This document shows, piece after piece, positions 1 through 64,000 of a stretch of DNA of 64,000 nucleotides. This DNA comes from Actinomycetota bacterium (GTDB lineage: Bacteria > Actinomycetota > CADDZG01 > WHSQ01): contig JAUJNI010000002.1 of assembly GCA_030446465.1 (NCBI GenBank), positions 41,143 through 105,142 of the forward strand, given 5' to 3'. Both the position numbers and the translations under genes were made by a program. The notes beneath the pieces are model-generated. The model was not told the DNA's origin. It did not search any database and saw nothing but the letters and a program-made list of their open reading frames with translations. How positions within the stretch are numbered: the stretch's first letter is position 1; every line of letters begins with the position of its first letter.

Positions 1-444
1 ACTGAGATCGGCCCACGAGAAAACGGCTTCGCCCTCACAGACGACGAGGCAATAGAGACGTTCAATGAACTACAAGGCCTGCTTGAACGTTCATATAGGG
101 AGCGAGATACGACGCTTGTAAAACTTTGGGCGGCCCCGGATGCTCCCGCCCGCCAACGCGCTGTAAAGGATATTTCCACGCTTATTCGAGAGAAGGTTGT
201 CGATCAAACCAGTCGTGATCGGATGTCTATACGCGTCGTCTCCAACGCGCCGGACGAGATCCGCCTGAGGGAAACAGTTGTAGAGCGACCCAAGTTTGTC
301 GCCGAGAAGGATGGCGAAGACCTAACCATAAACAGTTCGTCTGAACGTCAGACGGTCGTGTGGACAATGCGGCTGTACACAGATCAGTGGCGTCTATACC
401 GGGCGGTCGTGGTGAAGGCTGGTTCCCCGGGGAGCGACGGGTGA
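1..444 (+). CDS. Partial hypothetical protein, paralogue of the gene at 1364-1984
   Basis: The reading frame is open from the first base of the window to a TGA at 442-444, so 147 C-terminal residues are visible and the 5' end lies outside. I do not recognise a named family. The visible part is hydrophilic and ends in a pattern T-x-V-W-T ... W-R-L-Y-R, which recurs at the end of the protein at 1364-1984 (T-L-V-W-T ... W-R-I-Y-R), so the two are probable paralogues. The first 440 bases look less GC-rich than the rest of the window. The next gene starts on the GTG that overlaps this stop codon, which suggests co-translation. Function is unknown. Confidence 0.7.
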   Translation, partial: TEIGPRENGFALTDDEAIETFNELQGLLERSYRERDTTLVKLWAAPDAPARQRAVKDISTLIREKVVDQTSRDRMSIRVVSNAPDEIRLRETVVERPKFVAEKDGEDLTINSSSERQTVVWTMRLYTDQWRLYRAVVVKAGSPGSDG

Positions 445-1358
445 TAATTCGTCAGCGTCTTCTAACTGCTTCTTTGGTCAGCGCATTCATTCTGTTTGGG
501 CAGTCCAGTTTTGCAGCAGAGACCCCGCCTGAGGCTCATGTCATAAAGGGGTTCAAGGAGGCTGCCCCTGGGGTGTCGACCTCAGTGACGAAATTCCGCT
601 CCCCGACATCCAACGCTGGTTCAGGAGAAGCCTCTTCGACCATCTCGAAAAAACCAGCCTCGTCTGGGGCCTATGACGCAGCCAGCACACCAGGGACAGT
701 GACAGCTGCGGTGCGCTACAGGCCCCCGCCGTTGGAGTGGGTTGACTTCGTGTGCGGCACTACGCCGGGCGGCCGTGCGAGCCTTGACCTTGCAATCTTT
801 AACGACACCACTCGTGGCTGCATCACGATGGCCGAGCCCGTGGTGGCAAGCAAACCGGCCCCCCCAAAGAAGGGAAGACCTGTGGCCCCCAAGAAAGAGG
901 GCCCCTCGCTCGAGGTGCTTGCTCGACAAGCTTTCGATCAAGCCGTCGCCCTGGCCGGCCGACCGCATCTCAGCATGGCCCCGGCCCGGGTCGGGCTCAC
1001 GGGCCTCGAGTCGTACTTCTGGCTCACGGGGCAACCGCGCCCGATAACGGCCACGGCAAGGGCGGGCGGCGTCAGCGTCACTGCGGAGGCCGCTCCGATC
1101 CAGTACCTCTGGGACTTCGGAGACGGCGCCGACCTGGTGACGGATCACCCCGGTCGCCCATGGACAAGCGGCACTCCGGGCGACATCGGCCACCTGTACG
1201 AAACAAGGGGCATCTACGACGTCTCAATCGAGGTGGTGTGGCGGGCTCGCTGGCGCAGCGGCAGCGGTCCGTGGGAGCAGCTCGGGTTCTTCTCAACTTC
1301 CGGCGCCTCCACCTATCCGGTCAGGCAGGTGCAGTCACGCTTGGTGTCCCCGCACTAG
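441..1358 (+). CDS. Secreted PKD-domain protein
   Basis: This 305-residue protein starts with GTG at 441, overlapping the preceding stop as GTGA, behind a purine-rich GGGGAGCG. This start gives a clear signal peptide: a basic N-terminus (R4, R7), a hydrophobic stretch and an A-A processing site near residue 25. An upstream ATG at 360 is in frame but would bury the signal peptide. The middle is rich in Pro, Ser and Lys. Around residues 215-285 there is a PKD-type motif, Y-L-W-D-F-G-D-G, followed by H-L-Y-E-T-R-G-I-Y-D-V, the usual end of a PKD fold. PKD domains act in protein-protein or protein-carbohydrate contacts at the cell surface. No catalytic domain is visible. It is flanked on both sides by paralogous small proteins, so the three may act together at the envelope (inference). 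Confidence 0.75.
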   Translation: MIIRQRLLTASLVSAFILFGQSSFAAETPPEAHVIKGFKEAAPGVSTSVTKFRSPTSNAGSGEASSTISKKPASSGAYDAASTPGTVTAAVRYRPPPLEWVDFVCGTTPGGRASLDLAIFNDTTRGCITMAEPVVASKPAPPKKGRPVAPKKEGPSLEVLARQAFDQAVALAGRPHLSMAPARVGLTGLESYFWLTGQPRPITATARAGGVSVTAEAAPIQYLWDFGDGADLVTDHPGRPWTSGTPGDIGHLYETRGIYDVSIEVVWRARWRSGSGPWEQLGFFSTSGASTYPVRQVQSRLVSPH

Positions 1359-1363
1359 CAAAG

Positions 1364-1984
1364 ATGGAAGACTCTCGCGCCCGCAGATCGGTTGAGGAAG
1401 AGCCGACGAGCTCGGCCCTCTCGCCGTTGCAGGCCTTCCTCCTCGTCGGAGGGCTTGCACTGCTCGCCGGCGTCTTCTTGGCCACCAGGGCGACGGGTCC
1501 GCCGGCGCAGGCGGCCGGTGACCAAGTCATGCCCACGAGCTCTGCATCTCAGAGCACTCCAAGCGCGCCCGCTGCCGAATCCCAAAGCAGCCCAGAGCCC
1601 CTATCGGAGAAGGAGGCGATCGCCGAATTCAGCCGCTTGAGGCGTCTGCTCGACCGCGCCTACGCGACGGGAAACCCCGCTCGCATAGGCGAGTTCGCAG
1701 CCCCCGAGTCACCGGCGTTCACTCAAGCGACAAAGCAGATCAGGTTCCTGAGGCGTCACTCTTTGCTCGACAGGACACGGACGACGACAAGGGGCGTCAA
1801 GATCAGGACTATCTCTCCGAATCAGTTCGAGCTCGTGGAGAAAGTCGTGATCCATCCCCGCTACATCGACGAAGCCACCGGGTTGGAGGCGGATCTCGAT
1901 GTGGCGACGCAGAGAACGACCCTGGTCTGGACCGTCGTCAGGCACAACCTGGGTTGGCGCATCTACCGCGGCGAGAAGAGGTAG
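1364..1984 (+). CDS. Membrane-anchored hypothetical protein, paralogue of the gene at 1-444
   Basis: The 206-residue protein starts at the ATG at 1364, five bases after the PKD gene stops. It has a short cytoplasmic N-terminus, one transmembrane helix (about residues 20-42, Leu/Gly/Ala/Val rich), a Ser/Pro/Ala linker and a C-terminal domain of about 125 residues that should lie outside the membrane. That domain begins E-K-E-A-I and ends with T-L-V-W-T ... W-R-I-Y-R, like the end of the first gene of the window. Size and topology resemble small NTF2-like or Mce-associated extracytoplasmic domains, but I cannot assign a family. The compact spacing of the three genes suggests one transcript. Confidence 0.7.
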   Translation: MEDSRARRSVEEEPTSSALSPLQAFLLVGGLALLAGVFLATRATGPPAQAAGDQVMPTSSASQSTPSAPAAESQSSPEPLSEKEAIAEFSRLRRLLDRAYATGNPARIGEFAAPESPAFTQATKQIRFLRRHSLLDRTRTTTRGVKIRTISPNQFELVEKVVIHPRYIDEATGLEADLDVATQRTTLVWTVVRHNLGWRIYRGEKR

Positions 1985-2080
1985 AGCCACATACAAATCA
2001 ATCTTTCGCGATGAGTGAGGTGCCTCCCGAGGTCGCCGAGCAGGTGCGATCCAAGATCCAAGACGTCTAGGGACCAGCTC

Positions 2081-2506
2081 CTAGCACTTCAGCAGGTGCT
2101 CGACCAGCCGCTCGATTCTGATGATTCCGACCGGGTGGCCAGAGCTGTCTGACACGACGACGGGATTGAAGCGGTCGTCCGCGGCGCGCGTCATGGCTCG
2201 CTGAGCCACCTCTGTGACGCTGCTCCCCGAACGCACCCGGAGCACGGACTGCCTCAGCACCCAAGGTTCCTTGGCTCTTCGGTGGAACACGAGAACGCCC
2301 GGACGCCCGTGGTCGTCGATCGCAATGACGACATCCGTGAACGGGTCGCGCAACCCCGGACCATGAGCTTCGCGGCCGAATCCGAGGCCCGGAGATTGCC
2401 ATGTCCTCAGCGGCACAGAGGGCGCGCTAGACCATCCATATCGGGGAAAAAGTCCCCCGCTTGAGCCCGCCGAACCCCCCGGACGGCGGGTTCGGTGCTC
2501 GTCCAC
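2081..2506 (-). CDS. CBS-domain-like protein or gene fragment
   Basis: The open frame encodes 141 residues with stop at 2081. The C-terminal 85 residues read like the second half of a CBS pair: a strand V-V-I-A-I-D-D-H-G-R-P, then about 40 residues, then N-P-V-V-V-S-D-S-S-G-H-P-V-G-I-I-R-I-E and a helix L-V-E-H-L-L. This matches the CBS regions found behind EAL or GGDEF domains, but no such domain is present. The N-terminal 45 residues look non-coding, and a hairpin (2470-2495) lies inside them, so the true start may be further downstream or the gene may be a remnant. CBS domains sense adenosyl ligands; no partner is evident here. Confidence 0.45.
   Translation of the reverse strand: MDEHRTRRPGGSAGSSGGLFPRYGWSSAPSVPLRTWQSPGLGFGREAHGPGLRDPFTDVVIAIDDHGRPGVLVFHRRAKEPWVLRQSVLRVRSGSSVTEVAQRAMTRAADDRFNPVVVSDSSGHPVGIIRIERLVEHLLKC
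2470..2495. terminator. GC-rich hairpin between divergent genes
   Basis: The sequence contains CCGAACCC (2470-2477) and its exact complement GGGTTCGG (2488-2495), separated by 10 bases. There is no T-tract on either side. It lies between the minus-strand CBS-like frame and the plus-strand phosphoesterase, so it could be a transcript end, a regulatory hairpin or chance. Confidence 0.3.
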
Positions 2507-2593
2507 CTTTAGATCGCTCCCATGTGAGATTCTGCAGCGGTAGCTTCTCAGGGAAGTGGGCCCCAGATCCGGAGGAAATGGCGAGGGTGAGCG

Positions 2594-4144
2594 ATGGATC
2601 GATCGACTAGAGGGCTGTCCGGGCCCTCCAACTCCGAGGCGGGCCGTCGCCGCAGGGTGGCTCGAGCTCGAATGATGAGAAGAAGGCGCCGGGCGATCAT
2701 CGCCTTGCTTGCTTTGGTTCTCGTATCGCTCGGGGGCTGGAGCTTCATGAGAGATGACGCACCGACCCGGTCCTCCGACGTCGCGGAGTCAGGCGACGAC
2801 CTACCGCCCCCCGGAGGGGGATCGTCCTCACCGCCGGCGGAAGGCGATCAAGAGGACGCTGAAGCGGCGGCAACCCTGCCCGAAGATCACCCCATCAAGC
2901 ACATCATCTACATCATGAAGGAGAACCGCTCGTTCGATAATTACTTCGCCCGCTACCCAGGAGCAGAGGGGACGACCACAGGAAAGACCTCCGACGGCAG
3001 GACGGTCGAGCTCTCGGTGGCCCCCGACGTGCAGGAACCCGATCTCGGCCACAGCTTCTTCGATGGCCTTATCAGCATCAACGGCGGCAAGATGGACCAG
3101 TTCGACCTCGTGCTGAACGGGGACGACCTCAGTGGCTACTCATCGTTCACTCGCGAGGGCATCCCTGCCTACTGGGCCTACGCCGACAACTTCGTGCTCG
3201 GCGACCACCACTTCACGTCGATGTACGGGCCCACCTTCCCGGAGCACCTCTACACCGTCGGCGGCCAGGCAAACGACGTGACCGGCAACAAGCTGCAGAC
3301 CTCCAGCGAAGGCGGCTACTGCGACGACCCCAACGAGACCGTCTACAAGTTCGTCGACCTCAGCAAGAAAGAGCAGCAAGAGGTCATGGAGGCCGAGGAG
3401 CGGGCGGACACGGACCGAGTCGGAGACTTCTGGGAAGAGGTAAGGGCGTGCTTTGACTTCGAGGTGATTCAGGACCAGATGGACGAAGAGGGCATCTCGT
3501 GGCACTACTACGCGGACGAGGGTTCCTGGATGAACGCGCTGCTTGCCATCAAGCACATGCGCTTCTCGGAGCACTGGGGCACCGACATCACGCCGGAGGA
3601 AGACTTCCCCGAGGACATCGCCAACGGCGAGCTGGCCGAGGTCTCGTGGGTCGTTCCTGGGCCGGGATTCAACGAGCACCCGGGGGGGCCGAGCGTCTGC
3701 ATGGGCGAGAACTGGACGGTCGGTGTCGTCAACCAGATCATGAAGTCGAAGTACTGGAAGAACACAGTCATCTTCTTGGACTGGGACGACAACGGTGGGT
3801 TCTACGACCACGTGCCCCCGCCTCACACCGACCACATGGGCCTCGGGGCCCGGGCGCCATTCCTGGTCATCTCCCCCTGGGTCAAGCAGGGCTACATCAA
3901 CAAGACGGTTACCGAGCCCTCAGGGGTCCTTAAGTTCATCGAGGACGTCCATGGCCTCGACTGCCTCACTCATCGGGACTGCAACGCGAACAGCTTCGTG
4001 CCGATCTTCGACTTCGAGCAGACGACGTCTCCCAAGGACCGCAAGCTGATTCTGGAGGAGCGCAGTTGCGAGGGGCTCCCGAGAAAGATCGGGATGGAAT
4101 ACAAAAAGCACGGCTCCGACGCCTTCAGGGCCCTAGGCGACTGA
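2594..4144 (+). CDS. Membrane-anchored phosphoesterase (phospholipase C/acid phosphatase AcpA type)
   Basis: The 516-residue protein belongs to the phosphoesterase family of bacterial phospholipase C and AcpA-type acid phosphatases (alkaline phosphatase superfamily), which hydrolyse phosphate esters outside the cell. After a very Arg-rich N-terminus there is one transmembrane or signal segment (about residues 35-52) and an acidic, Pro/Ser-rich linker. The catalytic domain opens near residue 98 with the family hallmark E-N-R-S-F-D-N-Y-F. Further conserved features are a metal-binding-like [12 protein letters not shown] near residue 395 and a later [17 protein letters not shown] stands 17-21 bases before the ATG and a closer GAGGGTGAG may act as the binding site. 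The gene stands alone between minus-strand neighbours. Substrate is not predictable; lipid headgroup or phosphomonoester hydrolysis for phosphate supply is typical of the family. Confidence 0.85.
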
Positions 4145-4156
4145 GGGCCAGATTCT

Positions 4157-4672
4157 CTAGGGCTCGGGGTCCGGCGGGATCTGCAGCTCTTGGCCGATCT
4201 TGAGGGGCGTCGCAACCGACAGGCCGTTGGCCTCGGCGAGAAAGTCGTCGAGCGTGGCGTCCTGATAGAACCTCTCGGCTAGATCTGCAAAGCTGTCGCC
4301 CGATTTCACCGTGTATACGAGCGTGTCGCCCTCGGTTCCTGTGTCTTCGGTGGTCTCAGGGCTCGGGCTGGTGCCGGGGGTCGGAGTGACCTGCGCCTGC
4401 GGCTCCTGCTCCGCCTCTGCCTCCAGGCGGTCGACCTCGGCCTGGCTTGCAGCGAGCCTGTTCTGCAGTCGTTCGACCTCGTCACCCGGCACGCCCGAGG
4501 GGGCTGTGGCACGGCCAACAACGAATGCAAGGACCAGCATGGCGGCGAGCACGAGGACTCGACCCCACAAGATGCCCTGGCTGGTGCGCTCCTCTTCGTA
4601 ATCCCACTCGTAGGAGTCCTCGAAGGGGTCGTCGCGCGTCGGCTTGAACGGTTCCGTTGCGTCGTTGTTCAC
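4157..4672 (-). CDS. LysM-domain membrane protein
   Basis: This 171-residue protein has an acidic cytoplasmic N-terminus (about 35 residues), one transmembrane helix (about residues 38-56), a short coiled coil rich in Glu, Leu and Gln (about 65-95), a Pro/Thr/Ser linker and a C-terminal LysM domain (about 120-168: Y-T-V-K-S-G-D-S-F-A-D-L-A ... G-Q-E-L-Q-I-P). LysM domains bind N-acetylglucosamine in peptidoglycan, so the protein probably tethers the membrane to the wall. The stop lies 13 bases from the end of the convergent phosphoesterase gene. No catalytic domain is fused. Confidence 0.85.
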   Translation of the reverse strand: MNNDATEPFKPTRDDPFEDSYEWDYEEERTSQGILWGRVLVLAAMLVLAFVVGRATAPSGVPGDEVERLQNRLAASQAEVDRLEAEAEQEPQAQVTPTPGTSPSPETTEDTGTEGDTLVYTVKSGDSFADLAERFYQDATLDDFLAEANGLSVATPLKIGQELQIPPDPEP

Positions 4673-4727
4673 GGCTACACCTTATCTAAAGGGACATCTC
4701 TCGCCACGAGGGTGCTCCCACCCCTAT

Positions 4728-5702
4728 CTACCGGCGCCTAAACCGCCTCACCATCCCGAGATCGACGTCCTTTATGAAGGCCCTCACCCCTCTGCCGGTC
4801 CTCAGCAGGTCACGCTCCTTCATATTCGCGACCGTGTCTGAAGGACTGTGGTAGTCCGGCTCCCTGCCGCTCCACAAGAAGGCGGCAGGGATGCCGGCGC
4901 GCTCGAACGGTCCGTTGTCGGAGCAATCGCACGTCACTTCGTAGGTCGTCGAGATCCCCGCTGCGCTCATCTTTCGGTAGAGGGTGCGAGCGACGATGGG
5001 GGGGCCTATGCCGGCCGTCGCAGTGATGAGTGGCCGGCCGTCCGCGATCATGTCAACGGAGATCATCCCGGCAAGCCTCTTCCGCCCCTCGTCCCCCAGG
5101 CGATTGACAAAGACCTGGGAGCCGACATGGTGCGCTCCGTTTGTTCCGTATTCCTCGGACCCGAAGGCGACAAAGGTGACGAACCGGGCCTGTTCTTTGC
5201 CCGCGATTCGACGAGCGATCTCCAGCATGACGCCGACTCCAGAGGCGTTGTCGTTTGCTCCAGGGGACTCTGGAACGGTGTCCATGTGACCTCCGAGGAC
5301 GATGCCGTACCGCTTGGCCCCCGGCCAGCGGGCCACCACGTTTCTGGAGGTGCCGCCGTCGACGTCGAACTTCTGGACGTGGGTGTCGTAACCGAACTTC
5401 TCGAGCTTGGACTTGATGTAGCCGGCGGCAGCGGTCTCACCTGGTCTCGTCCGGACGCGCACGCCGATATCGCTTGCGAGGCTACGAACATGCCTCATGG
5501 CGGCGCGCTTCGAGAACCGTCCGATCGGTCCCGACTCGAAGCCGTCACCTGCCGTCTCCACCCGCAGGGTCTGGCTTCCCGAGACCTTGGTGCTGACGAC
5601 TCGATCGAACACAATCGACGGGTAGCACCCGGTGACGGACATTCCCAGAAGACCGATGGCTGCCATCAGCCGCGTGGTGGTCATGAGCCGCGTGCTGGTC
5701 AT
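4728..5702 (-). CDS. M28-family zinc aminopeptidase-like lipoprotein
   Basis: I place the start at the ATG at 5702, because the following residues form a lipoprotein signal: a hydrophobic stretch ending in S-V-T-G-C. This gives 324 residues. The M28 co-catalytic zinc site is complete by inspection: H-M-D in G-G-H-M-D-T-V, D in G-A-N-D-N-A-S-G, E-E in G-S-E-E-Y-G, D in S-V-D-M-I-A-D and a terminal H in Y-H-S-P-S-D. Such enzymes are extracytoplasmic aminopeptidases or related amidohydrolases that trim peptides. An in-frame upstream extension exists but overlaps the divergent kinase gene and destroys the signal peptide. The two divergent genes are only 22 bases apart, so their promoters must overlap coding sequence. 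Confidence 0.85.
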   Translation of the reverse strand: MTSTRLMTTTRLMAAIGLLGMSVTGCYPSIVFDRVVSTKVSGSQTLRVETAGDGFESGPIGRFSKRAAMRHVRSLASDIGVRVRTRPGETAAAGYIKSKLEKFGYDTHVQKFDVDGGTSRNVVARWPGAKRYGIVLGGHMDTVPESPGANDNASGVGVMLEIARRIAGKEQARFVTFVAFGSEEYGTNGAHHVGSQVFVNRLGDEGRKRLAGMISVDMIADGRPLITATAGIGPPIVARTLYRKMSAAGISTTYEVTCDCSDNGPFERAGIPAAFLWSGREPDYHSPSDTVANMKERDLLRTGRGVRAFIKDVDLGMVRRFRRR

Positions 5703-5724
5703 GCATTTAGAGTAGCCCTCCTCT

Positions 5725-7134
5725 ATGCCGAATAGACCCAAAGACCCGATACCGACCGGATGGCTGGACCGCGGGTCGAGGCTCGCCGGACAGACCGGCA
5801 AGTCGGCTGCTCGCTTCGTCGGCACCCGCTTCAAGTCCTTTGCTGCGCCCCAGCGGGCCAATGAGTTCCTGGAGGGCTTTCACCAGCAGACGGCGCAGCA
5901 ATTGGTCGACATGCTTGGCGAGATGAAGGGCGCGGCGATGAAGCTGGGCCAACTCGCCTCCTTCTACGAGTTCTCGGCCCCCGGCGAGTACCTGTCTACT
6001 TACCGCGATGCGTTGACGATGTTGCAGAACTCGGCCCCCCCAATGGACCCGGAGGCTTCCAAGGGCGTCATCAAGGAGGAGTTCGGGAAGTCTGCCGACG
6101 AGGTGTTCGCCACCTTCGAGGAGGATGCCATCGCCTCGGCCTCGATAGGCCAGGTCCACAGGGCCACCCTCCCGACCGGAGAGACGGTCGCCGTGAAGGT
6201 TCAGTACCCGGGGGTTGACGATGCCGTGCGCGCCGACATCAAGAACGTGTCCGCCATGACGAAGCTTGCTGTCGCCATCGCGCCAAACCTCGATCCAAAG
6301 GACGTTGCGACCGAGGTCAAGGAGCGCGTCCTCGAGGAGCTCGACTACCGCAGGGAGGCGAGCAACCAGCAGAGGTTCGCCGACCTCTTCGCGGGTCATC
6401 CCTTCATCGTCGTTCCCAAGGTCTATAGCGAGTACTGCAGGACGCGGGTCATCACCCAGGAGTTCATCGACGGCGAGCCCTTCATGGCCGCGTTCGACAA
6501 GCCGGTTGCGGAGCGCAACCGCATCGCCGAGATCCTGTTCCGCTTCTTCTATGGAAGCCTCAATCGGTTCCAGCTCTTCTCCGCCGACCCCCATCCCGGC
6601 AACTACCTCCTGCTTCCCAAAGGGAAGGTGGCGTTTCTCGACTTCGGCCTTGTCCGTGCAATCGACCCGGGAACGCTGAAGCTGCTGCTCGAGCTAATGC
6701 AGGGGCTGATGCACGACGACAGGGATCGAGGACGGGAGGCGCTCGAGGGGCTTGGGATCCTCACTCGCAAGACACCCGAGATCGACGCCATCTGGGACCA
6801 TCTCAAGGAGATCAACAGTCCGGTGCTCGAGGACCGGCAGTTCACGATTGATGCACCGCTCGTGCAGAAGATCGGGGCGGCCGGGATGGACCCTCGCACG
6901 AGTGCGTTTCAGACCCTTCGCAAGCTCGGGGTGCCGGGCGTGATGGTGACCTTTAACCGAATGTCTTACGGCCTTGCGTCGATTCTCGGACGCCTCGAGG
7001 CGACCGCGAACTGGCAGGCAATCGCTCGCGAGCTGTGGTGGGACGAGCCGTCCCAGACGCCGCTAGGCCGCAAGGAACAGAAGTGGCTGGCCCATGCGCA
7101 CCCAGACCACGTGGCTCCCCTGCAAGCCCCCTAA
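5725..7134 (+). CDS. ABC1/AarF (UbiB-family) atypical kinase
   Basis: The 469-residue protein is an ABC1/AarF/UbiB-family protein-kinase-like ATPase. Visible hallmarks are the KxGQ motif (M-K-L-G-Q, about residue 73), the A-S-I-G-Q-V-H replacement of the glycine-rich loop, the V-A-V-K lysine, the E-L-D-Y-R-R-E-A helix and the catalytic D-P-H-P-G-N followed by F-L-D-F-G-L near residue 306. Family members support isoprenoid quinone biosynthesis or lipid homeostasis, usually through ATP hydrolysis rather than protein phosphorylation; in actinobacteria the substrate is mostly unknown. There is no neighbouring quinone gene. The start is the ATG at 5725, which leaves only 22 bases to the divergent peptidase. 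Confidence 0.88.
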   Translation: MPNRPKDPIPTGWLDRGSRLAGQTGKSAARFVGTRFKSFAAPQRANEFLEGFHQQTAQQLVDMLGEMKGAAMKLGQLASFYEFSAPGEYLSTYRDALTMLQNSAPPMDPEASKGVIKEEFGKSADEVFATFEEDAIASASIGQVHRATLPTGETVAVKVQYPGVDDAVRADIKNVSAMTKLAVAIAPNLDPKDVATEVKERVLEELDYRREASNQQRFADLFAGHPFIVVPKVYSEYCRTRVITQEFIDGEPFMAAFDKPVAERNRIAEILFRFFYGSLNRFQLFSADPHPGNYLLLPKGKVAFLDFGLVRAIDPGTLKLLLELMQGLMHDDRDRGREALEGLGILTRKTPEIDAIWDHLKEINSPVLEDRQFTIDAPLVQKIGAAGMDPRTSAFQTLRKLGVPGVMVTFNRMSYGLASILGRLEATANWQAIARELWWDEPSQTPLGRKEQKWLAHAHPDHVAPLQAP

Positions 7135-7208
7135 CCCCCTCCATGGGGGCCTGCACCTGTCCGTTCCTGCGACTTTTTCCGCAAAAACCCTCGAAATTCG
7201 TCGTTTCC

Positions 7209-7219
7209 TGCGTAAAGAC
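7209..7219 (+). repeat. 11-bp direct repeat, left copy, upstream of the DUF559 gene
   Basis: The 11 bases TGCGTAAAGAC recur exactly at 8231-8241, just after the DUF559 gene. The two copies bracket that gene. The right copy is also part of a 13-bp inverted repeat. Such a pair could be a target-site-like duplication or a shared regulatory word; the sequence cannot separate these. Confidence 0.5.
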
Positions 7220-7252
7220 TGAGCTAGAGCCCTCGGTGTCACAGTCCCCGAG

Positions 7253-8213
7253 TTGAATACCGGTATGGAGCCTTCCCTCTCGGCGGCCCCAGATCGCCTG
7301 TGCTCCCATCTTGCCCGCTCCCAACACGGAGTCGTCACTCGGGATCAGGCGCTCCAGCGAGGCCTTTCAGCGACGGCGATCAGGAGACGCGTCACGCGCG
7401 GCAGTTGGAATGAGTTTCTGCCGGGTGTGTACTGGGTGGCAGGGGTTCCGGAGTCCTGGGAGGGGCGGCTCTTCGGAGCGCTCAAGTGGGCAGGGGGTGA
7501 TGCGGTGGCCTCTCATCGCGCCGCTGCGGCGCTGTGGGAGTTCCCCGGCTTCGGCGGTGAGGTAGTTGAGATCACTTCTCCGCACCACCTCAGGTCGCCG
7601 GACGGCGAGGTGATCATCCATGCTTCGTCCACCTTTGCAAGGCACGATGTTACGAACTTAAGAGGAATGGCACTCACCTCTCCCGCCCGTACCCTTCTCG
7701 ATCTCGGAGCCGTCGCCAAGCCTCGTCAAGTCGAAGCTGCCCTATACGACGCGCTTCGTCGGCGGATTACGTCGTTGCCTCGAGTGAAATGGACCTTGCA
7801 AGTAGGCGGTGGCCCCGGTAGGCGGGGCCGGCGTTCTCAGAAGGTTGGTGGAGGAGATCTCGGTCCTCAGTGCACCTCCACAGAGCCTCCTCCAGATGGA
7901 GCTGATCCGGCTCTTGAGAAGGCGACGTATCCCCACGCCATGCGTGGAGTACAGAGTCGTGGACCGCGGCAAGCTTGTCGGGACGCTCGATCTAGCTTAT
8001 CCAGACATCAAGCTTGCCATCGAGGCCGATGGTTATGACTTTCACTCTAAAAGAGATGACTGGGAGCATGATCGCATTCGTCGCAACGCCCTCACGGCAC
8101 TTGGTTGGCTCGTGCTGCACGTCACTTGGCGTGGGCTGCGGTCGAATCCCGATCGCATCGTTGCCGACGTCAGACGAGCACGCCACCAGAGAGCTTCTTT
8201 ACGCACAGAGTGA
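7253..8213 (+). pseudogene. DUF559 (Vsr-like endonuclease) protein with AbiEi-like N-terminus, frameshifted
   Basis: The first half reads in one frame from TTG 7253 (or ATG 7265) to about 7825. It gives an AbiEi-type N-terminal winged helix (V-V-T-R-D-Q-A ... A-I-R-R-R-V-T-R-G) and the middle domain S-P-A-R-T-L-L-D-L. The second half reads in the +1 frame to a stop at 8211-8213. It gives the DUF559 nuclease-like domain: L-D-L-A-Y-P-D, A-I-E-A-D-G-Y, then D-R-I-R-R-N-A-L and G-W-L-V-L-H-V-T-W. The break falls at the G-P-G-R-R-G region, where one extra G in the G-run 7824-7827 would restore a full protein of about 320 residues. It may be a pseudogene or a sequencing error. The fold suggests a PD-(D/E)XK-type nuclease; its biological role is undefined. 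Confidence 0.75.
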
Positions 8214-8239
8214 CGCTTTCGAGCAGTCTGTGCGTAAAG
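8197..8239. promoter_or_regulatory. 13-bp perfect inverted repeat spanning the end of the DUF559 gene
   Basis: CTTTACGCACAGA (8197-8209) and its exact complement TCTGTGCGTAAAG (8227-8239) are separated by 17 bases that contain the DUF559 stop codon (8211-8213). It could be a transcript terminator (no T-tract follows), a protein-binding palindrome for the aldehyde dehydrogenase promoter region, or an element end. The right arm contains the 11-bp word that also occurs at 7209-7219. Confidence 0.55.
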
Positions 8240-8323
8240 ACGGTGTCCAACGGGCCCGGCAAGCTCAGCTTCGGCGGCCCGGATAGGCTGGCTGCAACCC
8301 ATACATACATTAGGAGGCCTGCA

Positions 8324-9805
8324 ATGGCGCAAGTCGAGCTGCTCCCAGAGATCACTAAGTTCGTCGAGCGACCGCCCAAGATGATGATCGGTGGAAGAGC
8401 CTGCGAGGCGGATTCGGGCGAGACGTTCGACGTGATCGATCCCTCCACCGGTCAGAAGGTCACGGAGGTCCCGAGGGGCCGTGCCGCGGACATCGATGCC
8501 GCCGTGGCTGCGGCCCGGCAAGCGTTCGAGGATGGCCGTTGGAGCGGATTACGTCCGGGGAAGCGGACTGAGGTCCTCTACAAGCTGGGCGAGCTAATCA
8601 AACGCAACATCTCCGAGCTGGCGCAGCTGGAATCGCTCGACTCGGGAAAGCCCATCAACATCGCATCGGGCGAGATGTGGACCGCCGGCGACGTCTTCCG
8701 CTACTACTCGGGGTGGCCTACCAAGGTCTTCGGCGAGACCAATCCGACGCAAGAGAACATGTTCGTCTATTCCTTGAGGGAACCGGTGGGCGTCTGCGGG
8801 GGCATCATCCCGTGGAACTTCCCTTTGATCATGGCGGCCTGGAAGGTGGCGCCGGCGCTTGCCTTTGGAAACACCATCGTTTTGAAGCCAGCCGAGCAAA
8901 CTCCGCTCACTGCCCTTCGTCTCGCCGAGCTCTGTCTGGAAGCGGGAGTGCCGGAAGGCGTCGTGAATGTGGTGACCGGTTTTGGGGAGGAGGCCGGTCA
9001 GGCCCTCGCAGTCCACACCGATGTCGACAAGATTGCATTCACGGGCTCAACTGCCGTGGGCCGCAAGATCCTTCACGCATCGGAAGAAAACCTCAAGCGG
9101 GTGACCCTGGAGCTGGGTGGCAAATCCCCCAACATAGTGCTGGCCGACGCCAACATGAAGCGCGCTACCAAGGGCTCGATGCTTGGAGTCTTCCTGAACT
9201 CGGGACAGGTCTGCACGGCCGGTACTCGCATGCTGGTCGAGAGCTCGGTGCACGACGACTTCGTCTCCGCGCTGGTCAAGGCCACCTCCTCGATGAAGCT
9301 CGGCCACGCCCTTGATGAGGACACCCAAATGGGTCCCGTGGTGTCCGAACGACAGCTCCAAACCGTGACCAACTACATCGACATCGGGCGCTCCGAGGGG
9401 GCCGAGGTAGTCACGGGCGGCGAGCGGGATACAGGGCTGGGCGACGGTTACTACGTCCAGCCCACCATCTTTGCCGGCGTCCGCAACGACATGCGTATCG
9501 CTCAGGAGGAGATCTTCGGGCCGGTCGCGACCGTGATAGAGGTCGCGGATGTGGACCAGGCGATTGAAGTCGCCAATGACACGATGTACGGACTTGCTTC
9601 CGCTGTCTGGACGAACGATCTGTCAAAGGCGCACCGCCTCGCGCGCGGCATCAAGGCCGGGACGGTGTGGATCAACGGGAGCGGCCTCTACGACCCCTCG
9701 GTGAGCTTCGGTGGATACAAGCAATCCGGCTTCGGCCGCGAGCTAGGCGTGCACTCGATGGAGGCCTACACCGAGGTGAAGTCGGTCTGGGTCAACCTGA
9801 AGTAG
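8324..9805 (+). CDS. NAD(P)-dependent aldehyde dehydrogenase
   Basis: The 493-residue protein has the normal length of the ALDH superfamily and oxidises an aldehyde to a carboxylate with NAD(P)+. Visible motifs are the cofactor-binding P-W-N-F-P-L, the K-P-A-E-Q-T-P segment, G-S-T-A-V-G-R, the general-base Glu in L-E-L-G-G-K (about residue 263), the nucleophilic Cys in G-Q-V-C-T-A-G (about 297) and E-E-I-F-G-P-V. The ATG at 8324 has a strong AGGAGG seven bases upstream. An open frame extends further 5' but has no comparable signal. The 3' end overlaps the convergent acylphosphatase gene by 14 bases. The sequence most resembles betaine/phenylacetaldehyde-type ALDHs; with the paa operon 4.4 kb downstream, phenylacetaldehyde is a possible but unproven substrate. 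Confidence 0.88.
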   Translation: MAQVELLPEITKFVERPPKMMIGGRACEADSGETFDVIDPSTGQKVTEVPRGRAADIDAAVAAARQAFEDGRWSGLRPGKRTEVLYKLGELIKRNISELAQLESLDSGKPINIASGEMWTAGDVFRYYSGWPTKVFGETNPTQENMFVYSLREPVGVCGGIIPWNFPLIMAAWKVAPALAFGNTIVLKPAEQTPLTALRLAELCLEAGVPEGVVNVVTGFGEEAGQALAVHTDVDKIAFTGSTAVGRKILHASEENLKRVTLELGGKSPNIVLADANMKRATKGSMLGVFLNSGQVCTAGTRMLVESSVHDDFVSALVKATSSMKLGHALDEDTQMGPVVSERQLQTVTNYIDIGRSEGAEVVTGGERDTGLGDGYYVQPTIFAGVRNDMRIAQEEIFGPVATVIEVADVDQAIEVANDTMYGLASAVWTNDLSKAHRLARGIKAGTVWINGSGLYDPSVSFGGYKQSGFGRELGVHSMEAYTEVKSVWVNLK

Positions 9806-10067
9806 AGAACCCGGACAGCCCCGACGGTTCCTCTTCGGTTACTTCCACTGCGTCGACGCCGGCGTGCGGCGGCCCCTCGCGGCACCACTCGACCACCGAC
9901 TTCACCGCGGGTTCTTCTCCTTCCAGGATCACCTCGACGCGGCCGTCGGAGAGGTTGCGCGCCGAGCCAGAGACCCTCATCTGCTCGGCCTTCTTCTTAC
10001 AGCCCTCCCGAAAGAACACCCCCTGGACCTCGCCTGAGACGAGGATGCGCCGCCTCACGATCACCAA
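9792..10067 (-). CDS. acyP: Acylphosphatase
   Basis: The 91-residue protein is a standard acylphosphatase, which hydrolyses carboxyl-phosphate bonds such as those in acyl phosphates. The catalytic loop V-S-G-E-V-Q-G-V-F-F-R, with the substrate-binding Arg, and the conserved Asn of G-S-A-R-N-L-S-D-G-R-V-E-V are both present. It ends inside the last codons of the convergent aldehyde dehydrogenase. It lies eight bases downstream of the HesB-like gene, so the two are probably co-transcribed. Confidence 0.9.
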   Translation of the reverse strand: MVIVRRRILVSGEVQGVFFREGCKKKAEQMRVSGSARNLSDGRVEVILEGEEPAVKSVVEWCREGPPHAGVDAVEVTEEEPSGLSGFSTSG

Positions 10068-10075
10068 GCGACCAC

Positions 10076-10375
10076 CTAGGAGAGCCCGGGATCGGCGGGC
10101 CTGACGACGACGATCTCGTGCTGTGGTTCCACTGCGACCACGGCATCGGGCATCACCTCCGTGACCTCTGGGTCGACGAAGACCCGTATCCCGCCCGTCT
10201 CGACTACGGATTCACCACCGAGCGGGCCGTCGGCGAGCTCCACCTGTATGTCGACGCCTCCACCAAGGCCCCGCGCCGCTCTTAACCGCACGCCCCCGGT
10301 TGACCTGTCTACGTCGCCCAGCTCGAGCGATCTGCTCAACACTTCAACCGCTTCTTCTGTGACACGCAGCGTCAT
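10076..10375 (-). CDS. HesB/IscA-like protein lacking cysteines
   Basis: The 99-residue protein starts M-T-L-R-V-T-E-E-A and has the strand pattern of the HesB/IscA Fe-S biogenesis fold, including G-G-V-R-L, I-R-V-F-V-D-P-E-V and a short C-terminal strand. No cysteine occurs in the whole protein, so it cannot bind an Fe-S cluster in the canonical way. Actinobacterial relatives are often annotated simply as Fe-S cluster assembly protein HesB. The genuine A-type carrier in this window is at 61470. The role is unknown. Confidence 0.7.
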   Translation of the reverse strand: MTLRVTEEAVEVLSRSLELGDVDRSTGGVRLRAARGLGGGVDIQVELADGPLGGESVVETGGIRVFVDPEVTEVMPDAVVAVEPQHEIVVVRPADPGLS

Positions 10376-10472
10376 GACGACTCCATATCCTTAGCCATAG
10401 CAACAGAGGAATCGGCGTTCACCCGACTCCGAGGGCACTCTAATGGTCACCGGACGAGAGAAAGGCAACTGC

Positions 10473-10868
10473 ATGGACGAGCCCGTACGGGAATTCCTTG
10501 AGCAGAACCACTCGGCGATCATGACGACTTTGAAGAAGGACGGTACGCCCCACGTCGCTCGCATCGCGGTCGGGCTTGTCGACGGCAAGGTGTGGAGCTC
10601 GGGCACACAGGACCGCCTGAGGACGAAGCACTTGAGAAGGGACCCGAGATCGACGCTGTTGGTCCTCGGCCCCCATGCGTACTCGTGGATGGCTCTCGAG
10701 TCGGTCGTCTCTATCCTCGATGGTCCCGAGGCAGTCGATCAGAACCTCGCGCTCTATCGGGTGCTCGCAGGGGATCCCGATGACCTCGCCGAGTACAGGG
10801 CGGCGATGGTGAGCGAGAGGCGCCTGATCTACGAGTTCTCGGTCACGCGGGTGTATGGCCAGTATTAA
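10473..10868 (+). CDS. PPOX-class flavin/F420-dependent protein
   Basis: The 131-residue protein has the split beta-barrel pattern of the pyridoxamine-phosphate-oxidase-like family: H-S-A-I-M-T-T-L-K-K-D-G-T-P-H-V near residue 18, then D-G-K-V-W-S-S-G, K-H-L-R-R-D-P-R and a conserved tail. It resembles the actinobacterial F420-dependent subgroup, which reduces varied substrates; the true substrate is unknown. I chose the ATG at 10473, which has GAGAGAAAGG just upstream, over an in-frame ATG at 10443 that has none. An LLM-family enzyme at 19565 supports F420 use in this organism. Confidence 0.78.
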   Translation: MDEPVREFLEQNHSAIMTTLKKDGTPHVARIAVGLVDGKVWSSGTQDRLRTKHLRRDPRSTLLVLGPHAYSWMALESVVSILDGPEAVDQNLALYRVLAGDPDDLAEYRAAMVSERRLIYEFSVTRVYGQY

Positions 10869-10982
10869 CTGTCAGGAACTGGGTACAAAGGGGACGTTAT
10901 AGGCCGCTTAAGTGACCCATTGGGGGGGCCGATAGGCACGAGAGGGACAGATTCTCGTCGAGAAGAGGGGGAGGGGGCGGAG

Positions 10983-13900
10983 TTGGACCCAAACTACGGG
11001 GACACGAGGCACCTCCAGTCGCGCCTCGACTCCTACCGGCGTCTCGCCGAGGTCTTCCACGAGGTGCTCTCTGAGCAGAGCCTCGACACCCTCCTCAACC
11101 GCATCACCGAGACGCTGGCGGCCCTCCTCGACTACGACGCCCTCGTCATATATGAGGCCCACGAAGTGCAGCGGTTGCTGGTTCCGGTCATTGCGAAGGA
11201 CCCGTTCGCCGACCAGATCATGCGAGAAAAGGTGCCGTTTGGGACCGGTATCACCGGTTGGGCGGTCGAACGACGGGAGCCGGTTCTTTCTAACGAGGCG
11301 CACCTCGATCCACGCGTTCAGTTCGTGGAGGGCACTCCAGTTGAGCCGGAGGCGCTCATCTCGATTCCCCTGGTTGCCAGGGGCTCCATCAAGGGAGCAC
11401 TCAACATCTTCAGGTTGGGCGAGGAGGCCGCCTTCAGCGATGAGGAGTTTGAGCTCGTAACGCGCTTCGGCGACGCTGCGGCCCTCGCTCTCGACAACGC
11501 GCAGCGGCGCGTTCAGCTGGAAGTGGCCGCTCAAACCGATTCCTTGACCGGTCTCTTCAACCACCGCTACTTCCACGAACGGCTGCGTGCAGAGCTCACA
11601 AGGAGCAGCAGGACTCACGATTGCGTTGCAGTCATGATCCTCGACATCGACGACTTCAAGAAGGTCAACGACGTCTTCGGTCATGCCACGGGAGACGAGG
11701 TCCTTGCTGCCATAGCCGATCTTCTCAAGAGCACCCTTCGGCTTTCCGATGTCGCATGCCGCTTAGGCGGCGAGGAGTTTGCGGTCATCATGCCCTCGTG
11801 CCACGCGGGTGACGCTCTGAGCCTTGCGTCCCGGCTCCAGACGCGGCTGGGGCTGTTGAACGTCGAGGGGGCGGGAAAGGTAACGGTAAGCATAGGCATT
11901 GCTCAGGGCCCGGAGCATGCGATGAACCCTCGTGAGCTTGTCGCATGCGCCGACGCAGCGATGATGACTGCGAAGGCACGAGGTAAAGCTCGGGCCGTGC
12001 TCTTTTCTGAGGATGCGACCGAGCGGCCCCAACTTCACTCGGTCGGTCGCGATGTTCGCTCCATCGCCCACCTGAAGATGCTCCAGAGTGTTGCCGGCAA
12101 GCTGAATCGTCTGAACGAGGTGCGTCAGATCGGTGACACCATCGCTCTCGAGCTGCGTACTCTCATCGACTATCACAACTGCCGGATCTACCTCGTCGAG
12201 GGAGACAACCTCGTCCCTATCGCCTTTCGGGGCGAGGGTCCCCAGGAGGGCGAGGAGGCTCTCGAGAACTGGATAGTGAAGATGGGGGAAGGCATCACCG
12301 GCCGGGTGGCGGAAACCGGTCGTCCGCAGTTGATCCACAATGCCAGGGAGTGCGAGTGGGCGATTCAGGTACCCGGGACGCACGATCTGGATGAGTCGCT
12401 GCTGATGGTCCCCCTCAACTATGGGAGGAGGGTCATCGGAGTCCTGGCCATCTCCAAGCTGGGGACTCATCAGTTCGACGAGGACGACCTGCGGTTACTC
12501 GAAGTGCTCGCCGGGCACGCTTCGGTAGCGCTGGAGAACGCTCGGCTCTACGAGGAGCAGAGAAGAGAGGCGGCAAACGCAAAGGCCTTGCTGGAGTTCG
12601 CCGACGTGACTTCAAAAGCCCCCTCGGAGTACGCAATAGGAAATGAGACGGTCCTCATGGCGGCCCGGCTGCTCGGCGGAACTCAGGCGTCGCTGTGGAT
12701 GGAGGACCCGTCGACGGGTGACTACCGTTGCACAGCTCACTGCGGATACGTGGGCGACCCCTCCGCCGAGCCGGTCATCCGCGCGGTCGTCCCCTGTGAG
12801 GCGGCTGAGAGATTTCTCGAGGGCCGCCGCGGCCCCTTCGTAATCACTCCCTCAGCCAGCGACCGCTACTTCACCGCCCCAGAGGGAGTGCGTTCCCGGA
12901 CGCTCGCATGTGCCCCGTTGCAGGGCGTCAAGGGATGGATCACCGTTCGTCATCCGGAGCCCAACGGTGTGCACTTCACCGAGGACCGGCTTCGTCTCAT
13001 GGCCGGATTGTCCTATCAGGCTTCGGTTGCGATGCAGAAGGCGTTCCTCTACAAGGACCAAAAGGAGAGCGCCGAGATCGCCAATGCGCTGCTCGAGGTA
13101 AGCCGGGACTTCGCAGCCGCCGAGAACATCGGGGAGATCCTGCAGAAGCTCGTCGAGCTCGCGGCCCGCATTCTCGGTTCTCCGCGGGTCAGCGTGTGGC
13201 TGCAGGAGCCGGAAACCGGCGACCTCCTGCCTGAGGCGCAGTACGGCTACTCCGGTCCTGACTTGGAGCAGCTCACCCGGGCAAGGTTCAGCGCGAAGGT
13301 GGCCGCGCCCATCCTCAGGATGCGCGAGCCCTTTGTGCTCACCGAGGAGCAGATCGGTGGGATAGCCGGGGCGGCGATCGGTCCCCTGACTCCCGCCGCG
13401 ATCGCTCCGCTGAGACTGGATCGCGGCCGGCTCGGCGCCATCGCGGTCGGGGCCCCCGCGCTTGGGGGGTACGAGTTCTCCGACAGGAAGATGAAGCTTC
13501 TCGCAGGAATCGCAAATCAAGCGCAGCTGGCCATCGACAACGCCGCTATCTACGAGAGTCTCGAGGCCACGTTCATCTCCACGGTAGAGGCGCTTGCAAA
13601 CGCGCTGGAGGCCAAGGATGAATACACCTCGACACATGCCCGCTGGATAACCGACATGGCGCTCGAGGTCGGCCACGAGCTTGGGCTCGATCCGAGCAAC
13701 TTGAAGAGCCTCGAGCTAGGCGCGCTGTTCCACGACATCGGAAAGATAGGGATACCAACCGATATCTTGATGAAGCCCAGTGCTCTAAGCAGCAGTGAAT
13801 GGGGGATCATCAAGACCCATCCCGAGCTCGGGGAGAGGATCCTGGCCCCCATCGACCGTCTCACCGCAGTTCGTCCCATTGTGAGGGCATGTCACGAGCA

Positions 13901-14144
13901 TTGGGACGGAAGCGGTTACCCCGATGGCAAGAAGGGCGAAGAGATCCCGCTCGAATCGCGCATCATCCTCGTGGTCGACGCCTTCCATGCAATGACGAGC
14001 GATCGTCCCTACCGCAAGAGGCTGGCGGTCGAGGAAGCATGCAGCAGGATCGAACAGGGGAGCGGGGTGGAGTTCGATCCACAGGTCGTCAGGGCGTTGC
14101 TCAGGTTGGTCCGAGTGCGTCCGGAGCTTGCACTCGCCAAATAA
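10983..14144 (+). CDS. GAF-GGDEF-GAF-GAF-GAF-HD-GYP cyclic-di-GMP signalling protein
   Basis: The 1053-residue protein combines both c-di-GMP activities. Order by inspection: GAF 1 (about 35-175), GGDEF (about 180-345, active-site loop G-G-E-E-F at 262), GAF 2 (about 360-520), GAF 3 (530-685), GAF 4 (703-860) and HD-GYP (863-1043). An inhibition-site R-L-S-D lies five residues before G-G-E-E-F, so the cyclase is probably product-inhibited. The phosphodiesterase has H-D-I-G-K-I-G (HD at 917) and G-Y-P at 978. There are no transmembrane segments, so it is cytosolic. The TTG start at 10983 follows GAGGGGGAGGGGGCGG; an in-frame TTG at 10920 is an alternative. The four GAF domains imply several small-molecule or redox inputs. 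The gene stands alone. Confidence 0.9.
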   Translation: MDPNYGDTRHLQSRLDSYRRLAEVFHEVLSEQSLDTLLNRITETLAALLDYDALVIYEAHEVQRLLVPVIAKDPFADQIMREKVPFGTGITGWAVERREPVLSNEAHLDPRVQFVEGTPVEPEALISIPLVARGSIKGALNIFRLGEEAAFSDEEFELVTRFGDAAALALDNAQRRVQLEVAAQTDSLTGLFNHRYFHERLRAELTRSSRTHDCVAVMILDIDDFKKVNDVFGHATGDEVLAAIADLLKSTLRLSDVACRLGGEEFAVIMPSCHAGDALSLASRLQTRLGLLNVEGAGKVTVSIGIAQGPEHAMNPRELVACADAAMMTAKARGKARAVLFSEDATERPQLHSVGRDVRSIAHLKMLQSVAGKLNRLNEVRQIGDTIALELRTLIDYHNCRIYLVEGDNLVPIAFRGEGPQEGEEALENWIVKMGEGITGRVAETGRPQLIHNARECEWAIQVPGTHDLDESLLMVPLNYGRRVIGVLAISKLGTHQFDEDDLRLLEVLAGHASVALENARLYEEQRREAANAKALLEFADVTSKAPSEYAIGNETVLMAARLLGGTQASLWMEDPSTGDYRCTAHCGYVGDPSAEPVIRAVVPCEAAERFLEGRRGPFVITPSASDRYFTAPEGVRSRTLACAPLQGVKGWITVRHPEPNGVHFTEDRLRLMAGLSYQASVAMQKAFLYKDQKESAEIANALLEVSRDFAAAENIGEILQKLVELAARILGSPRVSVWLQEPETGDLLPEAQYGYSGPDLEQLTRARFSAKVAAPILRMREPFVLTEEQIGGIAGAAIGPLTPAAIAPLRLDRGRLGAIAVGAPALGGYEFSDRKMKLLAGIANQAQLAIDNAAIYESLEATFISTVEALANALEAKDEYTSTHARWITDMALEVGHELGLDPSNLKSLELGALFHDIGKIGIPTDILMKPSALSSSEWGIIKTHPELGERILAPIDRLTAVRPIVRACHEHWDGSGYPDGKKGEEIPLESRIILVVDAFHAMTSDRPYRKRLAVEEACSRIEQGSGVEFDPQVVRALLRLVRVRPELALAK

Positions 14145-14154
14145 CCCCGGCGCG

Positions 14155-14652
14155 TCAGACCGGTTTGAATTGCTCGAAGGGGTTGCGGCAAGCGTTGCAG
14201 TAGTAGAGCGCGCGGCATGGGGTGGGGCCGAACGGATTCTCATTGTGAGTATCCGTGCTCCCGCAGAAGGGGCAACTTGCCTTTACAGGAAGAGCGATTG
14301 ATGTGATCAGAACGGGACCGGCCCCCGTGGGAGGTGCCAGCCCGAAGTCCCTTAGCTTTGTCCTTCCTTCGTCTGTGATGCGGTCGCTCGTCCAGGGAGG
14401 GTTGAACGAGAACTGAACCTCCACCTCTTCGATCCCCTCGATACGCGACACGGCTGCGGCAACGTCCTCTCGTATCACCGGAACGGCGGGGCAGCCGGTG
14501 AAGGTCGGAAGCACCACGACCCTGGCCGTGGCGCCACGGACCTCTACCTTCTCGATCATGCCCATGTCGACGACCGATACCGCGGGGATCTCGGGATCCA
14601 AGACGCCGGCAAGCGCCTTCCACACTTGCTCCTCAATCGTGACGGTGCTCAC
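14155..14652 (-). CDS. paaD: Phenylacetyl-CoA epoxygenase accessory protein PaaD
   Basis: The 165-residue protein has an N-terminal MIP18/DUF59-type domain (L-D-P-E-I-P-A-V-S-V-V-D-M-G near residue 16) and a C-terminal Cys-rich part with C-P-F-C, then C-R, C-N-A-C, typical of PaaD. PaaD is needed for maturation of the PaaABC epoxygenase. The GTG start at 14652 overlaps the paaC stop (GTGA), so translation is coupled. This is the last gene of the minus-strand operon; no PaaE reductase follows, and the next gene is on the opposite strand. Confidence 0.88.
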   Translation of the reverse strand: MSTVTIEEQVWKALAGVLDPEIPAVSVVDMGMIEKVEVRGATARVVVLPTFTGCPAVPVIREDVAAAVSRIEGIEEVEVQFSFNPPWTSDRITDEGRTKLRDFGLAPPTGAGPVLITSIALPVKASCPFCGSTDTHNENPFGPTPCRALYYCNACRNPFEQFKPV

Positions 14653-15485
14653 CACGTGGCTCCCGGGTGCTCTCGGTAGGTTCTCGTCATGTCGTCCCAC
14701 AGCTGCCTGAAGTCGTCACTGTGGACGCCTCTTCGTCCGCCGCCTCCGGTCGATCGGGTCCCTTGTCCTGGTGGCTCTTCGCCCGAGGCGATGAGGTCTC
14801 CAGAAGAAGAGGCAACGAATTCCGCTGCTTCATCTACTCCTGCCCGAACCTCCGTGGGAAGTCCCAGCTCATCGAGCGAAGCCGAGGCCCTGTCGATGAA
14901 TCGCCTGCGGAGCTCACTAGAGGCGGTGGGGAGCCACCCTTCTTTGATCGCGTCGTCTTCCCTTTCGAAGGGCTCGAACAGCCCGATCGCTTCCCCAAAG
15001 GCGCGGGACAGGCCCCCCTCGAGCCTCGTTCGTCCCTCGACCGGCCCGTGCGCGACCCGTTTGATCCAGGCATCAGCGTGAATGAGGTGATAGCGCTCCT
15101 CTCGTCTCATCTTGGTTGCGAGCTGGGCAAGCTCCTCGTGAGCGCTTGACTCGAGAACCTCCAGCCGAAGGTCGTCGGCGGTGTCGTAGAGCCAGTGGCG
15201 CGCCAGTGTGTACGCCCACTCACCGTTGGCTCGTTCGCAGAGAACCGCGTTTCGGTAATCCTCTGGGGCGCGTCCAAGTGCGATGTGATCCGGATCATCA
15301 CCGGTCAAGGTGCCAAGGATGCCGAAGTAGCCCGCCGCATGGCCTATCTCATCTTGGGCAATCGACGAAAAGGCGACGTCTTCTTCGATGTGGGGGGCGA
15401 AGCCGGTCCACTCGGAGTGTCGATGCCCGAGGATCAGCTCATCGTCGCCCAAAGCGGTGAGCAGCGAGATGAGCGAATCGCTCAT
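14649..15485 (-). CDS. paaC: Phenylacetyl-CoA 1,2-epoxidase subunit PaaC
   Basis: The 278-residue ferritin-like protein is the structural subunit that pairs with PaaA. Visible family features are the start S-L-L-T-A-L-G-D-D-E-L-I-L-G-H-R, the segment A-Q-D-E-I-G-H-A-A-G-Y and R-R-E-E-R-Y-H-L-I-H-A-D-A-W. The ATG at 15485 overlaps the paaB stop as ATGA, which fixes the start even though the frame is open further upstream. Its stop overlaps the paaD start. It acts in the cytoplasm in aerobic phenylacetate breakdown. Confidence 0.9.
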   Translation of the reverse strand: MSDSLISLLTALGDDELILGHRHSEWTGFAPHIEEDVAFSSIAQDEIGHAAGYFGILGTLTGDDPDHIALGRAPEDYRNAVLCERANGEWAYTLARHWLYDTADDLRLEVLESSAHEELAQLATKMRREERYHLIHADAWIKRVAHGPVEGRTRLEGGLSRAFGEAIGLFEPFEREDDAIKEGWLPTASSELRRRFIDRASASLDELGLPTEVRAGVDEAAEFVASSSGDLIASGEEPPGQGTRSTGGGGRRGVHSDDFRQLWDDMTRTYREHPGATW

Positions 15486-15796
15486 CGGTTGCTTTCTCCG
15501 GCCGCGGCCCCAACTTCTCTCGCGCGGGCGCGTGCCTTCTCTCTCTTGGCGACGACGTCGCGGTAGGCCTCGGGAAAGCGATACGACTTGTCGGCAGCGA
15601 TTTCCAGCAGGCTCTCGTCCTTGAAGCTGTGGATGTCCGTTCTGCGGGCGACCCAGAGGTGCTGTCCCTCTCTTCTGCGAAGAAAGCACTCCTTGGCCAT
15701 CAGCAGGGCCATCTCGGAGTCGGACGCGATGACGCTTCCGCAATGCTCGAAGGGATCCTTGTGACCCGATCGACGAAAGACCTCGTACACGTCCAC
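15482..15796 (-). CDS. paaB: Phenylacetyl-CoA 1,2-epoxidase subunit PaaB
   Basis: The 104-residue protein shows the PaaB pattern: Y-E-V-F-R-R-S-G at the start, H-C-G-S-V-I-A-S-D, A-L-L-M-A-K-E-C-F-L-R-R-R-E and L-W-V-A-R-R. PaaB bridges the PaaAC heterodimers in the epoxidase complex. It starts 33 bases after paaA stops and its stop overlaps the paaC start codon. Confidence 0.9.
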   Translation of the reverse strand: MDVYEVFRRSGHKDPFEHCGSVIASDSEMALLMAKECFLRRREGQHLWVARRTDIHSFKDESLLEIAADKSYRFPEAYRDVVAKREKARARAREVGAAAGESNR

Positions 15797-15829
15797 TAGT
15801 GCCCGTCTCCGGTAGGGGCTGCCGCTTCT

Positions 15830-16750
15830 CTACGCGGCATGGACCGCGGGCTCGGCAAGGACCTCTCGCACCCACCGATGCCCCTGATAGATGTCTCGCC
15901 GCGTCGTGAGACGCCGCTCGGTCTCCGGCCCCTCATTCCGCTTGATGGCGTCAAGCGGGTCCCAGTCGATGTCCTCGTCCTTGATCAGCCACTGCCCCGA
16001 TTCTGCCCGGGTGGGAACAGGGGTCGGGAAGCTAAAGCCGAGCTCGAGGACCTTAGGCACGTAGCGGTCGAGAAACTCCTGTCGGAGGTCTTCGTTCGTC
16101 CGCGTCTTCACCTTCCAGCGAAGAAGAAGGTCCTTGGCCACGTTGGACTTGGGTCCGAAGAAATGGATGATCGGGAGCCACCAGCGGTTGAGCGCGTCCT
16201 GGAACATGTCGCGCTGGGCCTGGGTGCCGGACGCAAGCTCCATCGTGATGTGCTCACCGTGTCTCAGGTGAAGCTGTTCTTCTGAGCAAATCCGCTTGAG
16301 CACCCTGGTGTAGGGCGCGTACGAAGAGTCGAGCAGCGCTGCCTGGGTCACCAGTGCGGCGCCATCGATGAGCCATCCGATGATGGCGACGTCACCCCAG
16401 TGGAAGACGGGATAGTGGAAGACGTTGTGGAACTTGGACCGGCCGTTTACGAGGTCCTGGTACATCGCGTCGCGGCTCTTACCCAGGTCTTCTGCAACTC
16501 GATACAGCAGTTGGGCGTGTCCCACCTCGTCCTGAATCTTGGCGGCAAGGGACATCTTGCGCCGAAGCGTGGGGGCCATTGGTAGACACTCACGTTCCGG
16601 CAGGGCCCCCATGATCTCTGAATTGGCGTGCATCTCTATGAACTTGAGGACGCCGCGCCGGTAATCGTCGGGCATCCAATCCTCCGCCTCGACCTTGCCC
16701 CCCTGAGCGATGTGATCGGCAAATCCCCCGAGCTTGGCTTCGTAGGTCAC
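15830..16750 (-). CDS. paaA: Phenylacetyl-CoA 1,2-epoxidase catalytic subunit PaaA
   Basis: The 306-residue protein is the diiron catalytic subunit that epoxidises the aromatic ring of phenylacetyl-CoA using O2. Diiron ligand motifs are visible: D-E-V-G-H-A-Q near residue 90 and C-S-E-E-Q-L-H-L-R-H-G-E-H near residue 180. The GTG at 16750 overlaps the stop of the TetR gene (GTGA), so I use it in preference to an ATG at 16864, which lies deep in that gene. PaaE-type electron donor, ligase and downstream ring-opening genes are not in the window. Confidence 0.92.
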   Translation of the reverse strand: MTYEAKLGGFADHIAQGGKVEAEDWMPDDYRRGVLKFIEMHANSEIMGALPERECLPMAPTLRRKMSLAAKIQDEVGHAQLLYRVAEDLGKSRDAMYQDLVNGRSKFHNVFHYPVFHWGDVAIIGWLIDGAALVTQAALLDSSYAPYTRVLKRICSEEQLHLRHGEHITMELASGTQAQRDMFQDALNRWWLPIIHFFGPKSNVAKDLLLRWKVKTRTNEDLRQEFLDRYVPKVLELGFSFPTPVPTRAESGQWLIKDEDIDWDPLDAIKRNEGPETERRLTTRRDIYQGHRWVREVLAEPAVHAA

Positions 16751-17361
16751 GACTCCACCTCCGGTGGTAGCGGTAGTAGGCCTCTGACTATCGACTCCGT
16801 GTATCCGCGGGCAATTGCTTCGGGCGAGAGCTCGCCCCCCGGCCGGTACCACGCGTATACCCAATTGCCGGCCGAGAGCACGAGACGAGCCGTCATCTCG
16901 ACATCGGCGTCCGCTCTGAACTCGCCGGTCGCCTTGCCGTCCGAGACGATGCCCCTGACCAGTGCCTCGTAGGCATCTCGCTTGCCCTGCACCGTAGCGC
17001 GCGGGCCGTCAGAGAGGTAACGCCATTCGTTGAGAAAGACGGTCGCTGCGTCGAGATGCTCGATCGCGGTGGCGATGTGTCCGATGAGGAAGCGCTCCAG
17101 GCGCACCGATGCCGGCGCCGTCGACTCGGCCGCCTCTCGCCCCCGTTCCAGGAACCGGTCGGCGCCCTCGTCGACCACGTCGAAGAGCAGCTCTTCCTTG
17201 GAGCCGACGTGGGCGTAGAGCGATCCCTTCAGGAGCCCGAGCGCGTCCCCGAGGTGTTGCATGGAGGTGCCGTGGTAGCCGCGCCGGGAGAACAGACGCG
17301 CCGCCGCGGCGACCATCTCGGCGCGCCGGGGGCTGCGGGTACGTTCAGCGGTACGAAGCAT
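16747..17361 (-). CDS. TetR-family regulator of the paa operon (PaaR-like)
   Basis: The 204-residue protein has an N-terminal TetR helix-turn-helix (A-A-A-R-L-F-S-R-R-G-Y-H-G-T-S-M near residue 20, then L-L-K-G-S-L-Y-A-H-V-G-S-K-E-E-L) and a helical ligand domain. It is the first gene of the operon, with its stop overlapping paaA. A 14-bp palindrome of the PaaR/FadR type lies 32 bases upstream of its ATG. The simplest reading is an autoregulated repressor released by an acyl-CoA such as phenylacetyl-CoA. The ligand is inferred from context. Confidence 0.85.
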   Translation of the reverse strand: MLRTAERTRSPRRAEMVAAAARLFSRRGYHGTSMQHLGDALGLLKGSLYAHVGSKEELLFDVVDEGADRFLERGREAAESTAPASVRLERFLIGHIATAIEHLDAATVFLNEWRYLSDGPRATVQGKRDAYEALVRGIVSDGKATGEFRADADVEMTARLVLSAGNWVYAWYRPGGELSPEAIARGYTESIVRGLLPLPPEVES

Positions 17362-17393
17362 GGCGGGGCCGGCCTCTCGGTGTTCTGGGCGAA

Positions 17394-17407
17394 CAAACGG
17401 TCGTTTG
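17394..17407. promoter_or_regulatory. Palindromic TetR operator (PaaR-like)
   Basis: CAAACG-GT-CGTTTG is a perfect 6+2+6 palindrome between the divergent tetR-paaABCD operon and nth. It fits, from memory, the C-N-AACG-NN-CGTT-N-G form reported for a Thermus PaaR. It sits 32 bases upstream of the tetR ATG, where a promoter would lie. Confidence 0.65.
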
Positions 17408-17434
17408 GGAAGCTTAGCACGGTATCCTCGCCCC

Positions 17435-18178
17435 GTGCCTGTCGACCGGTCGGCGCCTCCCGAGGAGCGGATCCCCTCTATCCTGAGGCGCCTCAAGAGG
17501 GCCTATCCCGAGGCGATCATCGCCCTTGACTTCTCGAACCCATTCGAGTGCGTGGTCGCCACCGTGTTGTCTGCCCAGTCCACCGACATGAAGGTCAACC
17601 AGGTAACGAAAAGCCTCTTCCGCAAATACCGGCGTCCCGAGGATTATCTCGCCGCGCCTGAGGACCAGCTTCAGCAGGACATCCACGCGACGGGGTTCTT
17701 TCGCCAGAAGACAAAGGCTCTAAAGGGACTCAGTCAAAGGCTGATCGACGACTTCGACGGGACGGTCCCCGGCACCATCGCCGAGCTGATCACCTTGCCC
17801 GGTGTGGCTCGCAAGACCGCCAATATCGTCCAGGGCAACTGCTATCCACAAGTGCAGCGCAAGGATCCGGACGCGGGCATCGCCGTTGACACCCATGTGG
17901 GCCGAGTCGCAGTTCGGCTCGGCCTGACCAAGCACAACTCCAAAGATGCCGTGAAGATCGAGCAAGACTTGATGAAGCTGGTCCCCAAGAGGGCGTGGCC
18001 GCGGCTTCCGGATCTGTTCATCGCTCACGGGCGCCAGACCTGTGACGCCAAGAGGCCGCGCTGTGAGGACTGTCCGGTCGAGCGACTGTGCCCCTCGTCC
18101 CAAGAGGCCGGCCTTGCTGACCTGTATCGGCTGCCGCCCCCGCAACGCAAGAAGACGACTGCCCGAGCTGGTAGGTGA
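17435..18178 (+). CDS. nth: Endonuclease III
   Basis: The 247-residue bifunctional DNA glycosylase/AP lyase removes oxidised pyrimidines in base-excision repair. The helix-hairpin-helix with the catalytic Lys is L-P-G-V-A-R-K-T-A, the catalytic Asp is in V-D-T-H-V-G-R, and the C-terminal [4Fe-4S] loop has Cys spacing C-X6-C-X2-C-X5-C. The GTG at 17435 is the first start that does not run into the paa operator. The stop overlaps the GTG of ispH. Confidence 0.93.
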   Translation: MPVDRSAPPEERIPSILRRLKRAYPEAIIALDFSNPFECVVATVLSAQSTDMKVNQVTKSLFRKYRRPEDYLAAPEDQLQQDIHATGFFRQKTKALKGLSQRLIDDFDGTVPGTIAELITLPGVARKTANIVQGNCYPQVQRKDPDAGIAVDTHVGRVAVRLGLTKHNSKDAVKIEQDLMKLVPKRAWPRLPDLFIAHGRQTCDAKRPRCEDCPVERLCPSSQEAGLADLYRLPPPQRKKTTARAGR

Positions 18179-19158
18179 GGGGCCCGGCTACCATGAGTGT
18201 TGTGAAGAAAGTGATCCTTGCGGCCCCCCGCGGATACTGCGCGGGTGTCGATCGAGCCGTTCAGATCGTCGAGAGAGCTTTGGACACCTGTGGCGCGCCG
18301 GTGTACGTACGCAAGGAGATCGTGCACAACCTTCATGTCGTGTCGCAGCTAAAGGAGCGAGGCGCGATCTTCGTCGATTCGGAGGAGCAGATCCCCGAGG
18401 GGGCAGTGTGCGTCTTCTCGGCCCACGGAGTGTCCCCTGAGGTCCGGGCCAACGCCGCTAGACGGAACCTGCAGGTGATCGACGCCACCTGCCCGCTGGT
18501 CACCAAGGTCCACCTCGAGGCCAAGAGGTTTGCACGCAACGGCAGAAGGATCGTCCTGGTCGGCCACGTTGGTCACGAGGAGATCGAGGGGACCGCCGGC
18601 GAAGCCCCCGCCAACACCACGGTCATAGAGGACGCTGCGCAGATCGACGCGCTGAACCTCGACCCGGGCGAGCCGGTTGCTTATCTGACCCAGACCACCT
18701 TGTCGGTCGACGACACGAGAGAAGTAGTCGAGGGTCTCAGGGAACGCTTCACCGATCTCGCAGGACCCCATAACGACGACATCTGCTACGCAACACAGAA
18801 TCGGCAAGTCGCGGTGAAGGCGCTCGCGCCCGAGGCCGATCTCGTGCTCATCGTGGGGGCCCTGAACTCGAGCAACTCCAACCGCATGGTCGAGGTCGCG
18901 ATGAAAGCCGGGACACGGGCTTACCTCGTTCCCGACGAGACCCACCTCCAAGAAAAGTGGCTCGAGGGCGTGGAAGTCGTCGGGGTCAGCTCCGGGGCAA
19001 GCGCTCCCGAGGTGCTGGTAGAGAGGCTGCTGGCGAGGCTGGCTACCTTGGGCTACGAGACGGTGGAGACCAAAGAGGTCACTTCCGAGGACGTCACCTT
19101 CTCGTTGCCCCCGTGGCTGCGCGCCGGGGGCGACAGGGCGGCTGCTCGGCCTACCTAA
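18175..19158 (+). CDS. ispH: 4-hydroxy-3-methylbut-2-enyl diphosphate reductase
   Basis: The 327-residue [4Fe-4S] enzyme makes IPP and DMAPP in the last step of the MEP isoprenoid pathway. The three cluster cysteines are in G-Y-C-A-G-V, D-A-T-C-P-L-V and D-I-C-Y-A-T-Q-N-R; the active-site H-V-G-H-E-E-I-E-G-T and T-Q-T-T-L-S are also present. The GTG at 18175 overlaps the nth stop; an ATG at 18193 is an equally plausible start. The 3' end overlaps the convergent pterin dehydratase by eight bases. Confidence 0.93.
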   Translation: MRGPATMSVVKKVILAAPRGYCAGVDRAVQIVERALDTCGAPVYVRKEIVHNLHVVSQLKERGAIFVDSEEQIPEGAVCVFSAHGVSPEVRANAARRNLQVIDATCPLVTKVHLEAKRFARNGRRIVLVGHVGHEEIEGTAGEAPANTTVIEDAAQIDALNLDPGEPVAYLTQTTLSVDDTREVVEGLRERFTDLAGPHNDDICYATQNRQVAVKALAPEADLVLIVGALNSSNSNRMVEVAMKAGTRAYLVPDETHLQEKWLEGVEVVGVSSGASAPEVLVERLLARLATLGYETVETKEVTSEDVTFSLPPWLRAGGDRAAARPT

Positions 19159-19435
19159 TCGACTGTTCGATCTCTCCGGCGACGTCGAAGTCCCGTGAGG
19201 TCAATCCGCCCTCGGAGTGGGTCGATAGCCCGAGCCGTACCCGGTTCCAGCGGATGTCCATGTCGGGGTGGTGGTCGTAGCGGTCGGCGAGCTTGGCCAC
19301 TTCGTTGACGAACTTGATGGCTGCGGAGAAGTCCTCGAACTCGAACACCTTCTGGATCTCGTCACCCTCGCGCTCCCAGTCCCCGAGCTCGTCGATCCTT
19401 TGTTCGATCTCTTCCTCGCCAAGCAGCTCAGCCAC
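19151..19435 (-). CDS. Pterin-4a-carbinolamine dehydratase
   Basis: The 94-residue protein has the PCD hallmark Y-D-H-H-P-D-M with the paired catalytic histidines, and the flanking F-V-N-E-V-A-K-L-A helix. The family dehydrates 4a-hydroxytetrahydropterin. No aromatic amino acid hydroxylase is nearby, and many actinobacterial copies have an uncertain role, including as molybdopterin-related or regulatory proteins. Confidence 0.85.
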   Translation of the reverse strand: MAELLGEEEIEQRIDELGDWEREGDEIQKVFEFEDFSAAIKFVNEVAKLADRYDHHPDMDIRWNRVRLGLSTHSEGGLTSRDFDVAGEIEQSIR

Positions 19436-19564
19436 GGTCCTCCTGTCAACCTACGCCTTGGGCAATTCCTGCGGCGGAACATACCGTACGGGCGCGATTC
19501 GGCAAACGTGGGCGCGAGAGTAGATTGCGCCGGGATAACCGGTCTCCGAAGGAAGGATTGCGGA

Positions 19565-20569
19565 GTGGAGTACGGGATAGGCATCGGTGGTCCGCTCACC
19601 ATGATCGGCCCCATGGCCCAGATGGTCGAGGACGCAGGGTTCGAGTCCTGTTGGGCGGCGGAGACCACCAACACCGCGTTCGTTCAGGCCGCGGCAGCGA
19701 TCCAGGCAACGACGAAGATCAAGGTGGGCACGGCGATCGCCCTGGCGTTTCCTCGGTCTCCGACCATCACCGCCATGACGGCGTGGGACCTGGACGAGCT
19801 GTCCGGGGGTCGCTTCATATGCGGTCTCGGCAGCCAGGTGAAGGGAGTCAACGAGCGTCGCTTTTCCGTTCGGTTCGAGCACCCGGCCCCCAAGCTCAAG
19901 GAGTACGCCCAGGCGATGCGCACGGTGTGGGCTGCCAACCGCGGTGACAAGGTCACCCACGAGGGCCGCTTTTACAACGTAAGGATGCCGACCTTTCATG
20001 GGCATCCTCAACCCGACCGGCGAGACGTTCCGATCTACTTCGCGGCGGTAGGGGCAGTGATGTCGAGGGTCTGTGGCGAGGTCGCAGATGGCTTGCTCGC
20101 CCATCCCTTGGCGTCACCGAAGTACTTGATGGAGGTCGTGGCTCCCGCGGTCGCGGACGGCGCCGAGCGCTCTGGGCGCAAGCCGTCCGAGGTCAATCTC
20201 ACCGCCAGCCCCATGATCTCGATCTCGGACGACATCGACCTCGCCCGTCGTGAGGTGAAGCTGCAGATCGCCTTCTACGCGACCACCAGGACCTACGCCT
20301 CGATCCTCGAGCTGCATGGCCGCGGGCATATCGTCCCGGAGCTGCGGGCTGCGTTCGAAGCGAAGGACAGGGACCGCATGGTCGAGCTGATCGACGACGA
20401 CCTCTGCGACGCCATCGCCGTCACCGGCACGCCCGATGAAGCGAGAGAGAAGCTGCGGGCGTGGGAGGAGGTGGCCGACCGGGTCAGCGTTGGCGGGCCG
20501 TGGTACGGCCCTCGACCCGAACGGATGCTGGAGAACTACCAGGCGCTGGTGACGACCTTCGGACGCTGA
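19565..20569 (+). CDS. LLM-class F420-dependent oxidoreductase
   Basis: The 334-residue protein belongs to the luciferase-like monooxygenase superfamily, F420-dependent actinobacterial type. Typical features are the start Y-G-I-G-I-G-G, then A-E-T-T-N-T-A, T-K-I-K-V-G-T-A-I, L-S-G-G-R-F-I-C-G-L-G and P-I-Y-F-A-A-V-G. The GTG at 19565 is chosen because the first TIM-barrel strand begins immediately; AAGGAAGGA precedes it. The substrate cannot be predicted. Confidence 0.85.
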   Translation: MEYGIGIGGPLTMIGPMAQMVEDAGFESCWAAETTNTAFVQAAAAIQATTKIKVGTAIALAFPRSPTITAMTAWDLDELSGGRFICGLGSQVKGVNERRFSVRFEHPAPKLKEYAQAMRTVWAANRGDKVTHEGRFYNVRMPTFHGHPQPDRRDVPIYFAAVGAVMSRVCGEVADGLLAHPLASPKYLMEVVAPAVADGAERSGRKPSEVNLTASPMISISDDIDLARREVKLQIAFYATTRTYASILELHGRGHIVPELRAAFEAKDRDRMVELIDDDLCDAIAVTGTPDEAREKLRAWEEVADRVSVGGPWYGPRPERMLENYQALVTTFGR

Positions 20570-20597
20570 CGTACCTGGGTAGCCCCGGCGATCCGAC

Positions 20598-21680
20598 TTA
20601 CTTGCGCCGCCGCTGTTCGACTGCCTCCCCGGCGGCTTCTCCTTCGCCGGCACTCCCGAACTGCTTCGGCTGCTGGTCGAGGGACTCCTCCATCTGCGTT
20701 GTGTGCTTGGAGCCCTTGTCGTCGCCCGGAAAAGCGCCCCCGTCCCGATCGTCGTAGTCGTCATCTCCAGGTGCGCCCGCCTCGCGCTCCATTTGCTCGG
20801 TCTCCTCAGCGGTGAGGCCCGAGGTGCTCGTCGGTTTGGTCGAGTCCTTTTCCTCGGACATCCCGATAGGGCCCTCGGTGGCGCCGGCGAGGAACTGCTT
20901 GACGACCGGGATCTCGGACTCGAACATCTCGCGCGCGGGGCCAAAGCGCACGAGGTTCCTGCGGTAGAGCATGCCGATGTAGTCGGACACCCTGCGCGCG
21001 GTCGAGATGTCGTGCGTGACGACGATGAAGGTGGCCCGCAGTTGGCGGTTCAGGTCGATGATCAGCTCGTTGAGGAAGGCCGTTCTCACCGGGTCGAGGC
21101 CCGAGTCCGGCTCGTCGAACAGCACGATCTCGGGGTCGAGGACCAGGGCCCGGGCAAGGCCGGCTCGCTTTTTCATACCTCCGGAGATCTCACCCGGTAG
21201 CTTCTTCTCGGCCCCCGTAAGGCCCACCATCGTGAGCTTCTCGTCGACGATGTTCTTGATGTCGCCCTCTCTCTTCTTGGTGTGCTCGCGCAGTGGAAAG
21301 GCGACGTTGTCGAAGATGTTCATGGAACCGAACAGAGCGCCGTCCTGAAAGAGAACGCCGAACTTGCGGCGAACCTGATAGAGCTCTTTCTCGCTCAGCG
21401 CGGGGACGTTCTTACCGTCGATCCAGATCTCGCCCCGGTCGGGTTTGAGCAGACCCACCAAGTGCTTCAGGAACACCGACTTCCCGGTCCCCGAGGGCCC
21501 GAGCATCAGTGTGATCTTGCCCTTGGGAACGTCGAAGGTGATGTTTTCCAGAACGGTCTGGGGGCCGAAGGACTTCGTTAGCCCAACGATGCCGATCTCC
21601 GTGTCGGGCTCGCCGTCGGCGTGATGGCCGTCGTCTTGGTAGCGCTCGCGATCCTCGACCTGCTCCAGCTTCTGGGCCAT
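20598..21680 (-). CDS. Mla/Mce-type lipid transport ATPase with long acidic tail
   Basis: The 360-residue protein has an ABC ATPase domain of the MlaF/Mkl type: Walker A G-P-S-G-T-G-K-S, Q-loop F-Q-D-G-A-L-F-G-S, signature I-S-G-G-M-K-K-R, Walker B I-V-L-F-D-E-P-D-S-G-L-D-P. The L-F-G-S-M-N and G-M-K-K-R features are characteristic of lipid-transport ATPases. About 95 residues follow the domain and are acidic, low-complexity and probably disordered. No MlaE permease or Mce gene is nearby, so the ATPase is an orphan here. A second ATG at 21689 is possible, but GGGGATC sits better before 21680. Confidence 0.85.
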   Translation of the reverse strand: MAQKLEQVEDRERYQDDGHHADGEPDTEIGIVGLTKSFGPQTVLENITFDVPKGKITLMLGPSGTGKSVFLKHLVGLLKPDRGEIWIDGKNVPALSEKELYQVRRKFGVLFQDGALFGSMNIFDNVAFPLREHTKKREGDIKNIVDEKLTMVGLTGAEKKLPGEISGGMKKRAGLARALVLDPEIVLFDEPDSGLDPVRTAFLNELIIDLNRQLRATFIVVTHDISTARRVSDYIGMLYRRNLVRFGPAREMFESEIPVVKQFLAGATEGPIGMSEEKDSTKPTSTSGLTAEETEQMEREAGAPGDDDYDDRDGGAFPGDDKGSKHTTQMEESLDQQPKQFGSAGEGEAAGEAVEQRRRK

Positions 21681-21789
21681 GATCCCCATCCCTCGATCGT
21701 GCGCTCGGTGTCGGCGCCGGCCGGTAGAGGTTACCGGCCCCCGAAGTGTATTCCGTGTGTGCCGGCCCCAGTCGATAGGATGCGCCGTC

Positions 21790-22956
21790 GTGGATTTCCG
21801 AGACACTCCCGAAGAGGCGGCCTTCCGCAAAGAGCTGCGGGGTTGGATCGAGGCCCATCTTCCTGAAGGGTGGCGGGGCCGCAACCCAACGCCGGGGGGA
21901 CTCGAGGTGGACGCGGCCCGTGAGTGGTCCAAGCGGCTGCACGAAGCGGGGTACGCGGGCCTCACCTGGCCCTTGGAATACGGGGGCCAAGGAGCCCCCT
22001 ACACCTATCAGGCGATCTTCCTCGAGGAGATGGCGCGGGCCGAGGCGCCGGAGCACATTGGAGTCATAGGGCTTGGAATGGCGGGCCCAACCATCATGGT
22101 GCACGGCACCGAGGAGCAGAAACGAGCTCATCTTCACAAGACGCTCTCGGGGGAGGAGGTCTGGTGCCAGGGCTTCTCGGAGCCCGGGTCCGGCTCGGAC
22201 CTCGCGTCGCTCAGGACCAAAGCGGAGGATGCGGGGGACCACTACATCGTCAATGGCCAGAAGGTGTGGTCGTCCTACGCTCACATTGCCGATATGTGCA
22301 TCCTCGTCGTCCGGACCGACGCAAGCGTTCCGAAACACAAGGGCATCACCTATTTGCTCGTGGATATGCGCTCGGCTGGGATAGACGTCAGACCTCTGGT
22401 GCAGATCACCGGCGACCCCGAGTTCAACGAGATCTTCTTCACCGACGTGGCAGTTCCAAAGAGCAACGTTGTAGGGGAGGTGAACGAGGGATGGGGTGTT
22501 GCCATGACGACGCTGCTTCACGAACGCGGAACGCTGGGCTTCGCTCTTACCGCGCGCCTCGAGGTTGCCGTTGCGAAGCTCATAGCCCTGGTCAAAGAGA
22601 GAGGGGCAGATGCCGATCCGATCGTGCGCGACCGAGTGGCGCAGCAGTGGATGGAGTTGCAGGCCCTTAAATTGACGAACTACCGGGCACTCACAACCTT
22701 GATGAAGACGGGTATCCCGGGCCCCGAAGGTTCGATCGCCAAGCTGCACTGGTCCGAGTCGAATCAACGTCTGACTAAGCTGGCGCTCGACGTTCTGGGT
22801 CCCCATGCACAACTCGACGGTGACGACGGCGTGTGGGGCGGCTACTGGCAGCATCAGCAGCTCAGAAGTCGCGGCAACACGATCGAAGCGGGGACCTCCG
22901 AGATCCTTCGCAACATCATCGCGGAGCGGGTCCTTGGCCTCCCTCGTAGCCGATAG
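21790..22956 (+). CDS. Acyl-CoA dehydrogenase
   Basis: The 388-residue flavoenzyme has the acyl-CoA dehydrogenase fold: an N-terminal helical domain, W-C-Q-G-F-S-E-P-G-S-G-S-D-L-A near residue 130 (FAD/substrate contact), the Y-I-V-N-G-Q-K-V-W strand and the C-terminal E-A-G-T-S-E-I-L-R-N-I. It introduces a 2,3-double bond into an acyl-CoA. The GTG at 21790 starts D-F-R-D-T-P-E-E-A, the usual N-terminus. A second dehydrogenase follows after 11 bases; adjacent pairs in mycobacteria often form heterotetramers. Confidence 0.9.
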   Translation: MDFRDTPEEAAFRKELRGWIEAHLPEGWRGRNPTPGGLEVDAAREWSKRLHEAGYAGLTWPLEYGGQGAPYTYQAIFLEEMARAEAPEHIGVIGLGMAGPTIMVHGTEEQKRAHLHKTLSGEEVWCQGFSEPGSGSDLASLRTKAEDAGDHYIVNGQKVWSSYAHIADMCILVVRTDASVPKHKGITYLLVDMRSAGIDVRPLVQITGDPEFNEIFFTDVAVPKSNVVGEVNEGWGVAMTTLLHERGTLGFALTARLEVAVAKLIALVKERGADADPIVRDRVAQQWMELQALKLTNYRALTTLMKTGIPGPEGSIAKLHWSESNQRLTKLALDVLGPHAQLDGDDGVWGGYWQHQQLRSRGNTIEAGTSEILRNIIAERVLGLPRSR

Positions 22957-22967
22957 GTGAACGACTA

Positions 22968-24068
22968 GTGGACTTCGCCTTTACAGACGAGCAAGAGATG
23001 CTCCGGCATCAAGCTAGATCTTTTCTCGCCACCGAGTTCCCGGCCGAACGGATCGCGGAGCTGTCTTTCTCGGAGGCCGGTTGGGACGAGTCCTCGTGGC
23101 GCACAATGGCCGAGCTCGGGTGGACCGGCCTGTCGATTCCCGAGGAGCACGGCGGAGCGGGGATGAGCTTTCTCGACGAATCGGTGCTCTTTGAAGAGCT
23201 GGGTTATGCGCTTTATCCGGGGCCGTATCTCTCGACCGTGGCTCTCACGCTGCCGGCGTTCGCAGATGCACCCGACCTGCTCGCATCGGTGGCGGCCGGC
23301 ACCGCAACGGCGACGGTTGCCATTGCCGAACCAGGAGGTCCTTCGTCACTCGAGGACGCCGGCGGGGTCCGCACCGAAGCCCTGCGAGCCGGCCGGGGGT
23401 GGTCTGTGACGGGCACCAAGGAGCTGGTGTGCGATCTAGCCACTGCGGGCCACGTAGTGATGGTGGCGCGGTCGGAAGAGGGAGTGGGCATGTGGTCCGT
23501 GGCTCCACCGGTGAGTTCGAGACGGGTGACCTCCACCATGGACAGATCGAGGCGTCTCGGACGCCTGGTGCTCGAGGAGGAGCCGGCGAGGCTGCTCGTT
23601 GGCCCCGAACACCTCGAACCCGTCCTAAGGCAGATGCGTAGCCGCGGGCTTGCCGCGCTTGCGCTCGAAGCGGTCGGCATCGCCCAGAAGGCCTTCGAGC
23701 TTGCGCGCGATTACTCCAAGGAGCGCAAGCAGTTCGACAAGGCGATCGGCGCCTATCAGGCGATCTCCCATCAAGTGAGCAACATCTACATCGACATGGA
23801 GTTGGCTCGCTCGCTTGCGTACTGGGCGGCCTGGTGCGTGGCGGAAGAGGACCCGCGTGCGCCGACCGCCGCGGCGGCCGCCAAGGCCTTGGCGTCCGAG
23901 GCTGCGGTGGCCGCGTGCGAGCGCTCTATCCAGATCCACGGCGGCGTCGGCTTCACCTGGGAGCATGTGCTGCACCGCTACTACAAGCGTGCTCAATGGA
24001 TCTCGAGCTTCGAAGGGGGAGTGAGCGCGCAGAGAGCCGTAGTTGCGTCGTCGTTGCTGGATGCCTAG
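22968..24068 (+). CDS. Acyl-CoA dehydrogenase (partner subunit)
   Basis: The 366-residue protein starts D-F-A-F-T-D-E-Q-E-M-L and ends with H-G-G-V-G-F-T-W-E-H, a signature of the second subunit in paired actinobacterial acyl-CoA dehydrogenases. The central beta domain is present but more divergent than in the upstream gene, with a shortened E-P-G-G-P-S-S loop. It starts on GTG 11 bases after the first dehydrogenase. A heteromeric enzyme for long, branched or steroid-derived acyl-CoA is likely by analogy. Confidence 0.88.
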   Translation: MDFAFTDEQEMLRHQARSFLATEFPAERIAELSFSEAGWDESSWRTMAELGWTGLSIPEEHGGAGMSFLDESVLFEELGYALYPGPYLSTVALTLPAFADAPDLLASVAAGTATATVAIAEPGGPSSLEDAGGVRTEALRAGRGWSVTGTKELVCDLATAGHVVMVARSEEGVGMWSVAPPVSSRRVTSTMDRSRRLGRLVLEEEPARLLVGPEHLEPVLRQMRSRGLAALALEAVGIAQKAFELARDYSKERKQFDKAIGAYQAISHQVSNIYIDMELARSLAYWAAWCVAEEDPRAPTAAAAAKALASEAAVAACERSIQIHGGVGFTWEHVLHRYYKRAQWISSFEGGVSAQRAVVASSLLDA

Positions 24069-24110
24069 AGGCCTCTACGGCGCCCCTCATGCCGTTATTG
24101 TTTGGCCTGC

Positions 24111-25301
24111 ATGCCGGGGGACAGTGCAGTACGGACCATCGAGAAGCTTCCCGCGCGCTTTCGCCGAGAGCGCGTCGACAAGGACGCTCGTCTTCGAATC
24201 TCTTTAGGAGGAGACTGCCGCGACGTTGTCGTGTCCTCGGGGGGATGCTGGGTCGAGCGCCCCACCGGCGCTGCGGCTGCGGAGATCCGGACAGACTTCG
24301 CCACCTGGCTTGCCATCGATGAAGGACGGCTCTCAGGCATTGAGGCGTTTGCCCATCGCCGTCTCTCGGTGAGAGGCAGTATCGAAGCAGCGCTTCAGTT
24401 CGAGCCTTTGTTCGATCGGCCCGACGCAGGAGGGTTGCGCTACTCAGTCGACAGCGTCGACACCGGCGGGCCGCAAATGTCGGTCCTTGTCGCGGGAGCG
24501 GTCGGGGCCCATCCACTGGTGTTGATCCACGGACTCGGAGCAACCAAGGCATCGTGGCTAACGGTCATCCCGGAGCTTGCTCGGAGCCATCGTGTGCTAG
24601 CGATCGACCTTCCCGGCTTCGGAGCCTCTTCAAAGCCATGGGCGCGCTACGACTCCCAGTGGTTGTCGGAGCAGGTCTTCGGACTGCTCGACGCGCTCGG
24701 TTACGACGACGCGCTGGTGGCAGGGAACTCCATGGGCGGAAAGATCGCGATGGAGATGGCTATGGGTCGTCCCGAAAGAGTCACGGCGATCGCGTGCTTG
24801 TGTCCCGCCGCCGCGTTCAGCCACCGTCCGATGCTGTTCTTCGCCCGCCTCCTTCGGCCCGAGCTGGGCCTGGTCGCGGGGCGCATCTCGCGAGCCCGTG
24901 TCAGGGCGCAGCTTCGGATGATGATGGCAAATCCGGACGCTATTGAAGACGATTGGTACGAGGCCGCGGTGGACGATTTCTTGTCCTCGTGGAGGAGCCC
25001 CAGGGCACGCGCGGCGTTCTTTAGGGCCGCCCGTCAGATCTATCTGGAGGAGCCCGATGGGGAGACCGGGTTTTGGGCTCGCTTGGCGCGCATGCCCCGG
25101 CCTGCACTGTTCATCTACGGGGAGCGCGATCCGTTGATCACTCATCGTTTTGGCCGCAAGATCGAGAGCGCCCTCCCGGATGCCAAGGTCTTGGTGTGGC
25201 GCGATTGCGGACACGTCCCGCAGCTGGAGCACCCCGAGCGGACTGCGACCTCGCTCGCCGAGTTCTTCGCCGGAGTGACCGGGGGCCGGGTCGCCAGCTA
25301 G
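24111..25301 (+). CDS. SCP2-alpha/beta hydrolase fusion protein
   Basis: The 396-residue protein has two parts. Residues about 15-105 match an SCP2-like lipid-binding fold (D-F-A-T-W-L-A-I-D-E-G-R, then L-S-V-R-G-S-I-E-A-A-L and F-E-P-L-F). Residues about 120-390 are an alpha/beta hydrolase with oxyanion H-G-L-G, nucleophile elbow G-N-S-M-G-G, acid in Y-G-E-R-D-P-L and His in C-G-H-V-P-Q. The fusion suggests a hydrophobic ester or thioester substrate presented by the N-terminal pocket (inference). It lies 42 bases after the acyl-CoA dehydrogenase pair on the same strand. The ATG at 24111 is preferred to the TTG at 24102. Confidence 0.8.
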   Translation: MPGDSAVRTIEKLPARFRRERVDKDARLRISLGGDCRDVVVSSGGCWVERPTGAAAAEIRTDFATWLAIDEGRLSGIEAFAHRRLSVRGSIEAALQFEPLFDRPDAGGLRYSVDSVDTGGPQMSVLVAGAVGAHPLVLIHGLGATKASWLTVIPELARSHRVLAIDLPGFGASSKPWARYDSQWLSEQVFGLLDALGYDDALVAGNSMGGKIAMEMAMGRPERVTAIACLCPAAAFSHRPMLFFARLLRPELGLVAGRISRARVRAQLRMMMANPDAIEDDWYEAAVDDFLSSWRSPRARAAFFRAARQIYLEEPDGETGFWARLARMPRPALFIYGERDPLITHRFGRKIESALPDAKVLVWRDCGHVPQLEHPERTATSLAEFFAGVTGGRVAS

Positions 25302-25337
25302 CGAACCTTGCAGCAGGAGAAGGAGCAAGGAACGCTG

Positions 25338-26318
25338 ATGAAAGTCCTGGTTCTGGGTGGCACCCAGTTCGTCGGCCGCCATATCGTCGAGGTGGCGCTC
25401 GGTCGAGGGCACGAAGTCACGCTATTCAACCGAGGGCGTACCGCCCCCGGGCTCTTCCCAGACGCGGAGGAGCTCCACGGAGACAGGGACGGTGGCCTCC
25501 ATCCTCTCGAGGGCCGGACGTGGGACGCCGTCGTCGACGTCAACGGTTACGTCCCCCGTGTCGTGCAACAGTCCACCGGGTTACTACGCGGTGCGGTTGA
25601 TCACTACACCTTCATCTCGACGATTTCGGTGTATTCGGAGAGGGCGGCGGGGATGGACGAGAGCGCAACGCTGTCTCGCTTGGCCGACCAGGCGGCTGAA
25701 GAGCAGACGCAAGAGACCTACGGGCCTCTCAAGGTTCTCTGTGAAGAGGTGGTGCAGGATGTCTTTGCCGATCGCGCCGCAATCGTTCGTCCCGGGATCG
25801 TTGCAGGCCCTTACGACGACACCGACCGGTTTACTTACTGGCCGGTGCGCGTGGCGGATGGTGGCGAGGTGCTCGCACCGGGAACGCCAGAGCGCCCGGT
25901 CCAGTTCATCGACGCCAGGGATCTAGCCGAGTGGACGCTGAAGATGACTGACGAACGGCGAGGCGGCGTTTACAACGCGACCGGACCGGAGTACGACCTG
26001 ACCATGGGCGGCTTTCTAGGTGACTGCAATGCGGTCACCGGCGGTGGAGCGCGCTTTGAATGGGTGCCCGACGAGTTCCTTCTTAGCTACGGGTTGCAGC
26101 CGTCCGATTTGCCGCTGGCGGTTCGGTCGTCGGAGGTTGCCTGGTTCATGGTGGACTGCTCTCGAGCCATTGCAGCGGGTCTCAGCTACCGCCCTCTGGC
26201 AGACACCATTCGGGACATGCTTGAGTGGGTACGCTCCACCGGACGGCGGCTCAACGCGGGGCTTTCGCCGCAACAAGAGGCGGAATTACTGGAAAGGTGG
26301 CGTCGTTCGGCACAATAG
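25338..26318 (+). CDS. NAD-dependent epimerase/reductase, CSP41-like
   Basis: The 326-residue extended-SDR-like protein starts with a Rossmann motif G-G-T-Q-F-V-G-R-H near residue 8. The catalytic Tyr-X3-Lys is present as Y-G-P-L-K, and F-N-R-G-R-T is a typical NADP-contact segment. It resembles plant CSP41-type and bacterial NAD-dependent epimerases. The ATG at 25338 has AGGAGAAGGAGCAAGG upstream. The substrate is unknown. Confidence 0.82.
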   Translation: MKVLVLGGTQFVGRHIVEVALGRGHEVTLFNRGRTAPGLFPDAEELHGDRDGGLHPLEGRTWDAVVDVNGYVPRVVQQSTGLLRGAVDHYTFISTISVYSERAAGMDESATLSRLADQAAEEQTQETYGPLKVLCEEVVQDVFADRAAIVRPGIVAGPYDDTDRFTYWPVRVADGGEVLAPGTPERPVQFIDARDLAEWTLKMTDERRGGVYNATGPEYDLTMGGFLGDCNAVTGGGARFEWVPDEFLLSYGLQPSDLPLAVRSSEVAWFMVDCSRAIAAGLSYRPLADTIRDMLEWVRSTGRRLNAGLSPQQEAELLERWRRSAQ

Positions 26319-26322
26319 AGCC

Positions 26323-27171
26323 ATGAGCTCCGGCCCCCTGCTCTACGCCGACCGCTCCGAGCGCGGCAAGCTCCGCTTCACGGGCCCCCAGCGCGCCTGG
26401 TTTCTCCATCAGATCCTCACTCAGTCCCTCGAGGACATCGCTCCTGGAGACGCCCGCGACGCTGCGATGATCACGGTGCACGGTCGCATGGTCGGGTACA
26501 TGGAGATCGTCGCCACCGAGGACGAGCTTCTCGCCCACTTCGAGCCGGAGCTAGCGGCCACCCTTCCGGAAGCGATTCGTCGCTATGTCTTCGGAACCAG
26601 AGTCGAGATCGTCGAAGTCACGAACGACTTCGGGCTCGTGCTTGTAGTTGCGCCCGACTGGGAAAACCTTGCGGCGGCTGCAGCTCCGAAAGCGATCCTT
26701 CATCCCACGCAGTCGCTCGGCATTCCCGCCGGATACCTCTGGATCAAGGCCGGCACCATGGAGGACGTGGTGGCAGCGTTGAAGGAACGGGGGGGCGAGC
26801 AGGCGTCCGAAGAGCAGCTCGAGGCCATGCGGGTCGAGACCGGTATGGCGAGGTGGGGACGGGACATGGACGAGAAGACCTTGCCTCCCGAGGTCGGCCT
26901 CGATGACGTTGCGGTTCATTACGACAAAGGTTGTTACGTCGGCCAGGAGGCCATGGCGAAGATCAAGTTCCGCGGCAAGGTCAATCGCAAACTGAGAAGG
27001 ATTCGAGGTGACAAACCCCTGAGGGCGGGGGCCGAAGTGACGCTTGACGGAGCCAAGGTCGGGAACGTGACCAGCGCGGGAGGGTCGAAAGGCTTGGCGC
27101 TGCTCCGCTACACGGTCGAACCGGGGGCGCACGTGGTCGTCGGCGACGCACCGGTCGAGGTAGTGGCGTAG
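26323..27171 (+). CDS. ygfZ: YgfZ-like folate-binding protein (Fe-S cluster repair)
   Basis: The 282-residue protein has a GcvT-like folate-binding fold and the YgfZ signature K-G-C-Y-V-G-Q-E near residue 205, which distinguishes it from aminomethyltransferases. YgfZ helps repair or assemble certain [4Fe-4S] proteins, including MiaB-type radical SAM enzymes. It starts on the ATG at 26323, four bases after the epimerase stop, and the next gene begins immediately after it. Confidence 0.88.
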   Translation: MSSGPLLYADRSERGKLRFTGPQRAWFLHQILTQSLEDIAPGDARDAAMITVHGRMVGYMEIVATEDELLAHFEPELAATLPEAIRRYVFGTRVEIVEVTNDFGLVLVVAPDWENLAAAAAPKAILHPTQSLGIPAGYLWIKAGTMEDVVAALKERGGEQASEEQLEAMRVETGMARWGRDMDEKTLPPEVGLDDVAVHYDKGCYVGQEAMAKIKFRGKVNRKLRRIRGDKPLRAGAEVTLDGAKVGNVTSAGGSKGLALLRYTVEPGAHVVVGDAPVEVVA

Positions 27172-27696
27172 TTGCAGGCGAGCAAGCATCAGAACGCCCA
27201 GGCTCTCCGGCAGTGGCCGACTCTGATGAACGTCGCGGAGGTGATCGAGCAATCCGATGAGTTCGTGGGCGCTCTGTTGTGCGGGTCCATGGCAGCCCGC
27301 ACCGCCGATGAGTTGAGCGACATCGACATGATCGTTTTAACGCGGGAGGGCGGATTCATCGACGCGTGGGCCGCTCGTGGCCGTCTCCGCGGCAACGACT
27401 CGATCGTGTTCTGGGACGAAACCCATGACGGTTTTCCCGAGGCCGGCGCACACAAGTGGCTGACCGGGGGCGTCGTTCTGGTCGAGTGCCTGATCGCGGC
27501 CCCCTCGAGTGGGGTCCGCCTTGCGGAGCCGTATCTGGTGGTGGCAGGCGACGATCGAATCGCTTCAATGCTGAAAGCAAGGCCGCCCATCTCGCGAGAC
27601 GAGATGGGAGCAACGGGATCCGAAGTGGAAAATTGCTACGACGCGTTCAAGATTGCCGTGCGGGACGCTCGTAGGAGAACCGAGGAGGCTGGATGA
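27172..27696 (+). CDS. Nucleotidyltransferase-domain protein
   Basis: The 174-residue protein has a minimal nucleotidyltransferase motif: L-L-C-G-S-M-A-A-R followed by L-S-D-I-D-M-I-V-L, the G-S-X-A-R and D-X-D of the polymerase-beta superfamily. No long C-terminal domain is present. It begins with TTG directly after ygfZ and its stop overlaps the start of the MBL gene as ATGA. Candidates range from aminoglycoside-type transferases to MNT-type antitoxin-like proteins, but no HEPN partner is adjacent. Confidence 0.65.
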   Translation: MQASKHQNAQALRQWPTLMNVAEVIEQSDEFVGALLCGSMAARTADELSDIDMIVLTREGGFIDAWAARGRLRGNDSIVFWDETHDGFPEAGAHKWLTGGVVLVECLIAAPSSGVRLAEPYLVVAGDDRIASMLKARPPISRDEMGATGSEVENCYDAFKIAVRDARRRTEEAG

Positions 27697-28295
27697 CTCA
27701 TCACTACGAAGGCGACGATCTCATCATTCGCAAGATCAGGGTGGGCGACATGGAGAACAACACGTACGTCCTCGAGTGCCCGGAGACGCACGAGGCGTTG
27801 CTGGTCGACGGCTGCTTCGAGGCAGACACCATCCTTCGAGAGTCCGAGGGGGCCGACATCGTCGGAATCGTTCAAACGCACGGTCACGGCGACCACATCC
27901 AGGCTCTGCCCCAGCTAAAGGAAAGGCTGGGGGTTCCCGTTCATGCACATCCCGCCGAGGACTATCCCGTGCCCCTCGACATCGCTTTGAGCGACGGCGA
28001 CACGATCAATTTCGGGCGGGGACACTCGGTGCAGGTTCTGCACACACCCGGGCACACTCAGGGGAGTGTGTCCCTTGTGGCCGGCAAGCACCTGATCTCG
28101 GGCGACACGCTCTTTCCCGGAGGGCCGGGGAACACCTGGGGCAACCACGAGTGGTTCGAGCAGATCATGGAGTCGCTCGAAAACAAGCTGTTCGTTCTTC
28201 CAGACGACACCAAGGTCTATCCCGGTCACGGAGACGACACGACCATAGGTAAGGAGAGGCCCCACCTTAAGGAGTGGAAACAAAGGGGCTGGTAA
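27693..28295 (+). CDS. Metallo-beta-lactamase-fold hydrolase (glyoxalase II-like)
   Basis: The 200-residue protein has the full dinuclear metal site of the glyoxalase II-type MBL family: T-H-G-H-G-D-H near residue 55, T-P-G-H-T-Q-G, S-G-D-T-L-F and Y-P-G-H-G-D. Such proteins hydrolyse thioesters or other small substrates. The ATG overlaps the preceding stop. No C-terminal substrate domain is present, so the exact substrate is open. Confidence 0.87.
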   Translation: MTHHYEGDDLIIRKIRVGDMENNTYVLECPETHEALLVDGCFEADTILRESEGADIVGIVQTHGHGDHIQALPQLKERLGVPVHAHPAEDYPVPLDIALSDGDTINFGRGHSVQVLHTPGHTQGSVSLVAGKHLISGDTLFPGGPGNTWGNHEWFEQIMESLENKLFVLPDDTKVYPGHGDDTTIGKERPHLKEWKQRGW

Positions 28296-28332
28296 ACGTC
28301 GTCTATCTCGCCCGACGGCTCACAATGCTTGC

Positions 28333-29871
28333 ATGGCCCTCGAGGAAGATCGCAACGACTCGAGCCCGGAGCGGTATCAACTCCGGCTTGCGGGAGCCGG
28401 CGCGACCGTGGTCGCCGTGTCCTTCATGTGGCTTGTCTCGGCCTTCGTCCCGAGCATCCCTTTCGCGCCTGCAGCCGTCGCCGATCTCATCGTCCGAGCA
28501 ACGCCGGGAGACGCCGCCACCTTCTTGATCGACGCCCTTGATCACTGGGCGCTCAGGCTGCTCTCGGTTGGAGTCCTCCTGGGCACCGTTGCGCTCGGCG
28601 CAGAGCTATTGAGAAGAACGGCCGACGGGGACCGGATTCGCCCATCTCTTGCTGCCGCCCCCCTTGCCCTTGTTGCGGTGCTGGTGTCGGTCTCGGCGCC
28701 ATCGGTCGCCACGAATGTGGCCGCGACCATCGTCCTGGCCGCGCTGTCGGGGCTGGTGTACGTAGGCGCCGCTCGGTCGATCTACGGCTCGTCCACGACT
28801 GCTCCCGATCGCGGGAGGCGCCGAGCATTGCGACTGGGATTGGGAGGCGCTGTGACGGTGTCGCTCGCAGGGGGAGCGATCGGGTGGTTCGCTCGCAGCT
28901 TTGCCGGCCCCAGTCGAAGCGTCCGACTGGTCCCCCCGGCGCCTCCCGCACAGATCCCGGAGCGCGAGCCCTTTCCCGACATCGACGGCCTCTCGCCCGA
29001 GGTGACTTCGGCGCGGGATCACTACGTCGTCGACATCAATCTCGTCAGCCCCTCGGTCGAGGCGTCGGATTGGACCCTCGAGGTGAGGGGAGAGGTGTAC
29101 TCCCCCATGCAGCTCACCTTCGGGGAGCTCCAGCAGCGGTTCCCCGTAGTGGAGGAGTACTCCACTCTCAGTTGCGTCTCTAATGAGGTTGGTGGCGGCC
29201 TCGTTGGGAACTCGGCCTGGGGAGGGGTGCGGCTTGCCGATGTCCTAGACGTTGCGGGCGTACGTGAGGGGGCCGTGGACGTCATCTTCCACGCGGCCGA
29301 TGGTTACTCCGATTCAATATCTCTCGAGGTAGCCAAAGACCCCCATGTGATCCTGGCCGTCTCGCAGAACGGCCGGCCTCTGCTCCAAGACCACGGGTTC
29401 CCATGTCGTGTGCGGGTTCCTTCCATCTACGGCATGAAGAACGTGAAGTGGCTGGAGTCGATCGAAGTCGTCAATAGCGATTACGCCGGCTACTGGCAAA
29501 CGCGTGGGTGGAGCGACGAAGCGGTAGTAAAGACGGAGTCGCGCATCGACGTCGCAGGCGTCGCCGAGGACGCCCAGGTTGGCGAGGCGACATGGATCGC
29601 CGGCGTCGCGTGGGCCGGCGATCGCGGGATCTCCAAAGTCGAGGTCACGGTCGACGACGGCAGGACCTGGTCCGAGGCGATGCTCAAGGATCCGATCGGC
29701 CCCCTCACCTGGCGGCTGTGGGCCTATCGCTGGACACCGCAGACTAGAGGCACGGTCACGGTCGCGTGCCGGGCAACGGATGGCAACGGCGACCGGCAGA
29801 CGGCCAAGTACACCGACCCGCATCCCGATGGAGCCTCTGGCTATCACCGCCGCGACGTAAACGTCGCCTAG
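28333..29871 (+). CDS. Membrane-anchored molybdopterin-dependent oxidoreductase (sulfite oxidase family)
   Basis: The 512-residue protein has four or five predicted transmembrane helices in the first 185 residues. A twin-Arg-like R-R-R precedes the last of them, and the oxidoreductase molybdopterin-binding domain of the sulfite oxidase/YedY superfamily follows (about 225-390). The molybdenum-ligand Cys is in T-L-S-C-V-S-N. A Mo-cofactor dimerisation-type Ig domain (about 410-510) closes the protein. The catalytic part is expected outside the membrane. No heme partner such as YedZ is adjacent; the membrane domain itself may pass electrons to quinone (inference). Substrate is unknown. Confidence 0.87.
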   Translation: MALEEDRNDSSPERYQLRLAGAGATVVAVSFMWLVSAFVPSIPFAPAAVADLIVRATPGDAATFLIDALDHWALRLLSVGVLLGTVALGAELLRRTADGDRIRPSLAAAPLALVAVLVSVSAPSVATNVAATIVLAALSGLVYVGAARSIYGSSTTAPDRGRRRALRLGLGGAVTVSLAGGAIGWFARSFAGPSRSVRLVPPAPPAQIPEREPFPDIDGLSPEVTSARDHYVVDINLVSPSVEASDWTLEVRGEVYSPMQLTFGELQQRFPVVEEYSTLSCVSNEVGGGLVGNSAWGGVRLADVLDVAGVREGAVDVIFHAADGYSDSISLEVAKDPHVILAVSQNGRPLLQDHGFPCRVRVPSIYGMKNVKWLESIEVVNSDYAGYWQTRGWSDEAVVKTESRIDVAGVAEDAQVGEATWIAGVAWAGDRGISKVEVTVDDGRTWSEAMLKDPIGPLTWRLWAYRWTPQTRGTVTVACRATDGNGDRQTAKYTDPHPDGASGYHRRDVNVA

Positions 29872-29887
29872 CTCTTCACCACGGAAG

Positions 29888-31272
29888 CTATGCAGGCTCG
29901 AAGTGGATCAATACCGGGCCGATCTCCGGACGGATTGCATGGAGGGCGCTCTCTATGCGCTCGGAGGCCTCGTGTATGCGGGCCAGCGCCAGGTTCCCCC
30001 GGCCCCCGACGTGAGCGACTATGGAGAGCTCTCCGCCCGCTTCTGTGACCAGGACCTCGTGGCAGTCGAGCACGTCTTCCTCTTGGAGGGCGATGCGGCG
30101 CACGGCATCGACAATGTCAGGTCGTCGCGAGGTGACGTCGTCCCCTGTGGTGGCCGGCCTCAGGGGTTCGATGTGGGTGTCGACGCGAACGTCGCCCCCC
30201 AGCTCCTGGGTCACAGCTCGCTCGATGCGATCCGAGAGATCGTGGGCGGCCCCCAGTGACGCCGACGGCTCCACCTTCGCGTGAAGGGTGACGTGAAGCC
30301 GCTCTTGCCCTTCTCGTTCGAAAAGGCGGACGAGGACGTTGTGAACCTCTCTGACTCCTTCCTGTCTGCTTGCGGCGGCCTGCGCTCTCTCCAACAGGTC
30401 GGCCGTCTCCGAGGTGGGCTCGACGTGGACGACCACATCGGCCCCCGGAGCAACACGAGCGATGGCGCGCTCGACGTTTTCTGCGATGTCGTGGGCTCGC
30501 TCGAGGGAAGCGGTTCGCCCTGCGGCGACGGTCACGTCGGCGAAGAGCTGGTCGTCGCTGCCTCGTACTCTGACGCGGCGAGCTTCCGTTACCCCTGCAG
30601 CCTCCGAGGCCGCGGCTTGGATGGCGCCCAACGAGACCTCAGGGGCCCTGTCCATCAACACGTCGACCGAGCGCTTACCTAACCTCCAGGCCGCGACCGC
30701 CACCGCGGCCGCCACCACCAAAGCGCCAATGGGATCGGCCCGGTCGAAGCCGGCGTTGACCAACAGGAGGCTCGCCAGAGCGACAACCGCCGTGCCGATG
30801 TCGAACGAGAAATTGAGCGCCCCCGCCCTCAGAGCTTCGGAGCTGGCGGCCCTTGCAGCAGCGGTGAGGTACCTCACCCGGATGACGTCGATCACTGCGG
30901 AGACGGCGAGCAAGCCAATCGCATAGGCAGGTGCGGCGACGGGCTCCGGTCGGCCCGCGAGGCGACCCGCCGCCTCGAACGCCACACCCCCACGACGACG
31001 GCCAGCAACAGGGTCTGGGTGAAGGCGACGAGGTTCTCGGCCTTTCTGTGACCATAGTGATGCTGCTCGTCGGCGGGCTTGCCCGCGACCCGGACGGCGA
31101 AGAAGACGAGGGCAAGGGCAACCAGGTCGAGGGCCGAATCCACCGCCTGCGAGAGAACCGCGAGGCTGTCGGTGCTTGCCCACGCGGCGACCTTGGCGAT
31201 GGTCAGGGCGAGCGTGATTGCCAGCGCAACCAGTGCCGCCCTCTCTGCTGGCCTGACTCTCTGAGTGACCAT
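29888..31272 (-). pseudogene. Cation diffusion facilitator with three C-terminal repeats, frameshifted
   Basis: The N-terminal part (31272 to about 30990, starting M-V-T-Q-R-V-R-P) holds the first CDF helices with the metal-binding D-S-X3-D pattern as V-D-S-A-L-D and the H-H-Y-G-H-R-K-A-E motif. The remainder reads in another frame from about 30990 to 29888 and holds the rest of the membrane domain and a long cytosolic tail. The break is at the C-run 30987-30991; one missing base there would give V-V-V-G-V-V-A-F-E-A-A. The tail has three tandem repeats of about 75 residues, each ending in a V-x-H-x-E-P-like motif, whereas usual CDFs have one such dimerisation domain. The restored protein would be about 461 residues, exporting Zn, Mn or Fe. 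It diverges from the DtxR-family regulator. Confidence 0.8.
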
Positions 31273-31325
31273 TGCTTCGACAGCGTAGGCGGTCGGTCCC
31301 CACCCGCAGCGATCATGGCGCCCGA

Positions 31326-31339
31326 TTAGCTTTCGCTAA
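31326..31339. promoter_or_regulatory. Palindromic operator of the DtxR/MntR-type regulator
   Basis: TTAGC-TTTC-GCTAA is a perfect 5+4+5 inverted repeat in an AT-rich patch, 10 bases before the regulator ATG and 54 bases upstream of the divergent CDF start. DtxR/IdeR sites typically contain TTAG...CTAA half-sites. One protein bound here could control both the metal exporter and the importer operon. Confidence 0.6.
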
Positions 31340-31348
31340 AATAAAAGC

Positions 31349-32029
31349 ATGCCACGCCAAACCTCTCCGGCCGCTCAGGATTACCTCAAGGCGGTCTTCA
31401 TGCTTTCGACGGCTGAGAAAGGTGCGGAGACCGGACCAGCCGTCACGAACACGGCCATCGCGCAGCGTCTGTCGGTCTCGGCGGCCTCCGCGACGAACAT
31501 GCTGAAGAAGCTCGACGGGATGGGCCTGGTGACCTACACGCCCTATCGTGGCGCCCGCCTCACCGAACCCGGCCGGAAGATCGCCCTCGAGGTGATCCGT
31601 CACCACAGGTTGCTGGAGACCTATTTGGCCGAGGCCCTGGGTGTGCCGTGGGACGAGGTCCACGCCGAGGCCGAGATCCTCGAGCACGTCCTCTCAGAGG
31701 GTTTGGAAGAGCGCATCTCCGCTCTGCTGGGTGATCCCACTTCCGATCCCCACGGGCACCCCATACCGACCAGAGACCTCACCATGCCGGCTGCGTCGGC
31801 ACGTCTGCTGTGGGAGGCGGATGAAGGCGATCGCATCGCGGTCAACCGAGTGTCCGACGATGCCGCCGAGGTGCTGAGATACCTCGCCGGTGTCGGGATA
31901 CGGCCGGGCACAACTCTCGAGGTGGTCGGCCGAGGCCCGGTCGGGGGCCCACTGTTCGTTCGCCTTGTTGGCGGGGAAGAAGTGCACGCGTTGTCGAAAG
32001 AGCTCGCGGAGGCCGTATGGGTCGCCTGA
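31349..32029 (+). CDS. DtxR/MntR-family metal-dependent transcriptional regulator
   Basis: The 226-residue protein has an N-terminal winged helix (D-Y-L-K-A-V-F ... I-A-Q-R-L-S-V-S-A-A-S-A-T-N-M, L-T-E-P-G-R), a metal-binding/dimerisation domain (H-H-R-L-L-E-T-Y-L, E-A-E-I-L-E-H) with the family loop D-P-H-G-H-P-I-P, and a C-terminal FeoA/SH3-like domain. It should repress metal uptake when Mn or Fe is plentiful. A palindrome sits 10 bases before its ATG. Its stop overlaps the ATG of the binding-protein gene (TGATG), so it is the first gene of the importer operon. Confidence 0.9.
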   Translation: MPRQTSPAAQDYLKAVFMLSTAEKGAETGPAVTNTAIAQRLSVSAASATNMLKKLDGMGLVTYTPYRGARLTEPGRKIALEVIRHHRLLETYLAEALGVPWDEVHAEAEILEHVLSEGLEERISALLGDPTSDPHGHPIPTRDLTMPAASARLLWEADEGDRIAVNRVSDDAAEVLRYLAGVGIRPGTTLEVVGRGPVGGPLFVRLVGGEEVHALSKELAEAVWVA

Positions 32030-32967
32030 TGAAGCTCGTGGCCCGGGACAGCGTCGGCGGCAGTGCTCGCTTCCTGTGGTCCCGTGGCGCAGAGCGCGCC
32101 CGGCGCCGACGTCTCCGGTAGGAGGATCCGGGTCGTTGCGACGATCGGCATGATCACCGACGTCGTCGAGAACATCGGCGGAGAGCGGGTCGAAGTCGCC
32201 GGCTTGATGGGAGCCGGTATCGACCCTCACGTCTACAAGGCCAGCGAGGGAGACGTTGTCCGCCTCGCGGACGCCGCCATCGTCTTCTACAACGGTCTTC
32301 ACCTCGAAGCTGCGATGGGCGACGTCTTCGAGAAGGTTCAGGGGCGCGTGCAGACGGTTGCGGTGACCGACTACATCGACCGCTCGAGGTTGATGAGCCC
32401 GCCTGCCTTCGAAGGCAACTACGACCCGCACGTGTGGTTCGACGTCGCCATGTGGATACAGTCGGCCGAGCGCATCCGGGACGCGCTCATCGAGCTCGAT
32501 CCGAGCAGCGCGAGGCTGTATCGATCCACGGCCCGGGCTTACGTCGCGAAGCTCGAGGATCTCGATCGCTACGTGAGGGAGCAGGCAAGCCGGATCCCCG
32601 CCGACCAACGGGTCCTCATCACCGCGCACGACGCCTTCAAGTACTTCGGCCGGGCCTACGGATTCGAGGTCAGGGGCCTGCAGGGCATCAGCACCGCTGC
32701 GGAGGCCGGCACTGCCGACGTGGCGTCGCTGGCCGACTTCATCTTCGAACGACGGATACCCGCGGTGTTCGTTGAGACGTCGGTGCCCGAGCGGTTCATT
32801 GGAGCTCTCGAGGAGGCGGTCGAGGCCCGGGGTTCGACGTCGACATCGGCGGATCGCTCTTCTCCGACGCGATGGGTGACGAGGGCACCGAGGAAGGCAC
32901 CTATATAGGGATGGTGCGCCACAACATCGACACGATCGTCGCCGGCCTGGGGACCGAGACCCGGTGA
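32029..32967 (+). pseudogene. Metal ABC transporter substrate-binding lipoprotein (TroA/ZnuA-like), two frameshifts
   Basis: Three frames are needed. The first begins M-K-L-V-A at 32029 and, if one C is removed from 32042-32044, continues as a lipoprotein signal ending V-L-A-S-C. The main frame (from 32063) holds the TroA fold with metal-ligand histidines in D-P-H-V-Y, D-P-H-V-W-F-D and T-A-H-D-A-F. Near 32829-32832 one missing G moves the end into a third frame, which supplies G-G-S-L-F-S-D-A-M-G with the fourth ligand Asp and stops at 32965-32967. The ATG overlaps the regulator stop and the reconstructed stop overlaps the ATPase GTG, so coupling supports the reconstruction. Either the gene is decayed or the assembly has two homopolymer errors. 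Confidence 0.8.
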
Positions 32968-33765
32968 GGGACGGAGTCCGCGCCCTCGATCGGGACGGTG
33001 ACGTGCCCGCGATCGAGGTGATGGACCTCACGGTCGCCTATCGGGACAAGCCGGTGCTGTGGGACGTCGACATGAGCGTCCCTCGAGGTGTCCTCATGGC
33101 CGTGGTCGGTCCCAACGGTGCGGGAAAGACGACCCTCATCAAGGCGGTGCTTGACCTCGTTCACCCTGGCGGCGGGACAGGTCCTGATTCACGGTCGCCC
33201 CTATGCCGAGCAGGAACGCCAGGTCGCCTACGTCCCGCAGAGGGGAAGCGTCGACTGGGACTTCCCGACCACCGTGCTGGACGTCGTGATGATGGGTCGC
33301 TACGGGACCATCGGCTGGATGAGGAGACCGGGGGGCAAGGAGCGCGCCCTTGCCCTCGAGGCCTTGGCCAAGGTGGGGATGCAGGCTTACGCCGACCGCC
33401 AGATCAGCCAGCTCTCCGGGGGCCAGCAGCAGAGGGTCTTTGTGGCCCGCTCTCTCGTGCAGGACGCAAGCGTGTTCTTGATGGACGAGCCGTTCCAGGG
33501 CGTCGATGCCACGACCGAGAGAGCCATCGTGCTGCTGCTTCAAGACCTGCGCGCCTCCGGCAAGACCGTGGTGGTCGTGCACCACGACCTTCAGACGGTC
33601 GCCGACTACTTCGACTGGGTCACCTTGCTAAACGTCCGCCGCATCGCAAGCGGGCCGGTCCACGAGGTCTTCACCGAGGAGAACGTGCGGCTTGCGTACG
33701 GGGGCCGGGTTGCGTGGCTCAAGACGGAGCCCGCCGCAACGACCGGCTCGACGACGGCTCGCTGA
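32964..33765 (+). pseudogene. Metal ABC transporter ATPase (TroB/ZnuC-like), frameshifted
   Basis: The GTG at 32964 overlaps the reconstructed binding-protein stop. The first frame carries Walker [10 protein letters not shown] and ends at D-L-V-H-P. One extra G at 33168-33169 shifts the rest, which carries the Q-loop [12 protein letters not shown], signature L-S-G-G-Q-Q-Q-R, Walker B V-F-L-M-D-E-P and the switch H-H-D. V-D-W-D-F-P after the Q-loop is typical of Mn/Zn/Fe-specific ATPases. Restored length is about 266 residues. It powers the two downstream permeases. Confidence 0.85.
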
Positions 33766-33778
33766 GGGCCGGTCGTTC

Positions 33779-34939
33779 ATGCTCACCATCTTCTCTGACT
33801 ACACGCTTCGAACGGTCGCCCTCGGCGCGGGCGCCCTCGGGATCGTAAGCGGGGTGCTCGGTTCCTTTGCCGTGCTGCGCAAGCAGAGCCTTCTTGGGGA
33901 CGCCATCTCCCATGCCGCGCTGCCCGGAGTGGTGATCGGATTTCTCATCGGCGGCAAGTCCCCACTTGCGCTTCTCATCGGGGCCGCGGGGGCCGGGTGG
34001 CTCGGCACGCTGGTAGTGCGCTCGATCGTTCGCACGACAAGGATCAAGGACGATGGGGCTCTCGGTCTCGTGCTCTCGGTGTTCTTCGGGATCGGCCTGA
34101 TGCTGCTCACATTCGTGCAGCGCCAGCCGGATGCGAGCCAGGCCGGGCTCGATACGTTTCTGTTCGGCCAGGCAGCCGCACTCGTGCGCAGCGACGTGGT
34201 GACGATCGCGCTGCTCGGCGCTGTCGCCATCGCGACCGTCGCGGTGTTCTGGAAGGAGTTCAAGCTCCTTAGCTTCGACCCGGAATTCGGCACGACCCTG
34301 GGACTCCCGATGGGGCGCATCGACGTTCTGTTGACGACCTTGCTCGTCATCGCAATCGTCATCGGGCTCCAGACCGTGGGGGTGGTGCTCATGAGCGCCA
34401 TGGTCGTTGCTCCCGGCGCGGCAGCGCGCCAGTGGACGAACCGGCTCGGGGTCATGGTGCCGTTGTCCGCGCTGTTCGGAGCGACGGCGGGGGTGAGCGG
34501 CGCAGTGATAAGCAGTCAAGAAGCGCAGCTTCCGACCGGCCCCATGATCGTGCTCTCGGCAAGCGTGCTGGTGCTGGTCTCGTTGTCGCTCGCGCCGGGG
34601 AGGGGTCTGTTGTGGGAGTTGTGGCGCCGCAGGAAGAACCGGAAGCGCCTGAGCGTCGACGCGGTCCTCGCAGACCTCTACGCCCTCGACCTCCAGCACG
34701 AGGACGAGCATCCGCACTCCGTGGCCGCTCTGAACGCCATGAGCGCGGAGCGCGATGGAGTCGGCGAGGAGCTCAAGCAGCTGGAGGATCGAGGCTGGGC
34801 AAGCCAGGCGGCGGAAGAGCAATGGGTGTTGACGGATGCAGGCAGGGCCGAGGCACGCCTCAGGTCGCGCTCTGCCTCCATGCCCGGTGACGGCCGCGCA
34901 TCCGAGGAGGCTGACGGCAGGCTGGGGGCGGCGCCATGA
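33779..34939 (+). CDS. Metal ABC transporter permease with C-terminal winged-helix-like domain (TroC-like)
   Basis: The 386-residue protein has an ABC-3 permease domain of about eight transmembrane helices (residues 1-285) with the family segment R-K-Q-S-L-L-G-D-A-I-S-H-A. It is followed by a charged hinge (R-R-R-K-N-R-K-R) and about 90 cytosolic residues. The tail shows a winged-helix pattern: V-L-A-D-L-Y-A-L, a helix-turn-helix region, L-K-Q-L-E-D-R-G-W and W-V-L-T-D-A-G-R-A-E-A. This layout recalls chlamydial YtgCR, in which a permease is fused to a DtxR-like repressor. Its stop overlaps the next permease start (ATGA). Confidence 0.85.
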   Translation: MLTIFSDYTLRTVALGAGALGIVSGVLGSFAVLRKQSLLGDAISHAALPGVVIGFLIGGKSPLALLIGAAGAGWLGTLVVRSIVRTTRIKDDGALGLVLSVFFGIGLMLLTFVQRQPDASQAGLDTFLFGQAAALVRSDVVTIALLGAVAIATVAVFWKEFKLLSFDPEFGTTLGLPMGRIDVLLTTLLVIAIVIGLQTVGVVLMSAMVVAPGAAARQWTNRLGVMVPLSALFGATAGVSGAVISSQEAQLPTGPMIVLSASVLVLVSLSLAPGRGLLWELWRRRKNRKRLSVDAVLADLYALDLQHEDEHPHSVAALNAMSAERDGVGEELKQLEDRGWASQAAEEQWVLTDAGRAEARLRSRSASMPGDGRASEEADGRLGAAP

Positions 34940-36045
34940 CGCAGCCGCAGCTGGAGATCCAGGCGATCGCGGTGGTGACGGCGATCGCCTGCGCGCTTCC
35001 GGGCGTTTTCTTGGTATTGCGCCGGGTGGCATTGCTGAGCGACGCCATCAGTCACTCGATCTTGCTGGGCATAGTCCTCGCCTTCTTCGTCGCCGGAAGC
35101 GTCACCTCACCTCTGCTGATCGTCGGCGCTGCCGCCATGGGACTGATCACGGTGGTTCTCGTCCAAGCCCTCACCCGGACCAAGCTGGTAGCCAACGACG
35201 CCGCCATCGGCCTGGTCTTCCCCGCGCTGTTCAGCATCGCCGTCGTCCTGATAGCGCGCTACTCGGGCGATGTCCATCTCGACACCGATGTGGTTCTGCT
35301 CGGAGAGCTCGCGTTCGCTCCGTTTGAACGGCTCGTCATCGCGGGCTACGACATGGGTCCCCAGAGCCTCTATCTGATGGGCGGCATCCTGCTGTTGAAC
35401 TTTGCAGGGCTGCTGCTCTTCTACAAGGAGCTGAAGCTTGCAACCTTCGATGCAGCTCTGGCGGCCGCTCTTGGGTTCTCCCCGGCCCTCGTTCACTTCG
35501 GGCTCATGGGAATGGTCTCCGTAACTGCGGTCGGGGCGTTCGATGCCGTGGGGTCGATCCTGGTCGTGGCGTTGATGATCGCTCCTCCGGCCACCGCCTA
35601 TCTCCTCACCGACCGGCTGCCGAGCATGATCGCGGGGAGCGCCTTGATCGGTGCGGCCGCGGCCATCGGCGGCTACTGGCTGGCGCACCTCCTGGACGCC
35701 TCCATCGCAGGATCGATCGCCACGGTGTTGGGAGCGATGTTCGCGGTGGCGTTCGCCTTAGCTCCGCAACGAGGTCTGATTGCCGTTGCCAGGCGCCGCG
35801 GGCGCCAGCGATGGGAGTTTGCCCGCACGATGCTCGCCATCCACCTCCTCAATCACGAGGGCCTGCCCGAGGCCGCGGACGAAAACAGGGTCGAGCACCT
35901 CAAAGACGGGCTTGGCTGGGACGGGGACTTCACGGCCGAGGTGGTCAAGCAGGCCAAGCGCAATGGGTTGCTGTGGGAGGGGGAGGGGGCGTTGATCCTG
36001 ACCGACAGCGGGCGGCGGTTGGCCGAGAGTGCGGTCGCGGCCTGA
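34936..36045 (+). CDS. Metal ABC transporter permease with C-terminal winged-helix-like domain (TroD-like)
   Basis: The 369-residue protein has a second ABC-3 permease domain (residues 1-275; L-R-R-V-A-L-L-S-D-A-I-S-H-S matches the first permease) followed by R-R-R-G-R-Q-R-W and about 85 cytosolic residues. The tail again looks like a winged helix: M-L-A-I-H-L-L-N-H-E-G, then V-V-K-Q-A-K-R-N-G-L-L and L-I-L-T-D-S-G-R-R-L-A-E-S. The pair forms the heterodimeric channel for Mn, Zn or Fe. The ATG overlaps the upstream stop, so the two are made together. Confidence 0.85.
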   Translation: MTQPQLEIQAIAVVTAIACALPGVFLVLRRVALLSDAISHSILLGIVLAFFVAGSVTSPLLIVGAAAMGLITVVLVQALTRTKLVANDAAIGLVFPALFSIAVVLIARYSGDVHLDTDVVLLGELAFAPFERLVIAGYDMGPQSLYLMGGILLLNFAGLLLFYKELKLATFDAALAAALGFSPALVHFGLMGMVSVTAVGAFDAVGSILVVALMIAPPATAYLLTDRLPSMIAGSALIGAAAAIGGYWLAHLLDASIAGSIATVLGAMFAVAFALAPQRGLIAVARRRGRQRWEFARTMLAIHLLNHEGLPEAADENRVEHLKDGLGWDGDFTAEVVKQAKRNGLLWEGEGALILTDSGRRLAESAVAA

Positions 36046-36049
36046 AGAA

Positions 36050-36298
36050 ATGACCTCAGGAGCGGTGATCGCGTTCGTCGTCTCGGCGATGCTGCTGATG
36101 CTGGTCGCGGGCCTCAGGTTCGGCTTCGACTTGGTTTCCTTAGTGATCTTCGGGCTCATAGTGGCGGTCGGCGCTCTGGCCGTGGCGGTGGCTCGCAAGA
36201 AGGAGGCGGTCGCGCCGGCCTTCTGCCGCGACTGCCACCGGGTCACCTCGCCCAACGCCCCCTACTGCAAGCACTGCGGCGCCCGCGCCACGGGATGA
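36050..36298 (+). CDS. Small membrane protein with C-terminal zinc ribbon
   Basis: The 82-residue protein starts at the ATG at 36050, five bases after the second permease. It has two hydrophobic segments (about residues 4-22 and 26-48), a short basic loop and a C-terminal zinc ribbon with two C-X2-C pairs. It is probably the last gene of the importer operon. It may sense or bind metal (inference from the ribbon and position). Confidence 0.65.
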   Translation: MTSGAVIAFVVSAMLLMLVAGLRFGFDLVSLVIFGLIVAVGALAVAVARKKEAVAPAFCRDCHRVTSPNAPYCKHCGARATG

Positions 36299-36315
36299 CC
36301 GGGCCCCCATGCGTC

Positions 36316-36360
36316 CATTGGACGTCTACCCACCGAAGCGGTCTGCAGACGTCCCCTAAA
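36316..36360. repeat. 45-bp palindromic repeat, copy 1
   Basis: This copy contains outer arms GGACGTCT (36320-36327) and AGACGTCC (36347-36354), exact complements, with an inner ACCG-AAG-CGGT. Its left half is nearly identical to copy 2 at 36388, but the last ten bases have diverged. The three copies have the same length and structure, which resembles REP-type elements. Confidence 0.7.
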
Positions 36361-36387
36361 CGAAAGGGCGGTTGGGCCCGGTGCGTC

Positions 36388-36432
36388 CATTGGACGTCTT
36401 CCCACCGAAGCGGTGCGCAGATGTCCACCGGA
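36388..36432. repeat. 45-bp palindromic repeat, copy 2
   Basis: It has outer arms GGACGTCT (36392-36399) and AGATGTCC (36419-36426), and inner CACCG-AAG-CGGTG. It lies 72 bases from copy 1 in the same orientation, between convergent genes. Its ends match copy 3 exactly when copy 3 is reversed. Confidence 0.75.
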
Positions 36433-36453
36433 GGAGCGGTCGAGGGGAAACCG

Positions 36454-36720
36454 CTACAGGAGTGAGGTCTGGCTGTCGTCTTTCTTGCTGCGCGAGGGGG
36501 CCTGCTCGTCCACGATCGGGTACTCGATGACGGCGACGACCCGGGCCGACATGAAGCGGCCGCTGCGGATGACGACTCCCGTGCGCGTCACCTCGGAGAC
36601 CTCGAGGGTTCCCCTGACGTTGGAGACCTCGACCCGCCGGCCGGCCTTGGTGGCGACGATCTCGTAGGTCCTCGTCCCGTCTCCGACGTCGACCACCACC
36701 TCAACCCGATCACCCTTCAT
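36454..36720 (-). CDS. Hypothetical small beta-rich protein
   Basis: The 88-residue protein starts M-K-G-D-R-V-E-V-V-V-D and is a run of predicted beta strands with polar ends (for example T-Y-E-I-V-A-T and R-R-V-E-V-S-N-V), followed by a charged tail. There is no signal peptide or transmembrane segment. I recognise no family. The same frame is open far upstream but that part is antisense to lpdA and I reject it. The stop is close to repeat copy 2. Confidence 0.6.
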   Translation of the reverse strand: MKGDRVEVVVDVGDGTRTYEIVATKAGRRVEVSNVRGTLEVSEVTRTGVVIRSGRFMSARVVAVIEYPIVDEQAPSRSKKDDSQTSLL

Positions 36721-36903
36721 GGGCGCAATGGTCGCACGACCGGCCGGAGCGGGCCAGCCCTTCGTTCTTGCCGCCATTTGGCCGAAATAGGGAGGCAAAT
36801 CGCACCAAGAAAGAGGCGAGGACCGGGCCGGGCCGGAAGCGTCCAGCTCGAGAGCCCCGTGTATCGTCGAAGCTGCGGTTAAACCAATCAGCGGGAGGTA
36901 GTT

Positions 36904-38328
36904 GTGGCAGAGGGCTCGGACTCCTTCGATCTCGTCATCCTCGGGGGTGGCAACGGCGGGTACGCGTGCGCCTTTCGGGCCGTTGCGCTCGGGATGTCGG
37001 TCGCCATGGTCGAAAAGGACAAGGTCGGTGGCACCTGCCTCCACCGTGGCTGCATCCCGACAAAGGCCCTGCTGCACTCCGCCGAGCTGCTCGACGAGAT
37101 CCGAGGTGCCGGCGACTTCGGCATCAAGGTCGATGCTGAGCCCGACTACGACTGGGGGCAGGTCCAGGACTTCAAGGATTCCGTGGTGGGACGGATGTAC
37201 AAGGGCCTCTCGACCCTGGTGAAGAGAAAGAAGATCGAGCTGGTGGAGGGTCACGGCCGGCTCCGGGACAACCGAACCGTGGTCGTCCAAACCGAAGGCG
37301 GAGAGCGAAGCCTCACGGCCGAGAAAGCGGTAGTGCTGGCCCCCGGCTCCTTCCCACGCGACCTGCCCTTCATCGAGGCGGACGGCGACAGGGTGCAGAA
37401 CTCGAATCACGGTTTGGTGGCCGAGGACGTCCCGTCGTCGGTCATCGTGGTCGGAGGCAACTACATCGGCCTCGAGTTCGCGAGCGTCTTCGAATCGTTT
37501 GGCGCGGACGTGCAGGTAGTCGAGATGCTGCCGAAGATCGCCCCTGCCGAAGACTCCGACATTTCTGAGGCCCTTCTCAAGCTGCTCGAGCGCCGGGGGA
37601 TCAAGTTCCACCTCGGCGTCACGGTTACGGGCGCCAAGGTCAACGACTCTGGAGTCGATGTCTCCATCGAGAAGGACGGCAACGGCGAGACCCTGTCGGC
37701 CGACCGGATGTTCGTCGCCATTGGCCGGGCCCCCAGGACCGACGACATGGGCCTCGAGGAGATCGGCGTCACGCTCGACAAGGCCTTCATCGTCGTCGAT
37801 CAGCTGTTCTCGACGGGCGTGGAGGGCGTCTATGCAATCGGCGATGCGGTTCACATCCCCGACGCCAACTGGGTTCACCCTCAGCTCGCGCACGTCGCCT
37901 TCATCGAGGGGATGAAGCTCGCCGAGCTGCTGGCGGGCAAGGAGCCCACTCCGGTCGACTACAAGAACATCCCACACGTCATCTACTGCCAGCCCGAGGT
38001 CGCGGCAGTCGGATTGACCGAGGACAAGGCGAAGGAGCTCGGGATCGACGTCGTCACCCAGCGCTATCCGTTCGCGGCCAACGCCAGGGCCCTGATGCTG
38101 GGTGGGGGCCAGGGCTTCGTGAAGTCGGTGGCCGAGAGGGGCGGGGCGGTCGTCGGGGTCCACGTCGTCGGGACGCGCGCCTCGGATCTCATCACCGAGG
38201 CGCAGCTCGCAACCTCGTGGGAGGCCTATCCCGACGAGCTGGCCGAGCTCATGCATCCACACCCCACCCTGTCGGAGGCCATCGGCGAGACTTTTCTGGA
38301 GCTTGCGGGAAAGCCCCTGCACGGCTGA
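36904..38328 (+). CDS. lpdA: Dihydrolipoyl dehydrogenase (E3)
   Basis: The 474-residue FAD enzyme reoxidises dihydrolipoyl groups of 2-oxoacid dehydrogenase complexes with NAD+. Visible features are the FAD Rossmann motif I-L-G-G-G-N-G-G, the redox disulfide G-G-T-C-L-H-R-G-C-I-P, the NAD motif G-G-N-Y-I-G-L-E and the C-terminal active-site H-P-H-P-T-L-S-E. It starts on GTG behind GGGAGGTAG. The E1 and E2 genes of the same complex follow from 40854, separated by a lipoprotein gene and pyruvate kinase. Confidence 0.93.
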   Translation: MAEGSDSFDLVILGGGNGGYACAFRAVALGMSVAMVEKDKVGGTCLHRGCIPTKALLHSAELLDEIRGAGDFGIKVDAEPDYDWGQVQDFKDSVVGRMYKGLSTLVKRKKIELVEGHGRLRDNRTVVVQTEGGERSLTAEKAVVLAPGSFPRDLPFIEADGDRVQNSNHGLVAEDVPSSVIVVGGNYIGLEFASVFESFGADVQVVEMLPKIAPAEDSDISEALLKLLERRGIKFHLGVTVTGAKVNDSGVDVSIEKDGNGETLSADRMFVAIGRAPRTDDMGLEEIGVTLDKAFIVVDQLFSTGVEGVYAIGDAVHIPDANWVHPQLAHVAFIEGMKLAELLAGKEPTPVDYKNIPHVIYCQPEVAAVGLTEDKAKELGIDVVTQRYPFAANARALMLGGGQGFVKSVAERGGAVVGVHVVGTRASDLITEAQLATSWEAYPDELAELMHPHPTLSEAIGETFLELAGKPLHG

Positions 38329-38423
38329 CCCCATCCCCGGGGTGCGCGGCACCCGTACGTGGCCCCCGAGCCGTCTTGCCTCCCTTAAGGTTTGCTCATG
38401 GTGGCAATGAACGGGGGTGAAGC

Positions 38424-39248
38424 ATGAGGTGGAGACGGATCGTTGCGGCCGGCGCAACCGCGCTTCTGGTGGGCTCCTGCGGGCAGCCATCTGACTCTCG
38501 GGACTCGATTGGTCAAGCCGCTTCGGCGATGGAGGAAGCGGGGACCGCCAGGATGTCGATGGAGCAGACCATGGATGCCCCCACCGGGACGTTCTCGTCC
38601 GAGGCGGAGGGGGTCGTGGACTTTGCAGGTCAACGGGGGCAGATGACCATGACGCTGTCCGGCCTTCCGGGCCAGGACGGCGCCACCATTGAGGCGGTCG
38701 CCGACGACTTCATCATCTACATGAAGAGTCCTCTTTTAGATCCGGTCCTGAAAGGCCCCGAGTCGTGGGTCAGCATCGACTTGCAAGCGGCCGGAGAGGA
38801 GATGGGCATCGACATGAAGGCGCTCGCCGGTCAAAGCGATCCTTCTCAGATGCTCGATTACCTACAGGGGACTACGGATGTCGAGGAGATCGGCACCGAA
38901 GAGGTCCGCAACGTCGACACGACGCACTACCGGTTCAAGCTCGACTTCGAGGAGCTGGCCGAGACCGGACCCGAAGAGATCCGCGAGTCGGTCAAGGTCA
39001 TGGTCGAGGACTTCGGCTTTCGTGCGTTGCCCGGTGAGATCTGGCTGGACGAACAGGGGCTGGTTCGCAGACTTTTCTATGAGTTCGAATACCGGCTGCC
39101 GGACGCCGCAGAAGACGGGACCTTCGGCCCACTTAAACAGGAGATGACGATTGACTACTACGACTTTGGGGTGCCCGTCAACATCGAAGTCCCACCGAAG
39201 GATGATGTGATCGATCTTCAGGAGCTCATGGAGGGTGCAAGCCCGTGA
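38424..39248 (+). CDS. Lipoprotein, LolA/LppX-like fold
   Basis: The 274-residue protein has a lipoprotein signal ending L-V-G-S-C at residue 19 and an acidic mature domain with the alternating strands and M-S-M-E-Q-T-M motif seen in LppX/LprG-type lipid-binding lipoproteins. It would sit on the outer face of the membrane. The gene is between lpdA and pyk but its function need not be linked to them. A second, longer lipoprotein of similar character is at 46277. Confidence 0.75.
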   Translation: MRWRRIVAAGATALLVGSCGQPSDSRDSIGQAASAMEEAGTARMSMEQTMDAPTGTFSSEAEGVVDFAGQRGQMTMTLSGLPGQDGATIEAVADDFIIYMKSPLLDPVLKGPESWVSIDLQAAGEEMGIDMKALAGQSDPSQMLDYLQGTTDVEEIGTEEVRNVDTTHYRFKLDFEELAETGPEEIRESVKVMVEDFGFRALPGEIWLDEQGLVRRLFYEFEYRLPDAAEDGTFGPLKQEMTIDYYDFGVPVNIEVPPKDDVIDLQELMEGASP

Positions 39249-39331
39249 GCCGCCGGAGGGCCGTGGCGCACGGATTAGCGCCTTGTGCCCTCGGCCCCCC
39301 TTCGAACTGCTTGTGTCAAGAGGCGGGCTGA

Positions 39332-40738
39332 GCCGCGCGCAGGACCAAGATCATCGCCACCATTGGGCCTGCGACAAGGCACCGGAAAACACTCGCTTGC
39401 GTTCTCGATGCCGGAGCCGACGTGGTTCGGCTGAACTTCGCTCACGACACCGTTGACGCACACCGAAAGGCGGCTGCGCTGGCCGACGAGCTTGCGGCCG
39501 AACGGGGACGGATAGTCGGTGTGCTGGTTGATCTGCCCGGGCCGAAGATGCGAACCGGTCCTGTGAAGGGCGGAGAGGTCACACTAGAGGCGGGACAGAG
39601 GTTCGTGCTCGGCAACGGTGAAGTCACCGGAGACGCGTCGAGCGTTTCAACCAGCGTGGAGGACCTCGCCAGCTTCGTTAGCGCGGGTGACGAGGTCTAT
39701 CTAGCGGACGGCACGATCATTCTGCGCGCCAAAGCGGTCGACGGGGGCGTCGTGACCACGGAGGTCGTCAGAGGTGGCGTGCTGCGTTCCCGCAAGGGGA
39801 TGCACGTACCTGGGGCCGAGCGCCACATCGAGGCGTTCACGGAAGAAGACGCCCGGTCCCTGCACCACGCCGTCGATCTGGGCGCAGACCTCGTGGGCCT
39901 CTCCTTCGTTCGAGACGCAGATGACATCAGGCGGGCGCGCTCCGCGCTTCCGACCCACGGCCCCCGCCCTCTGCTCGTTGCCAAGATCGAGACTCGTTCG
40001 GCAGTAGAGAACCTCGACGCCATCGCCGATGAGGCCGACGCGGTGATGGTTGCCCGCGGGGATCTCGGGATACAGATGCCACTGCGAGAGCTGCCCTTGA
40101 TCCAGAAGGACATCATCCGCACGTGCAACTTGAACGGCGTGCCGGTGATCACCGCAACCCAGATGCTCGAGTCGATGACACGCGCTCCGCTCCCGACCAG
40201 GGCCGAGGTCGCCGACGTGGCCAATGCAGTTCTCGACGGCACCGACGCGCTGATGCTCTCGGAGGAAACGGCGGTCGGCGACCATCCTGCCGCGAGCGTG
40301 ACGACGATGGCCGAAGTAGCAGAGGAGGCCGAGACCCGCTCCGGTCATCGCCTCAAACCGGTAAAGGAAGAGTTGGTGGGCGACCGGGTGGCCTGGGCCG
40401 TTGCCCACGCGGCGGTTGAGGCCGCGGAGGACCTCGAGGTCGCCGCGATCCTGTGCCCCACGCAGAGCGGCTCCACCGTCCGAAGGGTTGCCGCATTCAG
40501 GCCCAGTGTTCCGATCATCGGACTCTCGGCGCAGCCCCCGGTACTAGGAGCGATGGCGTTGATCTGGGGCGTGACTCCAGTGTCCTGCGAGGATCTGGAG
40601 TCGGATCTCGGACCTGACGTCCTCGAGCGCGCGGTCGCCGTAGCCAGGGACCAGCGAGTCGTGGGCACCGGAGACCTCGTCGTGGTGGTAACGGGAGCTG
40701 CGGGCCACACCGACCTCATGCGCATCGTTGAGGTTTGA
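39332..40738 (+). CDS. pyk: Pyruvate kinase, start codon not visible
   Basis: The enzyme converts phosphoenolpyruvate and ADP to pyruvate and ATP. Conserved sequence begins with R-T-K-I-I-A-T-I-G-P-A at about 39341 and continues through V-R-L-N-F-A-H, the A-K-I-E-T-R active-site strand, M-V-A-R-G-D-L-G and I-T-A-T-Q-M-L-E-S to the C-terminal allosteric domain. An in-frame TGA stands at 39329-39331 and no ATG, GTG or TTG occurs before the conserved N-terminus. GTG 39313 in another frame would join if one base were lost from the GCGCGC run (39334-39340). Translation from GTG 39422 would drop part of the active-site barrel. I therefore suspect a further frameshift. About 468 residues are readable. 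Confidence 0.85.
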   Translation, partial: AARRTKIIATIGPATRHRKTLACVLDAGADVVRLNFAHDTVDAHRKAAALADELAAERGRIVGVLVDLPGPKMRTGPVKGGEVTLEAGQRFVLGNGEVTGDASSVSTSVEDLASFVSAGDEVYLADGTIILRAKAVDGGVVTTEVVRGGVLRSRKGMHVPGAERHIEAFTEEDARSLHHAVDLGADLVGLSFVRDADDIRRARSALPTHGPRPLLVAKIETRSAVENLDAIADEADAVMVARGDLGIQMPLRELPLIQKDIIRTCNLNGVPVITATQMLESMTRAPLPTRAEVADVANAVLDGTDALMLSEETAVGDHPAASVTTMAEVAEEAETRSGHRLKPVKEELVGDRVAWAVAHAAVEAAEDLEVAAILCPTQSGSTVRRVAAFRPSVPIIGLSAQPPVLGAMALIWGVTPVSCEDLESDLGPDVLERAVAVARDQRVVGTGDLVVVVTGAAGHTDLMRIVEV

Positions 40739-40853
40739 GTGCATCTCAGCCCGGTGGGCGCGAGCCAGGCGTTACTCTCAAGAAGCCGCTGATTGACGCG
40801 GTTGCTCCATTCGGCGACGGCAAGGGCTTGTCCACAAGGAGGATCACGGCCGC

Positions 40854-42377
40854 ATGGCTACTGAGATCAAGATGCCGCAACTCGGCGAGTCTGTCGTCGA
40901 GGGAACTATCACCAAGTGGTTGAAGCAAGAGGGCGACACCATCAGCGAGGACGAGCTCCTCGTCGAGGTGTCGACCGACAAAGTCGACTCCGAAGTCCCT
41001 TCGTCGGCTTCTGGAACCCTCCAAAAGATCCTGGTCCCGGAAGGTGACACCGTGAAGGTCGGAACTCCGATCGCGGTGGTTGGTGAGGGAGCCGCAGAAG
41101 AAGGTGGCGCCGAACAGGCCGCGCAGGAGGAAGCGACAGAGCCAGGAGCCGATCAGGCGGCGGGCGACGGCAGTGCAGCTCCCGCACCGGTGGACCAGCA
41201 GCCCGCCGCGGAGGCAGAGCAGCAATCCGCTGCTTCAGAGCAGGGCGACGGCCAGGGCCCTCAGGCCCAACCCGAAACGTCCCCTCCAGCCGAAGCCGGC
41301 GACGGGGCCAGCGCGGAAGCGACGGGCGATCGCGCCGAGGAGGCGGCAGCGGACAAGCAGGAGACGGGCGGGGGCGCCGCTCCGCAGCCCTCCCCGGACG
41401 GCGACGGCTCCAAGCGAGGGATCATCTCGCCCCTGGTCAGGCGGCTCGCCGACGAGCACGCGGTGAATCTGGAAGAGGTCAGAGGTTCCGGCACCGGAGG
41501 CCGCATACGCAAGCAGGACGTGCTGAGCTTCGTCGAGGCGCGCAAGCAACCGGCCCCCCCAGCCGAGGCGCCCGCGGGCGAGGTGGCGCCTGCTCCCGCC
41601 GAGCCTTCACGGCCGGCACCTGCCGAGCGGCCGGTGGTGGTTGGAGACCGGGGGGCCGGACGCGACGAGCTGGTTCCGTGGACCAACATCCGGCGCAGGA
41701 CCGCGGAGCACATGGTTGCGAGTCACTTCGAGACCGCTCGTGCCTGGAACGCAGTCGAGGCAGACTGGACCAACGTCGTAAGGCTGAGGACCGCCGCCAA
41801 GGAATCGTTCAAGCAACGCGAGGGGTTCAACCTCACCTACATGCCGTTTCTCGCCAAGGTGCTGTGCGAGACCCTGCTCGAGATGCCCGAGGTCAACTCG
41901 ACCTACGACGAGGAGCAGCAGGGCAACGTCTTAAAGCACTACGTGAACCTGGGTATTGCGGTTGCGCTCGAAGGCGGCGGCCTCATCGTTCCCGTCGTGA
42001 AGGCGGCCGACGAAAAGAACCTCACCGGCCTCGCTCGGGGCATCAACGACGTGGCGACCCGCGCACGGACCAAGAAACTGTCCCCCGACGATCTAACCGG
42101 GGGGACGTTCACGATCACCAATCCGGGTCCCTTCGGGTCCGTCATCTCGGTGCCGATCATTCCAAGGGGACAAGCGGGCATCTTGGGCTTCGAGGCGATC
42201 GACAAGCGGGTGGTCGTGACGGATGACGACAGCATCGCGATCAGGTCTCGAGGGTTTCTTTCCATGTCGTGGGACCACAGGGCGATTGACGGGGCGGAGG
42301 CCGCGCGGTTCCTCGCCCGGCTGAAGGAGAGAATCCAGACGACCGACTTCACGAGCGAGTTGCAGCACTACATCTAA
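40854..42377 (+). CDS. sucB: 2-oxoacid dehydrogenase E2 (dihydrolipoamide acyltransferase)
   Basis: The 507-residue protein has one lipoyl domain (residues 2-78, lipoyl Lys in S-T-D-K-V-D near residue 43), a long Ala/Pro/Glu/Gln-rich linker (80-190), a peripheral subunit-binding domain (about 193-228, V-R-R-L-A-D-E-H) and the acyltransferase core ending in the catalytic D-H-R-A-I-D-G. The following genes encode lipoyl transferase and the E1 subunits, so it is the core of their complex. Whether the acyl group is succinyl, acetyl or branched-chain cannot be settled by sequence; the E1 pair resembles the branched-chain type, so the symbol is tentative. Confidence 0.9.
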   Translation: MATEIKMPQLGESVVEGTITKWLKQEGDTISEDELLVEVSTDKVDSEVPSSASGTLQKILVPEGDTVKVGTPIAVVGEGAAEEGGAEQAAQEEATEPGADQAAGDGSAAPAPVDQQPAAEAEQQSAASEQGDGQGPQAQPETSPPAEAGDGASAEATGDRAEEAAADKQETGGGAAPQPSPDGDGSKRGIISPLVRRLADEHAVNLEEVRGSGTGGRIRKQDVLSFVEARKQPAPPAEAPAGEVAPAPAEPSRPAPAERPVVVGDRGAGRDELVPWTNIRRRTAEHMVASHFETARAWNAVEADWTNVVRLRTAAKESFKQREGFNLTYMPFLAKVLCETLLEMPEVNSTYDEEQQGNVLKHYVNLGIAVALEGGGLIVPVVKAADEKNLTGLARGINDVATRARTKKLSPDDLTGGTFTITNPGPFGSVISVPIIPRGQAGILGFEAIDKRVVVTDDDSIAIRSRGFLSMSWDHRAIDGAEAARFLARLKERIQTTDFTSELQHYI

Positions 42378-43102
42378 TGAGCCTTCTAGAAATGACCCAG
42401 CGGCCGAAGCTGTTGACGGCGTCCTGGTTGGGCCGGACCGACTACCCGGTCGCCTGGGGGACTCAGCGCGAGCTGTGGCTTGCCCGGCTCGAGGGTGAGC
42501 GAGGTGACTCCCTGATGCTTCTGGAGCATCCACCCACCTACACTCTTGGGCGCAGAGCCGTGGAAGCGGATCTCGTGTACGGCGAAGCACAACGGCTGGC
42601 GCGCGGCATCTCTTTGTTCAACGTCGATCGGGGGGGCCGCGCGACCTACCACGGGCCAGGCCAGCTCGTGGGCTACCCAGTTCTCGGACTGGGCGAGCGT
42701 TACGACGTGGTGGCCTACCTCCGCCGGCTCGAGGACGTGCTGATCGCGGTTGCGGCCGACCTGGGGGTCGAGGCTCGTCGCGACGACGAGCACACAGGGG
42801 TGTGGGTAGGCAACAACAAGATCGGTGCCATCGGTGTGAAGATCACGAGGGGCATCACGATGCATGGGTTCGCGTTCAACGTCGCCACCGACCTATCGAT
42901 GTTCGAGGGAATAGTTCCATGCGGCATACAGGGTCGCTGGGTCACCTCCTTGCTGGCGGAAACCGGCGTCAGCCACTCGGTCAAGGAGGTCGCAACGCTC
43001 GCGGCAAATCACCTCGCCAGAGTCTTTGATTTCTCTGTTGTGTGGGCGCACCCCAAATCACTTTCGGTCAGCGGAACTGATTCGACACCAGCGACGGTTT
43101 GA
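42377..43102 (+). CDS. lipB: Octanoyl-ACP:protein N-octanoyltransferase
   Basis: The 241-residue enzyme transfers octanoyl groups from acyl carrier protein to the E2 lipoyl lysine. Conserved segments are L-L-E-H-P-P-T-Y-T-L-G, R-G-G-R-A-T-Y-H-G-P-G-Q-L, the catalytic Lys in N-N-K-I-G-A-I-G and the catalytic Cys in I-V-P-C-G-I. Its ATG shares one base with the E2 stop (TAATG), so E2 and its modifier are translationally coupled. Confidence 0.93.
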   Translation: MSLLEMTQRPKLLTASWLGRTDYPVAWGTQRELWLARLEGERGDSLMLLEHPPTYTLGRRAVEADLVYGEAQRLARGISLFNVDRGGRATYHGPGQLVGYPVLGLGERYDVVAYLRRLEDVLIAVAADLGVEARRDDEHTGVWVGNNKIGAIGVKITRGITMHGFAFNVATDLSMFEGIVPCGIQGRWVTSLLAETGVSHSVKEVATLAANHLARVFDFSVVWAHPKSLSVSGTDSTPATV

Positions 43103-43113
43103 GGAGGACGAGA

Positions 43114-44121
43114 ATGGCCAACGCCAGCGATCGGCACACCGATCTTGGTCTCAAGGAAGAAGACCTGACCGAGATGTACCGGTACATGCTGCTTGCTCGC
43201 TACTGCGACGAGCGGCAGTGGGCTCTTAACAGACAGGGGAAGGCGCCTTTCGTGGTGCCGGTGTCAGGACACGAAGCCGCGCAGATCGGCTCGATCTGGG
43301 CGTTCGAGCGCGGCAAGGACGTCTTCTGTCCCTACTACCGCGACATGGCGCTGTGTCTGGCCGCGGGCTTCACCCCGAAGGATGTCTTCACTGGTCTGTT
43401 CGGAAAGGTTGACGACCCCTCGTCCGGTGGACGTCAGATGCCGGCCCACTGGGGCTCTTCTAAGGCAAACATCATCACGGGATCTTCTCCGATTGCAACG
43501 CAGATTCTTCATGCTGCAGGCATCGCCTACTCGAAGAAGTACAAGCACGAAGATGCCGTGGTCGGTACCTGGTTCGGCGAGGGGGGAACGTCAGAAGGGG
43601 ACTGGCACGGGGCAATGAACTTTGCCGGCATCCACAAGCTCCCTCTTGTGTTCGTTTGTGAGAACAACCAGTACGCCATCTCGGTGCACGAGTCCAAGCA
43701 GGTCGCCGGACGCGTTTACCTAAGAGCCGAGGGCTACGGGATGCCGGGGGCCGAGGGCGACGGCAATGACGTCCTCGAGTCCTACAGGTTGACCAAGGAG
43801 GCCGTGGATCGTGCCAGGGCAGGTGAGGGGCCATCCCTCATCGAGCTGCGCACCTACCGGTTCTACTCGCACACCTCGGACGATGACGACCGGACTTACA
43901 GGTCGCGGGACGAGGTCGATGAGTGGCGCAGGAAGGATCCGATCCCGCGCTTCGAGGAGTACTTGAAGTCGGTGGACGTGCTGGACGACGGCAAGGTCGA
44001 ACAGATGCGAGAGGCTGCCAGGAGCGATGTGGCGGAAGGCGTCAAGCAGGCGCAGGAAGCGGATTTCCCCGACCCCAGCTCGGGCGCCAAGAACGTCTAC
44101 GCCGACCTCGAGGTCGAGTGA
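43114..44121 (+). CDS. 2-oxoacid dehydrogenase E1 alpha subunit (branched-chain type)
   Basis: The 335-residue ThDP-binding subunit decarboxylates a 2-oxoacid together with E1 beta. The ThDP motif is present as G-E-G-G-T-S-E-G-D near residue 157, followed by L-V-F-V-C-E-N-N, and the phosphorylation-loop-like Y-R-F-Y-S-H-T-S-D-D-D is conserved. GAGGAGG lies 7-13 bases before the ATG. E1 beta follows after 19 bases. Confidence 0.9.
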   Translation: MANASDRHTDLGLKEEDLTEMYRYMLLARYCDERQWALNRQGKAPFVVPVSGHEAAQIGSIWAFERGKDVFCPYYRDMALCLAAGFTPKDVFTGLFGKVDDPSSGGRQMPAHWGSSKANIITGSSPIATQILHAAGIAYSKKYKHEDAVVGTWFGEGGTSEGDWHGAMNFAGIHKLPLVFVCENNQYAISVHESKQVAGRVYLRAEGYGMPGAEGDGNDVLESYRLTKEAVDRARAGEGPSLIELRTYRFYSHTSDDDDRTYRSRDEVDEWRRKDPIPRFEEYLKSVDVLDDGKVEQMREAARSDVAEGVKQAQEADFPDPSSGAKNVYADLEVE

Positions 44122-44140
44122 TGCGGAGGAGGAAGTAGGC

Positions 44141-45124
44141 ATGGCTGAGAAGACGCTGGTTCAGACGGTTCACGACACTCTCCAGGAAGAGATGCAGCGG
44201 GACGACCGTGTCCTCGTGCTCGGCGAGGACGTCGGCGCCCGCGGCGGGGTGTTCAGAGCGACCATGGGTTTCCTCGACGAGTTCGGCGAGGACCGGGTTA
44301 TCGACACGCCGCTCGACGAGTGCCTGATCGCGGGAGTCGGTATTGGCATGGCTCTCGATGGGCTTCGTCCGGTCGCCGAGATGCAGTTCGCCGATTTCAT
44401 CTTTCCGGCCTTCAATCAGATCGTCTCCGAGGCGGCGCGCATTCGCTACCGCAGCAACGGAGACTTTTCTGTGCCGCTCGTCATTCGCGCTCCTTACGGC
44501 GGCGGCGTGCATGGGGCGCTTTACCACTCGCAGTCCATCGAGGCTTTCTTTGCGCATGTCCCGGGCCTGAAAGTCGTGCTGCCCTCGACTCCCTATGACG
44601 TCAAGGGCATGCTGATCCAGGCGATCGAAGATGAGGATCCCGTTCTCTTCCTCGAGCACAAGAAGACCTACAGGCTGATCAAGGGCGAGGTCCCCGACGA
44701 TCGTTATCGGGTCGAGTTCGGCAGAGCCGAGGTCCGGCGCCAGGGAACGGATCTGACCTGCGTCTCCTACGGACTGATGCACCACTTCTGCGTGGAGGCC
44801 GCCGAGCGGCTGGCCGGCGACGGCATCGAGGTCGAGGTCATCGATTTGAGAAGCATCTATCCCCTGGACATGGACACCGTGCTTCAGTCCGTCGGCAAGA
44901 CCAACAAGGCGATGATCGTTTACGAGGACAACAAGTTCCTGGGGGCGGGAGCAGAGGTCGCCGCACAGATCGCCGAGCAAGCCCTTTACGATCTCGACGC
45001 TCCGATCGTCAGGGTGGCCGGTCCGCACGTTCCTGCCATGCCCTACGCGCCGACGCTCGAGCACTGGTTTTTGCCCGATGCCGACAGGATCGAGCAAGAG
45101 ATGCGCAAGCTCGCCGGATACTAA
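44141..45124 (+). CDS. 2-oxoacid dehydrogenase E1 beta subunit (branched-chain type)
   Basis: The 327-residue subunit completes the E1 active site. Typical features are V-L-G-E-D-V-G-A-R-G-G-V, the D-T-P-L-D-E segment, M-Q-F-A-D-F-I-F-P-A-F-N-Q and the C-terminal H-V-P-A-M-P-Y-A. A GGAGGAGGAAG precedes the ATG at 44141. With E1 alpha, E2 and lpdA it forms a full NAD-linked complex. Confidence 0.9.
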   Translation: MAEKTLVQTVHDTLQEEMQRDDRVLVLGEDVGARGGVFRATMGFLDEFGEDRVIDTPLDECLIAGVGIGMALDGLRPVAEMQFADFIFPAFNQIVSEAARIRYRSNGDFSVPLVIRAPYGGGVHGALYHSQSIEAFFAHVPGLKVVLPSTPYDVKGMLIQAIEDEDPVLFLEHKKTYRLIKGEVPDDRYRVEFGRAEVRRQGTDLTCVSYGLMHHFCVEAAERLAGDGIEVEVIDLRSIYPLDMDTVLQSVGKTNKAMIVYEDNKFLGAGAEVAAQIAEQALYDLDAPIVRVAGPHVPAMPYAPTLEHWFLPDADRIEQEMRKLAGY

Positions 45125-45137
45125 GGATCACCCAGAC

Positions 45138-46136
45138 GTGGCTCAGTTCCTGACCTCGACCATCACGACTCGCAAAGACTCCGAGCGAGACCTCAGACGA
45201 GGCATGCCTCTGCGCGACGCCCCCGGTGACTTCGCTCCTCGCCCACAGCGAAGGCCGGAGTGGCTCAAGGTCAGGGTTCAGCACGGTGACAACTTCACCG
45301 AGCTGCGCAACATCATGCGGCAGCGTGGTCTCCACACGGTGTGCGAAGAAGCGAGCTGCCCCAACATCTACGAATGCTGGGAAGCGCGCGAGGCAACCTT
45401 CTTGCTGGGCGGTGACCTCTGCACGAGACGTTGCAGCTTCTGCGACGTCATGACCGCAAAGCCGCAGCCGCTCGACCAACAAGAGCCGGTCAAGATCGCG
45501 GAGGCGGTCCGGCTCATGGGACTCAGGTTCGCGGTCGTCACGGGTGTGGCGCGCGACGATCTCGAGGATGCAGGGTCGGCCCACTGGGCGGCCACCATCG
45601 AAGCGATACGCGGAGCATCTCCCGAGTGCGGCATCGAGGTGCTGATCCCCGACTTCAAGGGCCGCAAAGAGGAGCCCCGCGAGTCGCTGAGACGAGTGAT
45701 CGAGGCGAAGCCCGACGTGCTTGCGCACAACCTCGAGACGGTGCCCCGGCTCCATCCGAAGATCCGCCCCGGCTTCGGCTACCGAGCGAGCCTCGATCTG
45801 TTGGCATGGGCCAAGGAGCTGCGTCCCAACCAGGTCACCAAGAGCAACATCATCGTCGGCATGGGCGAGCGCGAGGAAGAGGTTTACGGGGCCATGAGGG
45901 ACCTGCGAGAGGTGGGCTGCGACGTGCTGACCATCGGGCAGTATCTCCAGCCGAGCGTCTCGTGGCATCTCCCCGTCGATCGCTGGGCGCACCCGGAGGA
46001 GTTCGCTCGCTTCAAGGCCTACGGCGAGCACGAGCTCGACTTCGCGTGGGTCGAGTCGGGCCCCCTGGTTCGCTCGAGCTATCACGCCGGCAAGCAATAC
46101 CGCAGCGCAGCGGCCCGGCTGACCTCCAGGCCGTAG
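45138..46136 (+). CDS. lipA: Lipoyl synthase
   Basis: The 332-residue radical-SAM enzyme inserts two sulfurs into octanoyl-E2. Both clusters are visible: auxiliary C-E-E-A-S-C-P-N-I-Y-E-C and radical-SAM C-T-R-R-C-S-F-C. The C-terminal R-S-S-Y-H-A, which contributes the unusual Ser ligand, is also present. The GTG at 45138 lies 14 bases after E1 beta; an ATG at 45203 is an alternative. It closes an operon that encodes the complex and its lipoylation route. Confidence 0.94.
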   Translation: MAQFLTSTITTRKDSERDLRRGMPLRDAPGDFAPRPQRRPEWLKVRVQHGDNFTELRNIMRQRGLHTVCEEASCPNIYECWEAREATFLLGGDLCTRRCSFCDVMTAKPQPLDQQEPVKIAEAVRLMGLRFAVVTGVARDDLEDAGSAHWAATIEAIRGASPECGIEVLIPDFKGRKEEPRESLRRVIEAKPDVLAHNLETVPRLHPKIRPGFGYRASLDLLAWAKELRPNQVTKSNIIVGMGEREEEVYGAMRDLREVGCDVLTIGQYLQPSVSWHLPVDRWAHPEEFARFKAYGEHELDFAWVESGPLVRSSYHAGKQYRSAAARLTSRP

Positions 46137-46276
46137 GAGGGCCGGGGTCGCAAAGTGGCCACCAAGAGAAACAGTCGAAAACTTCACATGGCTCTTGCAC
46201 GATGCTCAATAAAGGCCTTTACCGTGCGTCTTGTCTCTCCGAGACTGAGCCGTCGCCCGATTGAGAGGAGTTTGAG

Positions 46277-47458
46277 ATGCGACATCGACTGAGCCGAGTG
46301 ACGCTCCTGCTGGTTGCGGGCGCCCTGGTATTGAGTGCCTGCTCTGGGGACGACACTGCCCAGCAAGCAGAAGAGGACCCAAAGGGAACGCTGGTCGACT
46401 CCATCAACGCTCTGGCGGACACCGACTCCCTGAGTGTCACCCTTAGCCTGCAGTCGGACCCGGAGTCGCTGGCGGCCCTCGCGTCTGAGGACGGTACCGA
46501 GCTCTCGAGTGAGGACGCACAGAAGATCCTCGACTCGTCGATCACTATCGCCGCGAGAAAGGGAGAGAGCGAGGACGACGGTCAGGCTCAAGTCACCGTC
46601 AACGTCGCCGGCAACGACGCCATAGAGATGAGGCTCCTCGACCAAACGCTGTTCCTGCGGGCGGATGCTCGGGGGCTGGCGGAGACCTTCGGGCAGGACC
46701 CCGCAACCCTCGACGCGCTTGGTCAGCAGGCAGCGGCTGCAGGGCTCGATTTCGTCGAGCCCGCCCTCAATGGCGAGTGGCTGGCCCTCGAGGGCCTCGA
46801 TCAGCTTGCGCAGCAATTCGGCGGGGCCGCTCCCACCCCAAGCGCGGAGCAGCAGGAGCAGCTCCTCAGGGATCTTAGCGACGCGTTCGAGAGCACGGGA
46901 GAGGTGACCTCCGAAGGCGAGGATGACGTTGGTTCCCATCTCGTCGTCACCGTCCCCTTGCGAGACATTTACGAAGAGCTGCTGGACAACGCGGAGTCCC
47001 TCACCGGCTCGGTTCCCGGCGCAAGCCTTCCTCCCGCAAGTGAGGTGCCCGACGAGGAGGTCACGCTTGACGCGTGGGTGAGGGACGGCCGCCTTGCTCA
47101 GCTCGAGGTCGACTTCCTCCAGTTCGCCGAGATGTCAGACGAAGAAGTTCCGGAGGGAGTGGAGCGGTTCGCTCTGCGGCTTTCGCTCGAGGAGTTCGAC
47201 GAAGAGATCGCTGCTCCCGAGGACGCCGTCGACGTTGACCTGCAGCAGCTATTGCAAGCCGTAGGGGGCGGCCTCGGGGGTCCCCCCGCAGACCCGGGCG
47301 GCGGGACCACCACCGGCGAGATCCCCGGCCTTCCCGGCGTCACCTGCGAACAGCTTGCTGCCCAAAACCCCGAGGACATCAAAGCCGCCCTCCAGGCCGA
47401 CCCGAACCTTCTGCAGCAAGTCGACCAGGCGTGCCCGGAGCTGGGGCTGAACCCCTAG
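46277..47458 (+). CDS. Large acidic lipoprotein
   Basis: The 393-residue protein has a lipoprotein signal ending L-S-A-C at residue 22. The mature part is very acidic, with segments such as D-S-L-S-V-T-L-S-L and an overall pattern like the LolA/LppX-type lipoproteins. The last 60 residues are Gly/Pro-rich and end with a small helical unit containing two Cys. GAGAGGAG precedes the ATG. It shares character with the lipoprotein at 38424 but I cannot show homology. Function is unknown. Confidence 0.7.
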   Translation: MRHRLSRVTLLLVAGALVLSACSGDDTAQQAEEDPKGTLVDSINALADTDSLSVTLSLQSDPESLAALASEDGTELSSEDAQKILDSSITIAARKGESEDDGQAQVTVNVAGNDAIEMRLLDQTLFLRADARGLAETFGQDPATLDALGQQAAAAGLDFVEPALNGEWLALEGLDQLAQQFGGAAPTPSAEQQEQLLRDLSDAFESTGEVTSEGEDDVGSHLVVTVPLRDIYEELLDNAESLTGSVPGASLPPASEVPDEEVTLDAWVRDGRLAQLEVDFLQFAEMSDEEVPEGVERFALRLSLEEFDEEIAAPEDAVDVDLQQLLQAVGGGLGGPPADPGGGTTTGEIPGLPGVTCEQLAAQNPEDIKAALQADPNLLQQVDQACPELGLNP

Positions 47459-47535
47459 AGCCCTTGCGTTTGGAGGGGCCGAGAGAAACCTCACCTCCAG
47501 GCAAACCAAAAGCCGCCCTCGCCACGTATGCATCG

Positions 47536-47560
47536 GGGACAGCTAAGACTCAGCTGTCCC
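47536..47560 (+). promoter_or_regulatory. Perfect 9-bp hairpin in the 5' leader of the RTX-like gene
   Basis: GGGACAGCT (47536-47544) and AGCTGTCCC (47552-47560) are exact complements with a seven-base loop. The hairpin ends 21 bases before the GTG start and precedes the GAGG at 47571. It may control translation or mRNA stability, or end the upstream transcript; no T-tract follows. I do not recognise a known riboswitch class. Confidence 0.5.
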
Positions 47561-47581
47561 ATCGACGAAAGAGGTGCACAC

Positions 47582-48007
47582 GTGCGAAAGAAGGTGCTGA
47601 TCGCGCTGGCCGCGGCCACTCTGGGAACAGCATTGGTTCAGGGGCCGCTAGCGAACGCGGTACCCCTTCAGCAAAGACCGACCTGCCAGGGTGAGCCTGC
47701 GACGATCTTCTTCCCGGGTACCGGATCGACTTCAACTGCTGTCTCGGGCTCGAGTGGGGACGATGTGATCGTGACGGGCAACGGGCCGGACAGCGTCGAC
47801 GGCAACGGCGGACGGGACATCATCTGTACCAGAGGCGGCCCCGACACCATCCGTGGTGGTCGCGGAGATGACCGGGTGCGCGGTGGTAGGGGGGCCGACA
47901 GGTTGAAGGGCAACCGGGGCTTGGACCGGGCCAACGGTGGCAAGGGCACCCAAGACGTTTGCGCAGCGGAGCGGGAGAGGGCCTGCGAGGGTAACTTGGG
48001 CGACTGA
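47582..48007 (+). CDS. Small secreted RTX-like calcium-binding-repeat protein
   Basis: The 141-residue protein starts on GTG at 47582 with a signal peptide (R-K-K, hydrophobic core, A-N-A cleavage near residue 28). About five glycine-rich repeats of the form G-G-x-G-x-D follow (for example N-G-G-R-D, R-G-G-P-D, R-G-G-R-G-D-D), like RTX nonapeptides that fold around Ca2+. No enzymatic domain or type I secretion genes are present. The C-terminal segment has two Cys near the end. It is likely exported by Sec. Confidence 0.75.
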   Translation: MRKKVLIALAAATLGTALVQGPLANAVPLQQRPTCQGEPATIFFPGTGSTSTAVSGSSGDDVIVTGNGPDSVDGNGGRDIICTRGGPDTIRGGRGDDRVRGGRGADRLKGNRGLDRANGGKGTQDVCAAERERACEGNLGD

Positions 48008-48037
48008 ACCAGATGCTTCCGCAACTCGATCCAAGAG

Positions 48038-48065
48038 GCCCCCAGCGTCGTGCCGGGGGCTTCTT
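48038..48065 (+). terminator. Rho-independent-like terminator after the RTX-like gene
   Basis: GCCCCC (48038-48043) pairs with GGGGGC (48055-48060) across an 11-base loop and is followed by TTCTT. It lies 31 bases after the stop and just before the end of the convergent small gene, so it could serve both strands. Confidence 0.6.
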
Positions 48066-48068
48066 GCA

Positions 48069-48281
48069 TCACTGGTTTCTCTTGTCGGCCGTGACCTTTC
48101 CGTGGCGGGTGCTGGTTGCCCGAGTGGTCTGTACATCTTGGGGCCGTCCCGACTCGTAGAGACTCTCTTGGTCCCCGGTGATCTCTGACTCTGCGGGGTG
48201 CTGCTGCTGGTACTCCTGCTGTTCGGCGGCGGCCTGTCTCTTCTTTGAGAGCCCCCGCTTGATCATCTCTTTCAGGTTCAT
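48069..48281 (-). CDS. Small charged hypothetical protein
   Basis: The frame encodes 70 residues, M-N-L-K-E-M-I-K-R-G-L-S-K-K-R then a Gln/Glu-rich stretch and a polar tail. AAAAGGGA lies eight bases before the ATG. There is no signal peptide or transmembrane segment; the protein looks helical then disordered. A terminator-like hairpin at its end supports a real transcription unit. I recognise no family. Confidence 0.5.
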   Translation of the reverse strand: MNLKEMIKRGLSKKRQAAAEQQEYQQQHPAESEITGDQESLYESGRPQDVQTTRATSTRHGKVTADKRNQ

Positions 48282-48406
48282 CGCTGGTCCCTTTTCGGTC
48301 GTGACCGGATTGCTCGGGGTGCCCGCGCCCGGCCTCTGAGTGCGTCCCTCTTAAGGTATCCGAAGGCCGGGGGCATCTGTTAACGAGCTCGAGCGAAGGG
48401 AGCGTC

Positions 48407-49222
48407 ATGCAGCTGAGGGGAGCGGTCGGGATTGTCACAGGCGCGTCGCGCGGACTCGGCGTCTACATCGCCGAGCGCCTCGCGTCCAAGGGCGTGGATC
48501 TGGCACTGGCGGCCCGTTCTGAGGATGATCTCGAGGCCACGGCCGAGCTAGTGGGCCTGCACGGCGTCAGAGTCATCACGGTTGCTACCGACGTCACCAG
48601 GAACAAAGATTTGCAGAACCTCGTCGACGCGGCGTCGGCCGACCTCGGCCCCGTCGACGTGCTCATTAACAACGCAGGCATCGAACAGGTCGGGCGCTTC
48701 GAGGAGCTGACACCGATGGACATCCAATCGACCCTTCACACCAACGTTCTTGCGGTCGAGCTGCTGACTCGCTTTGCAGTGCCGGGGATGATCGAGCGCA
48801 AGAGGGGTCACATCGTCAACATCGCGTCCCTCGCGGGGAAGACGGCGGTGCCTTACAACACCGTCTACTCGTCGTCCAAGCATGCCGTCGTTGGTTTCTC
48901 GTGGTCGCTTCGCGAAGAGCTGAGGCCCCACGGAATCGGAGTGTCGGTCGTATGCCCAGGCTTCGTCAGCGACTCCGGCATGTTCTCCGGCTGGAGCGGC
49001 GCCAGGGACGCCCCGAAGATCGTGGGAACTGTGACGCCCGAGAGCGTAGCTAAGAAGACGACCGCGGCGATCGAGAAGAATCGGGCCGAGGTCATCGTCT
49101 CGGGGCCGATGGGCCGGGCCGTCGACGTCTTCAATGCCGTGTCTGTAGACGCGACTGCGTTGGTCGCCCGGCGCTCAGGTCTTTATGACTTCCTCGAGCG
49201 GGAGGCCGGCGCAAGAGGCTAG
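48407..49222 (+). CDS. Short-chain dehydrogenase/reductase
   Basis: The 271-residue classical SDR has T-G-A-S-R-G-L-G for the cofactor, N-N-A-G, the catalytic Ser in N-I-A-S-L-A-G and Y-S-S-S-K for the Tyr/Lys pair. An Arg after the glycine motif (A-A-R-S) suggests NADP. Substrate is not predictable. Confidence 0.88.
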   Translation: MQLRGAVGIVTGASRGLGVYIAERLASKGVDLALAARSEDDLEATAELVGLHGVRVITVATDVTRNKDLQNLVDAASADLGPVDVLINNAGIEQVGRFEELTPMDIQSTLHTNVLAVELLTRFAVPGMIERKRGHIVNIASLAGKTAVPYNTVYSSSKHAVVGFSWSLREELRPHGIGVSVVCPGFVSDSGMFSGWSGARDAPKIVGTVTPESVAKKTTAAIEKNRAEVIVSGPMGRAVDVFNAVSVDATALVARRSGLYDFLEREAGARG

Positions 49223-49313
49223 AGCCACCCACAAGCGCACAATCAGGCTCACAGCGCGGGGCGCGCCGTTATGATCCCCCCGAACGAGCAAATCACCCAG
49301 GAGGAGCAGGTAC

Positions 49314-49613
49314 ATGACGTACGTCATAGCTGAGCCTTGCATCGGCGTGAAAGACCGGGCGTGCGTCGACGAATGTCCGGTCGACTGCATCTACGAGGGC
49401 GAGGAGCAGCTCTGGATCCACCCCGAGGAGTGCGTGGACTGCGACGCCTGTCTTCCCGCCTGCCCCGTGGACGCCATCTATCCCGCTGACAGCGTCCCGG
49501 CCGAGTGGGCCGAGTACACCGCGGCCCAGGCACGCTGGTTCGAGGAGCACCCCGAGGCTTCTGGCGGCGCCATGGAGAGTCCCTTCGCGCCTGCAGAGGA
49601 GCGCGGCGAGTAG
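49314..49613 (+). CDS. fdxA: Ferredoxin, seven-iron type
   Basis: The 99-residue ferredoxin starts T-Y-V-I-A-E-P-C, with cluster cysteines in C-V-D-E-C-P-V-D-C and C-V-D-C-D-A-C ... C-P. The spacing fits [3Fe-4S]/[4Fe-4S] ferredoxins of the actinobacterial FdxA group. It has a C-terminal extension of about 40 residues. It lies 440 bases before korA and is the likely electron acceptor of that oxidoreductase. AGGAGGAGCAGG precedes the ATG. Confidence 0.9.
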
Positions 49614-49672
49614 AGACAGGGGTCACGACGGGCCCGCGGTTGGCCGCCCGTCCTGCCGTCCCCGGTGTTGTG

Positions 49673-49891
49673 ATGCCCAAGCCCCCGGACGATTGGAATC
49701 CTTACCTCGGCCGCAAGGTCAGCCTGCGCTACGTGGTGCCGCAGGAGGAACACCGCCACACCGAGCTGGTCGGCGTGCTGCAACGGGTGGGGACCGACAG
49801 CCACGGCGCCTCGACGATCAAGGTGATGGACAAAAGAGGCTGGAGCCACGAGGTCGTCCAGGCCAACATCGTGGCGGTCAAGATCTTCTAG
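49673..49891 (+). CDS. SH3-like small protein
   Basis: The 72-residue protein reads G-R-K-V-S-L-R-Y near the start, then E-L-V-G-V-L-Q-R-V, S-T-I-K-V-M-D and N-I-V-A-V-K-I-F. This strand pattern matches the SH3-like N-terminal domain of actinobacterial GNAT acetyltransferases (Rv0428c type), but the acetyltransferase is absent. It begins with ATG 49673 (or GTG 49670). It may be a free-standing ligand-binding or regulatory domain. Confidence 0.6.
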   Translation: MPKPPDDWNPYLGRKVSLRYVVPQEEHRHTELVGVLQRVGTDSHGASTIKVMDKRGWSHEVVQANIVAVKIF

Positions 49892-49898
49892 CCGCTCG

Positions 49899-49943
49899 TC
49901 CGGTGGACGTGTACCAACCGAACCGGTGCGCAGATGTCCAATG
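49899..49943. repeat. 45-bp palindromic repeat, copy 3
   Basis: Both ends (TCCGGTGGAC and GTCCAATG) match the reverse complement of copy 2 at 36388. The centre keeps the pairable core ACCG-AA-CCGGT and the outer arm AGATGTCC. It starts eight bases after the stop of the SH3-like gene. The exact length is conserved over 13 kb, which argues for a mobile or replicated repeat rather than a chance hairpin. Confidence 0.7.
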
Positions 49944-50056
49944 AACGATGAACGGAGGCCGCGACCAGGGCTTTTGACGCTCGTATGAGTTTGCCGCTGG
50001 TAGGATCGGGCAAGACCAAGACTTCTACTTGACCCTTTAGGGGGGACTCCCACTAG

Positions 50057-51916
50057 ATGTCGACCCAGATCGCCCCGCCACAGAGGCCGGGGACCGATCG
50101 AAAAGAGCTCGACCAAGTCGTCATCCGCTTTGCGGGTGACTCGGGCGACGGAATGCAGCTCACGGGTGATCGCTTCACCAGCGCGACGGCATTCTTCGGA
50201 AACGACCTAGCGACGCAACCCGACTTTCCTGCCGAGATTCGCGCTCCGGCCGGCACCATTCCCGGCGTCTCGGCCTTTCAGATCCACTTTTCGGATCACG
50301 ACATCCTGACGCCTGGGGACCAACCCGGCGTGCTCGTAGCTATGAATCCCGCGGCGCTCAAGGCGAACATCAGCGACCTTCTGAGCGGGGGCCTCCTGAT
50401 CGTCAACAACGACAGCTTCGAAGACCGGAACTTGGAGAAGGCCGGGTACGCGGCCAACCCGCTCGAGGACGGTTCGCTGTCGGGTTACCAGGTGTTCGAG
50501 ATTCCGATGACGTCCATGACGATCGAGTCCGTCAAGGACACAGGAGTGAGCAAGAAGGAGGGCGAGCGGGCCAAGAACATGTTCGCCCTAGGAGTGATCT
50601 CGTGGATGTACGGGCGACCGCTCGAGCCGACGATCGACTGGCTCGAGCGCAAGTTCGCCAAGAAACCTCAGATCTCGCAGGCCAACGTCGCGGCCCTCAA
50701 GGCGGGGCATGCGTTCGGCGAGACCGCCGAGCTGAGCGCCTTCGAGGTCAAGCCGGCGTCTCTGGCCCCCGGCACCTACCGCAGGATCACCGGCAACCAG
50801 GCGCTTGCCTATGGGTTGATCGCGGCGAGCGTGCACTCCAAGCTCCCACTGTTCTTGGGCAGCTACCCCATCACGCCCGCGTCCGACATCCTGCACGAGC
50901 TGTCGCGTCACAAGAACTTCGGAGTGAGGACCATCCAGGCAGAGGACGAGATAGCTGCGGCTGGAATGGCGCTGGGCGCGGCTTTCTCGGGGCATCTCGG
51001 GGTGACAACGACGTCGGGACCGGGACTCGACCTGAAGTCGGAGACCCTCGGGCTTGCCTTTGCCCTCGAGCTGCCGATGATCGTCATCGACATCCAGCGC
51101 GGCGGACCATCGACGGGTCTGCCGACCAAGACAGAGCAGTCCGATCTGTTGCACGCAATGTTCGGCCGGCACGGGGAGGCGCCGCTCCCCATAGTCGCCT
51201 CTTACTCCCCGGCGTCGTGCTTCTGGGCGGCGATCGAGTCGGCACGCATCGCCCTCAAGTACATGACCCCCGTGATATTGCTGTCGGACGGCTACATCGC
51301 CAACGGCGCGGAGCCGTGGCGCATCACCGCGACCGAGAAGCTTCCTGATATCTCGGTGCCCTTTGCCACTCAACCGAATGTCGGCGACGACTTCTGGCCT
51401 TACTTGCGCGACGACGAAACTTTGTCGCGCCCGTGGGCGATCCCCGGGACGCCCGGGCTCGAGCACCGCGTCGGGGGCCTGGAAAAGGCCGACGGCACCG
51501 GCAACATCTCCTACGACCCCGACAACCACCACCTCATGACCGAGCTTCGTCAAGCGAAGGTAAAGGCCATCGAAGAGGACATCGATCCTCTCGAGTGGAC
51601 CGGCGACGACGACGCAGAGGTACTAGTGCTTGGTTGGGGCGGCACCTACGGCGCTATCGGCGCCGCCTGCCGACGTGTGCGCGCCAGGGGCAAGAAGGTG
51701 GCGCGGGCTCACCTCAAACACATGAATCCTTTTCCCAGGAACACAGAGGAGGTCCTCAGGCGGTTCGACAAGATCATCGTGCCCGAGCTCAACATGGGGC
51801 AGCTCAGCAAGCTGATCCGCGCCGACTTCCTCATCGATGTGATCCCCGTCAACAAGGTCAAAGGCCTGCCCTTCAGGGCGTCGGAGCTCGAAGCGAAGAT
51901 ATTGGAGCTGATGTAA
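50057..51916 (+). CDS. korA: 2-oxoacid:ferredoxin oxidoreductase alpha subunit (gamma-alpha fusion)
   Basis: The 619-residue protein fuses the gamma domain (about residues 20-200, I-R-F-A-G-D-S-G-D-G-M-Q) and the alpha domain (about 230-600, including Y-P-I-T-P-A-S-D-I and A-E-D-E-I-A-A-A-G-M-A). Together with KorB it oxidatively decarboxylates 2-oxoglutarate to succinyl-CoA, reducing ferredoxin. This fused form is the actinobacterial KorA type. KorB follows at once. The complex is a ferredoxin-linked alternative to the E1/E2/E3 system at 40854. Confidence 0.92.
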   Translation: MSTQIAPPQRPGTDRKELDQVVIRFAGDSGDGMQLTGDRFTSATAFFGNDLATQPDFPAEIRAPAGTIPGVSAFQIHFSDHDILTPGDQPGVLVAMNPAALKANISDLLSGGLLIVNNDSFEDRNLEKAGYAANPLEDGSLSGYQVFEIPMTSMTIESVKDTGVSKKEGERAKNMFALGVISWMYGRPLEPTIDWLERKFAKKPQISQANVAALKAGHAFGETAELSAFEVKPASLAPGTYRRITGNQALAYGLIAASVHSKLPLFLGSYPITPASDILHELSRHKNFGVRTIQAEDEIAAAGMALGAAFSGHLGVTTTSGPGLDLKSETLGLAFALELPMIVIDIQRGGPSTGLPTKTEQSDLLHAMFGRHGEAPLPIVASYSPASCFWAAIESARIALKYMTPVILLSDGYIANGAEPWRITATEKLPDISVPFATQPNVGDDFWPYLRDDETLSRPWAIPGTPGLEHRVGGLEKADGTGNISYDPDNHHLMTELRQAKVKAIEEDIDPLEWTGDDDAEVLVLGWGGTYGAIGAACRRVRARGKKVARAHLKHMNPFPRNTEEVLRRFDKIIVPELNMGQLSKLIRADFLIDVIPVNKVKGLPFRASELEAKILELM

Positions 51917-52987
51917 GTGCCCAACGGAAACGGTTTCGAGGATGCGATCAACGGCCGTGGGGTAACCGAGGCCTCGGGCGGTGTGGCGACGCTCTCGCGC
52001 GCCGACTTCGTGTCGGACCAAGAGGTTCGCTGGTGTCCGGGTTGCGGCGACTATGCGGTTCTGGCGGCGGTTCAAGGCGTAATGCCGGAGCTCGGCGTCC
52101 CCCGCGAGAAGGTGGTGTTCGTCTCTGGGATCGGATGCTCGAGTCGCTTCCCCTATTACATGAACACCTACGGGGTCCACGGGATCCACGGGCGGGCCCC
52201 CGCGATCGCGACCGGGCTTGCGACGGCCAGGCCCGACCTTCAGGTCTGGGTGATCACGGGGGACGGCGACGGGCTTTCGATCGGCGGAAACCATCTGATT
52301 CACGCCCTGCGCCGCAACGTGAACTTGAAGATCCTGTTGTTCAACAACCAGATCTACGGACTGACTAAGGGGCAGTACTCGCCGACCTCAGAGCAGGGCA
52401 AGGTCACGAAGTCGACGCCGTTTGGGTCGCTCGAGCGACCGTTCAACCCGATCTCCATCGCCCTGGGGGCTGAGGCCACCTTCGTCGCTCGGACCATCGA
52501 CGTGGAGCGCAAGCACCTGCCGCAGGTACTCAGGCAGGTGGCTGCTCACCGTGGCTCGGCGTTCGTGGAGATCTACCAGAACTGCAACATCTTCAACGAC
52601 GGGGCGTTCATTGCTCTGACCGGCAAGGAGCGAACCCAGAACCGCATCTATCTAGAGCATGGAAGTCCGATTCGCTTCGGACCCGACGGCGCCAAGGGTG
52701 TAGTGATGAGGGAAGACGGCAGGCTCGAGATAGTGGACACGGCCGCGGTGGGTGAGGGCAACCTCCTTGTGCACGACGCCCACAGGGACGATCCGAGCCT
52801 TGCCTTCGCGCTGTCTCGTCTCGCCGATGGCCCCACGTCGCCTACCCCTTTGGGGGTGTTCCGGTCGGTCCAGCGCCCGGTCTACGGAGACACCATGGAG
52901 CACCAGCTACGGATGGCCGCGGATCAACAAGGACCAGGAGATCTAAAGCGCCTGCTCGCCTCGGGCGACACCTGGACCGTCGAGTAA
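51917..52987 (+). CDS. korB: 2-oxoacid:ferredoxin oxidoreductase beta subunit
   Basis: The 356-residue ThDP subunit starts on GTG directly after the korA stop. It has the C-P-G-C-G-D-Y cluster motif, S-G-I-G-C-S-S-R-F-P and the ThDP motif G-D-G-D-G-L-S-I-G-G-N, followed by L-F-N-N-Q-I-Y-G-L-T-K-G-Q-Y-S-P-T. The conserved core cysteines for one [4Fe-4S] cluster are present. Confidence 0.93.
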   Translation: MPNGNGFEDAINGRGVTEASGGVATLSRADFVSDQEVRWCPGCGDYAVLAAVQGVMPELGVPREKVVFVSGIGCSSRFPYYMNTYGVHGIHGRAPAIATGLATARPDLQVWVITGDGDGLSIGGNHLIHALRRNVNLKILLFNNQIYGLTKGQYSPTSEQGKVTKSTPFGSLERPFNPISIALGAEATFVARTIDVERKHLPQVLRQVAAHRGSAFVEIYQNCNIFNDGAFIALTGKERTQNRIYLEHGSPIRFGPDGAKGVVMREDGRLEIVDTAAVGEGNLLVHDAHRDDPSLAFALSRLADGPTSPTPLGVFRSVQRPVYGDTMEHQLRMAADQQGPGDLKRLLASGDTWTVE

Positions 52988-53015
52988 CTCCCGCATGGTG
53001 GAGCCGCGGGAGGGC

Positions 53016-53264
53016 ATGTCTTCCAATCACGAGATCGATCGGCGGGACTTTCCGACCGATGAAGACGTCGAGGCCAAGGCTCAACAGGTTCAGAACGACG
53101 CCGGGAACGTTTCCGACATGACGGACGAGGACGTGGCGAAGCGTGCCGCGCTGCGGATTCTGGAGGATTCGGAGGCCCGCACCCAGCAAGCCGCCGACCT
53201 CGATCCAGAAGACGACGTGGTGATCCGCCGCACTTCGACCGAGACCGCGCGAGAGGTCCGCTAG
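53016..53264 (+). CDS. Hydrophilic hypothetical protein
   Basis: The 82-residue protein is highly charged and helical in character, with repeated D-E-D-V and no transmembrane segment. The ATG at 53016 has GGGAGG close upstream; an ATG at 52995 is in frame but lacks a binding site. It follows korB by 28 bases and may ride on the same transcript. I recognise no family. Confidence 0.55.
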   Translation: MSSNHEIDRRDFPTDEDVEAKAQQVQNDAGNVSDMTDEDVAKRAALRILEDSEARTQQAADLDPEDDVVIRRTSTETAREVR

Positions 53265-53277
53265 CCACCTTCGCGCG

Positions 53278-53571
53278 CTACGGGCGGTCGCGGGCCCTCA
53301 ACCTCTTGAGGAAGCCGACTGCAAGCAACCCATAACCAATGAAGTTCAGGACGAAGACTAGGGGGCGGGGCAATCCGTCGTCGAGGACAGCCGCCAGGAC
53401 GGATGTGGCGAGCAACAGGACCGCTCCCGCGAGCAGCACCTTGCGCCACGGCTCCATTGGAGCGCGCAGTCGGGCCGCGAGAGCCCGTTTGGGAACCTCG
53501 ACCTGAGGACGTGCGGGGGCGGGATCATCAGGACCGCGTTCGGGGCGAGGGTCAGAGGGGTTCATCGACAC
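53278..53571 (-). CDS. Small membrane protein with two transmembrane helices
   Basis: The 97-residue protein has a Pro/Arg-rich cytosolic N-terminus (about 40 residues) and two hydrophobic helices (about 43-62 and 70-88) with a short basic end. It is convergent with the preceding small gene. No motif is recognised. Confidence 0.55.
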   Translation of the reverse strand: MSMNPSDPRPERGPDDPAPARPQVEVPKRALAARLRAPMEPWRKVLLAGAVLLLATSVLAAVLDDGLPRPLVFVLNFIGYGLLAVGFLKRLRARDRP

Positions 53572-53615
53572 GGTCTCTCGACCCTAGCCCAGCGAATGGT
53601 TTGTAGGCTCCCGGA

Positions 53616-55235
53616 GTGACGGAGCAGGGGCATGGTGGGCTTGCCGTATCCGGAGCGCTAAAGGCGCTCCGAGTCAGCCATCTGTTCACGCTCACCGGGG
53701 GGCACATCTTCCCCATCCTGGACGGTTGCAAGCAGGACGGAATACGCATCGTCGACACTCGCCACGAGCAATCGGCCGCCTTCGCCGCCGAGGGATGGGC
53801 TCGCCTCACCCGGTCCCTCGGGGTAGTTGCAATGACCGCAGGCCCAGGCGTCACCAACGCAATCAGTGCGCTGGCGCAGGCCAGGTTTAATCAGGCCCCC
53901 GTGCTCGGGTTGGGGGGCCGAGCTCCTGCGTTTCGATGGGGTCAAGGGTCGCTGCAGGAGATCGATCACGTCGCCTTCGTTGATCCGATTGCTGAGGCAA
54001 GGACCGTCTCGGATACGTCCCTGATCGCCAAAGAGGTCGTCACTGCAGCAATCGCCGCGCTCACTTCGCCGCGCGGCCCCCGCTTCTTGGATTTCCCCCT
54101 CGACGTCATGTTCGGAAGCGCTCCCTTGGAATTTATGGAGCCATGGTTCCAGGCGGAATCTGTGGTGGCGCAGGAAGACGCGCTGGAGGTGGCTGACCTG
54201 CTGGCGAGAGCGCAGCGTCCCGTTCTGCTTGCCGGGTCGAACGTCTATCTCGATCGAGCAGAGGATTCATTGCGATCGCTGGTAGAGAAGGCTCAGCTCC
54301 CTACCTTTGCCAACGGCCAGGGGCGTGGTTGCCTGCCGGCCGACCATCCACTGGCCTTCAGCCGCAGCCGGTCGGCGGCGTTCAAGCAGGCGGATCTGGT
54401 GATAGTCGCCGGTACGCCGATGGACTTCAGGCTCGGCTTCGGACAGAGCTTCGCCACCGGAGCCAAGGTCGTCCATCTCGATTCGGCACCCGAGTCGATC
54501 ACGACGAACGTGGATCTCGCCGGTTCGATCGGCGCCCCGCTCGATGCTTGCCTTGCGGCCGTTGCCGAGGCCCTCGAGAAGCCACCAGATACGAGCGCCT
54601 GGATACGCGCCTTGATCGACGTCGAAGACGACAAGCGTGCGTCCGCGGAGCCCGAGCTGCGTTCCGACTCGATGCCCATCCACCCGATGCGCATCTATGG
54701 GGAGCTTGCCCCGCTGCTAGACCGAGACGCAATCGTGATTGGGGACGGCGGTGACTTCGTCTCCTATGCGGGCCGCGAGATCGCTTCGTACCAACCGGGA
54801 TGCTGGCTCGATCCGGGGCCCTTCGGCTGCCTCGGGGTTGGGCCCGGCTATGCCATGGCGGCGCGGCTCGCCCATCCCGAGCGCCAGATCGTCGTGCTCT
54901 ACGGCGACGGGGCACTGGGGTTCTCGGGCATGGATCTCGAGACGCTCGTCCGTCTGCAGCTTCCGGTTGTCTGCATCGTTGGCAACAACGGCATCTGGGG
55001 TTTGGAGAAGCACCCCATGCGGGCCCTGTATGGCTACGATGTCGCCGCGGAGCTTCGCCCGGGGATTCGCTACGACCAGATGATGGAGGCGTTCGGGGGC
55101 CGGGGCGAATACGTCACCGATCCCGAAGACATCGCTCCGGCTCTCAGACGTGCATTTGCTTCGGGGGAGCCGACGCTCGTAAACATCCTGACCGACCCCG
55201 AGGTCGCCTACCCGCGCTCCGCCAACCTTGCCTGA
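53616..55235 (+). CDS. IlvG-like ThDP-dependent enzyme (acetolactate synthase family)
   Basis: The 539-residue enzyme has the three-domain ThDP fold of the acetolactate synthase/2-hydroxyacyl-CoA lyase family. The start T-L-T-G-G-H-I-F-P-I-L-D-G-C and D-T-R-H-E-Q-S-A-A-F-A-A-E-G hold the catalytic Glu. The ThDP motif is G-D-G-A-L-G-F-S-G-M, followed by N-N-G-I-W-G-L-E-K-H. From memory these segments match mycobacterial IlvG (Rv1820 type) closely. No small regulatory subunit or other branched-chain gene is adjacent, so true acetolactate synthesis is unproven. Confidence 0.82.
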   Translation: MTEQGHGGLAVSGALKALRVSHLFTLTGGHIFPILDGCKQDGIRIVDTRHEQSAAFAAEGWARLTRSLGVVAMTAGPGVTNAISALAQARFNQAPVLGLGGRAPAFRWGQGSLQEIDHVAFVDPIAEARTVSDTSLIAKEVVTAAIAALTSPRGPRFLDFPLDVMFGSAPLEFMEPWFQAESVVAQEDALEVADLLARAQRPVLLAGSNVYLDRAEDSLRSLVEKAQLPTFANGQGRGCLPADHPLAFSRSRSAAFKQADLVIVAGTPMDFRLGFGQSFATGAKVVHLDSAPESITTNVDLAGSIGAPLDACLAAVAEALEKPPDTSAWIRALIDVEDDKRASAEPELRSDSMPIHPMRIYGELAPLLDRDAIVIGDGGDFVSYAGREIASYQPGCWLDPGPFGCLGVGPGYAMAARLAHPERQIVVLYGDGALGFSGMDLETLVRLQLPVVCIVGNNGIWGLEKHPMRALYGYDVAAELRPGIRYDQMMEAFGGRGEYVTDPEDIAPALRRAFASGEPTLVNILTDPEVAYPRSANLA

Positions 55236-55310
55236 AGGCCGTGGGTTGACCGATCTCCCTCGCTTGGACATGGTGATTGCACACATCGGTACAAGAGAAG
55301 GCTGAGATTC

Positions 55311-56036
55311 GTGAGCCTGAGGGACGCGTGGGAGAAGAATGCCGGCGACTGGATCAACTGGGCGAGGACTCCCGAGCACGACATTTACTACTGGCGACTG
55401 AATCGCCCGAACTTCCTCGAATTGATCCCGCCACCCGGTCGGTTGACGGTGGACATAGGTTGCGGTGAGGGCCGGCTCGGGCGCGACTTGCGAGATCGTG
55501 GCCACTTCGTCGTAAACATCGACAGCTCTCCGACCCTGGCCCGAGCTGCGGCCGAAGCGGAAGAGCCTCATCGCGTGGTGGTGGCCGATGCTGCTTGGCT
55601 GCCCCTCCCACCCGACGTAGCGGATCTAGTGATCTCGTTCATGTCGCTGCAGGACATCGACGACCTTGATCGTTCCGTCAGCGAGGCTTCCCGCATCCTT
55701 GTATCTGGCGGCCGTTACTGCATTGCCAACCTTCATCCCCTCAGCTCTTCAGGGACGTTCGAAGTCAAAGAGAGAGGCGCTCATTTCACAATCAGCGACT
55801 CTTATTTCGAACACCGCCGTTACTCAATCCCCGTGGAACGCGCCGGTCTTCCAATGACGTTTGTGAGCGACCATCGGCCGCTTGAGGCCTACTTCAGCGC
55901 GTTGGAGAAGGCCGGATTTCTGGTGGAAGCACTTCGCGAGTTGAGGCCGGACGACCAGCTAGTGGAGGATGCACCATCGATCGGTCGCTGGACTCAGGTA
56001 CCGATCTTCATTCACATCAGGGCCTTGAAGCGGTGA
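55311..56036 (+). CDS. Class I SAM-dependent methyltransferase
   Basis: The 241-residue protein has motif I as V-D-I-G-C-G-E-G-R-L near residue 47, then a post-I acidic D-S-S, the motif V-V-A-D-A-A-W-L-P-L-P and D-L-V-I-S-F-M-S-L-Q-D. It starts on GTG at 55311. The target cannot be predicted; the sequence resembles UbiE/MenG-like small-molecule methyltransferases. Confidence 0.8.
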   Translation: MSLRDAWEKNAGDWINWARTPEHDIYYWRLNRPNFLELIPPPGRLTVDIGCGEGRLGRDLRDRGHFVVNIDSSPTLARAAAEAEEPHRVVVADAAWLPLPPDVADLVISFMSLQDIDDLDRSVSEASRILVSGGRYCIANLHPLSSSGTFEVKERGAHFTISDSYFEHRRYSIPVERAGLPMTFVSDHRPLEAYFSALEKAGFLVEALRELRPDDQLVEDAPSIGRWTQVPIFIHIRALKR

Positions 56037-56053
56037 CTTGCTGAGACGGAGGT

Positions 56054-57082
56054 CTAGCGGGCGCGGGCCCACTCGATTACTTCCTCCGCCGTCATGCAGT
56101 TGAGGATTCGCTGGGGCGGTACACCCGCCTCGATTGCCGTCGCTATCCCCAGATCTAAGAACTGAAGCTCCCAGGTGCTGTGGGCGTCGGTTCCGATCGA
56201 AACGTAGACGTCGAAGTCAACGGCAAGGCGCATGAGCTCGACGTTGAGGTCCTGGCGGTTCGGGTTGCAGTCGATTTCGACGGCCTTTCCTGCCGACGCC
56301 GCCGCCGCGAACACGCGCGGCCAGTCCGCGTGCAAGCCGGCCCTCGTGCCGTACATCCGGCCCCTTGGATGCCCGAGGACGTGAAACGTCGGGTTATCGA
56401 GCGCCGCGAGATAGCGCTCGGTCTGATCCTCGCCGCCTCGCAGGTTGGAATGAAACGATCCCAGCACGAGATCGAGCGGTGCCAGCACTTCGGCCTCCAT
56501 GTCGCCCTCACCGGTGGGGCTGATGTTCATCTCGAGAGCGTGCAGCACGCGAAAGCCCGAGGGGGCCATGCGCTCGTTCACGAGGGCCACCTTCTGGGCC
56601 TGTAGAGCCAGCACCTCAGGACTCATGCCCCCGGCGATCTTGAGTCCGACGGAATGATCTGTGATGGCGACAAAGGAGCGGCCCAAGGCCTGCGAGGCAA
56701 GCGCCATCTCCTCGATCGAGACCGTGCCGTCGCTGTAAGTGGTGTGCATCTGAAGGTCCGCTTTGATGTCATTTCGCCACTGGGGATGCGCGTCCACCAC
56801 CGAACGTGCGACCGCCATCGTGCTGAACCCACTGCGAGACTCGGGCGGGAGACCGTCTAAGTCCGGCGGATCCCCGAGCCATCCCTTCAGTCGCTTGGCC
56901 AGACCCGGTCCGATGCCGTAGAGGTCGGTAAGAGGCCGGTTCTCCTCGAAGATCTCGGCCGCCTCCTCGGCCCACGCCAAGGCGGCCCGAGATGCCCTGC
57001 GGTAAGCGCGCCGCTTTACCTCTTCGACTTCTTCAGCGGTGCGAGCAAGCAACTCGGCGATGTCGAGGTTCGTGAGCGCCAC
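56054..57082 (-). CDS. PHP-domain phosphoesterase of the PolX C-terminal type
   Basis: The 342-residue protein has an N-terminal helical part with a helix-hairpin-helix (L-Y-G-I-G-P-G-L-A-K-R-L near residue 58) and a PHP domain (about 105-335). PHP metal ligands are visible in L-Q-M-H-T-T-Y-S-D-G, I-T-D-H-S, G-H-P-R-G-R and G-T-D-A-H. The arrangement is that of DNA polymerase X without the polymerase domain. It may act as a 3'-5' exonuclease or phosphatase on DNA ends (inference). It converges on the methyltransferase gene and diverges from glgC. Confidence 0.82.
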   Translation of the reverse strand: MALTNLDIAELLARTAEEVEEVKRRAYRRASRAALAWAEEAAEIFEENRPLTDLYGIGPGLAKRLKGWLGDPPDLDGLPPESRSGFSTMAVARSVVDAHPQWRNDIKADLQMHTTYSDGTVSIEEMALASQALGRSFVAITDHSVGLKIAGGMSPEVLALQAQKVALVNERMAPSGFRVLHALEMNISPTGEGDMEAEVLAPLDLVLGSFHSNLRGGEDQTERYLAALDNPTFHVLGHPRGRMYGTRAGLHADWPRVFAAAASAGKAVEIDCNPNRQDLNVELMRLAVDFDVYVSIGTDAHSTWELQFLDLGIATAIEAGVPPQRILNCMTAEEVIEWARAR

Positions 57083-57133
57083 CGAACCAGCCTATTGTTC
57101 TGCCTTGCCAGAAAGGTCACCCAGAGGAGTGAG

Positions 57134-58357
57134 ATGCCCGATCTAAAGATCCTTGCTTTGATCATGGCCGGAGGCGAGGGGAACCGGCTAGAAGTGCTGA
57201 CGGAGCACCGCGCCAAACCCGCGATGCCCTACGGTGGGGTCTATAGGCTCATCGACTTCCCGCTCACCAACTGCATGCACAGCGGCATCCGGGACGTGTG
57301 GATTGCCCAGCAATACCAACCGCATTCTTTGAACGACCATGTCTCGAACGGCAGACCCTGGGATCTCGACCGGACCTACGGGGGCCTGCGCCTACTCTTC
57401 CCCTTCACGGGCGCTCAAGAAGCAGGATGGCACGAGGGCAGCGCCGACGCGATCTATCGCAACTCGAGCTTCATTCGAGAGGCTGAGCCAGACGTCCTCG
57501 TCGTGCTCAGCGCAGATCACATCTACAAGCTCGACTACAGGGCCCCCATCGATGCGCATCTCTCGAACAACGCCGACGTCACCATGGTGACGAGCACGGT
57601 CGCTCGCGAAGAAGCCGGTCGTTTCGGCGTTGTGGAGGTAGAAGATGACTGCAGGATCAGCGACTTCCAGTACAAGCCGGACGATCCTCTGAGCGACGTC
57701 GTCACAACTGAGGTCTTCGTGTTCAAGACTGGGGTGTTACTCGACCTTCTCGACGACCTTGCCGGGGAGCAGCGTAGCGACGGCGCCGACGACGAGGTCT
57801 CGCTCCAAGACCTCGGTGACGTCGTTCTTCCTCGCTTGGTCAAGCAAGAGCGCGCCTACGAGCATCGACTCGAGGGCTACTGGCGCGACGTGGGCACCGT
57901 CGACAGCTACTGGGCTTCACACATGGATCTCCTTAAGGAGTCCCCCGAGATCGATCTCGACGACCCCTCGTGGACCATTCACACCCTCGATCAGCAACGC
58001 ATGCCCGCCCGCATCCTCGACTCGGCCCGCATCAAGAACAGTCTCATCTCGCCCGGCAGCACCATTCGGGGGCAGGTCGAGCACTCGGTCATCGGGTCTG
58101 GAGTCGTGGTCGAACAGGATGCGGTCGTGCGCGACTCGGTGGTTCTTCAAGACTGCGTCATCAAGAGTGGCGCAACGGTCGACTACTCGATCCTCGACAT
58201 GGAGGTCACGGTGGAAAACGGGGGCCGAGTTGGCGATCGGTTCTCAGGTGACGGCTGCCCCGAAGCAGCGGACATCGCCGTGGTTGGTCTGAAGACGGCG
58301 GTTCCAGCAGGCCCCGGCGTCTGTCCCGGCGAGCGGGTGAGTCCGGCGAGCGGGTGA
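57134..58357 (+). CDS. glgC: Glucose-1-phosphate adenylyltransferase
   Basis: The 407-residue enzyme makes ADP-glucose for glycogen or related alpha-glucans. Visible motifs are M-A-G-G-E-G-N-R-L (nucleotide loop), K-P-A-M-P-Y-G-G, G-S-A-D-A-I, S-A-D-H-I-Y and E-G-Y-W-R-D-V-G-T, followed by a left-handed beta-helix. AGAGGAG precedes the ATG. The C-terminus has a short extra Gly/Pro tail. No other glycogen gene is near. Confidence 0.92.
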   Translation: MPDLKILALIMAGGEGNRLEVLTEHRAKPAMPYGGVYRLIDFPLTNCMHSGIRDVWIAQQYQPHSLNDHVSNGRPWDLDRTYGGLRLLFPFTGAQEAGWHEGSADAIYRNSSFIREAEPDVLVVLSADHIYKLDYRAPIDAHLSNNADVTMVTSTVAREEAGRFGVVEVEDDCRISDFQYKPDDPLSDVVTTEVFVFKTGVLLDLLDDLAGEQRSDGADDEVSLQDLGDVVLPRLVKQERAYEHRLEGYWRDVGTVDSYWASHMDLLKESPEIDLDDPSWTIHTLDQQRMPARILDSARIKNSLISPGSTIRGQVEHSVIGSGVVVEQDAVVRDSVVLQDCVIKSGATVDYSILDMEVTVENGGRVGDRFSGDGCPEAADIAVVGLKTAVPAGPGVCPGERVSPASG

Positions 58358-58380
58358 GCGCTCGCGTGTATCTTCTGGCG

Positions 58381-59826
58381 ATGAACGACCTCCTGACCGC
58401 GGCGCTGGATGCCGCCACTTCTTCCGGCGCCGACTTCGCCGATGCTCGTGCCGTCGAGCTGGCGACCGAATCGATCTCCGTGCGAGCCGCCACGGTCGAG
58501 AGTCTCGATCGTTCGGAGTCCCTGGGCTTCGGCGTGCGAGTGCTTGCCAATGGCGCATGGGGCTACGCCGCGTCGGCCAGGCTTGATGCGAAGGAGGCAA
58601 TCCGGGTCGCACGGACCGCCGTCGAGGTGGCGCGCGCGAGCGCTCTGGTCCACTCGACGCCGGTTCACTTGGTTGATGAGCCCGCCCACGTAGCTTCGTG
58701 GTCCACCCCCGTGGCCACAGATCCCTTCGCCGTCGCCCTCGAGGACAAGGTCGGGTTACTCGTCATGGCGACCCAAGAGATGGGTAAGGCGGCCGGTATC
58801 AGGGTGGCCCGCGCGACGATGGACGCTTACCGGCAGAGGAGCTGGTTTGTGTCCTCCGAGGGCGCGGCGATCGACCAGACCATCGTTAACACCGGCGCAG
58901 GGATCGAGGCGACTGCGGTGGCCGATGGGGACGTGCAGCAGCGTTCCTACCCCGCTTCTTTCCGCGGGCACCTCGAGGCGGGTGGCTACGAGATCGTCGA
59001 GCGCATGGATCTGCCGGCGAACGGGCAGAGGGTGGCCGAGGAAGCCGTAGCCCTCCTGTCCGCGCCTGAGTGTCCCTCGGGGACCACCACGCTGGTGCTG
59101 GACGGGCACCAAGTGATGCTCCAGGTGCACGAATCGGTGGGTCATCCCACCGAGCTCGACCGCGTGCTCGGTATGGAAGCAGCCTTTGCCGGCACTTCCT
59201 TTGTCGGCATCCCCGATCTCGGCCGGCTGAGCTATGGGTCTGAGGTCGTCAACATCACTTCCGACGCAACGGCGCCCGGTGGCGTTGGTACCTATGGCTA
59301 CGACGACGAGGGCGTCGAAGGACAGAGGGTGGACCTAGTGAGGAACGGCGTGCTCGTCGGTTTTCAGACCTCTCGGGAGACCGCCGCCCTGGTGGGGCAG
59401 GACCGGTCCAACGGCACGATGCGGGCGGAGGGGTGGGAGAACTTCCCCCTCATCCGCATGCCGAACATCAACCTTCTTCCGGGCGAGGGCAGCTTGGAGG
59501 ATCTACTAGCCGACGTGGACGACGGCGTGTACATGGCGACCAACAAGTCGTGGTCGATCGACGACAAGAGAAAGAACTTCCAGTTCGGCTGCGAGATCGC
59601 CTGGGAGATCAAGGACGGGCGGCTCGGCAGGATGCTCAAGAACCCTCGCTACACAGGCATAACTCCTGTGTTCTGGGGATCGTGCGACGCCGTCGCGGGC
59701 CCCGGCGAGTGGAAGATGCAGGGCACTCCCAACTGCGGGAAGGGACAGCCCGGGCAGACCATGCGCGTCGGTCACGGCACCTCCCCTGCCCGTTTTCGAA
59801 ACGTCTCCATCGGCGTGGGCCAGTGA
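58381..59826 (+). CDS. tldD: Metalloprotease TldD
   Basis: The 481-residue protein carries the TldD zinc motif H-E-S-V-G-H (about residue 250) and the C-terminal segments N-C-G-K-G-Q-P-G and M-R-V-G-H. TldD/TldE degrade unfolded peptides and in some bacteria mature RiPPs. An in-frame GTG at 58354 overlaps the glgC stop and is an alternative start. TldE follows with a GTGA overlap. Confidence 0.92.
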   Translation: MNDLLTAALDAATSSGADFADARAVELATESISVRAATVESLDRSESLGFGVRVLANGAWGYAASARLDAKEAIRVARTAVEVARASALVHSTPVHLVDEPAHVASWSTPVATDPFAVALEDKVGLLVMATQEMGKAAGIRVARATMDAYRQRSWFVSSEGAAIDQTIVNTGAGIEATAVADGDVQQRSYPASFRGHLEAGGYEIVERMDLPANGQRVAEEAVALLSAPECPSGTTTLVLDGHQVMLQVHESVGHPTELDRVLGMEAAFAGTSFVGIPDLGRLSYGSEVVNITSDATAPGGVGTYGYDDEGVEGQRVDLVRNGVLVGFQTSRETAALVGQDRSNGTMRAEGWENFPLIRMPNINLLPGEGSLEDLLADVDDGVYMATNKSWSIDDKRKNFQFGCEIAWEIKDGRLGRMLKNPRYTGITPVFWGSCDAVAGPGEWKMQGTPNCGKGQPGQTMRVGHGTSPARFRNVSIGVGQ

Positions 59827-61196
59827 CCGAAGGGATCTCAGGCGACCTTCCGGTCTCTCACGACGATGCCAGGAAGGCTGCCGGCTACGTTCTCGACTAT
59901 TCGGGAGCGGACGGCGTGGAAGTGGTGCTCACCGGCTCCCGCACGGGGCTGACCCGCTACGCCGGGTCCCAGATCATTCAGAACACCGTTCAAAACAACG
60001 TAAAGGCTTACGTGCGGGTTGCGGCAGGTGATCGGACGGCAACCGCCACGACGAGCCAGCTCGACCAAGAGCACATGCAAAGGGCCGCAGCCAGCGCACT
60101 GGAGGCGGCGTCGGCGTCTCCACCCGACCCCGATTTCCCCGGGCTTCCGGCCCCGGAGCAAGTGGGGCGCGCCCAAGCTCTATTCAGATGGGACGAACCG
60201 ACCGCCGAAGCCTCCCCGCAGCAGCGGGCCGAGGGCGTGAAGCAGATCCTCGACGTGGCTAAGGTCGACAACGCGGCAGGCGTCTACGAGACGAGCGGGC
60301 ATTCCTTTGCGGTGCTCTCGTCCACCGGGATCGACTGCTTCGACGCTTACACCCGTTCGGTGTGCACCTGTTTGGTTGATACGGGGGCAGCGACCGGATG
60401 GGGAGAGGCGTCCTCGCATAGGAAGGCTGAGGTCGACCTGGAGGCCGCTGCCCGCAGGTCGCTCGATAAGGCCGCGGCAGGTGAAGAGCCGTCCGACGCA
60501 GATCCAGGCACCTATCAAGTCATCCTGGAGTCACCGGCGGTCGCAACCTTGCTCGAGTACCTCTCCTACGCAGGCTTCGGAGCCAAGCAAGTGCTGGAGG
60601 GCGAAAGCTTCCTTGCCGAACGGGCCGGCCAGAACGTCGCCTCGCCCCAGGTCACGGTGACAGACGACGTCTTTCATCCCCGGTCGATCGGTATCGGGTT
60701 CGATTTCGAAGGTGTCCCAAAGAAGCGGGTGCCCGTAATCGACTCCGGGCGGGCAACAGGGCCGGTCACCGACCTTCGTCATGCCACGAAGATGGGCATC
60801 GACCTAACCGGTCACGGCTCTGGATCAAACGAGTTCGGACCGTACGCGTCGCAGGTCGTCATGGAGGCCGGAGATCGATCTCTCGATGAGCTGATCTCCG
60901 AGGTCGACGACGGGATCCTCGTCACTCGCTTCCACTATGTCAACGTCTTGGAGAGGCCGAGCACTCTCCTCACCGGCATGACGAGAGACGGAACCTTTCG
61001 GATCAAAAATGGAGAGGTTGCCGGCGCGGTGCACAACTTTCGCTTTGCCCAGAGTGTCCTCGAGGCCCTGGCCTCCGTGCTCGGCGTTGGCAGGGAGCTT
61101 GGAACGGTGGCCGCAGATTACGGACCTTTCGGCTCCACCGTTGCTCCGGCCCTGCGCATCGGCCAGTTTCACTTCGCATCCCGCACCTCACATTAG
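59823..61196 (+). CDS. tldE: TldE/PmbA metalloprotease partner
   Basis: The 457-residue protein is the TldE/PmbA-type partner, which lacks the zinc motif and forms the heterodimer with TldD. The segments V-T-D-D-V-F-H-P-R-S, F-D-F-E-G-V-P-K-K-R and S-G-S-N-E-F-G-P are characteristic. The GTG at 59823 overlaps the tldD stop, ensuring paired synthesis. No precursor peptide is seen nearby. Confidence 0.9.
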   Translation: MTEGISGDLPVSHDDARKAAGYVLDYSGADGVEVVLTGSRTGLTRYAGSQIIQNTVQNNVKAYVRVAAGDRTATATTSQLDQEHMQRAAASALEAASASPPDPDFPGLPAPEQVGRAQALFRWDEPTAEASPQQRAEGVKQILDVAKVDNAAGVYETSGHSFAVLSSTGIDCFDAYTRSVCTCLVDTGAATGWGEASSHRKAEVDLEAAARRSLDKAAAGEEPSDADPGTYQVILESPAVATLLEYLSYAGFGAKQVLEGESFLAERAGQNVASPQVTVTDDVFHPRSIGIGFDFEGVPKKRVPVIDSGRATGPVTDLRHATKMGIDLTGHGSGSNEFGPYASQVVMEAGDRSLDELISEVDDGILVTRFHYVNVLERPSTLLTGMTRDGTFRIKNGEVAGAVHNFRFAQSVLEALASVLGVGRELGTVAADYGPFGSTVAPALRIGQFHFASRTSH

Positions 61197-61211
61197 GAGC
61201 ACTGCCGCCCA

Positions 61212-61421
61212 GTGAGCGGTCATGAGATATGGCACGTGGTCGTCCTGGCATCCACGCTGTTCGGGGCAGCGGGGCTCGCGATCCTGTTGCTGGCGCCTCT
61301 GGTGTTCGAATCGCCTCCTCCCGGCCTCGCGAGAAGCCGCCCGGTTGTGCTGGGCCTGGTAGGGGGGGCGGCCGCGCTGCTGATCGCGGAATGGCTTGGT
61401 GTGCACGGTGGTTCTCTATAA
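61212..61421 (+). CDS. Small two-helix membrane protein
   Basis: The 69-residue protein has two hydrophobic helices (about 8-30 and 45-63) linked by a Pro/Arg segment. It starts on GTG at 61212, with AGGAG 11 bases upstream. It follows tldE by 15 bases and may be in that operon. Family unknown. Confidence 0.6.
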   Translation: MSGHEIWHVVVLASTLFGAAGLAILLLAPLVFESPPPGLARSRPVVLGLVGGAAALLIAEWLGVHGGSL

Positions 61422-61469
61422 TGGTTCAGGAAGGCTCACCGGATGAGCCACACAAGGAGGACGTGCGCA

Positions 61470-61844
61470 GTGGCGATGACCGAGAAGGCTCCCAACAAAG
61501 TAGGTATCAGCAGCACGGCTGCTGCCAAGGTCGCCGAATTGCTCGAGCGTGAGGTCTCCTCGGCCCCCGAAGAGCACTCCGGCAAGTCCTATGCGCTTCG
61601 AGTGGCGGTGCAGCCGGGGGGCTGTGCGGGCCTCCGTTACGCCCTGTACTTCGACGACGAGAAGAGAGACGGCGACGAGGTGATGATTTCCGAGGGCGTC
61701 GAGGTGAGGGTGGACAAGATGAGCGCCCCCTACCTCCGCGGCGCCACAATCGATTATGTGGACGGCCTGCAGCAGTCGGGTTTCACCATCGACAACCCAA
61801 ACGCAAAGGGATCCTGCGCCTGCGGGGACTCCGCCCAGTTCTAG
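61470..61844 (+). CDS. erpA: A-type iron-sulfur cluster carrier (ErpA/HesB)
   Basis: The 124-residue protein has the A-type fold with three cluster cysteines, one in G-G-C-A-G-L and two in the C-terminal S-C-A-C-G. It delivers Fe-S clusters to apoproteins; IspH, LipA and endonuclease III in this window are potential clients. AAGGAGG stands nine bases before the GTG at 61470; the ATG at 61476 is an alternative. A strong terminator follows. Confidence 0.9.
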   Translation: MAMTEKAPNKVGISSTAAAKVAELLEREVSSAPEEHSGKSYALRVAVQPGGCAGLRYALYFDDEKRDGDEVMISEGVEVRVDKMSAPYLRGATIDYVDGLQQSGFTIDNPNAKGSCACGDSAQF

Positions 61845-61870
61845 TCGACTGAACGATCGTATTTCTGATG

Positions 61871-61900
61871 CGCCGCGCCTTCAGGGGCGCGGCGTCTTCG
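61871..61900 (+). terminator. Strong GC-rich terminator hairpin after the A-type carrier gene
   Basis: CGCCGCGCC (61871-61879) and GGCGCGGCG (61886-61894) are exact complements with a six-base loop, followed by TCTTCG. It lies 27 bases after the stop codon. Confidence 0.7.
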
Positions 61901-61941
61901 CGCCCGGCCGAGGGCATCTAGCCACCCTCGTCGGAACCACC

Positions 61942-62348
61942 GTGGGCGCGGTGATCGGAGGCGGACTTGGCCTCCTACCAAGTCTGCTGCTCGGTGGTGG
62001 TCGCGGCCTCCAAAGGAATGAACAGGCCGAAGCCGAAGCGGCGCTGTTCGTCCTCGTGTTCCTGGTCGGGGTCGGTCTTGGCCTTTGGGTGGGAGCCGGG
62101 TTGGGCTGCTGGGCCGGGTTGCGGTTGCGTCGTCACCAATGGGCCGGCCCCACGGCCGGGCTGGTGGTGCTGCTCGGCCCTTTGTGGGGTTTTGCTACCG
62201 GAGGCTTGCTTGGCTCCAAGGACTTCCTGAGCTTGCTAGGTCCCTCACGACGGTTGCAGGAGGGGTCCTCGACTTCCTCATGCTTGCCGTCGCACCGCTG
62301 TCGGCCCGCGCCATCATCGTGTGGCTCAACTCCGAGGCAACCGGCTGA
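61942..62348 (+). pseudogene. Glycine-rich membrane protein, frameshifted
   Basis: From GTG 61942 one frame gives three hydrophobic segments: a Gly/Leu stretch, F-V-L-V-F-L-V-G-V-G-L-G-L-W-V and L-V-V-L-L-G-P-L-W-G-F. At about 62234 the hydrophobic character stops in this frame and resumes in another as V-L-D-F-L-M-L-A-V-A-P-L-S-A-R-A, ending with TGA at 62346-62348. One missing base near 62234 would join them into a protein of about 135 residues. The start is uncertain and no family is recognised. It could be a broken gene or a sequencing error. Confidence 0.45.
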
Positions 62349-62389
62349 CCATGCTCGTTGGAGCTGCGGCCGGGCTAAGGTAGAGGCCT

Positions 62390-62470
62390 GCAGCGGGGGA
62401 GCTCCTCACGGGGCTGAGAGGCCGAAAGGCGACCCCTTGAACCTGATCGGGTTAACGCCCGCGGAGGGAG
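62390..62470 (+). promoter_or_regulatory. TPP (THI-box) riboswitch
   Basis: The leader contains GGGGCTGAGAG, a short GGCCGAAAGGC stem, ACCCCTTGAACCTGATCGGG and a closing GCCCGCGGAGGGAG, which are the conserved elements of the thiamine pyrophosphate riboswitch in the right order. It ends nine bases before the transporter ATG, and the GGAGGGAG serves as the ribosome binding site. High TPP should block translation of the transporter. Confidence 0.93.
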
Positions 62471-62478
62471 CGATTCAC

Positions 62479-63909
62479 ATGAGCAAGGTACTCGAACGCG
62501 TCGAAAGCGCGCCCGACTGGGGCATCGCACCGGTCCCACCACAGCATCGGCGGCTCTCGGGCTTCGACCTGGCAGTGCTGTGGGGGGATCTGGGCATAGG
62601 GGTGCTGGTACTGGTCACGGGCGCGCTGCTGGTGCCTGCTCTCGGGTTTTCCACCGCCATGGTCGCCATCGTGCTCGGATCGGTCATGGGCGTGGCGCTG
62701 CTTGCGCTCGGAGCCGTTGCGGGCGCCGACCATGGGGTCCCGACGATGGTCTTGTTTCGTCCTGTGCTCGGGATCCGCGGATCGTGGTTTCCGAGCGTCA
62801 TGAACGTCCTTCAAATGATTGGGTGGACGGCTGTAGAGCTGTGGGCCATGTCCTTTGTTGCAGACCTCGTCGCTAGACGGGCTTTTGGCTTCTCGGCTCG
62901 CTGGTTGTGGCTTGCCCTTGCCGCCGCCGTCTGCACCGGTCTCGCGCTGTGGGGACCGGTTGGAGTGACTCGAGTGTGGCTCAAACGCTTTGGTGCTTGG
63001 GCAGTGATCGGCATCTGCGTTGCGGTCACGGTGCTGGTCCTTGCGACGGATGGGATAACCGACGCGTTGCGAAGCTCGGGGGCCGGCGGCTTTCCCAGCT
63101 TTGGGCTTGCGCTCGATCTGGTCATCGCCATGCCGATCTCGTGGCTGCCCCTCGTTGCTGATTACAGCCGCTTTGCTCGACGTCCCCATGCCGCGGGGTG
63201 GGGGACTTTCACCGGCTACCTGGTGGCAAACGTCTGGCTGTACGCGCTCGGCGCGCTTCTTGTCCTCCAGACGCCGGGCACCACTCCGGATCCGGCCGGG
63301 ATAGCCGGCGGGCTACTCGCCGTTACAGGTGGTTCGATCGCAGGAGTCCTCTTCTTGTTCGGATTGCTGGTGGGTGAGACCGACGAGGCCTTCGCCGACA
63401 TGTATTCCGGCGCCGTCTCTCTTCAGAACATATGGCCGCGGGCCTCGCGCAGGGGCCTGACGCTCACCATCGCCGCCATAGCCACCGGCCTGGCGGCCTG
63501 GTTGACGATGGAACGTTACGAGAGCTTCCTGTTCTTGATCGGGTCCATCTTCATTCCGCTGTTCGGCATCCTCTGCGCCGATCATTTCTTCAACCGGCGT
63601 GGCCGCATCGATCTCGAGGCTCTCTACTCCAGCGGCGGGCGCTACTGGTTCACTGGGGGGATACGTCTGGCCGCGTTCCTACCCTGGCTGGCGGGGTTTG
63701 CCGTGTATCACTGGATCGCTCCGGTGGGGCCACCGTGGTGGACGGAGCTCATTGGAAACGCCTTCGGTGCACCGCTGTCCGCATCGCTGCCATGGTTGGG
63801 TGCATCGGTGCCGTCGTTCGTAGCGTCCTTCACGTTAGCGGTCGTTGGCCCTCGTCTATCATCCAGGAGTCCCACGCCCGAGAGAGGTGAAGATGAGAAT
63901 TCAGGCTAA
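62479..63909 (+). CDS. cytX: CytX-type NCS1 transporter for hydroxymethylpyrimidine
   Basis: The 476-residue protein has about twelve transmembrane helices and the NCS1/CytX pattern: L-W-G-D-L-G-I-G-V-L-V near residue 35, G-W-T-A-V-E-L-W, and L-P-L-V-A-D-Y-S-R-F-A. With the TPP riboswitch directly upstream, it most likely imports HMP, the pyrimidine precursor of thiamine. No thiamine biosynthesis gene is in the window. Its last 17 bases overlap the next gene. Confidence 0.9.
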   Translation: MSKVLERVESAPDWGIAPVPPQHRRLSGFDLAVLWGDLGIGVLVLVTGALLVPALGFSTAMVAIVLGSVMGVALLALGAVAGADHGVPTMVLFRPVLGIRGSWFPSVMNVLQMIGWTAVELWAMSFVADLVARRAFGFSARWLWLALAAAVCTGLALWGPVGVTRVWLKRFGAWAVIGICVAVTVLVLATDGITDALRSSGAGGFPSFGLALDLVIAMPISWLPLVADYSRFARRPHAAGWGTFTGYLVANVWLYALGALLVLQTPGTTPDPAGIAGGLLAVTGGSIAGVLFLFGLLVGETDEAFADMYSGAVSLQNIWPRASRRGLTLTIAAIATGLAAWLTMERYESFLFLIGSIFIPLFGILCADHFFNRRGRIDLEALYSSGGRYWFTGGIRLAAFLPWLAGFAVYHWIAPVGPPWWTELIGNAFGAPLSASLPWLGASVPSFVASFTLAVVGPRLSSRSPTPERGEDENSG

Positions 63910-64000
63910 TTGCAACACCTGTGAGAGAACTTTTCTTCTGTCCCAGATCGGGCCCGACTCCGACGCTCCAGGCCGCTGCCCCTTTTGCGGCGCACGATTC
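63893..64000 (+). CDS. Zinc-ribbon protein, partial at window end
   Basis: The ATG at 63893, behind GAGAGAGGTGA, opens a frame of 36 residues to the window edge. Two C-X2-C pairs (C-N-T-C and C-P-F-C) form a zinc ribbon. The frame differs from and overlaps the end of cytX. The rest of the gene and its function are outside the window. Confidence 0.6.
   Translation, partial: MRIQANCNTCERTFLLSQIGPDSDAPGRCPFCGARF

Follow-up and report, generated by a model that had tools for sequence, protein, structure and literature searches.

The window analysed here is a 64,000-nucleotide stretch of an Actinomycetota genome, in which a gene broken over two reading frames lies between two palindromic elements (Table 1). 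The N-terminal part is carried by an ORF at 7253-8038 (TTG start, with an ATG at 7265), which contains an AbiEi-type wHTH domain [Pfam AbiEi_4 (PF13338), E = 3.5e-08, 33.9 bits at a cut-off of 25]. The nuclease domain lies in a second ORF (7809-8213) and is recognized by both MTES_1575 (E = 1.5e-09, 38.2 bits, equal to the cut-off of 38.2) and DUF559 (E = 1.7e-05, 25.1 bits, cut-off 20.6). Alignment to the paralogue L007 follows frame 1 to nucleotide 7828 and frame 2 from nucleotide 7824, indicating that the gene is frameshifted at about this point, by a true mutation or by an assembly error. Its neighbours are an ABC1 kinase-like gene (PF03109) upstream and an aldehyde dehydrogenase gene (PF00171) downstream; the AbiEii toxin that belongs to the profile of an AbiE operon is not among these immediate neighbours. 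Elsewhere in the window a TPP riboswitch is found at 62385-62486 (RF00059, 62.3 bits).

Table 1. Features of the window discussed in the text.
Feature	Position	Strand	Basis or remark
Upstream element, decayed palindrome	7171..7219	.	Left arm GACTTTTTCCGCA, right arm TGCGTAAAGAC (7209-7219); bounds by eye
Gene, N-terminal part, AbiEi-type wHTH and middle domain	7253..7828	+	AbiEi_4 match; aligned to paralogue L007
Frameshift zone, reading frame +1	7824..7828	+	Alignment to paralogue L007
Gene, C-terminal part, DUF559/MTES_1575 nuclease domain, other frame	7824..8213	+	Pfam
Downstream element, 45-bp palindrome over the stop codon	8196..8240	.	Perfect 14-bp arms; direct-repeat copy 8231-8241
Dispersed element, first of a doublet (72-bp period), family of the gene at about 416 kb of G000:C4	36313..36361	+	
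Dispersed element, second of the doublet, same family	36385..36433	+	
Dispersed element, single, same family	49898..49946	+	

The preliminary description had the gene flanked by an 11-bp direct repeat and ending in a 13-bp inverted repeat. Both copies of the 11-mer TGCGTAAAGAC are present where it placed them, and the near-repeat TTCCTGCG does occur twice upstream. The right copy is held in a perfect palindrome around the stop codon, whose arms are 14 bp and not 13 (8196-8209 and 8227-8240, 17 nt apart, with the TGA at 8211-8213 inside). The frameshift had been missed, as had the appearance of the upstream 11-mer as one arm of a decayed palindrome of its own. This upstream palindrome was recognized by eye and by loose alignment, and its position agrees with that of the upstream elements of relatives.

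Far from being common across the 2.76-Mb genome, the 11-mer has two exact matches in it, both at this locus (reversed-pattern control, 1). Taken alone, the direct repeat is weak evidence, because 10 of 500 shuffles gave a word of 11 common to both flanks, and 51 of 198 control ORFs attain the flank-to-flank score of 22. A pair so well within the control range could be one 11-mer and one hairpin fallen by chance near a pseudogene and unrelated to any wider pattern. We consider this improbable, since no shuffle of 200 reached the 14-bp stem (largest, 9), both exact 11-mers of the genome sit at the one locus, and the length of the element and its position at the stop codon match those of the family described below. 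The copy in the window is probably dead, because its gene is frameshifted, its upstream element is worn and the genome holds no further exact 11-mer. It reads as a decayed member of a wider gene-plus-site system, for which it is weak evidence by itself.

AbiEi-DUF559 proteins combine an AbiEi-type DNA-binding half with a Vsr/EDxHD-type nuclease half, and we know of no agreed role for their genes. The source genome (G000) has eight MTES_1575 and eight AbiEi_4 matches. Relatives of the window locus were sought in 61 genomes, of other genera than the source; the N-terminal part matched in 30 of the 61 (source genome included), with up to 22 AbiEi-DUF559 matches in one genome, and the C-terminal half of the window gene, used as the query, had no relative in the contigs of the genomes searched. 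Two contigs of the source genome (L158, G000:C1:1-4500; L159, G000:C2:1-4500) begin in DUF559 genes whose translations are near-identical by eye, and several contigs of relatives end near DUF559 genes, as though repeats had broken the assemblies. At two further source-genome loci (L160, G000:C4:173700-180000; L161, G000:C6:951000-957500) the AbiEi-DUF559 genes look broken, their matches being split over frames or short pieces.

Inspection of the flanks of paralogues and homologues revealed many genes with a private repeat common to the upstream and downstream flank. A bracketing score of at least 28 is reached by 34 of 80 AbiEi-DUF559 genes and by 2 of 198 control ORFs (Mann-Whitney p = 7e-9), to be read with the facts that the idea arose from about 29 loci also among the 80 and that the thresholds were read off afterwards. 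Both of these control ORFs adjoin a DUF559 gene. At a score of 24 the counts are 39/80 and 23/198, and at 34 they are 30/80 and 2/198. The controls are the longest ORFs of the same loci and are unannotated. The genes were drawn from regions (80) that were chosen by eye and are mostly full-length genes, one (L162) being an element site; 97 ORFs became 83 on removal of duplicates, and 3 of these were dropped for short flanks. ORFs shorter than 250 aa or lacking an N-terminal alignment were left out of this count, and broken genes such as that of the window are thus excluded. Four flank pairs of the source genome score 128 (L157), 37 (L154), 34 (L156) and 22 (L155). Homologous genes without the repeats, which the preliminary description would have held against its proposal, do occur, as no pair at a score of at least 34 is seen in 53 of 108, and the window gene is itself broken.

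The paired repeats are imperfect palindromes, mostly of 40-60 bp and longer at doublets. Over the 55 element pairs scoring at least 34, the centre of the downstream element lies at a median of +35 from the stop, with the stop codon covered in 29, and the upstream centre at a median of -110.5 relative to the start codon, with quartiles of -143 and -73. The main rival reading is that the upstream element is a self-repression operator of the AbiEi type and the downstream one a terminator, the two being alike by chance, with the nuclease employed elsewhere, for example in defence. The operator inverted repeats bound by AbiEi are described as lying at its own promoter (PMC3985639), and hairpins at gene ends are ordinary: a perfect 3' stem of at least 9 bp occurs in 18 of 198 control ORFs and in 17 of 82 family genes. 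Since this difference is just about twofold, some of the elements downstream of the gene may simply be terminators. A purely terminator-based account was set aside, as the family is hardly set apart from the controls by perfect 3' stems but is by common flanks. An operator with a terminator would leave the match between upstream and downstream flanks unexplained, and no flank pair was seen at the one true AbiE antitoxin gene inspected (Rhodococcus, L369; score 17). For these reasons, and others that arise from the dispersed copies, we regard this reading as unlikely.

Palindromes of the same kind are also dispersed through several genomes; in relatives they are present together with the gene-flanking ones, and for the window gene flanking copies only were found. 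The half-site of G052 (one contig, 4.78 Mb) occurs there 28 times forward and 28 times reverse at one mismatch or fewer (control 0/0). Among 150 genomes of its family, more than one match was otherwise found in G127 only (2/3), the holder of the closest full-length orthologue of the G052 protein (81%); G143 and G184 have one each, and no half-site of the G052 type occurs in G172, whose 81% fragment lies at a contig end. Across 27 distinct copies (24 from G052, 3 from G127) identity is 0.85-0.97 in 8-base bins of the unit and about 0.3 further out. All 22 of the G052 copies examined are intergenic by a GC3 heuristic, including the two that bracket the gene, with 10 between convergent, 8 between tandem and 4 between divergent neighbours. 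Without the bracketing two, the figures are 9, 8 and 3; by these heuristic gene calls, 9 of 20 non-bracketing copies thus lie where no promoter is expected, which argues against an operator. On either strand the 5' flanks of the G052 elements are rich in C (L134-L153; 58% C at -20 to -10), so that the elements sit inside larger C-rich or G-rich stretches.

A second one-contig genome, G038 (2.5 Mb), has 12/11 half-sites of its own (control 0/0) that are found in none of four other genomes. In its 13 distinct copies (L316-L334) the outer arm and the centre GTCGCTATAGCGAC stay constant and the 8-nt spacers vary. In 10 of the 13 the spacers pair incompletely, unlike those of simple terminators; the two gene-bracketing copies are perfect or nearly so. 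In the source genome, another AbiEi-DUF559 gene, at C4:416 kb, has an element of which 14 copies are found when up to 13/49 mismatches are allowed. They form six doublets with a 72-bp period, of which two flank that gene, and two single copies; one of the doublets and one of the singles are those of the window (Table 1). Dispersal in G052, G038 and the source genome is likewise left unexplained by an operator with a terminator. Elements from seven sources had no match in Rfam.

In layout the dispersed palindromes resemble REPs and REPIN doublets, and they could be ordinary REPs of a RAYT (Y1 HUH) transposase to which the DUF559 gene is merely adjacent; G052, G127, G098 and G161 each have one or two Y1_Tnp matches. 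This we consider very improbable, as G038 and the source genome contain dispersed elements and no Y1_Tnp match, the Y1 match of G052 (at 4,552,110) falls in an interval with no listed element copy (4,255,455 to 4,620,131), and the sequence of the element follows the DUF559 protein. Y1_Tnp (PF01797) has no match in 8 of the 12 genomes tested (G000, G038, G006, G010, G016, G021, G078 and G113); a RAYT as driver, and membership of the REP/RAYT systems, were set aside with the transposase lacking there.

The relation between element and protein was assessed over 1485 pairs of 55 genes. An element score of at least 40 is seen in 18 of 37 between-genome pairs with at least 60% protein identity, in 1 of 15 pairs at 50-60%, in 0 of 1414 below 50% and in none of the 19 same-genome pairs; Mantel rho is 0.21 (0/999 permutations). 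The other 19 of the 37 close pairs fall short of this score, and the sole same-genome pair above 60% protein identity has no common element (score 13), which speaks against any simple rule by which closely related proteins would have the same element. The sequence of an element is peculiar to its gene, and is alike only between close proteins. Recognition of the element by the encoded protein is strongly suggested.

A cleaner test is provided by the family of G052, where the names of relatives point to Ilumatobacteraceae; 27 of the 28 genes scored are new relative to the 80-gene set. The G052 protein has a match in 83 of the 150 genomes. Of 30 loci returned, L271 (short flank) and L273 (no ORF, contig end) were left out, and 26 of the remaining 28 genes have a pair at a score of at least 42 [exceptions: L287 (23) and L289 (18)]. 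Of 38 other ORFs at these loci, one reaches 34 and none reaches 40. A second control set, from the loci of the 'left' neighbour of the G052 gene, reaches 34 in 2 of 26 cases, both being DUF559 genes, of G052 and G161. Named loci all score at least 43 (12 of 13 scored; L306 short) and are largely the same genes as in the G052-family sample.

Eight orthologous genes (61-100% identity) have elements of 47-48 bp in 16 of 16 cases, a uniformity partly built in, as the element finder used for them and for G038 allowed 42-50 bp. Their outer arms are near AACGCGTGA, the inner parts are TGCGCA-like and the stretch between is variable. The cultured species Tsukamurella tyrosinosolvens has a DUF559 gene with a 42-bp element on both sides (score 69). 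At E 0.01 this element is found at five places in three records of the species, the bracketing ones included; a looser search (E up to 10) gives nine places in the three records and weak matches in 22 others. Carriage by plasmids or phages was considered and rejected: 15 of 72,556 plasmid records contain relatives of L010 and none of the 50,697 phage records does, and three plasmid matches inspected are one DUF559 gene and two true AbiE operons. With the Tsukamurella protein as the query, 15 plasmid records were returned, most matching the DUF559 part only.

The G052 gene is flanked by two neighbours, here called 'left' and 'right', both of which are seen in G127 and the left one in G161. Three of the 20 left orthologues (at least 61% identity) are accompanied by the bracketed gene. 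In G183, G098 and G114 the two neighbours are adjacent and the gene is absent; in the remaining 14 the right neighbour was not seen in the sequence stretch. The preliminary description had asked whether one copy of the repeat remains where the gene is absent. At this locus of distant relatives it does in two of the three genomes: a single intact element is present in G183, in the place of the downstream one and of the subtype found around its own gene elsewhere, and G098 has one decayed element; no element of this kind was found in G114. The G183 gene is at another place (L268), with neither neighbour in its stretch, so that the solo site is not simply a collapsed assembly of a bracketed gene, an assembly error being possible. 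The solo case consists of a single intact site and a single decayed one, both in fragmented assemblies, and either insertion or deletion would fit. AbiEi-DUF559 orthologues occupy two or more different loci.

Matching copies on either side of a gene, a solo copy where it is absent and orthologues at several loci might also be expected of a passive cassette, moved by the machinery of another element and leaving target-site duplications or footprints. This seems quite improbable, somewhat more so than chance at the window locus, because the unit is a 47-54-bp, gene-specific palindrome that tracks the protein, unlike a short random target duplication, and because it recurs many times without the gene. 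The earlier suggestion of an inserted cassette or a self-regulated unit holds in so far as many relatives are bracketed by matching palindromes and the upstream copy is roughly operator-like in length and layout; it misses palindromes of some 50 bp that are gene-specific in sequence and dispersed through genomes.

Structure prediction was applied to a named relative (81% identical to the G052 protein, and not the window's own), giving a model with pLDDT 87.7 and pTM 0.72. Residues 1-195 match AbiEi [PDB: 6y8q, Foldseek E = 6.7e-08, Z-score: 11.8, r.m.s.d.: 5.0 over 182] and residues 1-207 match Rv2827c (1zel). Residues from about 200 to 307 match I-Bth0305I, NGO0050 and Vsr, with Z = 13.6 and an r.m.s.d. 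of 2.2 over 96 for the I-Bth0305I catalytic domain and Z = 10.8 for Vsr (1cw0). E206, D238, D251, H252 and H256 are invariant in 11 of 11 aligned relatives. An I-Bth0305I/Vsr-fold catalytic domain with conserved E, D and H is accordingly found in the relatives of the window protein. AbiEi is reported to bind a perfect inverted repeat of 11 bp whose arms are 27 nt apart and which extends to 23-3-23 bp (PMC3985639), and I-Bth0305I to dimerize on nearly 60 bp (PMC3943268). By analogy, both halves of the protein would be predicted to recognize a long two-half site such as the observed element, and the resemblance of the upstream element to the AbiEi operator in length and two-half layout fits self-regulation.

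Paired bracketing of the genes, a gene-specific element, its dispersal in several genomes and a solo element at one gene-less locus are, we propose, best explained by a nuclease-driven spread of sites, the binding, cutting and movement that it involves being inferred. The AbiEi-like half would bind the element as a dimer on its two half-sites, as AbiEi does on the 23-3-23-bp operator, and the upstream copy could double as operator. The Vsr/EDxHD-like half would nick or cut at the element, and repair would copy the element into new intergenic places, occasionally together with the gene between two elements; deletion between two bracketing copies would leave a solo element. In its working this would be akin to REP/RAYT repeats or to a homing endonuclease gene, though built of unrelated parts. 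Any nuclease activity must then be weak, nicking, regulated or structure-dependent, because an active nuclease would cut the intact-looking bracketing copies. That the protein recognizes its own palindrome, that its nuclease drives the spread of the site and that the window copy is a decayed member of such a gene-plus-site system is, in our judgement, probable. Put forward more tentatively, at odds a little short of even, is the general claim that AbiEi-DUF559 proteins drive intragenomic mobile palindromes of an undescribed kind, each nuclease copying its own site of about 50 bp and at times the gene framed by it.

If this general claim holds, these systems would form an independent counterpart to REP/RAYT that is widespread in Actinomycetota. 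The many DUF559 genes per genome, each with a private palindrome, would be explained as well. A private long palindrome would provide each gene with a testable DNA target, and would point to more than one origin of REP-like repeats, among unrelated nucleases. Should movement be disproved, the function of a large uncharacterized family can still be tested directly through the pairing of site and protein. As a gene-site system it appears new, because no family tested, as represented in the open-access literature, accounts for both halves and the sites. A link between DUF559/AbiEi nucleases and palindromic repeats was not found in open-access titles and abstract openings, where absence is a weak argument.

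Four known systems invite comparison. The AbiE type IV toxin-antitoxin systems share the AbiEi fold, seen in the N-terminal 195 or so residues of the modelled relative, and an operator (23-3-23 bp; PMC3985639) similar to the element in length and two-half layout. Here, in contrast, a nuclease is fused, the window gene stands beside ABC1 kinase-like and aldehyde dehydrogenase genes rather than AbiEii, and in the family a downstream copy matches the upstream one and further copies are dispersed. Vsr and the DUF559 Vsr-like nucleases such as VsrA of Caulobacter (PMC12907096) have the fold and the DUF559 domain in common with these proteins, which differ from VsrA in the AbiEi half; the string 'palindrom' is absent from the main text of that report. 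The EDxHD homing endonuclease I-Bth0305I resembles them in its catalytic fold (Z = 13.6) and in its very long dimeric target of nearly 60 bp (PMC3943268), and the gene-less site at an orthologous locus may be a further likeness. It differs in that the AbiEi-DUF559 proteins have an AbiEi-like DNA-binding half and a palindromic site of which a seemingly intact copy stands on either side of the gene, and cutting by them is presumed. The REP/REPIN-RAYT (TnpA-REP) systems are similar in that palindromes flank a nuclease-type gene and are dispersed between genes as singlets and doublets (PMC3116915). The catalytic domain of RAYT is a Y1 HUH transposase, whereas that of AbiEi-DUF559 proteins is Vsr/EDxHD-like, and the elements described here occur in genomes without a Y1_Tnp match. 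They also differ from REPs in being about 45-60 bp long, with the downstream copy often over the stop codon, and the doublets of the source genome run in the same direction, whereas REPIN doublets are described as mostly inverted pairs (PMC3116915).

Follow-up and report, generated by a model that had tools for sequence, protein, structure and literature searches.

Both permeases of a manganese-type ABC importer encoded in the analysed window (a 64,000-nucleotide stretch of an Actinomycetota genome) carry an extra C-terminal domain of ~85-105 residues (~90-110 residues in all follow the permease domain). Its descent from the DNA-binding domain found in DtxR/MntR-type metalloregulators is well supported. 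As best read from their sequences, these tails appear to be transcription factors no longer, their DNA-reading surface having decayed. We give roughly even chances to the reading in which they are cytosolic regulatory domains of repressor origin that stay attached to the channel and most likely act as a metal-sensing brake (trans-inhibition).

The operon comprises mntR, the genes of a solute-binding protein and an ABC ATPase, and a pair of ABC-3 permease genes that overlap (Table 1). The PF00950 model (curated cut-off 20.1) matched residues 8-270 of the MntC-like protein (E 1.2e-67, 228.6 bits) and residues 11-274 of the MntD-like one (E 6.5e-42, 144.3 bits), and the permease domain of both stops near residue 274. 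As expected of an importer operon, PF00005 and PF01297 genes lie upstream of the permeases; each shows one frame switch relative to intact homologues, attributable to sequencing indels or gene decay. On the minus strand, divergent from mntR, a cation-efflux (CDF-like) gene (29888-31303) also seems split into two frames (near 30900), so that frame breaks are perhaps frequent in this part of the assembly. The original prediction had the operon begin with a separate DtxR-family regulator, and the domain composition of this protein bears it out. The top NCBIfam match of this regulator is the manganese-dependent MntR model; since the match falls under that model's cut-off, we grade manganese as the likely metal of the importer.

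Table 1. Features of the importer locus, in window positions (AF2, AlphaFold2)
Feature	Position	Strand	Basis
Palindrome TTAGCtttcGCTAA, candidate MntR operator upstream of mntR	31326..31339		One of two exact TTAGCN4GCTAA copies in the genome
MntR/DtxR-family regulator, stand-alone, heading the operon	31349..32029	+	PF01325, PF02742 and PF04023 (FeoA), all above cut-off
Solute-binding protein, ZnuA/TroA type, frame broken near 32833	32051..32958	+	PF01297 (E 2e-68); tblastn of 6 homologues
ABC ATPase, frame broken near 33169-33176	33000..33765	+	PF00005; tblastn of homologues
MntC-like ABC-3 permease, 386 aa, predicted C-terminal winged-helix tail	33779..34939	+	PF00950, AF2 model
MntC tail, residues 284-386 (predicted winged helix ~295-367; final 19 residues predicted disordered)	34628..34936	+	AF2/DSSP, DtxR register
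MntC-tail histidines H307, H311, H313	34697..34717	+	Weighted conservation 0.89, 0.73, 0.95
MntD-like ABC-3 permease, 369 aa, predicted C-terminal winged-helix tail	34936..36045	+	PF00950, AF2 model
MntD tail, residues 283-369	35782..36042	+	AF2/DSSP; Foldseek to MntR/IdeR
MntD-tail putative His/Glu cluster H303, H307, E316, H321	35842..35898	+	Conservation in 57 tails
MntD-tail helix 3, residues 330-342, predicted to correspond to the recognition helix of DtxR; variable at the DNA-contact positions	35923..35961	+	

Structure prediction, which the original prediction had itself named as a place where it could fail, gave a winged helix in both tails, and we regard this fold assignment (modelled by AlphaFold2 from 57 aligned homologues for MntD and 50 for MntC) as well supported. 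The predicted elements of the MntD tail (H281-307, H313-316, H319-326, H330-342, E346-349, E352-355, H357-368) and of the MntC tail (H277-305, H315-321, H329-337, E341-345, E348-351, H353-367) both follow the helix-helix-helix-strand-strand-helix order of winged helices. Block pLDDT ranged from 84 to 94 in the MntD tail. In the MntC tail it was 80-94 up to residue 360 and fell below 50 in the final 19 residues. The coordinates and motifs on which the layout had been proposed were recovered as claimed (VLADLYAL...EDRGW...LTDAGR in the first permease, MLAIHLL...KRNGLL...LTDSGR in the second). The basic hinge that had been placed behind each permease domain fared differently: the basic stretches are there (WRRRKNRKR and ARRRGRQRW, respectively), but the models put them within a continuous helix that runs from the last membrane helix into the tail, where its distal part forms helix 1 (residues 281-307 in MntD and 277-305 in MntC). 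Hence, no loose, cleavable linker is predicted.

The closest relatives of the tails are DtxR/MntR repressors, clearly so for the MntD tail and likely so for the MntC tail, and the DtxR-type layout originally proposed thus found agreement among AlphaFold2, Foldseek, profile and genome searches. Fold and nearest homology together make the case strong for MntD and moderate for MntC, both tails scoring under the PF01325 cut-off. When the tails were scanned with Pfam and NCBIfam, no helix-turn-helix family rose above its cut-off, and the scattered weak winged-helix matches were led by PF25213. In the Foldseek search with the MntD model, once the membrane-domain matches were set aside, 23 of the remaining 36 among the matches listed were MntR, DtxR or IdeR structures (many of them redundant; probability 1.00, most with rmsd 2.0-2.8), whereas the MntC model yielded membrane matches and merely weak winged-helix ones. 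When tail profiles were run against PDB sequences, DtxR, IdeR and MntR ranked first for MntD and near the top for MntC (alongside ribosomal eS10 and eS19), with E values of 0.012-0.05 that are by themselves merely suggestive. Profile-profile comparison with MntRs aligned both tails in register, with probabilities of 92 (MntC) and 83 (MntD).

The strongest test of ancestry was a six-frame search of whole actinobacterial genomes. In 396 of them, 41 places matched the profile of the MntD tail at E <= 0.001. Six of these were strong (E < 1e-29) and corresponded to MntD of the window and its near relatives; the 34 weaker matches that were retrieved comprised 11 MntD-type permeases, 19 stand-alone DtxR/MntR proteins and four others (three MarR-like, one IclR). 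With the MntC-tail profile, DtxR proteins accounted for 18 of the 26 non-permease matches that were classified, PadR-like ones coming next (PadR by sequence reading). Considering that the window's genome holds four DtxR-type proteins against 13 MarR_2 matches (partly identical proteins), the DtxR family was not numerically favoured in such searches. Against 40 DtxR-family proteins (a set partly selected through tail matches) the tail profiles scored on average 19 bits (50 MntC tails) and 17 bits (57 MntD tails), as opposed to a mean of ~0 bits for column-shuffled or reversed profiles on the same proteins; at the level of sequence profiles, the resemblance between tails and DtxR exceeds chance.

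The tails are widespread, spanning ~14 phyla (Chloroflexota, Rhodothermota, Bacteroidota, Gemmatimonadota, Poribacteria, Zixiibacteriota, Armatimonadota, Acidobacteriota, Bacillota, Spirochaetota, Myxococcota, Planctomycetota, Margulisiibacteriota and Actinomycetota), with the caveat that many of the sampled loci come from metagenome-assembled genomes and some taxon labels may be wrong. Among 60 loci with both permeases, 47 had both tails, eight the MntD tail alone, one the MntC tail alone and four neither, a tailed fraction that is biased upward because most loci were recovered via peptides of the window's MntD, two of the six lying within the tail. The expectation that homologues would retain the tails thus held for the majority of paired loci and gave way in several lineages, which lost one or both. 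In the permease tree the MntC and MntD clades were filled with tails, lost here and there (9 label changes, compared with 36.6 when labels were shuffled), and tail-free ABC-3 families sat between the two clades (midpoint rooting); the other ABC-3 permeases were tail-free, except for three fused to MntR.

What the tails have kept through this divergence is of ligand type. In 57 MntD tails (~14 phyla) H307, E316 and W328 were invariant, H303 was conserved in 95% and H325 in 90%, and Q291 fell within 90-95%; position 325, a His in those 90% of relatives, is Gly in the window's MntD. The window's MntC has all three of the histidines listed in Table 1, and in both tails the ligand-type residues lie where helix 1 ends and either ahead of helix 2 or within it. 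Both tails are cytosolic C-terminal accessory domains on a transporter subunit, here the membrane subunits. We reason that the His/Glu residues would bind the imported metal (Mn2+, perhaps Fe2+ or Zn2+) at high cytosolic levels, and that the metal-bound tails might then clamp on each other or on the ATPase and slow transport, a valve that would act atop the transcriptional control exerted by the separate MntR. Such a metal-responsive gate, the other option in the original prediction, most likely fits best, since the retained residues are ligand-type, the predicted junction between tail and channel is stiff, and there is precedent in MetNI and ModABC, where C-terminal cytosolic domains sense the substrate and stop the ABC importer (PMC10710835), although there the domains have other folds and sit on the ATPase subunits. 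The reading is weakened by three Bacillota MntC tails without the histidines, by Gly325 in the window's MntD, by the frame-broken ATPase and binding-protein genes, and by the fact that the invariant polar residues may be structural. More tentatively, we propose that a repressor winged helix was turned from reading DNA into a metal-sensing valve on both membrane subunits early in the importer's spread across ~14 phyla, the MntC and MntD tails possibly sharing an interface metal site that would close the transporter when cytosolic metal rises.

In one related actinobacterial clade, 12 MntD tails (loci L005, L137-L145, L154 and L156) keep the winged-helix pattern and have lost the helix-1 His pair. 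Because an MntD tail without the cluster exists there, metal sensing by the tails is something that we infer, and the main rival explanation gains: the tails would be worth keeping even without the cluster if they served as interaction or stability domains that sense no metal, the winged helices docking on the ATPase or shielding the permease from membrane proteolysis. The model for such a role is FeoC, a winged-helix protein (PMC5519574) that binds FeoB and shields it from FtsH (PMC10710835), and the rigid helical connection predicted for the tails, together with the hydrophobic positions conserved on their surface, would fit docking. However, docking alone would not demand invariant His and Glu residues across ~14 phyla at a mean tail identity of 39%, and the Cys motif of FeoC (Cx2-7C) is absent from the tail alignments; we hold this explanation to be somewhat unlikely. 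The single MntC partner seen in the clade that lost the His pair (at L005) has no tail.

The original prediction further raised DNA binding after proteolysis, and in such a scheme the tail, cleaved off or membrane-held, would be a latent repressor for sites such as the palindrome in front of mntR. The tails are predicted DtxR-type winged helices, and chlamydial YtgCR is the precedent: YtgR keeps the DtxR metal-coordinating residues (PMC5599777), is cut from YtgC, binds DNA and represses its own operon (PMC5599777, PMC7755916). Behind the window's permeases, however, there is no complete DtxR-like repressor, the tails being winged helix only. No match to PF02742 (the Fe_dep_repr_C metal-binding/dimerisation domain) was found in either permease, the four PF02742 proteins of the genome lying elsewhere (one of them is the operon's MntR), and profile alignments indicated that the winged-helix metal ligand of the family (M10 in DtxR, D8 in MntR, D11 in the window's MntR) is not retained in the tails.

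We then took the base-contact positions to be those of S37, P39 and Q43 in DtxR, and compared MntRs and tails at like divergence (mean identity 36% for MntRs, 34% and 39% for the tails). Entropies at the three positions were 1.8, 1.6 and 2.5 bits in MntRs, as against 2.8, 3.3 and 2.2 bits in MntD tails and 3.4, 2.5 and 3.2 bits in MntC tails; at the position of DtxR R47 they were 0.9 in MntRs and 3.4 and 3.3 in the two tails. Conserved DNA-contact positions were thus found in the recognition helix of neither tail, the entropies being near random. The net charge of the recognition helix was also considered as a criterion and set aside as not decisive (lower in tails than in MntRs, with overlapping ranges). 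Given the hypervariable contact positions, the missing dimerisation/metal domain, the predicted continuity of helix 1 and an operon that already has a complete MntR, we regard the latent-repressor reading as very improbable.

Complete permease-repressor fusions do occur in the same phylum. In two genomes (G020 and G028; loci L174 1328-2875 and L175 886-3168) a permease continues into an entire MntR that includes metal/dimer and FeoA domains, and a third fusion (G210, L171 3-1163) ends at a contig edge. The fusion junction matches that of the tails (AP.RG followed by basic residues). In G020 and G028 the metal/dimer domain is strong in Pfam (E 1e-22), the preceding winged helix has no match at E <= 0.01, and a separate MntR is present within a few kilobases; these two cases, too, point to metal sensing by the permease over DNA reading. 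That the tails are vestigial leftovers of such an ancient fusion, without present function, is the least probable reading of all: repeated tail loss on the permease tree and the shared junction would agree with it, but retention of both tails in most paired loci across great divergence, with invariant residues, would not.

YtgCR and the permease-repressor fusions, reported from 11 phyla (PMC5599777), are the architectural precedent for a DtxR-like winged helix at the C-terminus of an ABC-3 permease; the window's tails differ in being winged helix only, in occurring on both permeases and in having lost DNA-contact conservation. The TroABCDR system of Treponema has an operon of the same kind, in which the DtxR-like TroR is likewise a protein of its own, and by the lengths published in the accessible part of PMC2628430, TroD (366-367 aa) matches a tailed MntD in length, while TroC (298-304 aa), unlike the window's MntC, is too short for a tail; that part of the paper describes no extra domain in TroD. 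FeoC resembles the tails as a winged helix acting on a metal importer and not on DNA, but it is a small protein in its own right, bears a Cys motif and an Fe-S cluster, and works on an unrelated transporter. The best structural match of both permease models was PsaBC of Streptococcus pneumoniae (7KYO/7KYP), which has the same membrane fold in tail-free chains of 258-290 residues. Bacillus subtilis MntC presumably also has a long C-terminus. In the open-access literature we found no paper on winged-helix-only tails on both permeases, and the domain goes unrecognised by the Pfam and NCBIfam versions used. The control of manganese-type importers has been studied mainly as transcription; if the tails sense metal, they would provide a widespread protein-level brake on these importers and would clearly exemplify the recruitment of a DNA-binding fold to the control of a transporter.

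The second exact TTAGCN4GCTAA copy in the genome was located near position 2066 of L172, where a multicopper-oxidase-like gene (L172 2054-3172) begins. An MntR regulon drawn from the count of such boxes was rejected, as two genomic sites are about what base composition leads one to expect (by our own estimate).
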